The position numbers and the translations under genes were made by a program. From Verrucomicrobiota bacterium (GTDB taxonomy: Bacteria > Verrucomicrobiota > Verrucomicrobiia > Opitutales > Opitutaceae), in NCBI GenBank assembly GCA_030605125.1, contig JAUWBD010000011.1, forward strand, positions 1 through 44,838: a stretch of DNA of 44,838 nt. The letters are read 5' to 3'. Of this stretch, positions 1 to 44,838 are shown piece by piece. The notes beneath the pieces were generated by a model. It ran no database searches and was not told the DNA's origin. It saw only the letters and a program-made list of their open reading frames with translations. The stretch's first letter is position 1. The number at the start of each line of letters is the position of its first letter.

Positions 1-1404
1 AGCGCACCCGCTACACCCTCGATGGCGCGCCCGCCCCCCGGCGCGCGCCTGCCGGAGCAGGCGCGCCTCGAGGATACTTTCGCCATCACCGTCTTCCCCG
101 AGCACCGCACGCCCTCGCCCAAGTTCCCCGGCCGAGTCTGGACGATCAACATCTCCGACGACTACACCCACGAGTCGCCGCAGTTTTTCCTCAACCGCGA
201 CAACCAGGAGATGCTCCGCGCCGCCGGCATCGACGCCACGCTCGTGCAGGGCTTCGCCAGCTTTGAATACATCGGCTACCACCCCGACGCCGCCGCCGTC
301 CTCCACGGCCCCGTCAAACGCCGCGGCAAGGAGGACATCCCCGGCCGCGTGCGCAGCACCGCCGGCTTCCCCAAGCCCGGCGACACCCTCATCATCCCGC
401 GCCAGACCCTCGCCCCCGGCCAGGGCGACCGCGAACTCGCCCTCCGCACCCTCGAGGCGATGAACTTTGATCAACTCGTCCGCGACGGCCTCCGCGTGAT
501 TGTATTCGAGCAATCACTACCCAACATCCTCGGCCTCCAGACCGACAGCGTGCGCCCCCGCCGCGCCTTTATCGCCGCGCCCGGCCACCCCGTTTTCCGG
601 GGACTCGAGGACTCCGACCTCTCCTACTGGACAGGCGCCTCCGAGCTCGACGCCGCCATCACGCCCTACAGCTCCACCGAGCAACGCTGGCCCGAGCGCG
701 TCTGGCACACCTCCAACACCAACGCCGTCGCCTCCCGCACCATCATCCGCCCCCAGGTCGGCGCCGCCCGCGCCCTCGCCGTCAGCGGCTTCGATCTCGC
801 CGAGACCCCGCTCCTCGAGGTCGCCATCGGCAAGGGCCGGATCCTCTTCTGCCAGTTCGACGTCTCCACCCGCTACGGCAAGGACCCCGCGGCCACCCGC
901 CTCGTGGACAATCTCTTCGCCTACCTCTCCTCCGCCCCCGAGCCCCTCCCCGCGCGCTCCGAAGTCGGCACGCTCGTCGAAGGCCAGTCCGGCGTCGCCC
1001 TTATCCAGGGCCTCTTCCGCGCCGCCGTGCCCGAAGGCCAGACCGGCTGGGGCATCACCCAGGCCGACCTCTTCAACCGTGAAGCGATCTACGACAAAAA
1101 CCAGATCACCCGCAGCCTCCCCGAGCGCCGTTTCCCCGCCCTCAAGGGGCAGCGCGACTCGCGCGGCTACCCCGCCGTTATCCGTCGCGTCGGCGATCGC
1201 CACGAGACCACGCTGCATCCCGACAACTTTGAGACCGGCTGGATGAAGCGCAAAGCCGCCTTCGTGCGCGCCGCGCTCCTGGTCAACCAAAACGGCAGCT
1301 CCGCCGAAGGCCCCGGTCTCCGCCACCATGGTCGCTCCACCGCGCTCTACCCGCACGAGTGGGTCGAAGGCTTCGTCCACCCCTACACCTCCAACATCTG
1401 GTAA
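1..1404 (+). CDS. C-terminal part of a large glycosidase-like protein (5' end outside window)
   Basis: The reading frame is open from the first base, so this is the 3' end of a longer gene; the ATG at 22 is probably internal. The visible ~467 residues include a segment ending in GKGRILFCQFDVSTRYGKDP and LVDNLFAYL. That pattern is typical of the glutamine-amidotransferase-like domain found C-terminal in large bacterial beta-galactosidase/GH2-type proteins. Earlier residues (VIVFEQSLPNILGL, APGHPVFRGL) fit the same fold. No catalytic glycosidase motif lies in the visible part, so enzyme activity is inferred from architecture only. The stop at 1402-1404 is followed by an intrinsic terminator, so this gene probably ends its own transcript. 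A hypothetical protein of unknown function is the alternative. Confidence 0.55.
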   Translation, partial: SAPATPSMARPPPGARLPEQARLEDTFAITVFPEHRTPSPKFPGRVWTINISDDYTHESPQFFLNRDNQEMLRAAGIDATLVQGFASFEYIGYHPDAAAVLHGPVKRRGKEDIPGRVRSTAGFPKPGDTLIIPRQTLAPGQGDRELALRTLEAMNFDQLVRDGLRVIVFEQSLPNILGLQTDSVRPRRAFIAAPGHPVFRGLEDSDLSYWTGASELDAAITPYSSTEQRWPERVWHTSNTNAVASRTIIRPQVGAARALAVSGFDLAETPLLEVAIGKGRILFCQFDVSTRYGKDPAATRLVDNLFAYLSSAPEPLPARSEVGTLVEGQSGVALIQGLFRAAVPEGQTGWGITQADLFNREAIYDKNQITRSLPERRFPALKGQRDSRGYPAVIRRVGDRHETTLHPDNFETGWMKRKAAFVRAALLVNQNGSSAEGPGLRHHGRSTALYPHEWVEGFVHPYTSNIW

Positions 1405-1440
1405 CCCCCAATGGCACGGGCGCCCCGCCCATGAGATCGA

Positions 1441-1475
1441 CGTGGCCTGGGCGTCCGCCCGGGCCACGGTTTTTT
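1441..1475 (+). terminator. Intrinsic terminator after the first gene
   Basis: Arms 1441-1453 and 1456-1468 pair over 13 positions with one G-U wobble, followed by a run of six T at 1470-1475. It lies 36 bases after the stop codon at 1404 and before the next start at 1567. Confidence 0.85.
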
Positions 1476-1510
1476 ATATCCGCCTGTTCTATCGACAGAC
1501 CAAGCAGGCC

Positions 1511-1548
1511 ATTGGTCAAGGCCCCCGGCCCATTCGTCATTCGTCATT
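1511..1548 (+). repeat. ATTSGTC heptamer repeats, degenerate cluster
   Basis: One ATTGGTC at 1511-1517 is followed by two tandem ATTCGTC units at 1532-1545 and a partial ATT. This belongs to the same family as the arrays at 1594, 6240, 24785, 31630 and 35852. It lies between the terminator and the next start codon. Confidence 0.7.
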
Positions 1549-1566
1549 TCCCCTTCCTCGCCCCTC

Positions 1567-2733
1567 ATGCCCATCCCCTCCCCCCTCCGCTCCATTGGTC
1601 ATTGGACATTGGTCATTGGTCATTCCCTCCTCCTCCTCACCCTCCTCCCCGCGACCGCCCGCGCCGACGCCGCCGAAGCCTCCGACAATCCCGGCGACTT
1701 CACCATCGCCACCACGCCCCCGCTCGACGCCGCCCAGCGCGCCCGCCTGCGCGAGTTGATCGCCACCGACGCCGAGGCCGCCGCGCTCGCCCGGTCCCTT
1801 CGCGCCGAGGTTGAGCCCCTCCTCGACCGCCAGCCCCGCCCGCTCCGTGTCATCCACTACGAGGGCATCGTCCACACCGATCCTCGCCGCATCGCCACCG
1901 TCGAAAAGCTCCGCGAGATGAGCGACGTCGCCCTCGTCCTCCGCCACTGGCAGGCCACCGAAGACGCTCGCGCGGCCGATTACCTGCGCCGCTTCACCCT
2001 TGCTTGGGCCGGCACCTACCGCGCCACCGGCAACGACGTAAACGAGAACAAACTTTATCCGCTCTTGGTCGCCTACGAGGCCCTGCGCGACAGCTTCGAG
2101 CCCGCCGACCGCGAGCGCATCGACGCCTGGGTCGCCGCCATGGGCGAACTCCACGCCCGCGCCGTCCGTGAATCGCGCCGCTTCAACAACCGCTACGCCA
2201 AACACGTCCGCCTCCTCGCCCTCTTCGGCCGCATCCTTGACCGCGAGGATTGGAGCGCCGCCGCCGGCGAAGGCCTCCGCCGCTTCGTCGTCCACAGCCT
2301 TCGCCCCGACGGAACCAGCCTCGACCTCGAGCGCCGCGATTCCCTCACCTACCACACCAGCGCCCTCCGCCCGATCATCGAGCTCGCCCTTCTCGCCGGT
2401 CCCGATGGCCCAGCCCTCTACACGTGGGCCTCCCCCGCCGGCGGCTCGATCAAGAAGTCCGTGGACCACGTCGTGCCCTTCGCCTCCGGCGAGAAGACCC
2501 GCGAGGAGTGGCGCAACACCACCGTCGAGCTCGACCGCCGCCGCGCCGCCGCCGGCCTCGAGGAGTATCGCCCCGGCCGCCTCTACGAGCCCCGCAGCGC
2601 CCTCCCGCTGCTCGAAGAGGCCTCTGTATTCGATCGGTCACTACTTCCTCTTGTGCTCAAGCTTCACGGTTCCTCCGCCACCCGCTTCGCCAGCTGGACC
2701 ATGGTGGTAAACTCCGCCATCGCCGCCCGCTGA
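1567..2733 (+). CDS. Secreted alginate-lyase-fold protein (Alginate_lyase family)
   Basis: This 388-residue protein is probably exported and probably acts as a polysaccharide lyase on a uronate-containing chain. After a leader of about 33 residues it shows the helical pattern of the Alginate_lyase family (PF05426, PL5-like alpha/alpha toroid): ENKLYPLLVAYEALRDSF near 160, then DGTSLDLERRDSLTYHTSAL followed by RPIIELALLA, where family members carry the active-site Tyr/His region. The ATG at 1567 is chosen because it gives a signal peptide ending ATARA. Its hydrophobic stretch (IGHWTLVIGHS) is encoded directly by the ATTGGTC heptamer repeat at 1594-1624. The neighbour downstream is a prepilin-like gene 101 bases away. 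The related protein at 19255 has a different C-terminus. Activity and substrate are inferred. Confidence 0.75.
   Translation: MPIPSPLRSIGHWTLVIGHSLLLLTLLPATARADAAEASDNPGDFTIATTPPLDAAQRARLRELIATDAEAAALARSLRAEVEPLLDRQPRPLRVIHYEGIVHTDPRRIATVEKLREMSDVALVLRHWQATEDARAADYLRRFTLAWAGTYRATGNDVNENKLYPLLVAYEALRDSFEPADRERIDAWVAAMGELHARAVRESRRFNNRYAKHVRLLALFGRILDREDWSAAAGEGLRRFVVHSLRPDGTSLDLERRDSLTYHTSALRPIIELALLAGPDGPALYTWASPAGGSIKKSVDHVVPFASGEKTREEWRNTTVELDRRRAAAGLEEYRPGRLYEPRSALPLLEEASVFDRSLLPLVLKLHGSSATRFASWTMVVNSAIAAR
1594..1624 (+). repeat. Tandem ATTGGTC heptamer array inside a signal-peptide coding region
   Basis: Four tandem units (ATTGGTC, ATTGGAC, ATTGGTC, ATTGGTC) plus ATT. The array overlaps codons 10-20 of the gene starting at 1567. 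Three 7-base units equal seven codons, so translation gives an IGHWxLV-type heptapeptide periodicity that serves as the hydrophobic core of the leader. Confidence 0.85.
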
Positions 2734-2834
2734 ATCCCGCTCGCCACGGCGCGTTCTCTGCAATGAACTACGCGCCGATTGAGCCAGGAAGAGTCGCACT
2801 GCAAATTCCAGACAGTAGCCCCCTTCCCGCCCCC

Positions 2835-3590
2835 ATGAACATTACCCTTCCCCACGCCGCGCATCGGCGTGCTTTCACGCTCATCGAACTCCTCACCGTC
2901 ATCGCCATCATCGGCATCTTGGCGGCGATCCTGATCCCGGTTATCGGCAAGGTCCGCCAAACCGCCCGCGCCGCGACCTGCGCTTCCAACATGCGACAGT
3001 TCGCCGTCGGCTTCAGCCTTTTTGCCGAGGACCACAAGGGGCGCATGGTTTACAATACTCGCGAGCCCTCCCGCGTGAACGGACCGTTTTCTACCTCGGG
3101 AACCTTGCGGCATAACCCAGACCACTGGGCGACCCACATTCGCCCCTACGTCACCAAACAGCAGGCCCGTGCCGGCGAACGGCCGCCCGACGTCATGTCG
3201 TGCCCCTCCAATCCCGCCGTCATCGAGGCGGGCACGAACGCGCACATCTCGCATTTCGCCCGAACCAATCACCTCGCCCTCACCCCGCCGCCCCCAAATA
3301 CAGCACCCACCCGAGCCACCGCGCCCCTCTTCCCCTCGCGCATGTCGGCCCCTTCACGTGTCATCGCCCTGGTGGACGCGCAAATCAGCGCGAACAATAA
3401 CGAGACCTACGCTCCCCATGATCTAGGCTCCTCACGCGCCGACCGCCTCTCTTCCCGCCATGGCGACCGCGTCAACGTAATGTATTTCGATTGGCACATC
3501 GGCACCGTCAGCCGCGCCGAGATGATGGCCCTCGCCTCCACCTACGTGGTGGACAGTGGCCAACTGCCTTGGGAAGACCCCGCGCCTTGA
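2835..3590 (+). CDS. Prepilin-type N-terminal cleavage/methylation protein with H-X9-DG-like end
   Basis: This 251-residue protein begins MNITLPHAAHRRAFTLIELL, the classic type IV prepilin/pseudopilin signal: a basic leader, then FTLIE and a hydrophobic helix (LLTVIAIIGILAAILIPVI). Cleavage before Phe by a prepilin peptidase is expected. CASNMRQFAVGFSLFAEDH after the helix and HGDRVNVMYFDW at the C-terminus match the G-like prepilin group with an H-X9-DG motif; here the Gly is replaced by Trp. Such proteins are abundant in Verrucomicrobiota and Planctomycetota and usually occur alone, not in secretion operons. The ATG at 2835 places the FTLIE motif near residue 14, as expected. Its role beside lyases is unknown; attachment or display of polysaccharide-active proteins is only a guess. 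A strong terminator follows. Confidence 0.88.
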   Translation: MNITLPHAAHRRAFTLIELLTVIAIIGILAAILIPVIGKVRQTARAATCASNMRQFAVGFSLFAEDHKGRMVYNTREPSRVNGPFSTSGTLRHNPDHWATHIRPYVTKQQARAGERPPDVMSCPSNPAVIEAGTNAHISHFARTNHLALTPPPPNTAPTRATAPLFPSRMSAPSRVIALVDAQISANNNETYAPHDLGSSRADRLSSRHGDRVNVMYFDWHIGTVSRAEMMALASTYVVDSGQLPWEDPAP

Positions 3591-3618
3591 CTCCCTGCCG
3601 AGTCTCGCTGCACCGCTC

Positions 3619-3650
3619 AAAACCCCCGCACCCGCGGGGGTTTTTCTTTT
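3619..3650 (+). terminator. Strong intrinsic terminator
   Basis: A perfect 11-bp stem (3619-3629 with 3634-3644, AAAACCCCCGC paired to GCGGGGGTTTT) has a 4-base loop and is followed by TCTTTT. It lies 28 bases after the prepilin stop, so the gene at 3755 probably has its own promoter between 3650 and 3755. Confidence 0.92.
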
Positions 3651-3754
3651 CCCCCGCGTCACTCCCGCACCCGCAGCGCCCTCCTCCCCGCCATTCTCAG
3701 CAAAGAACGCTCCACCCATTGTTCCCCCTCCGCGGCCGTCCTGTTTTCTCCCCG

Positions 3755-6151
3755 ATGCCCCCGCTGCGAACCCTCCCCGTCGCGCTCTTCGCGATCCTCC
3801 TCACCCCTCTCGCCGTCCTCGCCGCCGACTACCACGTCTCCAGCGAGCACCCCGCCGCCGCCGACACCAATCCCGGCACCCGCGATCTGCCCTGGCGCAC
3901 GATCCAACACGCCGCCAACCAGGCCCGCCCTGGCGACACCATCCACGTCCTGCCCGGCGTTTACCTCGAGAGCGTCACGCTCGTCGGTCCGCAAGACACC
4001 ACGCCCGATCCCGCCGCCGCCCCCATCCGCTTCCTCGCCTCCGGCGATCGCCCCGCCATCCTCGAAGGCGCCACCCGCCCCACCGGCGCCGATATCCAGA
4101 AAACCGATACGCCCCGCGTCTTCGCCTGGACCCCGCCCCGGCCCCTCGTCCGCCTCGGCGTCAACAAGCCCGCCCAGCCCATGGCCTGGGTCTTCTGGAA
4201 CGGCAAACGCCTCCCCATAAAAACCGGCCGCGAGCCCCTCGCCACCGCCGACGGCTTCCACTTCACCCGCGCCGACCGCGAGCTCCGCCTCAACCTCGCC
4301 TCCGACACCTGGCCCGCCGACGCCGAGGTGCTCGTCGCCCACCGCCCCCACGGCTTCTCCCTGCGCAACGTATCCAATATCGAGATACGCGGATTCGAGT
4401 TCCGCCACCACGCCGCCAACGCCATCGAGATCGACGGCTCCGTCGGCGTCGTCCTCGAGGACAACCACATCGTGCGGCCCAACATGCACGGCATCTACGT
4501 CAACCAGTCGCGCGCCCTCGTCGTCCGCCGCAACCGGATCTTCGAGCCCCAAGCCTGGGCCTCCAACTTCAAGGGCCAGGGCCACCTCATCGAGGAAAAC
4601 GTCTTCCAGACCACCGGCACCCGCGGCGAGCCCGCCGCCGAGGCCTGGGTCGGCGTCCTCAAGTTCAACGGCGGCTCCTACATCACCGCCCGCCACAACT
4701 TCCTCGCCGACCGCCCACCCTCCGAGACCCGTTTCCCCGACGGCACCGTGCGCAAAGACGTCCACGTCTTCGGCGGCATCTGGGGCGACATCCACTGCTA
4801 CGACAACCGCATCTACGGCAACTCCGTCACCCGCCAGGGCCACACCGGCATCTACCTCGAGTTCCTCACCAACCGCTCCACCGTCATGTGGAACGCGCTC
4901 CAGGACAATCCGGTCGGCATCTCCACCCGCCAGTCCTCCGGCAACGTCATCCGCGAAAACTGGATCTTCTGCACCGTCTCCCAGTGGGGCCGCCCGTCCG
5001 TGGACTTCGACAACATGCCCACCTTCCGCAACCGCCCCCTCGACCATCCCGAGTGGGCCCGCGAACGCCTCGACGGCATCAACCTCTACCAAACCGCCAA
5101 CGCCCGCGCCTCCCAGCACAACATCGTCGTCAACAACCTTGTCCAGACCTCCGGCCGCCCCGTCTCCATCCCCGTGCCCGGAGAGATGACGCCCGAGGTC
5201 CGCCGTGACGTCGCCGCCTACATGGTCATCGATCCCTCCGAGGTGCCCGACAACCTCGTCGCGGACATCGACTACACCACCGTCCCCCGCTCCTTCAACT
5301 CCCCCCTCGACAACCTCATCGACCACAACCTCTACAACTGGTCCCCCGAGCGCGCCTTCGCCGGCTTCGCCTGGTTCCCCGACCGACAGATCGACACCTT
5401 CGAGGAGTGGCAACGCGCCTCCGGCATGGACGCCCACAGCCGCGTCGGCGATTTCAAGCCCGCCGACATCGGCCTCCAGATCGGCTGGACCCTTCAGCCC
5501 GATTCGCGCCACCCCGACCTGCCCCTCGCATTCGACTACGATGGCGGCGCCGAGCGCTCCATCCCCGTCGGCGTGGCCCGCTGGGCCCGCGGCATCTGGA
5601 TCGACTCCGAGCCCGAGCCCTATGGCTGGTTCCGCGCCGCCGCCGCCTCCACCGAGCCCGGCCCCGGCCAGACCCGCGGCCGCTTCGGCTCCGATCGCGT
5701 CTGGACCGGCGACGCCCGCCAGTGGACCCGCCTCCCCCTTGCCCGCTCCGGCTTCCGCGCCCTCACCATCGCCAACCCCTCCGCCGATCCCGCCCGCATC
5801 CCCGTCGGCGGCCTCGGCTGGCGCACCGCCACCATCCCCGTCACCTCCGGCATTGAGCTCGATCTCGCCGTCCACCTCCGGGCCACCGACCTGAAGCCCG
5901 CCAACCCCGCGCGCGGCGCCGAGGTCGTCGCCGTCTTCACCGATTGGACCGGCCACCACCGCCAGACCGTCCACCTCGTCGGCGAAGGCGCCCGCTCTGA
6001 ACTCGTCTCCGGCACCTACTATTGGACCGAGGTCCGCCAACGCGTCACCGTCCCCCCGGGCGCCACCCGCTTCCTGCTCTACGTCGGCCTGCACCCCGCC
6101 ACCGGCCAGCTCCTCCTCGACGACGTCACCTTCTCCATGGTCCTCCCGTAG
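3755..6151 (+). CDS. Secreted right-handed parallel beta-helix protein (copy 1)
   Basis: This 798-residue protein has a signal peptide (MPPLRTLPVALFAILLTPLAVLAA). It then starts with a DUF1565-like cap (DYHVSSEHPAAADTNPGT, PWRTIQHAANQARPGDTIHV), the usual N-terminus of secreted right-handed beta-helix proteins. Repeating strands rich in N and I follow (NIEIRGFEFRHHAANAIEI, GVVLEDNHIVRPNMHGIYV, HTGIYLEFLTNRSTVMWNAL), with a beta-sandwich-like C-terminal region after about residue 580. Beta-helix families include polysaccharide lyases and some glycosidases such as GH141; I cannot assign a family. The ATG at 3755 is chosen for the leader. A close paralogue lies at 29171-31537, and the stretch around 4554-4613 is nearly base-identical to 29943-30002. 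It probably acts outside the cytoplasm on a polysaccharide. Confidence 0.8.
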   Translation: MPPLRTLPVALFAILLTPLAVLAADYHVSSEHPAAADTNPGTRDLPWRTIQHAANQARPGDTIHVLPGVYLESVTLVGPQDTTPDPAAAPIRFLASGDRPAILEGATRPTGADIQKTDTPRVFAWTPPRPLVRLGVNKPAQPMAWVFWNGKRLPIKTGREPLATADGFHFTRADRELRLNLASDTWPADAEVLVAHRPHGFSLRNVSNIEIRGFEFRHHAANAIEIDGSVGVVLEDNHIVRPNMHGIYVNQSRALVVRRNRIFEPQAWASNFKGQGHLIEENVFQTTGTRGEPAAEAWVGVLKFNGGSYITARHNFLADRPPSETRFPDGTVRKDVHVFGGIWGDIHCYDNRIYGNSVTRQGHTGIYLEFLTNRSTVMWNALQDNPVGISTRQSSGNVIRENWIFCTVSQWGRPSVDFDNMPTFRNRPLDHPEWARERLDGINLYQTANARASQHNIVVNNLVQTSGRPVSIPVPGEMTPEVRRDVAAYMVIDPSEVPDNLVADIDYTTVPRSFNSPLDNLIDHNLYNWSPERAFAGFAWFPDRQIDTFEEWQRASGMDAHSRVGDFKPADIGLQIGWTLQPDSRHPDLPLAFDYDGGAERSIPVGVARWARGIWIDSEPEPYGWFRAAAASTEPGPGQTRGRFGSDRVWTGDARQWTRLPLARSGFRALTIANPSADPARIPVGGLGWRTATIPVTSGIELDLAVHLRATDLKPANPARGAEVVAVFTDWTGHHRQTVHLVGEGARSELVSGTYYWTEVRQRVTVPPGATRFLLYVGLHPATGQLLLDDVTFSMVLP

Positions 6152-6172
6152 GGTCGTCGCTCGCCGACGACC
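6152..6172 (+). other. Hairpin directly after a stop codon, no T-run
   Basis: GGTCGTCG (6152-6159) and CGACGACC (6165-6172) form a perfect 8-bp stem with a 5-base loop, starting next to the TAG stop of the beta-helix gene and 19 bases before the next ATG. Without a U-tract it is more likely an mRNA-stabilising or REP-like structure than a terminator. Confidence 0.6.
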
Positions 6173-6191
6173 GCGCCCGCTTCTCCTTACC

Positions 6192-7028
6192 ATGCTCCGC
6201 CCCCCTTCCCTCCTCCGCGCCGCCCTCCTCGCCTGGGCCATTGGTCATTCGTTCTTCGTCATCAGCCATTCCCACGCGGCGGAGCCGCCGGCCTCCGCCG
6301 CCTCCGCCTGGGACCTCCTCTCGCGCCTCCAGACCGCCGAAGCCCTCCGTGCCTTCGAGTCCGGCGAGGGCGACGAGGCCCGCCTTGGCGAGGCGGTCGC
6401 CCTGCTCAACCTCCAACCCAAGACGCAGGCCAACGTCGCCCGCGCCGAGCAGCTCCTCTCCGCCCTCGCCGCGCGCGCCGGTTCCCCGCAGGCCCCGGCC
6501 GCCCGCTATCACCTCGCCCGCCTGCTCCAGCTCCACGCCACCCCCGCCCGCCCCGCCGAGGCCGGCACCGCCTACCGCGAACTGATCTCAGCGTATCCGG
6601 GAAACCCTTACGCCGACGCCGCCGTCGCCAAGCTCGCCATCCTCGTGCTCCATCAGGACGTCCCCCGCGCCGATTGGGACGTCCGCTTCGCCGAGCTCGT
6701 CGCCTTCCTCCCCGAGGTCGCCTCGCCCGAGGCCCTGCGCGACGCGCGCCTCGTCCTCGCCGGCGCCGCCCTCCGCATGCACGCGGACCACGCCCTCGCC
6801 CTCCCCTTCTTCATCGCCGCCCTCGAAAGCGGCGTCCCCCTCCGCGTCAACCGCCACAAGCTCGTCCTCCTCCAGGCCGCCGAGTCCGCCCGCATCCTTG
6901 GCGATATTCCCCGGGCCCTCGGCTTCTACGAAACCTACGTCGCCACCTATCCCTACGACGTCCGCGGACACGAGATCCGCCAGGGCCTCGCCAACCTTCG
7001 CACCCGCGCCTCCGCCGCCGCCCGATGA
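6192..7028 (+). CDS. Exported TPR-like helical repeat protein
   Basis: This 278-residue protein has an N-terminal leader (MLRPPSLLRAALLAWAIGHS and on to HSHAAEPP) and then regular helical hairpins with TPR-like spacing of A, L and Y residues (AEQLLSALAARAGSPQAPAA, AEAGTAYRELISAYPGNPYA, ALGFYETYVATYPYDVRG). TPR/Sel1-like proteins of this kind usually act as scaffolds; no catalytic motif is visible. Its stop (7026-7028) overlaps the start of the solute-binding protein (ATG at 7025) as ATGA, so the two are co-translated, and a joint role is likely. Part of the leader is encoded by a degenerate ATTGGTC repeat at 6240-6270. Partner and function are unknown. Confidence 0.65.
   Translation: MLRPPSLLRAALLAWAIGHSFFVISHSHAAEPPASAASAWDLLSRLQTAEALRAFESGEGDEARLGEAVALLNLQPKTQANVARAEQLLSALAARAGSPQAPAARYHLARLLQLHATPARPAEAGTAYRELISAYPGNPYADAAVAKLAILVLHQDVPRADWDVRFAELVAFLPEVASPEALRDARLVLAGAALRMHADHALALPFFIAALESGVPLRVNRHKLVLLQAAESARILGDIPRALGFYETYVATYPYDVRGHEIRQGLANLRTRASAAAR
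6240..6270 (+). repeat. Degenerate ATTGGTC-type repeat inside a signal-peptide coding region
   Basis: ATTGGTC is followed by ATTCGTT, CTTCGTC, ATCAGCC and ATT in the same 7-base register. It encodes IGHSFFVISHS in the leader of the TPR-like protein, the second case of this repeat lying inside a leader. Confidence 0.65.
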
Positions 7029-8626
7029 AATCCTCCGAATCCCGCTTCGGCACCTACCTCAACGGCTTCGGCCTTCTGCTGCTCGCCCTCTGCTTCGGCG
7101 TCGCCGCCTGGCGCGTCATGGGCCGCACCGTCGCCGACACCGACCCGGAAAAGATCACCATCCGCTTCGCCCACTGGCAGCTCGAGGGCGGCGTGCGCGA
7201 CGCCTTCGACGCCATCGCCCGCGACTACGAGGCCCTCCACCCCAACGTGCGCATCGAGCAGCTCCTCATCCCCGAGCGCTACTACACCAACTGGATCACC
7301 ACCCAGCTCATCGGCGGCACCGCCCCCGACCTCATCCAGCTCGGCACCGCCACCCTCGACGCCGCCCGCGTCGCGCGTTTCTTCACGCCCGTCTCCCACG
7401 CCATCTCCGACCCCAACCCCTACAACGCCGGCACCGACCTCGAGGGCCGCCCCTGGCGCGACACCTTCATCGACGGCATGGAGGGCAGCTACAACATCGA
7501 CCTCTTCGACACCTACAGCGTCTCGCCCTTCACCACCACCGTCCGCGTTTACATCAACCTCCCGCTCCTCCGCCTCATCACCGGCTCCACCGATACGCCG
7601 CGCAACTACGAGGAGTTCGTGGCCCTCTCCGAGAAAGTGCAGGAGTTCGCCGCGCGCACCGGCCGCAACCTTCAGCCGCTCGCCGGCTCGCGCTACAACT
7701 CGCCCCTGCTGCTCGACACGCTCTTCGGCAGCCAGCTCCAGCGCCTCTCCCGCGACGCCAATCCCCTCCAGGACTTCCCGTGGAGCCCCGAGGCCTTCCG
7801 CCTCGCCTACCTCGAGGGCCGCTGGAACCTCGACAACCCGGAGATCCGAAACGGCTTCGCCCTCATGCGCGACGCCTCCCGCTTCATGCCCCGCGGCTTC
7901 GCCCAGCTCGAGCGCAACGACGCCATGTTCTACTTCGTGCAGCAGCGCGCGCTCATGCTCATGACCGGCTCCTGGGATGTCACCAGCATCCGCCAGCAGG
8001 TGCCCTTCGAGCTCGGTGTCTTCCGCGCCCCCATCCCCACGCCGCAGCACCCCGAGTTCGGCGCCGGCGTCATCGACCGCCACTCGGAGGGCGATCTTCG
8101 CACCTACGGCGGCCTCCACCTCACCCGCCTCTCCAAACACCCGGACATCGCGATCGATTTCCTCCGCTTCCTCACCAGCAAGAGCGCCAACCAGAAATTC
8201 ACCCGCGTGAGCGGATGGCTGCCGGTCATCCACGGCGTCGAGCCCGCCGACTTCATGCGCGGCTTCATGCCCGACTTTGACGGCGTATTCAACGGCCCCG
8301 CTTTCACCTTCGCGCCCGACCTCCAGCGCCTCTTCGTCAACCAGCAGCACATTCTCTTCAGCCCCAACACCACGCTCGACGAATTCCTCGCCGCCTACAG
8401 CGCCGGCTTCGAGTCCGCCCTCCGCGCCGACACCACCCGCACCGCCAACAACCGGGCCCGCACCCTTACGCGCAACGATATCACCGTCGAGGCGCTCCAC
8501 CGCCGCCAGGGTCTCGCGCCCTACGGCCCGGGCTCCGCCGAGCTCACCGCCGACCTCGTCGAGGCGCAAAACGATCTCGAGGCGCGCATCCTCCACGCCC
8601 GCCTCCTCCTCGCCCGCCCGCGCTGA
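7025..8626 (+). CDS. Membrane-anchored extracellular solute-binding protein (family 1-like)
   Basis: This 533-residue protein matches sugar ABC transporter binding proteins of the family-1 type: ITIRFAHWQLEGGVRDAFDA, then YEALHPNVRIEQLLIPERYY and GGTAPDLIQLGTA near the N-terminus, and later MLMTGSWDVTSI and AIDFLRFLTSKSANQKF. The N-terminus has a single hydrophobic helix (GFGLLLLALCFGVAAWRVM) without a clear lipobox, so it is probably anchored in the membrane. The start at 7025 overlaps the TPR-like gene by four bases. No ABC permease or ATPase gene follows; the next gene converges from the other strand after 52 bases. It may therefore serve permeases elsewhere, or act as a sensor component. 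Confidence 0.82.
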   Translation: MKSSESRFGTYLNGFGLLLLALCFGVAAWRVMGRTVADTDPEKITIRFAHWQLEGGVRDAFDAIARDYEALHPNVRIEQLLIPERYYTNWITTQLIGGTAPDLIQLGTATLDAARVARFFTPVSHAISDPNPYNAGTDLEGRPWRDTFIDGMEGSYNIDLFDTYSVSPFTTTVRVYINLPLLRLITGSTDTPRNYEEFVALSEKVQEFAARTGRNLQPLAGSRYNSPLLLDTLFGSQLQRLSRDANPLQDFPWSPEAFRLAYLEGRWNLDNPEIRNGFALMRDASRFMPRGFAQLERNDAMFYFVQQRALMLMTGSWDVTSIRQQVPFELGVFRAPIPTPQHPEFGAGVIDRHSEGDLRTYGGLHLTRLSKHPDIAIDFLRFLTSKSANQKFTRVSGWLPVIHGVEPADFMRGFMPDFDGVFNGPAFTFAPDLQRLFVNQQHILFSPNTTLDEFLAAYSAGFESALRADTTRTANNRARTLTRNDITVEALHRRQGLAPYGPGSAELTADLVEAQNDLEARILHARLLLARPR

Positions 8627-8657
8627 ACCGACGATCTCGCCCGCGTTCGCCCGTCCC

Positions 8658-8670
8658 GCGCCGCCGGCGC
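8658..8670. other. Short GC inverted repeat between convergent genes
   Basis: GCGCC-GCC-GGCGC lies in the 52-base gap between the convergent genes ending at 8626 and 8679. It lacks a T-run, so any terminator role is uncertain. Confidence 0.3.
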
Positions 8671-8678
8671 CCGGGGCT

Positions 8679-9785
8679 TCACCCGCCGCCCTGGCGCCGC
8701 CCGAGCAGCCCCGCCCGCGCCCCGCGCCGGCTCCCGGCCCAGCGCCACTCACCGCCGAAGCGCAGCTCCACCGGATGCGCCGGCAGTCCGAAGCGGTTGG
8801 CCAGAAGCTTGGCGTGCAAAAGATCCACCGCGTGTCGCGCGGCGTCCGCCAGATCCTCCACCACGCCCGGAAGGCCGGGATCGTCGGTGGAGTAGAGACT
8901 GAAGTGATAAACGGGCGGAGCCGCGCCTTCCGCGCGCTTCATGCGCTCCGCCAAGGCAAGCATATCGCCCGGACGTTGCGTCAGGATCGCGTCGGGGCGC
9001 AGATCCCGATACCACGCGTCGAAGGCGGCAGGATCGGTGCCTGGCCATAGATAAGGCTCCAGATCGCCCAGCTCAGGCCGCCGCCGCTGCTCTCCGCGAA
9101 AGGTGTCGCTGATCGCATGGCCGAACCGTTCATCGATCCGGGCGCAAAACGCCAAGGCCACCCGCCGATGCCCGGCCGACACCAACCGGTCCGCCGCGAG
9201 GCGGATGATCCGGCCGAAGTCCGCGGCCGTATGGTCCAGCAGGGGACGCCGCAGCGAAGGCCCGAGCGCCACGGAGGCGAAATCGCACCAGGCAAACTCG
9301 CGCGCCCACCGGTCACCCAGCTCCTGGATCGGCGCCACCAACAGGCCGCGCACGCCCCGGTTTTTCAGGATGCTCGCGGCGCGCCGGGCGCTCATGCCTT
9401 CGCTCCCGAGCCAAAACGCAGTGAGCGAATAGCCGAGCTCGCGCGCCCGCTCCTCGGCCCCGTCGATGTAGCAGCGGATGTAGGGCAACTCCCGCCAGCC
9501 CTCCTCCGTGGCGCTGCTGGTGAGAAACACGATCTGCTCCTGCCCCTCCGGCCGGCGCAGCCCGTGCCGGTAGGCGTTGAGGGCCGAGAGCGTCGGGTCG
9601 GGCCGATAACCCAGCCGGCGCGCCGCCGCCACGATCTCCTTGCGCCGCTTCTCGCTCACCCCGCCCGCTCCCCGCAGCGCGCGCGAGACCGTCATCGGCG
9701 AGACGCCGAGGGCCTCGGCTACTCCACGCAGGTTGAGACGCTGCATCGCGGGCTTGGCTTCCGGTTCACGCGCGGGACGGGGCAT
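8679..9785 (-). CDS. LacI-family transcriptional regulator
   Basis: This 368-residue protein carries a LacI helix-turn-helix near its N-terminus: LRGVAEALGVSPMTVSRALR with the hinge-preceding KRRKEIVAAARRLGYRP. A sugar-binding-protein-like effector domain follows (VRGLLVAPIQE, SAGHRRVALAF, PDAILTQRPGDMLAL). The annotated start at 9785 leaves 13 residues before MQRLNL; the ATG at 9746 is an equally good start and puts the HTH at the usual distance. It follows the heparinase-type gene on the same strand with a 59-base gap, so it may be co-transcribed with that gene and autoregulate the lyase unit. The effector is unknown. Confidence 0.9.
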   Translation of the reverse strand: MPRPAREPEAKPAMQRLNLRGVAEALGVSPMTVSRALRGAGGVSEKRRKEIVAAARRLGYRPDPTLSALNAYRHGLRRPEGQEQIVFLTSSATEEGWRELPYIRCYIDGAEERARELGYSLTAFWLGSEGMSARRAASILKNRGVRGLLVAPIQELGDRWAREFAWCDFASVALGPSLRRPLLDHTAADFGRIIRLAADRLVSAGHRRVALAFCARIDERFGHAISDTFRGEQRRRPELGDLEPYLWPGTDPAAFDAWYRDLRPDAILTQRPGDMLALAERMKRAEGAAPPVYHFSLYSTDDPGLPGVVEDLADAARHAVDLLHAKLLANRFGLPAHPVELRFGGEWRWAGSRRGARAGLLGRRQGGG

Positions 9786-9844
9786 GGGGCGGCATCTTCA
9801 CGAGCCGCCCCGCCCACACAAGCCCGCCGTCATCCCGGCCCCGC

Positions 9845-12800
9845 TCAACGCCGCTGCGCCCGAAGGCGCAAAAACACCCGCGCGCGCCCCTCGGCGGGCA
9901 CCGCCACCGTCACCCGCTCGCGTCCCTCCGCGTCCGGCCGCACATCGAGCTCCGCGTCCGGCGGGGCCGGCCCCCAGCTCGCCAGGTCCGCGCTCGCCTC
10001 GACCACATAGTCGATGTCCTCCGGCGCCGGCGAAGGCCGGGCAAAGCTGAACATCCACCACGTCTCCCCCGCTCCGTCTCGCATCGGCTCCAGCCGCGGC
10101 AGATAGGCCGGTGCGAGCTCGGAAGGGGCGATGCCCAACGCGTAGCGGAGAAGGTTGGGCAGGCCCTGACCGGAGGGATCCTGTTGGTCGCCGCCGCCCA
10201 CCCCGGGGCTGCTGAGCCCGTGACGGAAACGCCACTCGTCGGCCGGCCGATCCTTGATCGTCACGGTCGCCTGGCCCGGTGTGCCCCGGGTGTAGGCCGC
10301 ATCCTCCGCGAGCGTGAGCACCACCGTCTCGTCGCCCTCGGGAAGGTCGTCGGCGATCGGTGTGACCGCCACCGCCACGCTCGTGGCGCCGGCCGCGATC
10401 CGCGCCGTGCCAGGGAGCGCCGCGTAGTCCGCGCCCGCGCTCGCGCTGCCGGACACCGTGTAACTGACATCGAGCGCCGTCGTGCCCGGATGATTGCGCC
10501 GCACCGTAAAGGCGCCGGCGCGGGCCTCAAATTCGTGGGCGAGCGGCGTGCTCGCCTCCACCGTCACCGTCGGCGCGAGCTGCAGCACCAACTGCGGATG
10601 CAGGCTCTCATCGGCGTAGTGGCGCGACGCAAACTGGTTGATGGTGTCGTGCGCGGTCACCGCGTGCAGATTAAACGTGATCGCGATATCTCCGGCTGCG
10701 CGGGCTGCCACGACCGCCGCGCCCACATCCACCTCCGCCCAACTGGCGGCGACGGGGGTGAAGCGCGCGAAGCCGGTAAACGCCGGCTGCCGCGCCGGGC
10801 GGTTGTTGTAGGTGATCGTGCTTTCCTCCCAGCCGTTTCCAGCCACTGACAGATCGTTGGCGACGCCCGGTGCCTGGGTGCTGTGCAGCCGGAGAGTGGC
10901 GCCGGTCACCTTGCCCGCCACCCCGTCGAGCCTGAAACGCAGGTAGGCCTCGCGGTGGAAGTCACCGGGCGTGCTGCCGGTCTCGCGTTTCACGCGCAGC
11001 TCCGTGCGGTTGCTGGTGCTCATCTGGTTGGTGCCGGCGTGGGTGCCGGCGCGCACGAAGGCGGTGGCTTCGGCGGGCAAGACCGGACGGAGCGGATTCA
11101 CCGGCACCACCACGGGGGGCGGGTCGAGCGGCCGGAAGGCAGGCGGCGGCAGCGCCGGCTCTCCGGCGCGCAGCGGGGTGAGCGCGATGCTGAGATTGAG
11201 GGTCGATCCCGCGGCCGGAGAGATCCACTGCACGGCGAGCATGCGCGTGCCGGTGTTCGGATTTTCGTCGGGATGCGCGCCACCCAGTTCGTGCGGATTG
11301 GTCGAGAGGAGGCTGAAGCTTGCGCCCGCGGGCTCAAGGATGCGGGCCTCAAGGGTCTTGCCGTCGCGGGTGAGCACCGCCACGTCGCCCTGCAGCGTGA
11401 CGTCCGCCGCGGTGATCATGCCCCAGCGCACCACCGCGCCGGAGGCGAGGCCTTGCACGCGGTCCTGCACCACCACCCGGCGGCGGTCGAGCAGCGCGAA
11501 GCCACGGCGCACGGAGCTGGCCTGGCCGCTGTAGGCGGCGCTCATGTCCATGCTGGAAAAGGCAAGCTCGGGCGTGGTCTCGAAGCGGGCCAGCGGCACG
11601 CGCGCGAAGACGTTTTGGTTGGCGTTGTTGATCGTGAGCGTGCTGTGGCCGCGGTTGTTCAGGCGGTAGTAGTTCCAGCGACGGCCGCTCGTGCCGAATT
11701 CCCAGTAGCCGGGCAGCGCATAGCTGTCGCCGCTCAGATCCTGCACCCATCGCACGCCCTCGGCGTCGAGCACGAAGGAGCCGATGTCGAGGTGGCCGTG
11801 CGCGGCTTGGTTGTAGCCGCCCTTGAACCCGAGGTAGATCGCGTCCGCATCGGTCCAGCTCCCGCGCATCGCGCCCACCGAGGCGTCGCCGCGGAAGTGC
11901 TGGTCGAGCGGCAGGTCGTCGTAGGTGATGCTCTGGCCCGACTGGTCATACCAGACCACGAGCAGCGCGAGAAACCGGTCGAGCGTGTCGTCCTGCATCA
12001 ACTGCCCCGAGCGCATGCGCGGCAGATCCTGTTCGGCGACGCGGCGCTGGTAGAAGGCGTAGGCCGGTTTGTTGAACTCCTTCGCCAGCGCGAAGAGCAC
12101 GGGCGCGAAGTAGGCCACCTGCTTGCTGTCGCCGTAGTTGAAGTAGAGGTTTTGCGGTCCGATGGTCTGGATGTGGAAGGCGCCGGACTTGCCCATCGCC
12201 TCGTAGCCATTGGCGTTTTGCAGGCCACGCAGGTCACCGAGAGCGGTGCGGAGGGCGGCAAACATGAGGGCGTTGTAGGTGGTGCCGTAGGCCCAGTAGG
12301 TGGGCCCCTCCTCCCAGGCGCCGTCGGGGTTGAAATTCACCATCGAGCTCTGGATCGAGTTGATCGCGCGGCCGGCGATCTCCTCGGCGAGGGCGGGCTC
12401 GTCCTCGGCCACGGCGAGCGCGGCGAGGAGCAGGCCGGAGTTGCACACCTGGTTCCAGTTGTTCGTGGAGCGCGTCCAGCCGTGGTTGCCTTCGTAGGCG
12501 GTCTTGCCCTGGAGGAGGCCGTTGCGCCGGATGCCGGCGACGATGGTCGCGCGCTCGGTCGGCGTGAGGCGCTCGTGTATCCAGTCATACCCTACGGCCA
12601 TGAGGGCCGACATCTCGCCGATGTTAAGGAAGTGCGAGGGATACCAGTCGGTGAAATTGGCGGCGGCGAGCAGCTCGGCCTTGATGCGGTCGGCCATCTG
12701 GCCGGCCAGGGCGGGGTCTTCGGTGAGGCGGTAGGTGACGCCCATGTTGAAGATGCGATACATCGCGGCGCGGCGCTCGTCCTTCATGCGGCGCTCGGGG

Positions 12801-13084
12801 TCCGCCGGGTCGTCGAGCCGGCGCTGGATGATCGGCTCGGCGAGGCCGAGGATGGCCTGCTCGCGCACCACGTCGATCAACTCGGCGAGCAGCGGGTCGG
12901 CGGCCGCCATCGCGCGGAGCTCGGCGGTCCGCGCCGCCGGGAAGAGCAGGCGCGGGTGCGAGGCCTGCAGGCCGTCGAGCACCGCCGCGCGCGCCGTGAA
13001 AGGCGGGCCGGCAAACAGGACGGCGGCGAGGCAAAGGGCGAGGATCCGGGCGGGGCCGGGGATGATTCGGACAAAGAAGATCAC
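9845..13084 (-). CDS. Multidomain secreted heparinase II/III-type polysaccharide lyase
   Basis: This is a 1079-residue protein with a signal peptide (LALCLAAVLFAGPPFTARA). The first ~370 residues form an alpha/alpha toroid (HPRLLFPAARTAELRAM; STNNWNQVCNSGLLLAALAV; NFNPDGAWEEGPTYWAYGT), where the NNW..V and Y residues resemble the PL15/PL17/heparinase II group. Next comes a heparinase II/III beta-sandwich (AAHGHLDIGSFVLDAEGVRW, NNRGHSTLTINN). A DNRLRE/CBM96-like module (about 680-850; ELRVKRETG, EAYLRFRLDGV, GWEESTITYNNRP), a Calx-beta-like repeat (about 855-960; GSASAGADYAALPGTARI, DDLPEGDETVVLTL) and a short tail follow. The start codon is GTG. Eliminative cleavage of a uronate polysaccharide outside the cell is expected; the exact PL family cannot be set here. 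Confidence 0.85.
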   Translation of the reverse strand: MIFFVRIIPGPARILALCLAAVLFAGPPFTARAAVLDGLQASHPRLLFPAARTAELRAMAAADPLLAELIDVVREQAILGLAEPIIQRRLDDPADPERRMKDERRAAMYRIFNMGVTYRLTEDPALAGQMADRIKAELLAAANFTDWYPSHFLNIGEMSALMAVGYDWIHERLTPTERATIVAGIRRNGLLQGKTAYEGNHGWTRSTNNWNQVCNSGLLLAALAVAEDEPALAEEIAGRAINSIQSSMVNFNPDGAWEEGPTYWAYGTTYNALMFAALRTALGDLRGLQNANGYEAMGKSGAFHIQTIGPQNLYFNYGDSKQVAYFAPVLFALAKEFNKPAYAFYQRRVAEQDLPRMRSGQLMQDDTLDRFLALLVVWYDQSGQSITYDDLPLDQHFRGDASVGAMRGSWTDADAIYLGFKGGYNQAAHGHLDIGSFVLDAEGVRWVQDLSGDSYALPGYWEFGTSGRRWNYYRLNNRGHSTLTINNANQNVFARVPLARFETTPELAFSSMDMSAAYSGQASSVRRGFALLDRRRVVVQDRVQGLASGAVVRWGMITAADVTLQGDVAVLTRDGKTLEARILEPAGASFSLLSTNPHELGGAHPDENPNTGTRMLAVQWISPAAGSTLNLSIALTPLRAGEPALPPPAFRPLDPPPVVVPVNPLRPVLPAEATAFVRAGTHAGTNQMSTSNRTELRVKRETGSTPGDFHREAYLRFRLDGVAGKVTGATLRLHSTQAPGVANDLSVAGNGWEESTITYNNRPARQPAFTGFARFTPVAASWAEVDVGAAVVAARAAGDIAITFNLHAVTAHDTINQFASRHYADESLHPQLVLQLAPTVTVEASTPLAHEFEARAGAFTVRRNHPGTTALDVSYTVSGSASAGADYAALPGTARIAAGATSVAVAVTPIADDLPEGDETVVLTLAEDAAYTRGTPGQATVTIKDRPADEWRFRHGLSSPGVGGGDQQDPSGQGLPNLLRYALGIAPSELAPAYLPRLEPMRDGAGETWWMFSFARPSPAPEDIDYVVEASADLASWGPAPPDAELDVRPDAEGRERVTVAVPAEGRARVFLRLRAQRR

Positions 13085-13138
13085 GGAAAAAAAGGAACGG
13101 GCACGCCCTCGTGCCCCGTGGTTTGGGGGTAACGCATC

Positions 13139-13178
13139 AAAAAGCCCCGGTGCCGCGCGACGCGGCCGGACCGGGGCT
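13139..13178 (-). terminator. Intrinsic terminator of the PEP-CTERM gene
   Basis: Read on the minus strand, AGCCCCGGT pairs with ACCGGGGCT (13170-13178 with 13143-13151). An inner perfect GCCGCG/CGCGGC hairpin sits in the loop and a TTTTT run follows (13139-13143). It lies 20 bases past the stop of the gene at 13199-14056. Confidence 0.88.
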
Positions 13179-13198
13179 GGACGAGGGTGGAAAAAGCG

Positions 13199-14056
13199 TC
13201 AGGCCGCGCGCCGACGGCGACGGAGGCCGACGCTCGCGAGCGCCATCACGCCAAAGAGCGCGGCCGCGCTCGAGGGCTCGGGGATGACAGAGAAGTTGTC
13301 CACGGCGGCTGTGCCGCGGCCAGTGCTATGCCGATATGCAGCAAATCCCGCAAAGAGATTGGTGGTCGGACTGATGCTGGTGTTCGTAAAGCTGGCGACC
13401 GAAAAGGTGGAAAGGGACGTCCAAGTGGAGTCGATCGCGTTGAATTTGAAGATCTCAGAATCGATCCTGAAGGTGTTCAGCGCGGTTTGCTGGAACGTGG
13501 TGCTAAGCCGATACCAAGTGTCCGTCTCGAGCGTGAAACTCGCGCTCGTTTGCTCACCGGTGCTGCCACCGTTTGCACGCACCCGAAAAATCGTCGCGCC
13601 TGTCGCAGCAGTCATTCGCGCGGTCACCTCGAAGCTCGTATTCGCCACGTTCGAGAAGACCTGGTTGTCTGCGCTCGCTATACCGACAGCCGCCATATTC
13701 ACTCCCGTAGCGCCAGTAAAGGTCGAGGCGGTCAGGAAATCCATCGAGACAGTGTAGCTGCTCCTGCTCTGGAAGTTTCCGATCGTGTCCTTCAGCGTAA
13801 ACGCATAGGTCGCCTCGGTCGTAGCGCTAAGCGTCAGCCTTTGGTCGGCGGAGCTATACCCGAAGTTCGTTCGCCCAGCCGAAACCTTGTAGTTTATGGT
13901 GCGAGTGTCGGTCGCAAAGGTATCCGTGAAGGGCAAACTCACCTGCGCCGAAGCGACGGTCGGGAGCGCCAAAGCGGCCGCGGACAAACTACCGACAAGG
14001 GCGAGGCAACGAAGGGCGGAGAAACGGGGGATGGAAGTGGCGGGGTTCATCCCCAT
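13199..14056 (-). CDS. PEP-CTERM sorting-domain protein
   Basis: This 285-residue protein has a signal peptide (LALVGSLSAAALALPTVASA) and ends with VIPEPSSAAALFGVMALASV plus RRRRR. That is the PEP-CTERM tail: a PEP motif, a hydrophobic helix and a basic cluster, processed by exosortase in many biofilm-forming bacteria. The central part (residues ~40-250) is rich in Thr, Ser, Ala and Phe and looks like a jelly-roll beta-sandwich (FRVRANGGSTGEQTSASFTL). No catalytic motif is seen; it may be a surface or matrix carbohydrate-binding protein. Two in-frame ATG codons (14056 and 14050) are possible starts. It is followed by its own strong terminator and is divergent from the LacI gene at 14231. Confidence 0.85.
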   Translation of the reverse strand: MGMNPATSIPRFSALRCLALVGSLSAAALALPTVASAQVSLPFTDTFATDTRTINYKVSAGRTNFGYSSADQRLTLSATTEATYAFTLKDTIGNFQSRSSYTVSMDFLTASTFTGATGVNMAAVGIASADNQVFSNVANTSFEVTARMTAATGATIFRVRANGGSTGEQTSASFTLETDTWYRLSTTFQQTALNTFRIDSEIFKFNAIDSTWTSLSTFSVASFTNTSISPTTNLFAGFAAYRHSTGRGTAAVDNFSVIPEPSSAAALFGVMALASVGLRRRRRAA

Positions 14057-14230
14057 GAGACTGCGCCATCTTGGCCGTCCGCATAAATTCCAAAAATACG
14101 TTATCCATAACTCTCCCTAGTTTGACCAAGGCGTTTACCCTCCCCGCGCGATTGTGCTTGCCGATCCTTGTTTTGCGCGTGCGCCGTGCGCGTGCCCGGT
14201 TCAGCTTTGGCGCGCTCGCCGGTTTGCCTA
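14057..14230. promoter_or_regulatory. Divergent intergenic region between PEP-CTERM and LacI genes
   Basis: This 174-base spacer must hold promoters for both flanking divergent genes. It contains an AT-rich patch at about 14085-14130, unlike the surrounding DNA. I see no clear palindromic operator and cannot place -35/-10 boxes with confidence. Confidence 0.4.
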
Positions 14231-15271
14231 ATGCCCGCCGCCCCGACCCTCAAAACCCTCGCCGAATCGCTCGGCCTCAGCCCCGCCAGCGTCAGCCGCG
14301 CCCTCAACGGCTCCGGCCGCCTCTCGCCCGCCACACGGGCCCGGGTGCGGCAAGCCGCCGAGAAGCTGCACTACCGGCCCAACGCTCTCGCGCGCTCCAT
14401 CCGCGCCGGGCGCACCGGCCTCGTCGGCCTGGTCTATTCATCCGCCGGCCTGCGCTTCGGCCTCCCCTGGCCCTTTCTTTCCGGCGTCAACGCCGCGCTG
14501 GCCGCGCAACAACGTGAACTCATCGTCGGCGAGGTGCCGGCGGCGCGACTCGCCGAGCCCGAGCACGTGTCGGGCCTGCTGCGTCACTGGACCGCCGACG
14601 GCCTGCTCATCTTTCACCAGGTCAACCTGCCGCCCGACGTGGCGGACCTCGTCGAGCGGGCCCACGTCACCGCCGTGTGGGTAAACACCCGCCGCGCCAC
14701 CGACGCCGTGTATTTCGACGACGTCACCGCCGCGCGCGAAGCCGTGGAGCGTCTGCACGCGCTCGGCCACCGGCGCATCGCCTACTTCGACGCGGTGCAC
14801 GCCCCGGAAACCTTCGTGCGCCCGGTGCACTACAGCCAGATCGACCGCCTCGAGGGCTACCGCGCCGCGATGAAAGATCTCGGCCTGCGCCCCATCGTGC
14901 GACTCTGCGAGCAACCCACCCCCTCCAACCGCCGCGTCGCGCTCGTGCGCGAATGGCTCTCCGGGCGCGACCGCCCCGGCGCGGTGATCACCTACGGCGA
15001 CTGCGAGCCGGTGCTCTTCGCCGCGCATTCGCTCGGGCTGAAGGTGCCCGCCGACCTGTCGGTGATCCAATTCCACTCCGACGAGACGGCGATGGACGAT
15101 CTCCAGCCGGCGCGTTTCGACCATCCCTTCGATCTGCTCGGCCGCGAGGCGGTGGCCCTGCTGGCGCGTCGCTTGCGCGACCGCGGCCGCCACCACGCCT
15201 CGGTGGCGGTGCCCTTCGTTTTTCGCGAGGGCGACACCTGCGCGCCGCCATCCACGAAAAAGGGGCGCTGA
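14231..15271 (+). CDS. LacI-family transcriptional regulator
   Basis: This 346-residue protein starts MPAAPTLKTLAESLGLSPAS and continues VSRALNGSGRLSPATRARV, a standard LacI HTH, followed by the hinge helix region RPNALARSIRAGRTGLVGLV. The C-terminal effector domain shows ERLHALGHRRIAYFD, PGAVITYGDCEPVLFAAHSL and ADLSVIQFHSDE, as in ligand-binding LacI/GalR proteins. The ATG at 14231 is chosen over upstream codons because it puts the HTH at residue ~8. The stop codon (15269-15271) lies within a hairpin that serves as terminator for the opposing gene. It probably controls the divergent PEP-CTERM gene or the convergent GH30-like gene. Confidence 0.92.
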   Translation: MPAAPTLKTLAESLGLSPASVSRALNGSGRLSPATRARVRQAAEKLHYRPNALARSIRAGRTGLVGLVYSSAGLRFGLPWPFLSGVNAALAAQQRELIVGEVPAARLAEPEHVSGLLRHWTADGLLIFHQVNLPPDVADLVERAHVTAVWVNTRRATDAVYFDDVTAAREAVERLHALGHRRIAYFDAVHAPETFVRPVHYSQIDRLEGYRAAMKDLGLRPIVRLCEQPTPSNRRVALVREWLSGRDRPGAVITYGDCEPVLFAAHSLGLKVPADLSVIQFHSDETAMDDLQPARFDHPFDLLGREAVALLARRLRDRGRHHASVAVPFVFREGDTCAPPSTKKGR

Positions 15272-15282
15272 GAGCGCCCCTT
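15257..15282 (-). terminator. Intrinsic terminator overlapping the LacI stop codon
   Basis: A perfect 10-bp stem (15260-15269 with 15273-15282) with a 3-base loop. On the minus strand it is followed by a T-run (A's at 15257-15261), so it mainly ends the gene at 15323. The plus-strand LacI TGA lies in its arm and loop. Confidence 0.85.
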
Positions 15283-15322
15283 CGCTTGCCGACCGAAATC
15301 GTGCGGCATCCGCTCGAGCGGC

Positions 15323-17278
15323 TCAGGGTCGCGTGACCACCAGGATCGGGCGCGCGTTTTGGTTCGCCGTTTCCTTGCTGTGGAAGGCCACCAGCAGGTT
15401 CTTGTTGGCCGTGTCGCGCAGGAGGATCGTCAGGCGACCGTCCTTGGCCGCCTCGGCCTTCACCGCATTGGTGACGGTGAGGGTAATCGACTGGCCGACA
15501 TGCGTTACCTGGAAGGTGCCAATCTGACTGCCGAGCGAGCGGGGCGTGTCGAAATCCGCCCCGCTCTCGGTCCAGTTATCGTTGTTGCAGATGTGAGCGG
15601 TGACGGTGACGGGATTGCTCGAGCTCACCCCGGTCTCCACGCTGCTCACCACGAGGTTCAATCCGGCGCCGGCGATATTTTGCAGGCCACCGACGTCGAA
15701 CTTCAGGAAGGCATGCCGCACGAAGTCGGCGTTGGTCGTGCCCTTCACCTTGAGATCGGTCTCGGCGCCATGCTTTACGTTCTTATGGATGCCACCGCGC
15801 ATGGTCGCGTCGGCGATCGGATCTTTCGAGTGCGACTTCGAACCGACAGGCCCGGAGCGCAGCGTGATGAGGTCGCGCGGATTGAGCACGCGCGTGCCGC
15901 TCAGGTTGATCACGCCGTTCACCATCGTCACGGTGCCGAGCGACTCCTTCACGTTGGCCGCGCTGGTGCGCCAGACGTTGAAGGTGATGTTGCCGGCGTT
16001 GGCCAACTCGGGGACGTTGATCCGGGTGTCGTAGTGCTGGGTGGCCCGATAGGTGTCGTTTCCGTAGGCAGGCAGGCCGGTGTTGTTGGTCAACCCGATC
16101 GCCCACGAACCATCCTGGTTGCGGGCCACGGCGGCATTGGTCGCGGGCTTGAGCGGATCTTTCCACTCCATGCTGCCCGGCTGGCTGCGCACCCGGTTGG
16201 GGTTGCTGGTGCGACGAAAGACGGCTCCGACATCAAAGGTCTCCGTCAGCCGCTTCAGGTAGTAATATTTCAAATACACGTTGGTGCGGTTGCCCGATTC
16301 GTTCCAGGTGACGAGCTTCGCTCCGCCATCCGGGTCGTTTACTGGCGCGTCCATAAACCCGATGAAGTAGAACCAATGCGTGATCATGTGGTTCATGTCG
16401 TTGAGGAAACGCGCCGCGTTCTTCACTCCACGGATGTCGTCGCCGAGCGCTTCCACCCCCAGCTCGGAGGACTCGGTTTGCCACCACGGTTTGCCATCGA
16501 GGACCGTGGGCGTGGTCCAGCTGTTGCCTCCGTTTCCGTAGCTGTGGCTGGAGACGCCGTGGATTCGTTGCCAGACCGGCTCGACCCGCAGGAGCGCCAT
16601 GGTGTCGCTCATGAACTTGTCGGAGTTGGCCAGCTCCGGGGCGAGCAGCTGGATGGAGGCGGTTTCGGGACGGGCGTCGAGGCGCTCGCGAAAGCGCTTT
16701 ATCCCCGTGACGATCTGCGCGCTGCTCCACTGCAGCGGCTCGTTGGTGAAGGTGGTCGCGAAGATGTTCACGTTGTGGTCGCGCCGTAGCCGAAAGAGAA
16801 TCTCGGCCATCTTGTCGGCGTAAGCGATCACATCGGCCGGCGGGCGCGGCCCCATCGCCGGGGTGATAATCGTATGGGTGACGCCTCGCTTGGCGAACTC
16901 GCTGATCTGCCCGCTGGTGACGTAGCCACTGACGAACGACGCCACCGCCTCGTCCACCGTGCGGGTGTCCAGATCGCTGATCCAAATCCGGTTGTAGCGC
17001 ATGCCGAGATCGCGCACGACGAGGTCGGCCAGCTCCAAACGCTTGGCCTCCGGAATCAGGTGATAGCGGCGGAAACTCGCGCCGAGTCCTTGGTAGGCCT
17101 GGCGCTCGGTGGTGCCGACCTCGATCTGGAGTTCGACAGGCGTTTGCGCGCGAGCGGAGGGAGCGAGGATCGGCGCTGAGAGCGCAAATCCGCAGGACGC
17201 GGCGACAAAGCCGGCGGTGAAGCGGCGGGAGAGCCGCGAAGACAATGCGCCCGCAAGGGCGCGAGGAAGCAATCGCAT
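15323..17278 (-). CDS. Secreted GH30-like glycoside hydrolase with C-terminal CBM96-like module
   Basis: The ATG at 17278 is preceded by GAAGG at good spacing and gives a 651-residue protein with a signal peptide (TAGFVAASCGFALSAPILAP to SARA). The catalytic part resembles clan GH-A family 30: YQGLGASFRRYHL near the N-terminus (family 30 has G.GaSf), RYNRIWISDLDTR, then FATTFTNEPLQW with acid/base Glu180, and PWWQTESSELGV with candidate nucleophile Glu269. A beta-sandwich follows to ~480. The last ~165 residues (RGGIHKNVKHGAETDLKVKG, HAFLKFDVGGL, NWTESGADFDTP) form a DNRLRE/CBM96-like domain, as in the lyase at 9845. A retaining exo- or endo-glycosidase is expected; the substrate is not determined. 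Confidence 0.8.
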   Translation of the reverse strand: MRLLPRALAGALSSRLSRRFTAGFVAASCGFALSAPILAPSARAQTPVELQIEVGTTERQAYQGLGASFRRYHLIPEAKRLELADLVVRDLGMRYNRIWISDLDTRTVDEAVASFVSGYVTSGQISEFAKRGVTHTIITPAMGPRPPADVIAYADKMAEILFRLRRDHNVNIFATTFTNEPLQWSSAQIVTGIKRFRERLDARPETASIQLLAPELANSDKFMSDTMALLRVEPVWQRIHGVSSHSYGNGGNSWTTPTVLDGKPWWQTESSELGVEALGDDIRGVKNAARFLNDMNHMITHWFYFIGFMDAPVNDPDGGAKLVTWNESGNRTNVYLKYYYLKRLTETFDVGAVFRRTSNPNRVRSQPGSMEWKDPLKPATNAAVARNQDGSWAIGLTNNTGLPAYGNDTYRATQHYDTRINVPELANAGNITFNVWRTSAANVKESLGTVTMVNGVINLSGTRVLNPRDLITLRSGPVGSKSHSKDPIADATMRGGIHKNVKHGAETDLKVKGTTNADFVRHAFLKFDVGGLQNIAGAGLNLVVSSVETGVSSSNPVTVTAHICNNDNWTESGADFDTPRSLGSQIGTFQVTHVGQSITLTVTNAVKAEAAKDGRLTILLRDTANKNLLVAFHSKETANQNARPILVVTRP

Positions 17279-17476
17279 GGGATACCTTCGTTGGGGTTGG
17301 GGTGAGGCCGCCATTGGTGGAAAGCGGCCGGGGAGGCCTTTGCGATGCGGCGAGCCACTCCCCGCCTCAATCCGCACCCTGCTCTTCCGAAAGAGCACGC
17401 GCTCGACTCCGCCTCGACGCGGACCGGGGCAATCCTTTGCGCGAGTTGATCCCGTTTTTACCGCCCCGCCCCTGCG

Positions 17477-18628
17477 CTACCCGCCGCCCGCCGTCTTCCG
17501 GTAAGCCCCCGGCGAACATCCCATCCGCCGCCGAAACGCCTCCGCCAGCCGCTGCGGCTCCGCGTAGCCGCAGCGCTCCGCGATCTCCGCCAAGCCGAGC
17601 TTCGTATCCACCAGGAAACGACAAGCCCGCTCGATCCGCACCCGCGTGATCTCGTCGTGCACCGTGCGCCCCGTTGCTAGGCGAAACCTGCGCTCCAACA
17701 CGCGCCGCGACAAACCCGCCGCCCGCGCCACCCGGTCCGTGCCCAGCTCGCCGCAGGCTTCGTCGCGGATCACCCCCAGCGCCGTGTTCACCGCCTCGTC
17801 GTGCCGCGCAAAGACCTCCGAGGACGCCTCCTGGCGAAACGAGAACAAGTCCAAGCAAACATCCTTGGCCCGCCCCTTTTTTAGCAGCTCGGCCAGCAAG
17901 CGCACCGCCTCCCGCCCCGCCTGCATGCCCGGCAAGCGCACCGAGCTCAGGCGCGGCCGGGTCAACGCGCACAGCACGTCGTCCCCGCCCACGCCGACCA
18001 CGGCCACCTCGTCCGGCACGCGCAGCCCCGCGCGCCGCGCCGCGATCAGGAGATTCATGCCCGCGCCATCGCGGTCGCACATCACCCCGACCGGCTTCGG
18101 CAAGCCGCGCAACCACTCGGCTACTTGCTCCAGCGTGGAGTCGATGACCGAGTAGCGAACCGCCGCTTCCGAAAGAGCCAGCCGGGCCGACGCCTCGCCC
18201 GCCTCCGCCAGGCCGGTCGCAAACCCCAGCCACCGCGCCCGTGAATAAACCTGATCCGGCCGCTCCGCGTAAAACGCAAAGCTCCTCAGGCCGCGCTCAC
18301 GGAAATGCGCCGCCACCATCCGGCCGATCCCTTCGTTGTCGAAGCGCACCGCCGGTTTCAGGTCCGTGTCCACGTGCCCCATCCACACCACCGGTCGCCT
18401 GCTCGCCGTCAGCGACTGCACCTGTTGCGGCACATCGGGCCACGCGATCGCCGCCGTCACCCCCGGCCCGGCCGCCCAATCGCGCCGGTCCACCAAGTGC
18501 GTCAAAAACTCCAGCTCCCAGCCTAAGCCGTCCTCCGCCACCGCCTTCTCGATCCCCGCCAGGGCGTCGCGCTTCACGGTCAAATGCGGGCTCAACAACA
18601 ACAACACCGTAGTCGGAGGCTTGGGCAT
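17477..18628 (-). CDS. XylR-like transcriptional regulator (sugar-binding domain + AraC HTH)
   Basis: This 383-residue protein combines an N-terminal LacI/RbsB-like effector domain (TVLLLLSPHLTVKRDALAGI; NEGIGRMVAAHFRERGLRSF; PDEVAVVGVGGDDVLCAL) with a C-terminal AraC-type double HTH (VARAAGLSRRVLERRFRLAT; ERACRFLVDTKLGLAEIAER; CGYAEPQRLAEAFRRRMG). This is the arrangement of E. coli XylR. The ATG at 18628 is chosen because the fold begins within a few residues of it; upstream codons in the frame code for no recognisable domain. Members bind direct repeats about 21 bases apart, and such a pair lies just upstream (18630-18658). It probably activates the divergent operon starting at 18866 or 19255. 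The effector is likely a monosaccharide, identity unknown. Confidence 0.88.
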   Translation of the reverse strand: MPKPPTTVLLLLSPHLTVKRDALAGIEKAVAEDGLGWELEFLTHLVDRRDWAAGPGVTAAIAWPDVPQQVQSLTASRRPVVWMGHVDTDLKPAVRFDNEGIGRMVAAHFRERGLRSFAFYAERPDQVYSRARWLGFATGLAEAGEASARLALSEAAVRYSVIDSTLEQVAEWLRGLPKPVGVMCDRDGAGMNLLIAARRAGLRVPDEVAVVGVGGDDVLCALTRPRLSSVRLPGMQAGREAVRLLAELLKKGRAKDVCLDLFSFRQEASSEVFARHDEAVNTALGVIRDEACGELGTDRVARAAGLSRRVLERRFRLATGRTVHDEITRVRIERACRFLVDTKLGLAEIAERCGYAEPQRLAEAFRRRMGCSPGAYRKTAGGG

Positions 18629-18629
18629 G

Positions 18630-18658
18630 CGTAAAACCGTTAGATATCGGCGTAAACA
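18630..18658. promoter_or_regulatory. Candidate XylR-type operator: direct repeats 21 bases apart
   Basis: CGTAAAAC at 18630-18637 and CGTAAACA at 18651-18658 are direct repeats with a 21-base period, immediately upstream of the regulator's start. A second TAAAG pair lies at 18794 and 18814. The spacing fits AraC/XylR proteins; the call rests on pattern only. Confidence 0.35.
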
Positions 18659-18865
18659 CGTCACGCTTGAAACGCAGTCGCATGCTCGCCCACCGATAGA
18701 GGATCGTGCCGCGCTGCTGTTCATATACGGCGGCGTTTTTGTGCCGCCGCCTTGGCCTCCCGTCACCATCTTGCTGTTAGTTCACCATGTCGCTAAAGCG
18801 TTGTTAATTGACGTAAAGGCGTCCCGCTCCGGACCCGTCTCGGTGCTAAAATCGCGGCCTTCCCC

Positions 18866-19159
18866 ATGGCCATGCACCCGCTCCCGATTTTCGCCGCGTT
18901 CGCCGCCGTCGTTCTCTTTCTCGTTGCCGCACCGCTCGCCTCCGCCGACACGAGTCGCGTGCTCGCCGCGGACGACCTCACGGCAACCGAGACCTCCGCT
19001 TCGCTCTCCCGGATCTTCGGCACCGACAAAGGCGACGGAATCGCCCGCAGCGGCCGTCATCCGCAGGGGCTGGTGCTTCACACCGGAGGCCGCGTGCAAA
19101 ATGGCAACCTCACCGCGACGGCGTTCTTCGCGCCCGCCGTAACCTCTCGGTTTCGATGA
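18866..19159 (+). CDS. Small exported hypothetical protein
   Basis: This 97-residue frame begins with a good leader (LPIFAAFAAVVLFLVAAPLA to SADTS) and has no recognisable domain in the remaining ~70 residues (SLSRIFGTDKGDGIARSGRH). A TAAAAT box lies shortly upstream, about 18849-18854, which may be the -10 of the operon. It could be a real small exported protein, or the remnant of a larger gene whose end was lost, since coding-like composition stops at 19159 and the next gene starts at 19255. ATG codons at 18866 and 18872 are both possible starts. I do not recognise it. Confidence 0.4.
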   Translation: MAMHPLPIFAAFAAVVLFLVAAPLASADTSRVLAADDLTATETSASLSRIFGTDKGDGIARSGRHPQGLVLHTGGRVQNGNLTATAFFAPAVTSRFR

Positions 19160-19254
19160 GCGATGCTCCCTTCGCCTGAAACGGCCACGCAACGCGCCAA
19201 GCTTCCCGAACCCGCGTTTATCGCCCAGCGCCGTCGCCCCGCCACTCTCTCGTC

Positions 19255-20397
19255 ATGCGCCTTGCACCGATCCTCGTCCTTTTTGCTTTCTTGCTTTCCT
19301 TCCAGCCCGCCGCCCTTTCCGCCACCGAAGCCACGCCTTCGGCCTCGCCACCGGCGCCGGTCTTGATCAGCGCGGCCCGGATCGAAGCCCTTCGCGCGCG
19401 CGTTGCCACCCGGACCGAGCCCACCGCCTCCGCCTGGAAACAAGTCCTCGCCGCCGCCGACGCCGCCCTTGACCAACAACCTACCCTGCCCGCCGACGGA
19501 CACTGGCGCGTGCCGGGCTTTTATCAGGATGCCGCCGGCCACCGCGCGGCGAAAGAAGGCCTGCTGCGCGATGCCAACGCCGCCTACGCCCTCGCCCTCG
19601 CCCACCGTATCACCGGCGAGCCGCGCTACGCCGTAGCCGCCGCCCGCCTCATCCTCGCCTGGACCACCGTCCGCCGCCACGCCCTCGAGGCCGACGCGCC
19701 GCTTGTATTCAGTTACCACTACCCGGCGATGATTTTCGCGGCCGATCTTCTCCGCACCTCGCCCGCCCCCGTCTGGACGCCCGACCACGAAGCGCGCATG
19801 CAAGGCTACGTCGCCCTCATCCTCAGCCAGGCCCGCCGCTCCCGCTGGCGCGTCTGGCAGGTGGACAACAATTGGGGCAACTGGGGCGTCGTCCTCGGCC
19901 TCGCCGCCGCCGCCTACGCCAACGACCAGGAGGTCTTCGACGCCCAGGTCGCCCGCTGGAAACACCTGATCGAGATCGCCGTCGCCGAAGACGGACACCT
20001 TCCGAAAGAAGTTCATCGCAACCGCGCCACCCCCGGCACGCACGGCCTGTGGTATTCCCACTTCAGCCTGCAACCCGCCGCCATCGGCGCCGAGATCGCC
20101 CGCGTCCACGCCGGGCTCGATCTCTACAATCACGTCTCGCCCTCGGGCCGCGGCCTCCGCCTCGCCTACGATCGCCTGGTGCCCTGGGTCGCCGATCTGA
20201 ACTCGTTTCCCTACTTCCGCGAGCGCGACAAATCCCGGCTGCACGCCCCCTACGCCATCGCCTACTGGGAACTGTTCGAGACGCGTTGGCCCCGCCCCGA
20301 CGCCCGGGCCCTGATCGTCGAGCGCCGCCCGCACAACTCCCCGCACTCGATGCCCCACAGCACCTTCACCCACGGCGACCTCCCCGCCGACCTATAA
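19255..20397 (+). CDS. Secreted alginate-lyase-fold polysaccharide lyase
   Basis: This 380-residue protein has a signal peptide (APILVLFAFLLSFQPAALSA). It then matches the Alginate_lyase (PF05426) toroid: PVLISAARIEALRARV, NAAYALALAHRITGEPRYAV, VDNNWGNWGVVLGLAAAAYA near residue ~205 (the NNW/NWG asparagine region of the active site), and TPGTHGLWYSHFSLQPAAIG, which holds the Tyr/His motif. The length is normal for the family. It starts the operon that continues four bases later with the 478-residue protein and then a symporter, a glycosidase and a phosphorylase. It probably makes unsaturated oligosaccharides or monouronates that feed the symporter. It is related to the protein at 1567. Substrate not known. 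Confidence 0.82.
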   Translation: MRLAPILVLFAFLLSFQPAALSATEATPSASPPAPVLISAARIEALRARVATRTEPTASAWKQVLAAADAALDQQPTLPADGHWRVPGFYQDAAGHRAAKEGLLRDANAAYALALAHRITGEPRYAVAAARLILAWTTVRRHALEADAPLVFSYHYPAMIFAADLLRTSPAPVWTPDHEARMQGYVALILSQARRSRWRVWQVDNNWGNWGVVLGLAAAAYANDQEVFDAQVARWKHLIEIAVAEDGHLPKEVHRNRATPGTHGLWYSHFSLQPAAIGAEIARVHAGLDLYNHVSPSGRGLRLAYDRLVPWVADLNSFPYFRERDKSRLHAPYAIAYWELFETRWPRPDARALIVERRPHNSPHSMPHSTFTHGDLPADL

Positions 20398-20401
20398 CCT
20401 T

Positions 20402-21838
20402 ATGTCCGCCTCCGCCACCTCCTCCGCTCCGCTCTCCATTTCCGGTGTCATCCCGGCCTTCGCCCAGATCGGCGACTTCGGCCCGCCCCGCTCCGAAAAC
20501 GGCGTCGGCTGCCTCATGCCTTGGAACGGCAAGCTCTACGTCCTCAGCTACGTCTCCCACCGCCGCCAGTCCGGCACCGGCAACGGCCTCCGCGTCATCG
20601 ACGAAAACTTCGTCATGACCCGCCACCCCGAGGGCCTCGGCGTGGACGGCACCTACGCCAACCGCTTCATCCATTTCGAATCCAGCCAGCTCATCATCGG
20701 CCCGCACGTCGTGGACAAGGAGCACCGCGTGCGCACCGTCCGCGAACTCGTGGACATCCGCCTCTGCGGCACAGCCCGCCACCTCAAGGACCCCGCCAAC
20801 CTCGTCTATATGCTCGGCATGGAGGGCGAGCTCTTCGAGCTCAACGTCCGCACGCTCGAGGTCAAAAAGCTCTTCAACCTCACCGACCAGCTCGGCACCC
20901 CCGGCGAGTTCAAGTGCCACTTCAAGGACTGCTACACCGCCTACGGCCGCCTCGTCGTCGCCAACAACGACTACAGCGAGCCCGACTTCCTCGGCAAACA
21001 GAGCGAAGGCACCCTCGCCGAATACGACGGCGAGAAATGGACCGTCCTCGAGCGCAAGCCCTTCGTCTGCGTGCAAGGCCGCGGCGGCCTCATCGGCGCG
21101 GTGGACGGCCACGGCGGCGACTCGCCCGGCACCATCTTCGCCACCGGCTGGGACCGCGCCTCCGTCATCCTCAAGGTCTATACCCACAAGGACAAAACCT
21201 GGCGCACCTACCGCCTCCCCAAGGCCACCCACACCCACGAGCACAAGTGGCAGACCGAGTGGCCCCGCATCCGCGAGGTCGAGCACGAGCGCTTCCTCAT
21301 GGATATCTCGGGCATGTTCTACGAACTCTCGCCCTGGGCCTTCGGCAACCGCATCTGGGGCGTCAAACCCATCGCGCAGCACCTCTGGGTCCACGGAGAC
21401 TTCTGCTCTTGGAAAGGCCTGCTCGTCGTCGGCGCCGACAACGCCTCGCCCGATTCCGGCGAGAACCACCTCTGCGCCGAGCCCCAGTCCGGACTCTGGA
21501 TGTGCCGCACCGACGACATCTGGAAACTCGGCCGCCCCGCCGGCTGGGGCGGCCCCTGGTGGGGCGCGCCCGTGAAGGCGGGCGAGCCCAGCGATCCCTA
21601 CCTCATGACCGGCTTCGTCCACAAGTGTATCCACCTCACGCATACGGCCGCGGCCCCCGTGCGCTTCGCCGTCGAGGTGGACTTCCAGGGCGACGGCCAC
21701 TTCCACCGCTACCAGGAGTTCGAGGTTCCCGCCGGCGGCTACGCCCAGCACAGCTTCCCGCCCGGCTTCTCCGCCCACTGGGTCCGCGTCGTCGCCTCCG
21801 CCGACTGCACCGCCACCGCCCAGCTTCACTACACCTAG
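20402..21838 (+). CDS. Conserved cytoplasmic protein of unknown function, probable beta-propeller
   Basis: This 478-residue protein lacks a signal peptide, so it is predicted cytoplasmic. It has repeating beta-rich segments with W/Y and G spacing as in propellers (GVGCLMPWNGKLYVLSYVSH; FIHFESSQLIIGPHVVD; GTIFATGWDRASVILKVYTH; SWKGLLVVGADNASPDSGEN; GLWMCRTDDIWKLGRP). Conserved-looking His, Asp and Trp residues (TDDIWKLG, HTHEHKWQTEWPRIRE) could form an active site. The ATG is four bases after the lyase stop, so it is translationally coupled. I do not recognise a family. Given its operon partners, it may be a lyase or hydrolase acting on imported oligosaccharides (some propeller lyases, such as PL22, are cytoplasmic), but that is only inference. 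Confidence 0.7.
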   Translation: MSASATSSAPLSISGVIPAFAQIGDFGPPRSENGVGCLMPWNGKLYVLSYVSHRRQSGTGNGLRVIDENFVMTRHPEGLGVDGTYANRFIHFESSQLIIGPHVVDKEHRVRTVRELVDIRLCGTARHLKDPANLVYMLGMEGELFELNVRTLEVKKLFNLTDQLGTPGEFKCHFKDCYTAYGRLVVANNDYSEPDFLGKQSEGTLAEYDGEKWTVLERKPFVCVQGRGGLIGAVDGHGGDSPGTIFATGWDRASVILKVYTHKDKTWRTYRLPKATHTHEHKWQTEWPRIREVEHERFLMDISGMFYELSPWAFGNRIWGVKPIAQHLWVHGDFCSWKGLLVVGADNASPDSGENHLCAEPQSGLWMCRTDDIWKLGRPAGWGGPWWGAPVKAGEPSDPYLMTGFVHKCIHLTHTAAAPVRFAVEVDFQGDGHFHRYQEFEVPAGGYAQHSFPPGFSAHWVRVVASADCTATAQLHYT

Positions 21839-21882
21839 TCCCCCGGGAGCGCGGGGCCCCCGCCCGGCTCCTTTCGCGCCCC

Positions 21883-23597
21883 GTGTCTCCCCTCGATCTC
21901 GCCGTCCTCGTCCTCTACCTCCTCGGCCTGCTCGCCATGGGCGCGGTCTTCCTGCGCCGAGTCAAAACCAGCGGCCAGATGTTCGCCGCCGGTGGCGAGT
22001 CGCCGTGGTGGGTCTCGGGCGTCTCGGCCTTCATGACGCTTTTCTCCGCCGCGACCTTCGTCGTGTGGGGCGGCATCGCCTACCGTCACGGCCTGGTCGG
22101 CGTCTCCATTCTCTTCAGCGTCGGCGTCGGCACCCTCTTCGTCGGTTGGCTGCTGGCCGGCCGCTGGCGCGAGTTGGGCGTCGAATCGGCCGCCGAGTTT
22201 CTGCGCCTGCGATTCGGCCCCTCGCTCGTCCAGTTCTACACCTGGCTTCAGGGCACGCTCGGCCTCTTCACCCTCGGCGGCGGACTCTACGCGCTCGCCG
22301 TCATTGTCTGCGCCATCGTGCCCCTCCCCGAGGGACACCTGCTCGCCGACCCCGCCACCGGACGGCTCTCCGTCACCCTCGCCACGCTCGCCCTCGGCTC
22401 GCTCGTCGTGCTCATCACCCTCGGCGGCGGCCTCTGGGCCGTGCTCATGACCGACGTGCTGCAATTCATCATCCTCAGCGCCTCGGTCATCGTCGTCGTC
22501 CCTCTGCTCTTCCTCGAGGTCGGCGGCCCGGCCGCCTTCATCGCCGCCTCGCCCGAGGGCTTCTTCTCGCCGGTCGCGGCCGACTTCACCTGGTGGTTCC
22601 TCGCCGGCTGGTGCCTCGTCCACTTCTTCAAGCTCGGCGGCGAATGGGCCTTCGTGCAGCGCTACCTCTGCGTGCCCTCGCGCCGCGACGCCCGCAAGGC
22701 CGCCTGGCTCTTCGGCGCGCTGTTTCTCGTCAGCCCCTTCTTCTGGATGCTGCCGCCCATGATCTACCGCGGCCTCGTGCCCGACGCGAATCACGAGCAG
22801 GCCTACATCCTCGCCTGTCGCCTCGTGCTCCCCGCCGGCATGATGGGCCTCATGATCGCGGCCATGAGTTCGGCCACCGCCAGCACGCTCACCACCCAGC
22901 TCAACGTTTACGCCGCCGCCATGACGCGTGAGGTCTATCAACGTTACTTCCGCCCGCTCGCCCCCGAGGCCGAGCTCGTCTGGGCCGGCCGCGCCTTCAC
23001 TTTTCTGCTCGGAGGCGTGGTGCTGGCGGGCGCGCTCCTCATCCCGCGGCTCGGCGACTACACCGGCTACATCATCGCCTTCACCACCCTGCTCACCGGG
23101 CCGCTCGTCCTGCCCACGATCTGGGCCTCTTCTCCCGCCGCATCGGGCTCGGCGCGGTCTGGACGACCACCGTGGTCGGCGTCGTCGCCGGCCTCACCGC
23201 CAAGTTCGGCCTCGCTCCCGGCGGCTTCCTCGCCGGCCTGCCCGGCCTCGGCGGCCTCGCCGACCTCGCCCAGATCAACCCGCGCGTCACCGATCTCGTC
23301 GCCGGCCTCGCGCCCCCGCTGCTCATCCTCGCCGCCGCCGAGTTGCTCGCCTGCGGCGAGGCCCCCGGCTGGCGACGGATCGCCGCGCGCCGCGCCGAGG
23401 AAAGCACGCGCTCCGCCCCGCGGGCTTCGACCCTGCCACTCAAGCTCTGCGCCATCTCCGTCGCCGCCCTCGCCGTGCTCATGGCCGGGCTCTCCGCCGC
23501 GGCTCCGCACGACGCCCTCGTGCTCGTGCCCTTCACCGCCCTGCTCGCGCTCCTCGCCGCCGCCCTCTTCTGGGCCGCCCGTCGCGCCGCGGCCTGA
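21883..23597 (+). CDS. SSS-family sodium:solute symporter, interrupted by a one-base frameshift
   Basis: A GTG at 21883 opens a polytopic membrane protein (DLAVLVLYLLGLLAMGAVFL; GGESPWWVSGVSAFMTLFSA; FVVWGGIAYRHGLVGVSILF) with the typical SSS layout of about 13 helices. The frame runs to about 23123 (LLTGPLVLPTIW) and then degenerates. From the GGG at 23123-23125 the protein continues one frame over (GLFSRRIGLGAVWTTTVVGV and on to FWAARRAAA, stop 23595-23597). One missing G in that run restores a ~571-residue protein. This may be a sequencing error or a true lesion. It belongs to the operon 19255-27083 and would import the products of the lyase. A second, intact symporter lies at 35902. Confidence 0.85.
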
Positions 23598-23650
23598 AGT
23601 CCTTCGTATTCGCCGCGGCGCCCGTGCCCGCGCTTCTGATTGAACGCCGT

Positions 23651-23674
23651 AACGCTTCTCCCCCGCGAAGCGTT
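23651..23674 (+). other. Inverted repeat just before a start codon
   Basis: AACGCTTC (23651-23658) and GAAGCGTT (23667-23674) form a perfect 8-bp inverted repeat with an 8-base centre, ten bases before the ATG at 23684. No T-run follows. It may be an operator or a translation-affecting hairpin. Confidence 0.45.
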
Positions 23675-23683
23675 CCGCCCACC

Positions 23684-24718
23684 ATGATCGCTCCTCCCGC
23701 GCTCATGCCCTCCCTCCCCCGCTTCGTCTTCGATTCCGGCCATCCCCAGCCCCTCCTCTACCGCGCCTCGCCCGGCGCCGAGGACAACCTCTTCGGCTTC
23801 GAGGGCGGCACGCTCCTCCGCCTCGACGGCGCCTACCACCTCTTTACCGCCGAGATCCACGCCCGCCCCAAAGTCGTGCCCACCCGCCTCGCCCACTGGC
23901 GCAGCGACGACGGCCTCGCCTTCACCCGCGTCTCCACGCTCTTCGCCTCGACCGGCGATTTCACCGGCCGCGACGAACGCGCCTCGCTCTGGAGCCCAAT
24001 GCCCTTCTTCAACGAGGCCGAGGACCGCTGGAATCTTTTCTACGTCGCCTACAAGGCCGCGCCCAACACCCCCACCGCCCACCTGCTCAACCACGCCGGC
24101 CGCATCGTCCGCGCCCGCTCGCTCACCGCCGGCCGCGCCGGCTTCGGCGGCCCCTACGCCGACGTCGAGATCGTGCTCCAGCCCGGCCCCGACTCCGATC
24201 CCTGGGAAGGCCTCCAAGGCGTGGACTCCTTCTACGCCTACCGTCTCGACGACGGCAGTTGGCGCGCCTTCTACGGCAGTTGCCACACCCAAAACATGCC
24301 CTGCGATTGGTGGGGACTCGGCCTCGCCTCCGCCCCCGCCCTCGCCGGCCCCTGGACGCGTTGCAGCGCGCAAAACCCCGTCGTGCTCGACGAGAAGTTC
24401 GCCGAGAACCCCATCGTCACCCGCCTCGCCGACGGCGTCTTCGTCGCCATCTACGATTCCACCATCCGCGGCACCTTCGGCATCGCCACCTCCACCGATG
24501 GCGTCAACTGGAGCCGCGGCGCCTCGCTCGAGTTTCCCCGCGAGGCTTTCCCCTGGCTCGCCACCATGCGCACCCCGCTCTGCCTCCTCCCCGAGCCCGA
24601 CGGCGGCTTCCTGCTCTACTTCACCGGCTACGACCGCACCGACGGCGTCGCCGCCGAGGAGCCCCACCACCACGACGGCTTCGGCGTCGTCGGCCGCATG
24701 CGCCTCCGCCGCGTCTGA
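23684..24718 (+). CDS. Five-bladed beta-propeller glycosidase-like protein (GH43/GH117/GH130-like), copy 1
   Basis: This 344-residue protein lacks a signal peptide, so it is cytoplasmic. Propeller repeats are clear: GFEGGTLLRLDGAYHLFTAE, THLAHW-type blade ends (PTRLAHWRSDDGLAFTRV), ASLWSPMPFFNEAEDRWNLF, QGVDSFYAYRLDDGSWRAFY, ENPIVTRLADGVFVAIYDS and GFLLYFTGYDR. Acidic residues in EGG, SPMPFF..AEDRW and AENPIV fit the inward-facing catalytic carboxylates of such enzymes, but I cannot assign them. The start may be 23684 or the ATG at 23705. A paralogue at 28119 shares most of the sequence, including WTRCSAQNPV. Lying between a symporter and a GH94-like phosphorylase, it probably trims imported oligosaccharides. 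Confidence 0.75.
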   Translation: MIAPPALMPSLPRFVFDSGHPQPLLYRASPGAEDNLFGFEGGTLLRLDGAYHLFTAEIHARPKVVPTRLAHWRSDDGLAFTRVSTLFASTGDFTGRDERASLWSPMPFFNEAEDRWNLFYVAYKAAPNTPTAHLLNHAGRIVRARSLTAGRAGFGGPYADVEIVLQPGPDSDPWEGLQGVDSFYAYRLDDGSWRAFYGSCHTQNMPCDWWGLGLASAPALAGPWTRCSAQNPVVLDEKFAENPIVTRLADGVFVAIYDSTIRGTFGIATSTDGVNWSRGASLEFPREAFPWLATMRTPLCLLPEPDGGFLLYFTGYDRTDGVAAEEPHHHDGFGVVGRMRLRRV

Positions 24719-24724
24719 GAAAAT

Positions 24725-24798
24725 TTGGAGTGCGGCGCTCCGCGCCGCTTTGGACTCCTCGCCCGCCCCGCGCCCCACTCCGCCATTCGTCATTCGCC
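24725..24798 (+). repeat. Composite intergenic element (GC hairpin + heptamers), copy 1
   Basis: A 31-base segment at 24725-24755, identical to 31544-31574, contains GCGGCGC-TCC-GCGCCGC (arms 24733-24739 and 24743-24749) flanked by TTTGGA on both sides. A C-rich spacer follows, then ATTCGTC and ATTCGCC at 24785-24798, then the ATG at 24822. The order hairpin, pyrimidine-rich spacer, heptamers, start codon is the same as at 31544-31675. Confidence 0.88.
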
Positions 24799-24821
24799 AC
24801 AAGTCGTTCCGCCCCGCGGCC

Positions 24822-27083
24822 ATGCCCTCCCCCATACCGCCCTTCCGTCCCCTCGGCCACTGGAGCGCCGACGCCCACTCGCTCCCGGCCTATCACTACA
24901 CCGGCGATCTACCCTTCCACGCGGTCAACGCCGACGGGCAAGCCCTCCCGTCCCCGCCCGACCCCGTCTTCCTGCTCGGCAACTACCGCCTCACCGCATT
25001 TGTCCACGCCTCCGGCCGGCTTGACCTGATCACCGGCGAGCGCGCCTGGGGCCGCCTCAACCGCCACGGCCACGGCGCCTCGCTCCGCGTCGGCCCCACC
25101 ACCCACGCCCTCATCGGTCTCGAGGCTCCCGCCGCCATCTCGCCGGCCACCAGCCGCTCCTTCGGCTGCGGCCACGCCCGCTTCGAATATCCGCCCGCGA
25201 CGCTCGGCGGCCTCGCCTGCACCCGCAGCCTCGCCGTCGCCCCATCCCCCGAGGTCAACCGCGGCGTCCCCGCCCTCTACCTCACCGTCCGCCTCCACAA
25301 CCCCGGTGGCGCTCCGCTCGCGCTCGATTACCGCGAATGGGTGGACGCCGGCTACGAGATGCTGCTCGAGCTGCGCACGCCGCCCGAGCGACGTCCCGCC
25401 CGCTACCGCCCCGAGTTTGTCCCCGCCACCGGGCCCTCGCCCGCCTCCGCCTCCCTCCGCTTCCACGCCGAATCCTCCGACCCGCTCCTCTTCGCGCCCG
25501 AGGGCGAGCCCTCGCGCCACGACGCCCACCCGCCCACGCTGCACCTCGCGGCCGACACCCTCGCGCCCGACATCGAGGCCACCGCCTTCGGCGAAAGCCT
25601 GCCCAACGACGGCCACCGCCTCGGCCTCTCCTTCCGCCTCACGCTCGCCCCGGGAGAGACCCGCGTGCTGCGCCTGCTCCTCGGCTGGCACTTTCCCCAC
25701 CGCCACGAGCCCGCGCCCTCCTTCGCCACCGCGCCCTGGGCCGACGATTCCACCCGCGAGGATTTCGCCCCCGCCTGGGCCGCGCTCCTCCCCGACTTCG
25801 CCACCCTGCCCGCCCCCCCGCTCCGTCGCGAGGCGCGCTGGCACGTGCACGCGCTCGAAGCCCTCGCCACCTACAGCGAGATCTACGACGAGACCTTTCT
25901 CCCGCAGGGCTGCGTTTACGATTTCGTCTTCGGCACCAACGCCGCCCCGCGCGACAACCTCCAGCACGCGCTCGCCGCCTGCCACCACCGTCCCGCCCTC
26001 GCCCGCTCGACCATCCGTCACGTGCTGCGCCGCACCTCGCTCTACGGCGAGATCCTCTACCAGGACTTCGGCGTCGGCGTGACCTCCAACCTCCTCTGGA
26101 AAACCAGCGACCAGCCGCTCTTCCTCTTCCTCGCCATCGCCGAGTATCTGCGCGTCACCCGCGACCATGCCTTCCTCGCCGAGCGTGTGCCCTGTTGGCC
26201 CGCCGCCGCCGCGCCCGACTCCACCGTGCTCGACCACCTGCGCCGGACCTTCGTTTACCTGCGCGACGAAGTGGGCGTCGGCCCGCACGGCCTGCTCCGC
26301 ATCCTCAACTCGGATTGGAACGACGCCATCTTCCACCACGAGCCGATCAACCACCACTACTGGACCGCCGAGTCGCACTACAACGCCTCCTTCGCCCCCG
26401 TCGCGCTCGACGCCCTCGCCACCGCCCTGCGCGCCGCCCTCGCCCACCCCGCCCTCGCCGCCCACGTCTCCGCCGCCACCGCGCTCGCCGAGGCCTGCGA
26501 ACGCTTCGCCCGCTCCCAAGAAGACGCCTTTGTGCGCGACCTCGGCGAGCGCCCCTTCTCGCGTCGCGCCTACCTCGCCGACGATAAAGTCCTCGGCGAC
26601 GACACGCTCTACCTCGAGCCGCAGATCCACGCCCTTCTCCTCCGCTCGCTCCCGCGCGAACGCCGCCTCGCCCTCTGGCAACTCCTCCGCGAGCGCCTCG
26701 GCGCCGGCGAGCCCCTCGGCCTCCGCCAGCTCGATCGCCCCGACACCTCGCCCCGCGCTTGGTCGCCCGGCGCGCACGAAAACGGCGGCGTGTGGTATGC
26801 CTTGAACGGCCCGCTCATCATCGCCTTGGCCGAGCTCGATCGCGAGGTCGCCTGGGACTTGTTTCGCCGCATGAGCCTCGCGCACCACGCCCGCGCCTGC
26901 CCCGGCAACTGGGTCGGCCACTGGACCGCGCCCGATGTGATCAACAGCTCCCTCTCCGCCTTCCCCGGCGCCAGCTCGCCGCACTCGCCCTTCAAGCGCC
27001 TGCCCGCCTGGTGCTCCCACCCCCACGCCTGGTTCCTCCACGCCCTCGCCCGGCTCACCGAGCCGACCGCGCCTCGCGCCTAA
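24822..27083 (+). CDS. GH94-like carbohydrate phosphorylase/hydrolase
   Basis: This 753-residue protein has no signal peptide. An N-terminal beta-sandwich (GNYRLTAFVHASGRLDLITG; GGLACTRSLAVAP) precedes an (alpha/alpha)6 barrel with GH94-type motifs: FLPQGCVYDFVFGTNAAPRD, GLLRILNSDWNDAIFH with the DWND motif at Asp498-Asp501 (GH94 enzymes use an Asp there as general acid), and HENGGVWYALNGPLIIALAE near 652, like the ENGGxF loop. GH94 enzymes phosphorolyse beta-linked disaccharides, conserving energy as sugar-1-phosphate. Here 'DWNDA' replaces the usual 'DWNDG', so a related unassigned family is possible. The ATG at 24822 follows the composite repeat and ends the operon that begins at 19255. 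It probably breaks down imported disaccharides. Confidence 0.7.
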   Translation: MPSPIPPFRPLGHWSADAHSLPAYHYTGDLPFHAVNADGQALPSPPDPVFLLGNYRLTAFVHASGRLDLITGERAWGRLNRHGHGASLRVGPTTHALIGLEAPAAISPATSRSFGCGHARFEYPPATLGGLACTRSLAVAPSPEVNRGVPALYLTVRLHNPGGAPLALDYREWVDAGYEMLLELRTPPERRPARYRPEFVPATGPSPASASLRFHAESSDPLLFAPEGEPSRHDAHPPTLHLAADTLAPDIEATAFGESLPNDGHRLGLSFRLTLAPGETRVLRLLLGWHFPHRHEPAPSFATAPWADDSTREDFAPAWAALLPDFATLPAPPLRREARWHVHALEALATYSEIYDETFLPQGCVYDFVFGTNAAPRDNLQHALAACHHRPALARSTIRHVLRRTSLYGEILYQDFGVGVTSNLLWKTSDQPLFLFLAIAEYLRVTRDHAFLAERVPCWPAAAAPDSTVLDHLRRTFVYLRDEVGVGPHGLLRILNSDWNDAIFHHEPINHHYWTAESHYNASFAPVALDALATALRAALAHPALAAHVSAATALAEACERFARSQEDAFVRDLGERPFSRRAYLADDKVLGDDTLYLEPQIHALLLRSLPRERRLALWQLLRERLGAGEPLGLRQLDRPDTSPRAWSPGAHENGGVWYALNGPLIIALAELDREVAWDLFRRMSLAHHARACPGNWVGHWTAPDVINSSLSAFPGASSPHSPFKRLPAWCSHPHAWFLHALARLTEPTAPRA

Positions 27084-27104
27084 AGCTCCCGGTCGGATTG
27101 ACCT

Positions 27105-28016
27105 TCAGGCGGAGATTGGGGATGCAGCCCCCGCCCGCTCCCCCAGGCACTCGCGCGGCCCCTGCCCATACTCGCGGACAAACACTTTGTAGAACTGCGC
27201 GTAGCTCCCAAAGCCCGCCGCAAACACCGCCTCCGTCACCGCCGGCCGCGTCTCCCCGCGCATCAGGCGCCAAAAGCGCCGCAGCCGCACCACGCTCCGA
27301 TAGCGCGCGAGCGGCATGCCCACCTCCTTCGCGAACACCCGGCTCAGATACGCCGGGCTCACGCCGCAGGCGCGCGCCAGCGCCTTGCCATCCGATCCCT
27401 CGCCGTCCTCCTCCAGCAAACGCAGCGCCCGGCGCACCGAAGGATGCAGCGCCGGCGGCGACTCCACCGCCCGGCCATTGCCCCGACAACGCCAGGCCAG
27501 CAGCAACAGATGCCGCAGCCCGGCGTTCAATCCCTCCGGGTCTCCATGACAAAAAACGACATCCGGCCGCCCCCAACGCTCGCTCCGCGACACCGAGTCC
27601 TCCCACTTCGACTCGCGCAGCAGCAGCTCCGTCGTCCTCCGCAAAAATTCAAACGACTCCGGGTCCAGCACCGTGTGCAACAGCCCCTCCTCCACCCGCC
27701 GTTTTCCGAGATCGCGATAATGCGCCCCCTTTGCGCAACGCTTCACCAGCCCCGGGCGAAACACCGCCACGTGCAGCACCGCGTCCGCCGAGCGCTCGAC
27801 CAGTTGATGCTCCTCGCCGGGGAAAAGCCAGATCATCGCCCGCCGGTCGAAGCGATGCCGCCGCCCGCCGCTCAGGTAGGTCACCTGCCCGCGCACCACC
27901 AGGTTTAGCTCCAGCTCCGCGTGCCAATGGCTGTCCGGCATCGCCGGGTCCCGCTCCGCGTCGTAGCTGAACAGGAAGCCCTCGCAGTCCGGGTGGATGT
28001 TGAGCCGCTCGCGCAT
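27105..28016 (-). CDS. AraC-family transcriptional regulator with N-terminal cupin
   Basis: This 303-residue protein opens MRERLNIHPDCEGFLFSYDA and has a cupin-like sensor (HWHAELELNLVVRGQVTYL; FDRRAMIWLFPGEEHQLVE). Two C-terminal AraC HTH motifs follow at about 200-300: ALARACGVSPAYLSRVFAKE and VTEAVFAAGFGSYAQFYKVF, then REYGQGPRECLG. The ATG at 28016 was chosen because the cupin begins within 30 residues of it; the open frame extends further upstream over the neighbouring gene but codes for no domain there. It diverges from the propeller glycosidase at 28119 (102-base gap) and converges on the phosphorylase gene 21 bases away. It probably activates the 28119-33078 operon. The effector is unknown. 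Confidence 0.9.
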   Translation of the reverse strand: MRERLNIHPDCEGFLFSYDAERDPAMPDSHWHAELELNLVVRGQVTYLSGGRRHRFDRRAMIWLFPGEEHQLVERSADAVLHVAVFRPGLVKRCAKGAHYRDLGKRRVEEGLLHTVLDPESFEFLRRTTELLLRESKWEDSVSRSERWGRPDVVFCHGDPEGLNAGLRHLLLLAWRCRGNGRAVESPPALHPSVRRALRLLEEDGEGSDGKALARACGVSPAYLSRVFAKEVGMPLARYRSVVRLRRFWRLMRGETRPAVTEAVFAAGFGSYAQFYKVFVREYGQGPRECLGERAGAASPISA

Positions 28017-28118
28017 TCTGACAAAAAACGATAAGCCCACCGCACGCGCCGAAAAGCCCAAAGCGTCCCGCCCCGCTAAGATCACGCCCCTTCGCCCCGC
28101 CCTTTCCCGACGCTCTCC

Positions 28119-29129
28119 ATGTCCGCCCGCTTCGCCTTCGTCTCCGCCCACCCCGAGCCCCTGCTCCACCGCGCCTCCCCCGGCGCCGAGGACAACCGTT
28201 TCGGCTTCGAGGGCGGCACCCTCCTCCGTCTCGACGACGGCTACCACCTCTTCACCACCGAGATGATCGGCGAGCCGAAATGGATCCCCACCCGCCTCGC
28301 CCACTGGCGCAGCGACGACGGCCTCCGCTTCACCCGCGTCTCCACCCTCTTCAGCTCCAGCGCCCGCTTCGACGGCAGCGATCCCCGCGCCTCGCTCTGG
28401 AGCCCCATGCCTTTCTTCAACGCCGCCGAGGACCGCTGGAACCTCACCTACGTCTGCTACAAGTGCGCGCCCAACACCCCCGAGGTCCACTGGCTCCACC
28501 ACCACGGCTACATCCAGCGCGCCCGCTCTCTCGCTCCCGGCCGCGCCGGCATCGGCGGCCCCTACGAGGACGCGGACGTCCTCCTCCGCCCCGGCCCCGA
28601 CTCCGACCCCTGGGAAGGCCTGCAAGGCGTGGACTCCTTCTTCGCCTACCCGCTCGAGGACGGCGGCTGGCGCGCCTTCTACGGCAGTTGCCACACTCAG
28701 AAGCGGCCCATCCAGTGGTGGGGCGTGGGTCTCGCCGCCGCCCCCGCCCTCGCCGGCCCCTGGACGCGTTGCAGCGCGCAGAATCCTGTCCTCCTCGATC
28801 CCAAGTTCACCGAGAACCCCGTCGTCACCCGCCTCGCTGACGGCACCTATGTCGCCGTCTATGATTCCACGCTCCACGGCACCTTCGGCATCGCCAGCTC
28901 GCGCGACGGGATAAACTGGGACCGCGGCGAACTCATCGACTACCCGCGCGACACCTTCCCCTGGCTTTCCGTCATGCGCACCCCGCTCTGCCTCCTACCC
29001 GAGCCCGACGGCAGCTTCCTCCTCTACTTCACCGCCTACGACGAGCGCGGCGACGTCGCCCCCGAAGACTGCTTCGACAGCCCCTCCTTCGGCGTCATCG
29101 GCCGCATGCGCCTCCGCCGCACCCGGTAG
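28119..29129 (+). CDS. Five-bladed beta-propeller glycosidase-like protein, copy 2
   Basis: This 336-residue paralogue of the protein at 23684 also lacks a signal peptide. Shared blades include GFEGGTLLRLDDGYHLFTTE, PTRLAHWRSDDGLRFTRVST, ASLWSPMPFFNAAEDRWNLT, GVDSFFAYPLEDGGWRAFYG and TRCSAQNPVLLDPKFTENPV. The acidic positions (EGG, AEDRW, TENPV) are conserved between the copies. A GH43/GH117/GH130-like fold is inferred; the family is not fixed. It starts a new operon after the divergent AraC gene. A TAAGAT box at about 28076-28081 could be its -10. It is followed by the beta-helix gene at 29171. Copies 1 and 2 probably process related oligosaccharides. Confidence 0.75.
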   Translation: MSARFAFVSAHPEPLLHRASPGAEDNRFGFEGGTLLRLDDGYHLFTTEMIGEPKWIPTRLAHWRSDDGLRFTRVSTLFSSSARFDGSDPRASLWSPMPFFNAAEDRWNLTYVCYKCAPNTPEVHWLHHHGYIQRARSLAPGRAGIGGPYEDADVLLRPGPDSDPWEGLQGVDSFFAYPLEDGGWRAFYGSCHTQKRPIQWWGVGLAAAPALAGPWTRCSAQNPVLLDPKFTENPVVTRLADGTYVAVYDSTLHGTFGIASSRDGINWDRGELIDYPRDTFPWLSVMRTPLCLLPEPDGSFLLYFTAYDERGDVAPEDCFDSPSFGVIGRMRLRRTR

Positions 29130-29131
29130 CC

Positions 29132-29163
29132 CTCCCTCACTCCCCACTCCCTCACTCCCTCTC
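29132..29163 (+). repeat. Pyrimidine-rich CTCACTCC tandem tract
   Basis: Between the stop at 29129 and the ATG at 29171, CCTCCCTCACTCC and ACTCCCTCACTCC are tandem near-copies. The same type of tract occurs at 31595-31626 inside the composite element, so it seems to be part of that repeat family. Confidence 0.6.
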
Positions 29164-29170
29164 CGCTCCC

Positions 29171-31537
29171 ATGCCCCTCCGCCTCCTCGCCCTCGGCCTC
29201 CTCGCCGCCGCCTCCGCCCTCGCCGCCGACTACCACGTCGCCACCGGCCACCCCGCCGCCGCCGACACCAACCCCGGCACCGCCGAGCGCCCCTGGAAAA
29301 CCCTCTCCCGCGCCGCCTCCGCCGTGAAGCCCGGCGACACCGTCTTCGTCCACCCCGGCCTCTACCCCGAGACGGTCACCCTCGCCGCCACCGGCGAGCC
29401 CGACCGCACCGCCAAGCGTATTCAGTTTATCGCTACGGGCGACTCCCCCGCGGTCCTCCTCGGCTCCACCATCCTCCGCCCCGCCGACCTTACCCGCACC
29501 GAGACGCAGGGCGTCGTCCGCTGGCAGGCCCCCGCCCCCTTCGTGAAACTCGGCGTCAACAAGCCCGCCGTCCCCCTCGCCTGGGTCTTCCTCGGCCGCG
29601 AGCGCCTCATCCTCAAATCCGCCAAGGATCCCCTCGCCTCCTCCGACGACCATCACTTCGCCCGCGGCGCCGACCACATTCTCCTCAACCTCCCCGCCTG
29701 GCCCGCCGACTCCGACGTGCGCGTCTCCCACCGCGGCCACGGCTTCATCCTGCGCAACGTCGCCAACATCACCCTCCGCGGCTTCGAGCTGCGCGAACAC
29801 GCCGCCAACGCCATCGAGCTCGAAAACACCGACGGCGTCGTGATCGAGGACTGCCACATCGTCCGCCCCAACCTCCACGGCCTCTACGCCAACCGCACCC
29901 GCGCCCTCACCTTCCGCCGCAACCGCATCGTCGAACCCAACGCCTGGGCCTCCAACTTCAAGGGCCAGGGCCACCTCATCGAGGAAAACGTCTTCCAGAC
30001 CAGCGGCTCCCGCAACGAGCCCGCCGCCGAGACCTGGGTCGGCATCCTCAAGTTCAACGGCGGCTCCTACCACACCATCCGCCACAACTTCATCGCCGAC
30101 CGCCAGTCCGCCGCCACCCCGCTCGGCAACCACGTCCGCACCGCCGAGTTCGTCTTCGGCGGCATCTGGGGCGACGTCCACTGCTACAACAACCGCATCT
30201 ACGGCAACTCCATCGCCCGCGTCAGCCACACCGGCATCTACCTCGAATACATGACCAACCACGCCGTCGTCCGCTGGAACACCGTCCAGGACTCCGGCAC
30301 CGGCATCTCCACCCGCCTCTCCTCCAACAACCTCATCCGCCAAAACTGGATCTTCGACAGCGCCGCCCTCTGGGGCCGCGAGTCGGTGGACTTCGACAAC
30401 CTCCCCACCTTCAAGAACCGCCCCGTGGACCACCCTGAGTGGGCCCGCGAACGGCTCGACGGCGTCGCCCTCCTCCAGACCGCGATGCACCCGCCCCACC
30501 CGCCCTCCCATCACAACAACGTAGTCGATAATCTGATACAGACCATCGGCCGTCCGATCAACATCCCCGTGCCGAGCAAGATGGACCGCGCCACCCGCGA
30601 GGACGTCGCCCGCTACTCCGTCATCTCCCCCGACCAGGTCGCCGACAACCTCGTGCTCCCCGACTTCGACTACCCCGCCTTCGACCAGTCCTACAACTCG
30701 CCCCTCAACAACCTCGTGGACCGCAACCTCTACGTCCACGACCCCGCCCGCGCCCTCGCCGGCTTCGCCTGGTATCTCGACCGCCAGATCGACACCTTCG
30801 AGGAGTATCAGCGCGTCACCGGCCTCGACCCCAACGGCCGCCGCGGCGACTTCACCCCCGCCGACATCGGCCTCCAGATCGGCTGGACCGTGCAGGACGA
30901 GAGCCGCCGCCCCGACCTCCCCCTCGCCTTCGACTACGATGGCGGCGCCGAGCGCGCCACCGCCGTCGCTCCCGCCATGTTCGCCCGCGGCGTCTGGCTC
31001 GACACCATGCCCGAACCCTACTCCTGGTATCGCGCCGCCGGCGCCTCCGCCGACCCCGGCCCGGCCCACCGCGGCCGCAACAGCTACGAGCAAGACTGGA
31101 GCAAGGACGCCCGCCAATGGACCCGCGCCCCCGCCGCCCGCACCGGCATGCGCGCCCTCGGCGTGGTCAATCCCACCGACGCCACCCGCATCCCCGCCGG
31201 CGGCCTCGGCTGGCGCACCCAGGCCGTCCCCGTCAGCACCGGCCTCTCCTTCGACATCGCCGCCCACCTCAAGGCCACCTCCATCGCCCCCGCCGATGCC
31301 GCCCGCGGCGCCGAGGCGCTCGTCATCTTCACCGACTGGACCGGCCGCGAAGTTTCGCGCGTTTCCCTGGTCGGCGACGCCCACCGCTCCGGCACCTACG
31401 ATTGGACCAAGTTTGCCCAGCGCGTCCCCGTGCCCGCCGGCGCCAAGCGCATGTTCCTCTACTTCGGCCTGCACCCCGCCACCGGCAGCCTCCTCATCGA
31501 CGACGTCACCTACTCGATGGTCCTCCCGAACAACTAG
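29171..31537 (+). CDS. Secreted right-handed parallel beta-helix protein (copy 2)
   Basis: This 788-residue protein has a short leader (RLLALGLLAAASALAA), then the DUF1565-like start DYHVATGHPAAADTNPGT and PWKTLSRAASAVKPGDTVFV. Beta-helix rungs follow (NITLRGFELREHAANAIELE; GVVIEDCHIVRPNLHGLYAN; HTGIYLEYMTNHAVVRWNTV) and a C-terminal domain (ADIGLQIGWTVQDESRRPDL; FDYDGGAERATAV). It is colinear with copy 1 at 3755 over its whole length. The most conserved part (WASNFKGQGHLIEENVFQT) is nearly base-identical, which suggests a fairly recent duplication or gene conversion. A carbohydrate-active role in the periplasm or outside is likely; no PL or GH family can be assigned. It is the second gene of the 28119-33078 unit. 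Confidence 0.8.
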   Translation: MPLRLLALGLLAAASALAADYHVATGHPAAADTNPGTAERPWKTLSRAASAVKPGDTVFVHPGLYPETVTLAATGEPDRTAKRIQFIATGDSPAVLLGSTILRPADLTRTETQGVVRWQAPAPFVKLGVNKPAVPLAWVFLGRERLILKSAKDPLASSDDHHFARGADHILLNLPAWPADSDVRVSHRGHGFILRNVANITLRGFELREHAANAIELENTDGVVIEDCHIVRPNLHGLYANRTRALTFRRNRIVEPNAWASNFKGQGHLIEENVFQTSGSRNEPAAETWVGILKFNGGSYHTIRHNFIADRQSAATPLGNHVRTAEFVFGGIWGDVHCYNNRIYGNSIARVSHTGIYLEYMTNHAVVRWNTVQDSGTGISTRLSSNNLIRQNWIFDSAALWGRESVDFDNLPTFKNRPVDHPEWARERLDGVALLQTAMHPPHPPSHHNNVVDNLIQTIGRPINIPVPSKMDRATREDVARYSVISPDQVADNLVLPDFDYPAFDQSYNSPLNNLVDRNLYVHDPARALAGFAWYLDRQIDTFEEYQRVTGLDPNGRRGDFTPADIGLQIGWTVQDESRRPDLPLAFDYDGGAERATAVAPAMFARGVWLDTMPEPYSWYRAAGASADPGPAHRGRNSYEQDWSKDARQWTRAPAARTGMRALGVVNPTDATRIPAGGLGWRTQAVPVSTGLSFDIAAHLKATSIAPADAARGAEALVIFTDWTGREVSRVSLVGDAHRSGTYDWTKFAQRVPVPAGAKRMFLYFGLHPATGSLLIDDVTYSMVLPNN

Positions 31538-31543
31538 CCGCCC

Positions 31544-31660
31544 TTTGGAGTGCGGCGCTCCGCGCCGCTTTGGATCAAAGCCCCCGCCCAATCCCCTCAC
31601 TCCCTTACTCCCTCACTCCCTCCTCCGCCATTGGTCATTGGTCATTGGTCATTGGTCATT
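31544..31660 (+). repeat. Composite intergenic element (GC hairpin + pyrimidine tract + heptamers), copy 2
   Basis: The parts in order are: the 31-base hairpin segment 31544-31574 (arms 31552-31558 and 31562-31568), identical to 24725-24755; a CTCACTCC/TTACTCCC tract at about 31595-31626; and four perfect tandem ATTGGTC units at 31630-31657 plus ATT. The ATG of the GH43-like gene follows at 31675. It fills the whole gap between stop and start. Confidence 0.92.
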
Positions 31661-31674
31661 CAGCTCCGCGCCCC

Positions 31675-33078
31675 ATGCCTTCCTTCTGCAACCCCCTCCC
31701 CCTCCCCAACTACCCCCGCGGCGTCTGGTGCCGCCCCGCACACCGCAAATCCAACTACGGCTGGATGCACGCCAAGCGCTCGCACTTCCGCGAGACCGCC
31801 GATCCCACCGCACTTTGGCACGACGGCCTCTGGTATCTCTACGTCTCCGCCGGCGCCGTTTACACCAGCCCCGACCTCGCGACCTGGACGCACCACCCGC
31901 TTCCCGAGCTCGCCGACAACTACGATCCCCGCGTCTTCACCTGGGGCGGCAAGTTCTACCTCACCGCCAGCCGCGCCCCCGTCTGGGAGGGCGACACGCC
32001 CCTCGGCCCCTGGCGCCCGCTCGGCCCCGTGCTCCTCCCCGACGGCACGCCCGTTTACACCGGCAAATCCTCCGCCGACTGGGGCGCGCCCTGCTTCCTC
32101 CACGACGACGACGGCCGCCTCTACGCCTACTGGGGCATCGGCGTGCCCGGCATCTACGTCGCCGAGGCCGACCCCAAAAACCCCGCGCGCCTCCTCACCG
32201 AGCCCAAGATCATCTTCGCCTACAACCCCGACCACAAATGGGAGCGCTTTGGCGACTACAACGAGGACGCCTCCACCAGCTACGTCGAGGGCCCGCTCAC
32301 CATCAAACGCGACGGCCGCTACTTCGTCATCTACGCCGCGCCCGGCACCGAGTGGAAGACCTACGCCATGGGCTACTACCACTCCGACTCGCCCACCGGC
32401 CCCTTCGAATACTCCGAGGTCCACAACCCCTTCATCCTCCAAACCGAGGGCTGCGTCCACGGCACTGGCCACGGCTGCGTCGCCCAGGGCCCCGACGGCC
32501 AGTGGTGGTGCTTCTACACCTGCCTCGTCCGCTCCGAGCACAATTTCGAGCGCCGCGTCGGCATGGACCGCCTCCACTTCACGCCCGACAACCACATCGC
32601 CCGCGTCGCCGTCACCTCCTCGCCGCAGTTTCTCGACGGCCGCCCCGGCCTCGTGCCGGTCAACACCAACCGCCACGCCCGCGCCTCCACGCACGTCCCC
32701 GGCCACGAGCCCGTCTTCGCCAACGACCACGTGCAGCGCACCTGGTGGGAACCCGCGCCCGGCGACACCGCGCCCTGGCTCGAGATCGATCTCGCCGCGC
32801 CCTTCACCGTCTCCGCCGTCCGCCTCTGCTGGCACGAGACCGGCCTCGACTACGACGACCCCGCCCGCCAGCCCGCGCCCGTGCGCTGGCGCCTCCTCGG
32901 CCGCGCCGACGCGAAGGAGGCGTATTCAGTTCTCCACGACGCCTCGACCAACACGACCGACTTCCTGATCGACGTCCGCCACTTCGCCCCGAAGCAGGTC
33001 CGTCAGGTGCGCCTCGAGCTCCTCCCCGCCGCCACCGGCCCGCACATCGGCGTCACCGACTTCACCGTCTTCGCCTGA
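31675..33078 (+). CDS. GH43-like glycosidase with C-terminal F5/8 type C (discoidin-like) domain
   Basis: This 467-residue protein has no signal peptide. It shows the GH43 propeller pattern: RETADPTALWHDGLWYLYVS with Asp43 as candidate base, SADWGAPCFLHDDDGRLYAY with Asp135 as candidate pKa modulator, and TSYVEGPLTIKRDGRYFVIY with Glu205 as candidate acid. The C-terminal ~130 residues (APWLEIDLAAPFTVSAVRLC; LLGRADAKEAYSVLH; VRQVRLELLPA) look like a coagulation-factor 5/8 type C carbohydrate-binding domain. Family 43 includes arabinosidases, xylosidases and galactosidases; the substrate is not determined. The start at 31675 is the first ATG after the composite repeat, and residues before the first blade are few. 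It is the last gene of the unit. Confidence 0.82.
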   Translation: MPSFCNPLPLPNYPRGVWCRPAHRKSNYGWMHAKRSHFRETADPTALWHDGLWYLYVSAGAVYTSPDLATWTHHPLPELADNYDPRVFTWGGKFYLTASRAPVWEGDTPLGPWRPLGPVLLPDGTPVYTGKSSADWGAPCFLHDDDGRLYAYWGIGVPGIYVAEADPKNPARLLTEPKIIFAYNPDHKWERFGDYNEDASTSYVEGPLTIKRDGRYFVIYAAPGTEWKTYAMGYYHSDSPTGPFEYSEVHNPFILQTEGCVHGTGHGCVAQGPDGQWWCFYTCLVRSEHNFERRVGMDRLHFTPDNHIARVAVTSSPQFLDGRPGLVPVNTNRHARASTHVPGHEPVFANDHVQRTWWEPAPGDTAPWLEIDLAAPFTVSAVRLCWHETGLDYDDPARQPAPVRWRLLGRADAKEAYSVLHDASTNTTDFLIDVRHFAPKQVRQVRLELLPAATGPHIGVTDFTVFA

Positions 33079-33107
33079 TTTGAGTGCGCCGCTCCGCGGC
33101 GCCGTGG
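33079..33107 (+). repeat. Variant copy of the GC hairpin segment, with compensatory base-pair change
   Basis: GCGCCGC-TCC-GCGGCGC (arms 33086-33092 and 33096-33102) starts right after the stop at 33078. Compared with the copies at 24733 and 31552, position 4 of the left arm is G to C and position 4 of the right arm is C to G, so pairing is kept. No heptamers follow here. Confidence 0.8.
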
Positions 33108-33169
33108 ATTTTCACTCCCCCCGCATCCCCCCGGACGCCTAAGGACCCACCCTGAACGAATACTCGACC

Positions 33170-33505
33170 GGACCGAGTGGTCGAAGACCACACACGACTG
33201 GTGCTCGGCGCGACGATCAATGTCGTCACTGGTCAAAAGGCCACGCGGCGCATCAACACGACCGCCGGCGGCCTCGAGTTTTGTGCGAATCCGGTCAGCC
33301 AAGCGATGTCCGCCCCCAACGCCCGGTGTCGATCCCGGATGCCAGCCATCAGGGCCTGCACCAGCGGATTTGGCCGGCAACCCAACTTCTCAGCCGCGGC
33401 TCGCACTCGCTCGATCGTCTCCGCTCACCCGCCCCGCCCGTCGCAACGCCCGCGAGGCGGTCATCTCCGACACGCCCGCCGCCTCAGCGGCTACCCCCGC
33501 TTTGC
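33170..33505 (-). pseudogene. Decayed LacI-family regulator
   Basis: On the minus strand the stretch near 33500 reads AGVAAEAAGVSEMTASRALR, a LacI HTH, in one frame. About 33421-33425 the match moves to another frame and continues ERVRAAAEKLG, CRPNPLVQALMAG and RALGADIAWLTG. This parallels the intact regulator at 37567-38604 (ERVRAAARALG, NPLMQALLTG, NLAWVM). After about 33290 the match is lost; the remaining DNA to about 33170 may be scrambled remnant. There is no in-frame start codon before the HTH and a stop lies just upstream. It is therefore a broken gene that accounts for most of the 486-base gap between 33078 and 33565. The remainder of the gap holds the hairpin copy at 33079. Confidence 0.75.
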
Positions 33506-33564
33506 GTTAGGATTAACACGCCTGACCTCTCGTTACCCGCCGCCGCGCGCCCCAGACTCCGCCC

Positions 33565-35757
33565 ATGCTCGCGCCCCGCCTGTTCTCCCTTCCCCTGCTC
33601 GGTCTCGTCTGCCTCGCCTCGCCGCCTGTTGCCACCGGCGACACCGCCGCCCACTGGCGCTTCGAGGCTTCCGATCCCGCCGCGTCAACCGGTCCCGTGC
33701 TCAAGGCCATCGACACCGCTCCCGCCCTCGTTCCGCTTTCAACCCAAGGTCCCGGACGGTCCTTCCCCTCCGTGCTCGCCCATCCCGCGGTCCCAAACCA
33801 TGGTGCCGCGCTGCTGAACGGCCGCGGCCACTTCGAGGCCGCCCACCCCCCGGAGCTCCCGCTCGACGGCACCTTCACCATCGAGGCGCTGGTTCACCGC
33901 ACCCGCACCCACCAAGAATCCTCCTACATTGTTTCGCGTTGGGGATTCACCGGTCGCGAGGCTCGCTCCTGGGGCGTGGGCACCGCCGGAGGCCGCGGCC
34001 TCCCCGGAGTCCAAGCCCGGGAACTCTTCATGAACCTTAGCCCCGACGGTCGGGAAACCGTCACCGTCGGCTCCGGCCTCATCCTGGAAGACGGCGAAGA
34101 TTACTACATCTCCGTCACTTTCCAGGCCGGCGCCGAAAGCGGCTTCATCCGTTTCGAGGTCTGCAACCTCTCCGCGGCCGGCAGCCTGCAAAGCACCCAG
34201 CGCCACCACGCCATCGCGCGCCTCGCCGCGGTGGACGAACCCCTCCGCATCGGCGCCTTCGACAACGCGCGCTCCCGCTGGCCCGGCCTGCTCGACGAAA
34301 TTCGCGTCAGCGTCGGCGAAATCGGGGACTCCAGACGTCTGATCTCAGGCCTTCCCTCCGCGCCCACCCTTTCCCTCGCCCCCGTCATCGCCCCTTCCGA
34401 TCTGGCGATCCTCGAGAGCATCCCCTGGCCGTTTATCGGCACCATCCGCCCTCGCCCGGCCAGCGAGATCGCCGGCTCCTCCTGGTCCATCGGCGGCGAG
34501 ACGCTGGACCGCGAATTCACGCTCTACCGGCACTGGCGCGATCATCTCGGCCCCCTCGGCGCCAAACATCTCCGCCTCCAAGCCGGCTGGGCCCGCACCG
34601 AACGCGAGAAGGGCGTTTACGACTGGGCCTGGCTCGACGAACCCGTGCGCGACGCCCTCGCCCAGGGCGTCGCACCTTGGATCAACGTCTCCTACGGCAA
34701 CCCGATCTACCCCCAAGGCGGCGGCACCGGCCTGCACGCCACCGCCCCCGCCTCGCCCGAAGCCCTTGCCGCCTGGGATCGCTGGCTCGCCGCCATGGTC
34801 ACCCGCTACCGTGACGAGGTCACTACCTGGGAGATCTGGAACGAACCTGTCGGGCAAATCTCCGCCGAGGCCTACGCCGAGCTCTACCTCCGCTCCGCGA
34901 AAATCATCCGCGGCATTCAGCCCGACGCGCGTCTGATCGCCATCGCCTTCGCGGGCATCCAGCTGCCCTACGCCGAGACTCTCCTGCGTGTCGCCCGCGA
35001 CCGCGACCAGCTTCCCCTCATCGACGAAATCAGCTACCACGCCTACGTCTATGTTCCCGAATCCCACTACCCGCAGGTGGAGGCGCTCCGCTCACTGATC
35101 CGTCGCCACGATCCGCGCATCATCGTTCGTCAGGGCGAAAACGGCGCGCCCTCGGTCGGAGGCGGCTTCGGCGCCATCACCGGGCGCCCATGGACGGAGA
35201 ACAGCCAGGCGAAATGGAACCTCCGCCGCATGCTCGGAGACCACGGCCGCGACATCCCCAACAGTCTCTTCTCGATCGCGGACATGCATTATCCGAATCG
35301 GATCAACAACAAGGGTCTGCTCCTTTCCACGCGCCCCGACCGGACCGTCGAACGCCCGAAGCTCGCCTATCACGCCGCGCAGAACGTGTATTCAATTCTT
35401 GATGACAGCTTCGCGCTCGAGCCCTCCGCCTCCCACCGCACCGACCACCCTGAGCCCAACCGCCTTCAAGTCTTCGCCTACCGCCACCGCCGCTCCGGAC
35501 TAGGCCTCGCCACCGTCTGGCTCGGCGGACGCGAGATCGCCGAGTCCAACACGCTCACCCCCGTGAGCCTTACCCTGGAAAACCTCTCCTTTGTCCAACC
35601 TGTCTGGGTGGACCTGCGCACCGGCTCGGTGCACGCCATCCCGTCATCCGCCTGGACTGCGTCCCCCGGCGGGCAGGGGGTCACCTTCCTCGATCTCCCC
35701 ATATACGACTCGCCCATCCTCATCGCCAGTCGCGCCGACCTCCCCCTCGCCCCCTGA
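33565..35757 (+). CDS. Secreted LamG + clan GH-A glycosidase (GH39/GH5-like)
   Basis: This 730-residue protein has a signal peptide (RLFSLPLLGLVCLASPPVAT). Residues ~28-255 form a LamG/concanavalin-like domain (AAHWRFEASDPAASTGPVLK; GTFTIEALVHRTRTHQESSY; PLRIGAFDNARSRWPGLLDE). A TIM barrel follows: HLRLQAGWARTEREKGVYDW, TTWEIWNEPVGQISAE with acid/base Glu427, ISYHAYVYVPESHYPQ, and IIVRQGENGAPS with candidate nucleophile Glu525. WEIWNEP and the GEN motif fit retaining clan GH-A enzymes such as GH39. A C-terminal beta domain completes the protein. Downstream lie a tandem duplication at the stop and a symporter gene, so the pair may form a secretion-plus-import unit. Substrate unknown. Confidence 0.82.
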   Translation: MLAPRLFSLPLLGLVCLASPPVATGDTAAHWRFEASDPAASTGPVLKAIDTAPALVPLSTQGPGRSFPSVLAHPAVPNHGAALLNGRGHFEAAHPPELPLDGTFTIEALVHRTRTHQESSYIVSRWGFTGREARSWGVGTAGGRGLPGVQARELFMNLSPDGRETVTVGSGLILEDGEDYYISVTFQAGAESGFIRFEVCNLSAAGSLQSTQRHHAIARLAAVDEPLRIGAFDNARSRWPGLLDEIRVSVGEIGDSRRLISGLPSAPTLSLAPVIAPSDLAILESIPWPFIGTIRPRPASEIAGSSWSIGGETLDREFTLYRHWRDHLGPLGAKHLRLQAGWARTEREKGVYDWAWLDEPVRDALAQGVAPWINVSYGNPIYPQGGGTGLHATAPASPEALAAWDRWLAAMVTRYRDEVTTWEIWNEPVGQISAEAYAELYLRSAKIIRGIQPDARLIAIAFAGIQLPYAETLLRVARDRDQLPLIDEISYHAYVYVPESHYPQVEALRSLIRRHDPRIIVRQGENGAPSVGGGFGAITGRPWTENSQAKWNLRRMLGDHGRDIPNSLFSIADMHYPNRINNKGLLLSTRPDRTVERPKLAYHAAQNVYSILDDSFALEPSASHRTDHPEPNRLQVFAYRHRRSGLGLATVWLGGREIAESNTLTPVSLTLENLSFVQPVWVDLRTGSVHAIPSSAWTASPGGQGVTFLDLPIYDSPILIASRADLPLAP

Positions 35758-35790
35758 TCCCCGCGCCCCGCCCCCTGATCCCCGCGCCCC
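35749..35790 (+). repeat. 21-bp tandem duplication across a stop codon
   Basis: Two exact 21-base units (35749-35769 and 35770-35790), each containing CCCCTGATCCCCGCG. The first TGA is the stop of the glycosidase gene. It looks like a recent slippage duplication. Confidence 0.85.
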
Positions 35791-35803
35791 GCCCGCAGCT
35801 CTC

Positions 35804-35820
35804 TGCAACGCGGACCAAAA
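35804..35820. promoter_or_regulatory. Candidate LacI-type operator, copy 1
   Basis: TGCAACGCGGACCAAAA matches 16 of 17 bases with 38645-38661. The core is a partial palindrome of the form TTGNNNCGCGNNNCAA (CTG here), as in many LacI-family sites. It lies about 80 bases before the symporter start. Confidence 0.5.
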
Positions 35821-35851
35821 CTCCCGCCCGCGCCGCTAAACCGCTTCTGCC

Positions 35852-35880
35852 ATTGGTCGTTCGTCCTTCGTCGTCCGGCG
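35852..35880 (+). repeat. Degenerate ATTGGTC-type heptamer array
   Basis: ATTGGTC, GTTCGTC, CTTCGTC and GTCCGGC occur in a 7-base register, ending 22 bases before the TTG start of the symporter. The same family lies at 1594, 24785 and 31630. Confidence 0.6.
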
Positions 35881-35901
35881 ATTCCAGCCCCTCCCCACCC
35901 C

Positions 35902-37548
35902 TTGCACCTCGTCTCCCTCGACTACGCCCTGCTCGGCGCCTTCCTCCTGCTCATGGCCTTCATCGGCTCGGCCTTCGGCTGGCTGGTGAAGGACGCCGCC
36001 GGCTACCTCAAGGGCGGCAACACCATCCCCTGGTATATCTCCGGCGTGAGCAATTTCATGTCGATGTTCTCGACCTTCGTGTTCGTCGCCTACGCCGGCA
36101 TCGCCTACCAGCACGGTCTCGTCGCCGTCACCGTCTTCTGGTCCACCGTGCCCGCCTGCGTCTTCGCCGCGGTCTTCGTGGCCCGTCGCTGGCGCCGCGC
36201 CGGCCTCACCACTCCGGTCGAGTATCTCGAGCGCCGCTTCAACCTCGGCGTGCGCCAGACCTTCTCCTGGCTCGGTCTCCTCCTGCGTTTCCTCGACAAC
36301 GCCGTCCGCCTCTACGCCTCCGGCCTTTTCCTCTCCACCGTCACCCCGCTCGAGCTCGGCCCCGCCATCCTCGTCTCCGGCGCGCTCATCACCGCCTTCA
36401 CCCTGATCGGCGGGCTCTGGGCCGTCGTTGTCATGGATACGATTCAATTCATCGTGCTGATCTTCGCGACCGTGATCCTCGTGCCGCTCGCCCTCTCCGC
36501 CGCGGGCGGCCTCGCCGGCATCGCCGCCGCCGCGCCCGGGCACCTGCACTGGTTCGACGGTCCAAAGGGCGCGCCGCTCTGGCTGCTCGCCTACTACGTC
36601 ATGGTGACGCTGAAGTATAACTCCAACTGGTCCTTCATCCAGCGCCTCTACGCCGTGCGTGACGAGCCCTCCGCCCGCAAGGTCGCCTGGTGCTCCGCCG
36701 TCCTCTTCCTCGTTTCGCCGCTCGTCTTCCTCCTGCCCGCCATCGCCGCGCGCGTCTTTCTGCCCGACCTCGCCGACCCCGAGCGCGCCTACATCGCCGC
36801 CTGCGTCACCCTGCTGCCCGCCGGGCTCATGGGCCTCATGCTCGCCAGCATGTTCTCCGCCACCGTCTCCTCGCTCAACTCGGAGTTCAACGTCATGGCC
36901 GCCGTGCTCACGACCGACGTTTATCAACGCTTCCTGCGCCCGCTCTCCGGGGAACGCGAACGCCTCCTCGTCGCCCGCCTGTGCACCGTCGCGGTCGGCG
37001 GCTTCATCACCTGGGGCGCGATGTTTGTCGGCGGCTTCGGCGGCGCCTTCGAGGCCAACAAGCTCTTCACCTCGCTCTTCGCCCTGCCCCTCGCCGTGCC
37101 CCTGGTCGGCGGCCTGCTGCTCAAGCGGCCCGACGCCCTCGGCGCCTTCGCCGCCGTCCTCGGCGGCGCCGCCACCGCGCTCGCGCTGCACCACGGGAAA
37201 TGGTTCTCCTGGGAGGTCTCCACGCTCCTCGTCGTGCTCACGAGCACGGCCCTGCTTCTGCTCGTCTCGCGTCGCCGCCACGGCGAGCGGGCCGCGACGG
37301 TGGACGCGTTTTTTCGCCAGATTGAAAACCCGCTCCCCGTCGAAGCCATCCCGACGATCGACCCAGGCTTCAAGCGCGCCCTGGGCAAACTCTTCGGCCT
37401 GTCCTTCGCCGTCTCGGGCTTGTTCTTCCTCGTGGCCGGCGCGCTCAACGCCGCCCTCGCCAGCGGCCGGCTCGCGCTCGCGGCGGGCCTGCTCTGCCTG
37501 ATTTTTGGCGCGCTCTGCCACCGCGCCGGCCGCCGCGCCGCGGCGTGA
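35902..37548 (+). CDS. SSS-family sodium:solute symporter
   Basis: This 548-residue polytopic protein has the SSS pattern: DYALLGAFLLLMAFIGSAFG (TM1), GGNTIPWYISGVSNFMSMFS with the conserved SxxF(M/S)S region of TM2, GIAYQHGLVAVTVFWSTVPA, LIGGLWAVVVMDTIQFIVLI, LPAGLMGLMLASMFSATVSS and NSEFNVMAAVLTTDVYQRFL. The GLM..SATVSSLNSEFN segment holds the Ser/Thr residues of the sodium site in this family. The start is TTG at 35902, 22 bases after the heptamer repeat; no ATG gives a full first helix. It probably imports sugars or oligosaccharides released by the glycosidase at 33565. The convergent LacI gene starts its 3' end 18 bases away. It is related to the frameshifted gene at 21883. Confidence 0.9.
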   Translation: MHLVSLDYALLGAFLLLMAFIGSAFGWLVKDAAGYLKGGNTIPWYISGVSNFMSMFSTFVFVAYAGIAYQHGLVAVTVFWSTVPACVFAAVFVARRWRRAGLTTPVEYLERRFNLGVRQTFSWLGLLLRFLDNAVRLYASGLFLSTVTPLELGPAILVSGALITAFTLIGGLWAVVVMDTIQFIVLIFATVILVPLALSAAGGLAGIAAAAPGHLHWFDGPKGAPLWLLAYYVMVTLKYNSNWSFIQRLYAVRDEPSARKVAWCSAVLFLVSPLVFLLPAIAARVFLPDLADPERAYIAACVTLLPAGLMGLMLASMFSATVSSLNSEFNVMAAVLTTDVYQRFLRPLSGERERLLVARLCTVAVGGFITWGAMFVGGFGGAFEANKLFTSLFALPLAVPLVGGLLLKRPDALGAFAAVLGGAATALALHHGKWFSWEVSTLLVVLTSTALLLLVSRRRHGERAATVDAFFRQIENPLPVEAIPTIDPGFKRALGKLFGLSFAVSGLFFLVAGALNAALASGRLALAAGLLCLIFGALCHRAGRRAAA

Positions 37549-37566
37549 TCGCGACGCGCCGCGGCT

Positions 37567-38604
37567 TCACCGCCCGCTCAGCGTCCTGCCCTCCACCCAA
37601 TCGCCCTCGAGCATCACCGCTTTCGCGTGCTCGGGCACGCCGCGCTCGTTGCGGTGGATCTGCGCCACCACCAGGTCCACCGCCGCCGCGCCCATCGCCC
37701 GAAACGGATGCCGCACCCCCGCGCACTCCGCCGTCGCCGCCCGCCAGCTCAAGGTCGCCACGCCCAGGTCCTCCGGCACGCGCCGCCCCGTGCGCAGGAT
37801 CAATTGGTAGATCTCCGGCAAGCCCGCCACCACCGCGTCGGGCTTGGCCCGGCCGAGCCACTCGTCCATCTGCGCCACCGTCCAGCTCTCGAAGATTTGC
37901 GGTTCCAGCCAACGCGCGGCCGGCAGCCTCGCCCGCCGGGCGTTAAACACCGTCAAAGGCACGTGCTCCATGCGCTCGTCCGTCAGTTGCGCCGTCGCGA
38001 AGCCGATCCGCCGATACCCGCGCGCATCCAGCTTTTCGATGACCAGCTGCATTGCGTGGTAATAGTGCAGGATCACGTGGTGGGTGAAGGGCGGATGAAA
38101 GGGCCGGCCGACCTGCGAGACCGGAAACTCCGCCCACGGAAACGCCAGCGGCTCCTTCGGCTTGTCCGCGGGAGCCAACACCACCCCGCCCACCTGCCGC
38201 GCCCGCAGCATCGACTCCAGCCGCTCCGCGCTCAGGCCTCGTCCATCCACGCGCAGACGATCCAGCCCGAAGCCCAGCTCCTCCGCCCGCCGTCTCGCCC
38301 CCTCCTCGATCAGCCCGCGCGGGTTCCAACCCTTGCGGAGAAAATACGCGGGATCATAGGGCATCACCCAGGCGAGGTTGCCCCGCCGCTCCGGACGCTG
38401 CCGCCTCACCCCCGTCAGCAAGGCCTGCATCAGCGGATTCGGCGCGTAGCCCAGCGCGCGGGCCGCCGCCCGCACGCGCTCCGCCTTTTCCGGCTTTATC
38501 CCGGTCATGCCGCGCAGCACGCGGGAAGCAGTGGACTTCGACACTCCCGCTCGCTCCGCAACCGCCATCAAGGAGACTCCCGCCGCTATGTGGCTCTCGC
38601 TCAT
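37567..38604 (-). CDS. LacI-family transcriptional regulator
   Basis: This 345-residue protein has a LacI HTH (SLMAVAERAGVSKSTASRVL; KAERVRAAARALGYAPNPLM) and an effector domain (VGGVVLAPADKPKEPLAFPW; LDARGYRRIGFATAQL; KPDAVVAGLPEIYQLILRTG; EDLGVATLSWRAATAECAGV). It belongs to the subgroup with an ALLTGVRRQRPERRGNLAWV linker, as does the decayed copy at 33170. Its divergent neighbour is the PEP-CTERM gene at 38707. The 17-bp candidate operator TGCAACGCGGGCCAAAA lies between them at 38645, and a second copy lies upstream of the symporter at 35804, so this protein probably represses both. The ATG at 38604 is used; an inner Met at residue 13 is a less likely start. Confidence 0.92.
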   Translation of the reverse strand: MSESHIAAGVSLMAVAERAGVSKSTASRVLRGMTGIKPEKAERVRAAARALGYAPNPLMQALLTGVRRQRPERRGNLAWVMPYDPAYFLRKGWNPRGLIEEGARRRAEELGFGLDRLRVDGRGLSAERLESMLRARQVGGVVLAPADKPKEPLAFPWAEFPVSQVGRPFHPPFTHHVILHYYHAMQLVIEKLDARGYRRIGFATAQLTDERMEHVPLTVFNARRARLPAARWLEPQIFESWTVAQMDEWLGRAKPDAVVAGLPEIYQLILRTGRRVPEDLGVATLSWRAATAECAGVRHPFRAMGAAAVDLVVAQIHRNERGVPEHAKAVMLEGDWVEGRTLSGR

Positions 38605-38644
38605 GCCTCAGGGTGTGCGGCCTGCGGCCGCCGAGTCGAGTTTT

Positions 38645-38661
38645 TGCAACGCGGGCCAAAA
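38645..38661. promoter_or_regulatory. Candidate LacI-type operator, copy 2
   Basis: TGCAACGCGGGCCAAAA, 16/17 identical to 35804-35820. With one more base on the left it forms TTGNNNCGCGNNNCAA. It sits in the divergent region between the LacI gene (start 38604) and the PEP-CTERM gene (start 38707). Confidence 0.55.
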
Positions 38662-38706
38662 GCCGCCGTCGTCCGTGCGCTTGCCGCGACACACATTCGC
38701 CGCGTT

Positions 38707-39618
38707 ATGCCTTCAACCTCATCAACCCACCCCCGCGTCATCGGCGCGCTGCTGCTCGCCTGCACCGCCACCGCCGTCGTCTCCGGCCAGACCGTCGCCT
38801 ACTGGCGCTTCGAGGGCGACTCCACCGCCTTCCTCTCCGACTCCTCCGGCAACGGCCACACGCTCGCGCTCTTCAACAGCGTGCAGCAGACCACGCTCCC
38901 CTCCACCGGCGCCGGCTCCGCCTTTTTCGATCCAATTCCCCGAACCGGCGCGGCCAACCTCTCCGCCGCCCACAAGACCATCTATGGCGTGACCACCAAC
39001 GAGGCGTCCCGCACCTTCCTCCGCGCCGCCGATGCCGACGCCTTCACGAGCAACACCCTGACCGTGGAAGCGATGGTGAACTTCGCCCAGCGCCCCACCA
39101 CCAATACGCTCGTCTTCGTCGCCGGCCATTTCACCAGCACGGGCAATCAGCGCAGTTACGCGATGATCGTGAACAACCAGAGCAACCTGCTCGGCGTCGC
39201 GCTCTCGGCCGACGGCACCAACGCCACCCAATACTTCAGCGACTTCACCATCACCAACGGCAAGGACTACTACTTCGGCGTCTCCATCAATCTCACGGCC
39301 GCCACCGCCGAGGAACGCAGCGTCACCTTCTTCCTACAGAACCTCACCGACGGAGGCGAATTGCTTTCGCAGACCGTGACCGGCATCTCCCAATCCGCCC
39401 TCTTTAACGCCGCCAGCGCCTTCGGCATCGGCGCCCAAGGCAACGGAAACTCCTCGGAAAATTGGCGCGGCCTGATCGACGAGGTCCGCCTCAGCAACGG
39501 CATCCTCAGCTCCAACCAACTCCTCGTCGCCATCCCCGAGCCGTCCTCCGCCGCCGCCCTCCTTGGCCTCGCCGGCCTCGGCTTCGCCGCCACCCGCCGC
39601 CGCCGCGCCGCTTGCTGA
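38707..39618 (+). CDS. LamG-like PEP-CTERM protein
   Basis: This 303-residue protein has a signal peptide (RVIGALLLACTATAVVSGQT). A LamG/concanavalin-like domain follows (VAYWRFEGDSTAFLSDSSGN; LTVEAMVNFAQRPTTNTLVF; NWRGLIDEVRLSNGILSSNQ). The C-terminus carries the PEP-CTERM tail: VAIPEPSSAAALLGLAGLGF followed by TRRRRAAC. The sorting tail predicts exosortase handling and surface or matrix location; the LamG part suggests carbohydrate binding. It starts at the ATG at 38707, divergent from the LacI gene. The stop TGA (39616-39618) overlaps the next possible start ATG (39618) as TGATG, and a perfect terminator begins 39 bases later. Confidence 0.9.
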   Translation: MPSTSSTHPRVIGALLLACTATAVVSGQTVAYWRFEGDSTAFLSDSSGNGHTLALFNSVQQTTLPSTGAGSAFFDPIPRTGAANLSAAHKTIYGVTTNEASRTFLRAADADAFTSNTLTVEAMVNFAQRPTTNTLVFVAGHFTSTGNQRSYAMIVNNQSNLLGVALSADGTNATQYFSDFTITNGKDYYFGVSINLTAATAEERSVTFFLQNLTDGGELLSQTVTGISQSALFNAASAFGIGAQGNGNSSENWRGLIDEVRLSNGILSSNQLLVAIPEPSSAAALLGLAGLGFAATRRRRAAC

Positions 39619-41567
39619 TGTCCCTCACCCTGCCGTCCCCCGCGGCGCAAACCACTCGCCGCGTCCCTTGCGGGACGCGGCGTTTTTTCGCCGTTCTTCT
39701 CTCCATGATCGCCCCCGTTGCCCCGGCCGCCACCGCCGCTTGGGCACCGCTGCCCCCCACGCCGGCCGCCTCCATCGACATCGACGCCTTCACTGACGAG
39801 GAGGTCCTACCCGGCACCAACGCCGTCCACGGCCTGCCCTACGCGCTGCTCCACCTGCCCGTGCTCGCGAACGCCGTCGTGGCCGAAGGCCCGAACCGCG
39901 GCTTCATCGACGCCCGCCTCTGGCGTTGGGAAAAGGACAACCAGCCCCACAACGCCCGCGTGATGGAGAACATCGTCTCCCTCGGGTTTTTCTACACCGC
40001 CAAGCGCCCCTGGAATCCCCACCGCCGCTCGCCCGCCCTCCGCGCGCGCCTCGAGGCCGCGCTCGAGTTCTGGCTCGGCCTGCGCGACGCCCACGGTTTC
40101 TTCGCCGAGTATCGCCCCGGCGAGCGTAGCCTCGCCGCCACCGCCTTCGGCACGAAGTTCATGGCCCGCACGCTCGACCTCCTGCTCGACGACGCCGCGC
40201 CCATCGATCCCAATCTCCTCACCCGCGTCGTCGCCGCCCAAGGCGAAACGCTCCGCGCCTCCCTCGCCCGCGACGCCTTCCTGCGCGACGGCCGCTCTGT
40301 CACCAACCAATACGGCAACCTCTGGGGCGCCGCCCTCGCTCATCTCGCGCGCCATCCCGACCCCGCCCTGGAAGGCCTGCTGCGCGGCCGCATCGCCGAG
40401 GCCGGCCCGCTCTTCCAAAGCCCCGCCGGCTACTACTACGAGGCCAACGGACCAGACTGGGCCTACACCTTCGACACCCACCACACCAACCTCGAGCACC
40501 TCTGGCCGCGCGCCCGCCACCTCGATCTCGCCGCGACCTTCGTCGCCGAGGAAGTCCGCTGGACCGACTGGCTCGCCGACAACGCCGTGCTCGAGCCCGA
40601 CGGCTCCCGCTTCGTGCTCAACCGCGCCATCGAGACCCGCCGCCGCCAAGGCGAGCTCGCGCACCTCGACTCCCCCTTCGCCGAGATCGTGCCGCTCCTG
40701 CGCGCCTTCTCGCGCACCCAGGCCGAAGCCGCCGCCGAGGCCGCCGCCCTCCGCGCCGCCTGGCGCGCCTCGCTCCCCGAGGGGCCTCGCCTCGACCTGC
40801 ACCCGTCCACCATGAACGGCTACCGCCCCTACATGGTGATGAAGGAGCCCGGCACCGTCTGGCGCCCCGACGACGCCCAGCGCGCCGCCGCCCGCGCCAC
40901 CCTGCCCTACCTCGCCCGCGATCGCTACACCCGCCAGCGCGCCGACGATCGCCACCCCTTCGTCTTCACCTACGTGCGCCGCCCGGCCTACTACGCCGCC
41001 TTCAACGCCGGCCGCCCGCTCTCCGCCCAACAACGCCTCGGCCTCGGCCTCCTCTGGCACCCGAGCCTCGGCTCGATCCTGCAAACCCAGACCGCCTCGG
41101 AGTCCGGCGGCACGCGCGGCACCGGACGCCAGGTGGACGAGGCCTCCGAGGTCCTCGCCACCTACGCCGTCGCCGGCCGTCCGCACTCCCCGGCCACCGG
41201 CTCCCACGATTTGCCGACCGGCGACCTCGTCGCAACCTATCCCCTGAAGGCCGGCGGGGAAAAGCGTATTCACTTCGGCGATACGTCCATCTCCGTCGAA
41301 GTCCGCCGCCCGGGCGCCTTCACCGAGAGCCTGCCGCTCCTCGTCCCCGCCGATGCGCGCATCACCAGCGGCCCCGGCGCCTGGCAATGGACCGACGCCC
41401 GTGGCCAGGGCCTGCGCGTCACCTACGACTCCGCCAAGATCACCCTCGCCGCCCCCGAGGCCACCGTCGCCGGCAAACCCCTCCGCCCCCTCGTCCTCCA
41501 CGCCAAGGACCGCCTGAGCTACCAGATTACCCCCTTGGTCGCCGCCCCGACTCCGCTCCGCCGATAG
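39618..41567 (+). CDS. Secreted alpha/alpha-toroid protein, possible polysaccharide lyase
   Basis: From the ATG at 39618 this is a 649-residue protein with a long leader whose hydrophobic core is FFAVLLSMIAPVAPAATA. The only later ATG (39705) would destroy the signal peptide, yet a perfect terminator (39657-39688) lies within the leader codons. The mature part has toroid helices (PYALLHLPVLANAVVAEGPN; RVMENIVSLGFFYTAKRPWN; ARLEAALEFWLGLRDAHGFF), then GYYYEANGPDWAYTFDTHHT with NLEHLW, which looks like an active-site loop with Tyr, His and Asn. A beta-sandwich follows (ISVEVRRPGAFTESLPLLVP). The order toroid then beta-sandwich resembles PL8/PL15/heparinase II-type lyases, but I see no family-specific motif. 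It is probably exported and carbohydrate-active. Confidence in the fold is moderate. Confidence 0.65.
   Translation: MSLTLPSPAAQTTRRVPCGTRRFFAVLLSMIAPVAPAATAAWAPLPPTPAASIDIDAFTDEEVLPGTNAVHGLPYALLHLPVLANAVVAEGPNRGFIDARLWRWEKDNQPHNARVMENIVSLGFFYTAKRPWNPHRRSPALRARLEAALEFWLGLRDAHGFFAEYRPGERSLAATAFGTKFMARTLDLLLDDAAPIDPNLLTRVVAAQGETLRASLARDAFLRDGRSVTNQYGNLWGAALAHLARHPDPALEGLLRGRIAEAGPLFQSPAGYYYEANGPDWAYTFDTHHTNLEHLWPRARHLDLAATFVAEEVRWTDWLADNAVLEPDGSRFVLNRAIETRRRQGELAHLDSPFAEIVPLLRAFSRTQAEAAAEAAALRAAWRASLPEGPRLDLHPSTMNGYRPYMVMKEPGTVWRPDDAQRAAARATLPYLARDRYTRQRADDRHPFVFTYVRRPAYYAAFNAGRPLSAQQRLGLGLLWHPSLGSILQTQTASESGGTRGTGRQVDEASEVLATYAVAGRPHSPATGSHDLPTGDLVATYPLKAGGEKRIHFGDTSISVEVRRPGAFTESLPLLVPADARITSGPGAWQWTDARGQGLRVTYDSAKITLAAPEATVAGKPLRPLVLHAKDRLSYQITPLVAAPTPLRR
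39657..39688 (+). terminator. Perfect intrinsic terminator inside the leader codons of the next gene
   Basis: CGCCGCGTCCC (39657-39667) pairs perfectly with GGGACGCGGCG (39672-39682) around TTGC, followed by TTTTTT. It lies 39 bases after the PEP-CTERM stop. It also encodes the RRVPCGTRRFF part of the next protein's leader. Confidence 0.93.
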
Positions 41568-41666
41568 CCGCAGGGCGCCCCCGACCGCCGCCCTCGTTCT
41601 CAGGAACGAACACAGCCCGCCATTCCTTTTCTCCACGTCTTCGCGCAGGCTGCGGCTCCCCTCTTC

Positions 41667-44330
41667 ATGCGTCCCCTACGCCGCCTCGCCCCGCTCCTCG
41701 CTCTCGCTTTGCTCGCTGGCCCCGCCGCCGCCGCGCCCTTCGCCGGACAGGAAAAACGTCCCACGCTCCCGCTCCCGCGCGTCGCGATCCCCGACGGACC
41801 CGCGCTCCCGCCCACCGTCATCACGGCCGGCGGGCAGAAACTCCTCCTCGCCCACCTCGCCGACTCCGGCCTCTCCGTCCGCTGGGACGCCGCCACCGGC
41901 ACCCTCGAGACCAACCGCCCCGGCTGGTGGCTCATCAACTACCCGCTCGACCAGATCGCCGAGCTCCCCGCCGACGCCGCCGCGCGCGAGGCCATCCTCG
42001 CCCGCCTCCTCGGCCGCCCCTCCGTCGAAGGCTTGAAAAATTGGTATCTGCGCACCCCGCCCTGCGCCGAGCGCCCCGCCGCCGCCGAGCCGCCCGCGCC
42101 CACCGGCCCCGCCCCCGTCGTCCCGCACCCCGCGCCCACGCTGATCGTGGATGCCTCCGCGCCCGAGGCCTCCGGCTCCGCCTCGCCCTTCCGCAGCATC
42201 CAGGCCGCCGTCCGCCGCGCCCAGCCCGGCGACGTCATCCAAGTCCGCCCCGGCATCTACCGCGAGACCATCGCCCCCACCACCGCCGGCACGCCCGAGA
42301 ACCCCATCGTCCTCGAAGGCCTCCGCTCGCCCGACGGTCGCCTGCCGATCATCAGCGGCAACGCCGCCCCGCCCGCCGACGCCTGGCGCCCCGTGCCCGG
42401 TCACCCCGGCCTCTGGCACGCCGACCACTGGACGCCCGGCCCCGGCGAGCTCGCCCTCGACGGCCGCGTGCTCCGCGAGCGCACGCTCCTCTCCGAACTC
42501 GCCGACTACGAGTTCGTGCAACTGCGCGCCGACCGCGCCCTCATCGAGCCCCCCGCCAATCCCGCCGCGCAATCGCCCCGCCCCGGCGACCGCGCCCTCG
42601 GCCTCACTTGGCGCCACGTGCCCACCGACGACGAAGGCTTCCTCCAGTTTGGCGACACCCGCGGCCTCTTCTTCGCCTCCTCCTGGGTCTGGCTCGACCC
42701 CGTGCGCGGCGAGGAGTGGGACCCGCGTTTCCCCGCCCCCGTCACCGGCCAGATCTGGCTCGGCGGCGGCTTCCGCGCCGGCCGCCAGACCGGCTCGCCC
42801 TTCCACCAGCAACTCAATCCCTACCGCGTCTGGGTAAACGGCGAGATCCAGCCCGCCTACGGGATCGCCGGCACCGCCAAGCCCGAGCCCAATCGCCGCG
42901 ACACCGGTGACATGTGGAGCCGCCTCCCCTTCCGCGAAGGTTGGAACCACGTCGTCCTCCTGCTCGACTCCACCGTCCGCCCCGAGCTCGACCACCGCAT
43001 CCGTTTCCCCCTGCCCCGCGGCCGGCCCGCCACGCCCTCGCAAGCCGTCGCTCCCGCGGATCGCTCCAAACCGCCCGCCGCCGACGCGCCTCGCGTCCGC
43101 TACCTGCGCGAGTGGACCGTGCTCGGCCCCTTCCCCGCCGAGACGCCCGCCCGCGGCATCTACCTCCGCGTCCCCGCCGGCGAGAACCCCAACCAGCTCC
43201 CGCTCGACATGGGCGCGCGCGAACTCCTCGCCCACCTCAACCAGCCGCACTGGATCGTGCGCGGCCTCGAATTCCGCAACGGCGCCCAGACCCAGCAAAA
43301 AGCGCAGGTCCTCGTCGAGGCCCCCGGCGTCACCATCGCGCACTGCCGCTTCGTGCAGCCTGAGGTCCGCGCGCTCAGCTACTACGTGCGCAGCCCCGCC
43401 TTCACGCCCGAATCGCCCTTCGTCGTCATCCGCGACAACTGGGTGCACTCCACCGGCGCGCTCGGCATGGGCGCCACCGGCTCCTCCCAGCACCTCACCG
43501 CCGACAACGTCAACGCCCCGACCCGCCGCGGCCGCCTGCTCGTCGAGCACAACCACATCTTCGACAACAACCGCAACGGCTACGAACGCTTCGACGAATC
43601 CGGCGCGATGAAGTTCTTCCGCCTCACCGGCTCCATCATCCGCCACAACACCTTCGTCGCCGGCGACGGCCCCGCGCTCTGGCTCGATTGGGAGCACTAC
43701 AACAACCGCCTCGAAGGCAACCTCATGCTCGACCCCATCGCCTGGGCCGTCGGCGTCGAGGCCTCGCCCGGCCCCAATCTCGTGGCCAACAACATCAGCA
43801 TCGACCGCCGCCCCGGCGGCACCTGGTTCGAGTTTGCCCTCCTCTCGTGGAACAGCGCCCGCACCTGGACCGCGCACAACACGATCGACACCGGTCGCAA
43901 CGGCAATCCCGGCGGTCGCGGCATCTACCTCGGCCAGGGCAACGACACCGGCCGCGGTCACTTCTGGGAGCCGCTACCCGAGCGCGCCGGCGCCTCGGTC
44001 AACAACCTCGTCGTGCGAACCGCCCGCCCGGTCGAGACGCGCCACCTCGGCCCCGATGACGGCACGCTCGTGCACCCCGCCTCCGACCGCCGTCCGCCCC
44101 CGGGCTTTGGCGAGCCCGCCGCCGGCAAGGGTGTGAAAGCGGTGCGCATCCAAACCAACGGCGAGGAGCTTGAGCTGCTCTCGCTCGTGCGCCACGATTT
44201 CAACGGCCTGCTCCGCCACCCCGGCGACCCACGAGCCCCCGGCGCCTACCGCATCGAGCCCGCGCCGGCCGACGGCGCGCGCATGCAGCTCGAGGCCGAG
44301 TTCGCCGATGGCACGCTCCTGCGCCGCTGA
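41667..44330 (+). CDS. Secreted right-handed beta-helix protein (copy 3, longer form)
   Basis: This 887-residue protein has a signal peptide (LAPLLALALLAGPAAAAPFA). After ~150 residues comes the DUF1565-like start: PTLIVDASAPEASGSASPFR, SIQAAVRRAQPGDVIQVRPG, then YRETIAPTTAGTPENPIVLE. A middle insert (ADAWRPVPGHPGLWHADHWT) and a beta-sandwich precede beta-helix rungs (PHWIVRGLEFRNGAQTQQKA; GVTIAHCRFVQPEVRALSYY; NHIFDNNRNGYERFDESGAM; GSIIRHNTFVAGDGPALWLD). The split arrangement, with an insert between the cap and the helix, differs from copies 1 and 2 and resembles GH141-like proteins, but this is not certain. The N-terminal ~120 residues have no known domain. It starts 99 bases after the toroid gene and may be co-transcribed with it. 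Extracellular polysaccharide breakdown is inferred. Confidence 0.75.
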   Translation: MRPLRRLAPLLALALLAGPAAAAPFAGQEKRPTLPLPRVAIPDGPALPPTVITAGGQKLLLAHLADSGLSVRWDAATGTLETNRPGWWLINYPLDQIAELPADAAAREAILARLLGRPSVEGLKNWYLRTPPCAERPAAAEPPAPTGPAPVVPHPAPTLIVDASAPEASGSASPFRSIQAAVRRAQPGDVIQVRPGIYRETIAPTTAGTPENPIVLEGLRSPDGRLPIISGNAAPPADAWRPVPGHPGLWHADHWTPGPGELALDGRVLRERTLLSELADYEFVQLRADRALIEPPANPAAQSPRPGDRALGLTWRHVPTDDEGFLQFGDTRGLFFASSWVWLDPVRGEEWDPRFPAPVTGQIWLGGGFRAGRQTGSPFHQQLNPYRVWVNGEIQPAYGIAGTAKPEPNRRDTGDMWSRLPFREGWNHVVLLLDSTVRPELDHRIRFPLPRGRPATPSQAVAPADRSKPPAADAPRVRYLREWTVLGPFPAETPARGIYLRVPAGENPNQLPLDMGARELLAHLNQPHWIVRGLEFRNGAQTQQKAQVLVEAPGVTIAHCRFVQPEVRALSYYVRSPAFTPESPFVVIRDNWVHSTGALGMGATGSSQHLTADNVNAPTRRGRLLVEHNHIFDNNRNGYERFDESGAMKFFRLTGSIIRHNTFVAGDGPALWLDWEHYNNRLEGNLMLDPIAWAVGVEASPGPNLVANNISIDRRPGGTWFEFALLSWNSARTWTAHNTIDTGRNGNPGGRGIYLGQGNDTGRGHFWEPLPERAGASVNNLVVRTARPVETRHLGPDDGTLVHPASDRRPPPGFGEPAAGKGVKAVRIQTNGEELELLSLVRHDFNGLLRHPGDPRAPGAYRIEPAPADGARMQLEAEFADGTLLRR

Positions 44331-44360
44331 GATATTCTCCTCCGGCGCGCGCGGCTCTGT

Positions 44361-44838
44361 TCAGGGAGAGACTGAGGCCCTGACCAAAAAGTGGTCGCTC
44401 CAAAGCGCCTTGAGCAGGTCGTTGGGCCGCTTCGGATACGGCGGACGCACCACTTCGACCCCGGTGAGTTGGCCGGAGGTGAAGACGCGGTCGAAGGCCT
44501 TGCGATCCAGATGCGTGGGCGCGAAGTCGGTCGCCTCGCCCGAATCAAACAAGGGCAGGATCGAGCGCGCGGGGTTGTTGAAATCGCCCAAGACCACGAT
44601 CACCGTCGCCGGCTGGCTAGCCCGCGTCGCCGCCACCCAGTCGGAGATCGCCTGCAATTGCGCGCGGTGCTTCTCTTCGTTGCGCCCGATCGGGCGCAGC
44701 AGGTGCACGTTGAGGATCGCGTAGCGCGTGCCGCCCTCCTCCACCGTGACCAGCAGGTGCTTGGAGAGCGACTCCAGCTCGCGCACGCGAGTCGAGCCGC
44801 GGACCACAAGGCCCGGCCGCTCCTGGACGAGCGTGGCC
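44361..44838 (-). CDS. Endonuclease/exonuclease/phosphatase-family protein (N-terminus outside window)
   Basis: The frame is open to the right edge, so the 5' end is missing; the GTG at 44807 is probably internal. The visible ~159 residues show late EEP motifs: RYAILNVHLLRPIG (N-x-H), VIVVLGDFNNPARS (GDFN), THLDRKAFDRVFTSG (DRVF) and LLKALWSDHFLVRASVS (SDHF). These are metal-binding and catalytic residues of the DNase I/exonuclease III/sphingomyelinase fold. The substrate may be a nucleic acid, an inositol phosphate or another phosphodiester; it cannot be decided. It converges on the beta-helix gene with a 30-base gap that holds nothing recognisable. Confidence 0.82.
   Translation of the reverse strand, partial: ATLVQERPGLVVRGSTRVRELESLSKHLLVTVEEGGTRYAILNVHLLRPIGRNEEKHRAQLQAISDWVAATRASQPATVIVVLGDFNNPARSILPLFDSGEATDFAPTHLDRKAFDRVFTSGQLTGVEVVRPPYPKRPNDLLKALWSDHFLVRASVSP

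Follow-up and report, generated by a model that had tools for sequence, protein, structure and literature searches.

An intrinsic terminator behind a PEP-CTERM surface-protein gene overlaps the apparent start of the next gene in a Verrucomicrobiota bacterium

The PEP-CTERM locus and its neighbors

The window, a 44,838-nucleotide stretch of contig JAUWBD010000011.1, contains a plus-strand gene (positions 38707 to 39618) for a Laminin_G_3/PEP-CTERM surface protein (PF13385 and PF07589, both above the cut-off). A LacI-family regulator is encoded divergently from it on the minus strand (37567 to 38604; PF00356, E = 1.6e-13; PF13377, E = 4.8e-10). Between both genes, preceding the PEP-CTERM gene, is a LacI-type operator-like palindrome, TTTTGCAACGCGGGCCAAAA (38642 to 38661, plus strand), and a second operator-like site, TGCAACGCGGACCAAAA (35804 to 35820, plus strand), precedes a sodium/solute symporter gene; both sites were recognized by sequence only. 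The window contains both of the perfect copies of the operator-like core TGCAACGCGGNCCAAAA that occur in the 4.88-Mb assembly, and no site differs from it by a single mismatch. Sites with two mismatches number five, equal to the five obtained with a reversed-pattern control. Because the core was derived from these same two sites, the informative part of this result is the absence of other matches in the genome.

Behind the PEP-CTERM gene, the plus strand carries an open reading frame (ORF) that extends from 39618 to 41567 if it begins at its first ATG. The A of this ATG is the last base of the PEP-CTERM stop codon TGA, so that the stop and the possible start share bases as TGATG (39616 to 39620). 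The next gene (41667 to 44330, plus strand) encodes a protein with a weak right-handed beta-helix match (PF13229, E = 6.4e-4, below the cut-off). No copy of the operator-like core lies upstream of either the downstream ORF or the beta-helix gene. A single promoter for the PEP-CTERM gene and the downstream gene would be consistent with their location on the same strand, with operator-like sites found only upstream of the pair and with the lack of a TATA-like element between 39478 and 39704. A sigma-70 promoter scan found no promoters anywhere in the whole region from 36 to 44.8 kb and was thus uninformative on a promoter within 39618 to 41667. Overall, the locus resembles a single unit under LacI control, with putative operators.

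A first-pass annotation of the window had described the downstream product as a toroid protein resembling a lyase. The downstream protein family had no match in Pfam or NCBIfam searches, and a PDB profile search returned none up to E = 1. Two weak Pfam matches were seen in the family, each in 1 of 16 members (E = 0.033 and 0.1). A two-sequence AlphaFold model of the downstream protein was poor (mean pLDDT, 39.5), with helices first and strands later. Given the lack of a Pfam, NCBIfam, or PDB match and the quality of the model, the labels "toroid" and "lyase" can be neither upheld nor dismissed, and we refer to the gene simply as the downstream gene.

The hairpin and its counterparts behind other PEP-CTERM genes

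A terminator hairpin occupies positions 39657 to 39682 on the plus strand. Its arms (39657 to 39667 and 39672 to 39682) form a perfect stem of 11 pairs, 10 of them G-C, closed by the loop TTGC and followed directly by the U-tract TTTTTT (39683 to 39688), which in the frame of the downstream gene is part of Arg-Phe-Phe. The isolated element has a predicted folding energy of −25.0 kcal/mol (z = −4.65), and none of 200 shuffled sequences was equally stable. The positions given in the first-pass annotation for the PEP-CTERM stop, the TGATG overlap, the 11-bp stem, the six T's, and a later ATG at 39705 are all correct. The hairpin is not forced by the encoded protein, because recoding the 30-residue leader peptide with the codon usage of six window genes seldom yielded such an element: only 580 of 100,000 recodings contained a stem of at least 11 bp followed by at least five T's in eight positions.

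The GC-rich stem with its immediately adjacent U-tract on the transcribed strand is what is expected of an intrinsic (Rho-independent) terminator, as are the position at a gene end, 38 nucleotides (nt) past the stop codon in a class that ranges from 20 to 54 nt, and the strand specificity. Four strict terminator sites lie on the plus strand of the window and none on the minus strand; a looser scan detected weak minus-strand sites elsewhere in the window. The hairpin search pattern is single copy in its own genome, so no repeat family is involved, and an Rfam search of the window at gathering thresholds gave no matches. We take the hairpin to be the PEP-CTERM gene's own intrinsic terminator, probably situated inside an operon.

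PEP-CTERM matches in this genome number 74 at E values up to 0.1 (59 above the cut-off), and we surveyed 72 PEP-CTERM 3' ends for strict terminators, defined as a perfect stem of at least 9 bp with at least 5 T's in 8 positions, starting no more than 120 nt past the stop codon. Such terminators were present at 16 of the 72 ends, the window included, at distances of 20 to 54 nt, compared with 0/72 inside the PEP-CTERM genes and 2/71 on the opposite strand; both strands of the 243 kb of surveyed loci contained 27 strict sites in total. Two of the other hairpins in this genome (C172 and C30:26621) are similar to that of the window. Across the genus, 25 of 68 PEP-CTERM ends sampled from 14 relatives had a strict terminator at a gap of 20 to 48 nt, while the controls gave 0/25 inside genes and 4/68 on the opposite strand. 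Strict terminators were lacking at the remaining 56 of 72 and 43 of 68 ends, respectively. The survey covered PEP-CTERM ends only and does not set these genes apart from other gene classes. Judged by titles and the beginnings of abstracts, a literature search on PEP-CTERM and terminators returned no paper about terminators of PEP-CTERM genes, and a search combining Opitutaceae, PEP-CTERM, polysaccharide, and operon found no paper.

In 6 of the 16 terminator cases in this genome, a probable same-strand gene begins 14 to 52 nt past the stem (measured from the ATG at 39705 for the window and from a GTG start of our choice for L076). Pfam searches with four of the other five next genes identified a GH130 protein, an MFS_2 sugar transporter, a melibiase-like protein below the cut-off, and FlgD_ig with CBM9 below the cut-off. 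At such spacing a separate promoter would hardly fit, if at all, and read-through would be the simplest source of mRNA for these genes. In all five of these other pairs, the next gene can begin past the U-tract, and accidental frames sometimes read FF across the tract. A mechanically called ORF of at least 60 amino acids spans 12 of 41 PEP-CTERM terminators, again counting the window (6/41 with an ATG start); frames that stay open across terminators are common in DNA this rich in GC. Fewer PEP-CTERM ends, 4 of 140, have an ATG that overlaps the stop codon, and at 2 of these the overlap takes the form TGATG: the window and L164, a locus from a different genome of the same genus.

Start and history of the downstream gene

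Between 39618 and 39708, the only in-frame ATG, GTG, or TTG codons are those at 39618 and 39705 (39705 to 39707), so the choice of start decides whether the U-tract is translated. From 39618, the U-tract and its tail read RFFAVLLSM, part of the signal-peptide-like codons RFFAVLLSMIAPVAPAATAA (39681 to 39740, plus strand) that, by comparison with homologs, lead up to the nearly invariant Trp42. RFFAVLLSM ranked first among 110 stop-free tail readings in similarity to 16 homolog signal peptides, whose starts were picked by eye, by three of three scores. By hydropathy the window frame ranked fifth of 123 tail readings, U-tract tails in general tending to be hydrophobic. Local alignments with three homologs (L005, L007, and L012) reach into the RFFAVLLSM segment. 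We consider it likely, from these comparisons, that the U-tract is translated as signal-peptide code.

The hairpin might instead be a plain gene-end terminator, with the frame from 39618 accidental and the protein starting at 39705, its gene served by a weak promoter of its own or by read-through, or left unexpressed, and its signal peptide lost or unusual. The five other tightly spaced pairs, with their possible starts past the U-tract and, in some cases, accidental FF frames, are compatible with this idea, as are the mechanical ORFs across 12 of the 41 terminators. So is the poor codon usage of the leader, which falls in the 5th percentile of 29-codon windows; yet the opening 29 codons of two neighbors do no better, those of the LacI gene scoring below the leader and those of the beta-helix gene about equal to it, and codon usage is thus indecisive on the start. 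Standing against a start at 39705 is the resulting N terminus, MIAPVAPAATAAW, which has no charged n-region and a best nine-residue hydropathy of 1.62, compared with 2.76 for the hydrophobic core obtained from 39618 and 2.16 to 3.51 in the ten homolog signal peptides measured. The assertion that this later ATG would remove the charged part and most of the signal peptide is borne out, in that no convincing one is left, and we regard a merely accidental frame as quite unlikely.

If the U-tract is translated, an mRNA for the complete protein would carry the whole terminator regardless of its promoter, because the only other in-frame start is that at 39618. The downstream gene would then probably be expressed only from transcripts that pass the stop signal. 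The overlap also points to an annotation trap: GC-rich terminators can read RR...FF, much like a signal-peptide N terminus, and start codons assigned just behind a terminator therefore call for caution.

Homologs of the downstream protein were found in 11 of 252 family, 6 of 384 class, and 5 of 387 phylum genomes, counts that each include the window's own genome and come from overlapping draws. None of these sampled genomes held a close ortholog, the best identity being 50%. A search of viral contigs found no relative, and a search of genome contigs found one (L022). Among 18 other homolog loci scanned, several of which end at contig ends, a terminator-like site near the start was seen in 2, L006 (where it is downstream of the match start) and L016 (where it is weak); L167, L168, L171, L093, L094, and L019 had none. 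A motif screen, which can miss divergent ends, detected a PEP-CTERM end directly before the homolog in none of 18 loci with at least 800 nt upstream. PEP-CTERM ends did occur farther upstream of L008 (1,041 nt) and L094 (824 nt), and short flanks excluded L019, L093, and L168 from the screen (51, 173, and 257 nt). Since the frames of L094 and L171 stay open upstream for 270 and 500 codons, a plain signal peptide is not common to all homologs.

The start codons of two homologs, L005 and L012, align opposite 39663 to 39665, inside the hairpin. In four of eight same-genus homologs, TATAG is found 56 to 58 nt before the start, and no TATAG-like element is present between 39478 and 39704 of the window. 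Because homolog starts align inside the hairpin and TATAG is missing, the downstream gene may have come only recently under the promoter of the PEP-CTERM gene. The arrangement could, at the extreme, be a rearrangement scar without a regulatory role, in which a PEP-CTERM gene and its terminator were fused to the front of the downstream gene and took the place of its start codon and promoter. The aligned start codons and the absence of homologs directly behind a PEP-CTERM end in the motif screen would fit such an event. Three of 16 homolog genes also have TTTTTT among their first 120 nt: L005 and L012, where its place in the signal peptide is that seen in the window, and L013, where it lies elsewhere, so that the T run could be the joint. 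Against it, the run is missing from the relatives nearest to L005 and L012 and our search yielded no pre-rearrangement locus; a mere scar is highly improbable. Descent of the T run from a common ancestor was considered and dropped as unsupported, given those same relatives.

Transcription, translation and comparison with known systems

We assign a probability of about 0.6 to an operon-internal terminator that would lower the output of the downstream genes relative to that of the PEP-CTERM protein. The hairpin, its terminator class, the signal-peptide-like reading in frame, and the operator-like sites are present in the DNA itself; the remainder of the picture is conditional. The LacI-family repressor would control a promoter before the PEP-CTERM gene, from which most transcripts would stop at about 39688 and give PEP-CTERM protein alone. 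A minority would read through and also supply both the enzyme-like product of the downstream gene and the beta-helix protein, with the terminator setting the ratio of PEP-CTERM protein to the downstream products. As the terminator overlaps the presumed signal-peptide codons, the downstream mRNA would have to contain it if translation starts at 39618. Such a scheme, which can be tested, would let a bacterium with dozens of PEP-CTERM genes draw much surface protein and little downstream protein from one promoter.

The first-pass annotation had proposed that ribosomes translating through the coupled start open the hairpin, making downstream expression dependent on translation of the PEP-CTERM gene. 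In one form of this idea, a ribosome ending PEP-CTERM synthesis starts again at TGATG, follows RNA polymerase closely, and keeps the hairpin from forming; in another, a ribosome covering about 39605 to 39633 frees 39641 to 39647 for an anti-terminator. The TGATG and the ORF through the hairpin are suggestive, and three mutually exclusive helices can be drawn on the plus strand. A possible 7-bp anti-terminator (39641 to 39647 with 39657 to 39663; −11.4 kcal/mol) excludes the terminator and is itself excluded by a possible upstream hairpin (39605 to 39611 with 39642 to 39648; −14.7 kcal/mol). The 7-bp helix was attained in 2.5% of 200 gap shuffles and is predicted to form as long as the upstream hairpin stays masked and the terminator's right arm has yet to be completed. 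After that arm is finished, however, the lowest-energy fold is the terminator, even if the upstream hairpin remains masked (−27.5 kcal/mol).

The spacing also argues against strong gating. The terminator begins 38 nt past the stop codon and 36 nt past the ATG at 39618, and according to PMC4824070, an Escherichia coli terminator more than about 27 to 30 nt past a stop codon, beyond the reach of the ribosome there, acts at full efficiency (near 0.9), and one placed 30 bp past a start codon lost only about 10%. In favor of gating, the same study reports that efficiency fell to 40% in later coding sequence, and it is possible that re-initiation at TGATG, bypassing the slow de novo initiation that limits gating, would place a ribosome closer to the polymerase. 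A strong start at 39618 would carry a cost, in that every terminated transcript would be a non-stop mRNA.

Some encouragement for gating came from L164, where a TGATG is followed by a 20-codon ORF through the terminator and then by a GH67 gene; of the 41 ends, only the two with TGATG, the window and L164, reach an anti-terminator of 7 bp. The helices of L164 are in a different order, however, which would imply the opposite logic. We dropped this coincidence as evidence of a shared mechanism on that ground and because it was noticed post hoc. Thus, of the earlier proposal, the real terminator and the probable signal-peptide coding by its U-tract stand, and strong gating through opening of the hairpin by coupled translation is disfavored by the E. 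coli data; we consider translational gating, in either form, unlikely. It is a long shot that the PEP-CTERM operons of the genus use terminators across coupled starts as ribosome-sensing switches, with dual-purpose terminator U-tract/signal-peptide RNA and competing hairpins that report complete translation of the surface protein.

The closest likeness to the operon-internal terminator that we favor is found in the ABC importer operons of Ruminiclostridium cellulolyticum, as described in PMC9045158. In such clostridial operons, internal terminators behind the binding-protein genes set expression ratios with efficiencies of 20.7 to 96.1%, and those with more than five U's exceed 90%; by this comparison, the window terminator would be a strong one. 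Here, as there, a stem-loop follows the first gene of a carbohydrate operon (a putative one in the window), which encodes a surface-exposed protein, and same-strand genes come after it. Unlike in the R. cellulolyticum operons, the first gene of the window encodes a PEP-CTERM protein and the U-tract overlaps signal-peptide-like codons.

The E. coli pyrBI attenuator, as described in PMC4824070, is alike in having its terminator within a possible translated leader frame, where ribosome position could decide termination. The frame over the window terminator is likewise open and signal-peptide-like, yet such open frames are as common as the survey above indicates; moreover, in pyrBI the frame encodes a leader peptide of its own and has pause sites, whereas that of the window runs into the next protein. 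With the upstream hairpin masked, the 7-bp helix could serve as a competing anti-terminator of the trp type until synthesis of the right arm, after which the terminator wins energetically. In stem, loop, U-tract, distance from the stop codon, and strand asymmetry, the element is like an ordinary gene-end intrinsic terminator; what sets it apart is its location, in what looks like the 5' coding part of the next gene.

Homologs of the downstream protein

The protein encoded by the ORF downstream of the PEP-CTERM gene (39618-41567, forward strand) belongs to a family that has clear homologs, with identities of about 35-50%, and no matches in Pfam, NCBIfam, or PDB. In four of eight same-genus homologs (loci L005, L010, L011, and L012), a TATAG element lies 56-58 nt upstream of the start codon; this element might be part of a promoter. 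A further homolog, at locus L018 (G159:C1:1995448-1997337), carries one in-frame TGA, possibly reflecting a pseudogene or a sequencing error.

LacI-type operator-like sites

Two putative LacI-type operator-like sites are present in the window, one before the symporter gene (35804-35820) and one before the PEP-CTERM gene (38645-38661). The pair adjoins a LacI-family gene (37567-38604, reverse strand), and its members are the only perfect copies in the whole assembly. Directly preceding the symporter-side site is a short GC-rich tandem repeat (35751-35795) composed, by eye, of CCCCTGATCCCCGCGCCCCGCC-like units.

Reading frames within PEP-CTERM terminators

At L164, a same-genus relative's locus (280-370, G013:C43), a TGATG-coupled 20-codon ORF, MLEGAFDLSPGGGVIRRPFS, crosses the PEP-CTERM terminator and stops just past the U-tract; a GH67 gene follows. 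At L064 (G000:C147), in the stretch ~21-50 nt past the PEP-CTERM stop, the loop of the PEP-CTERM terminator contains an ATG. This ATG shares its frame with the next gene and reads MRRSAFFSLN, downstream of which lies a better start for that gene.
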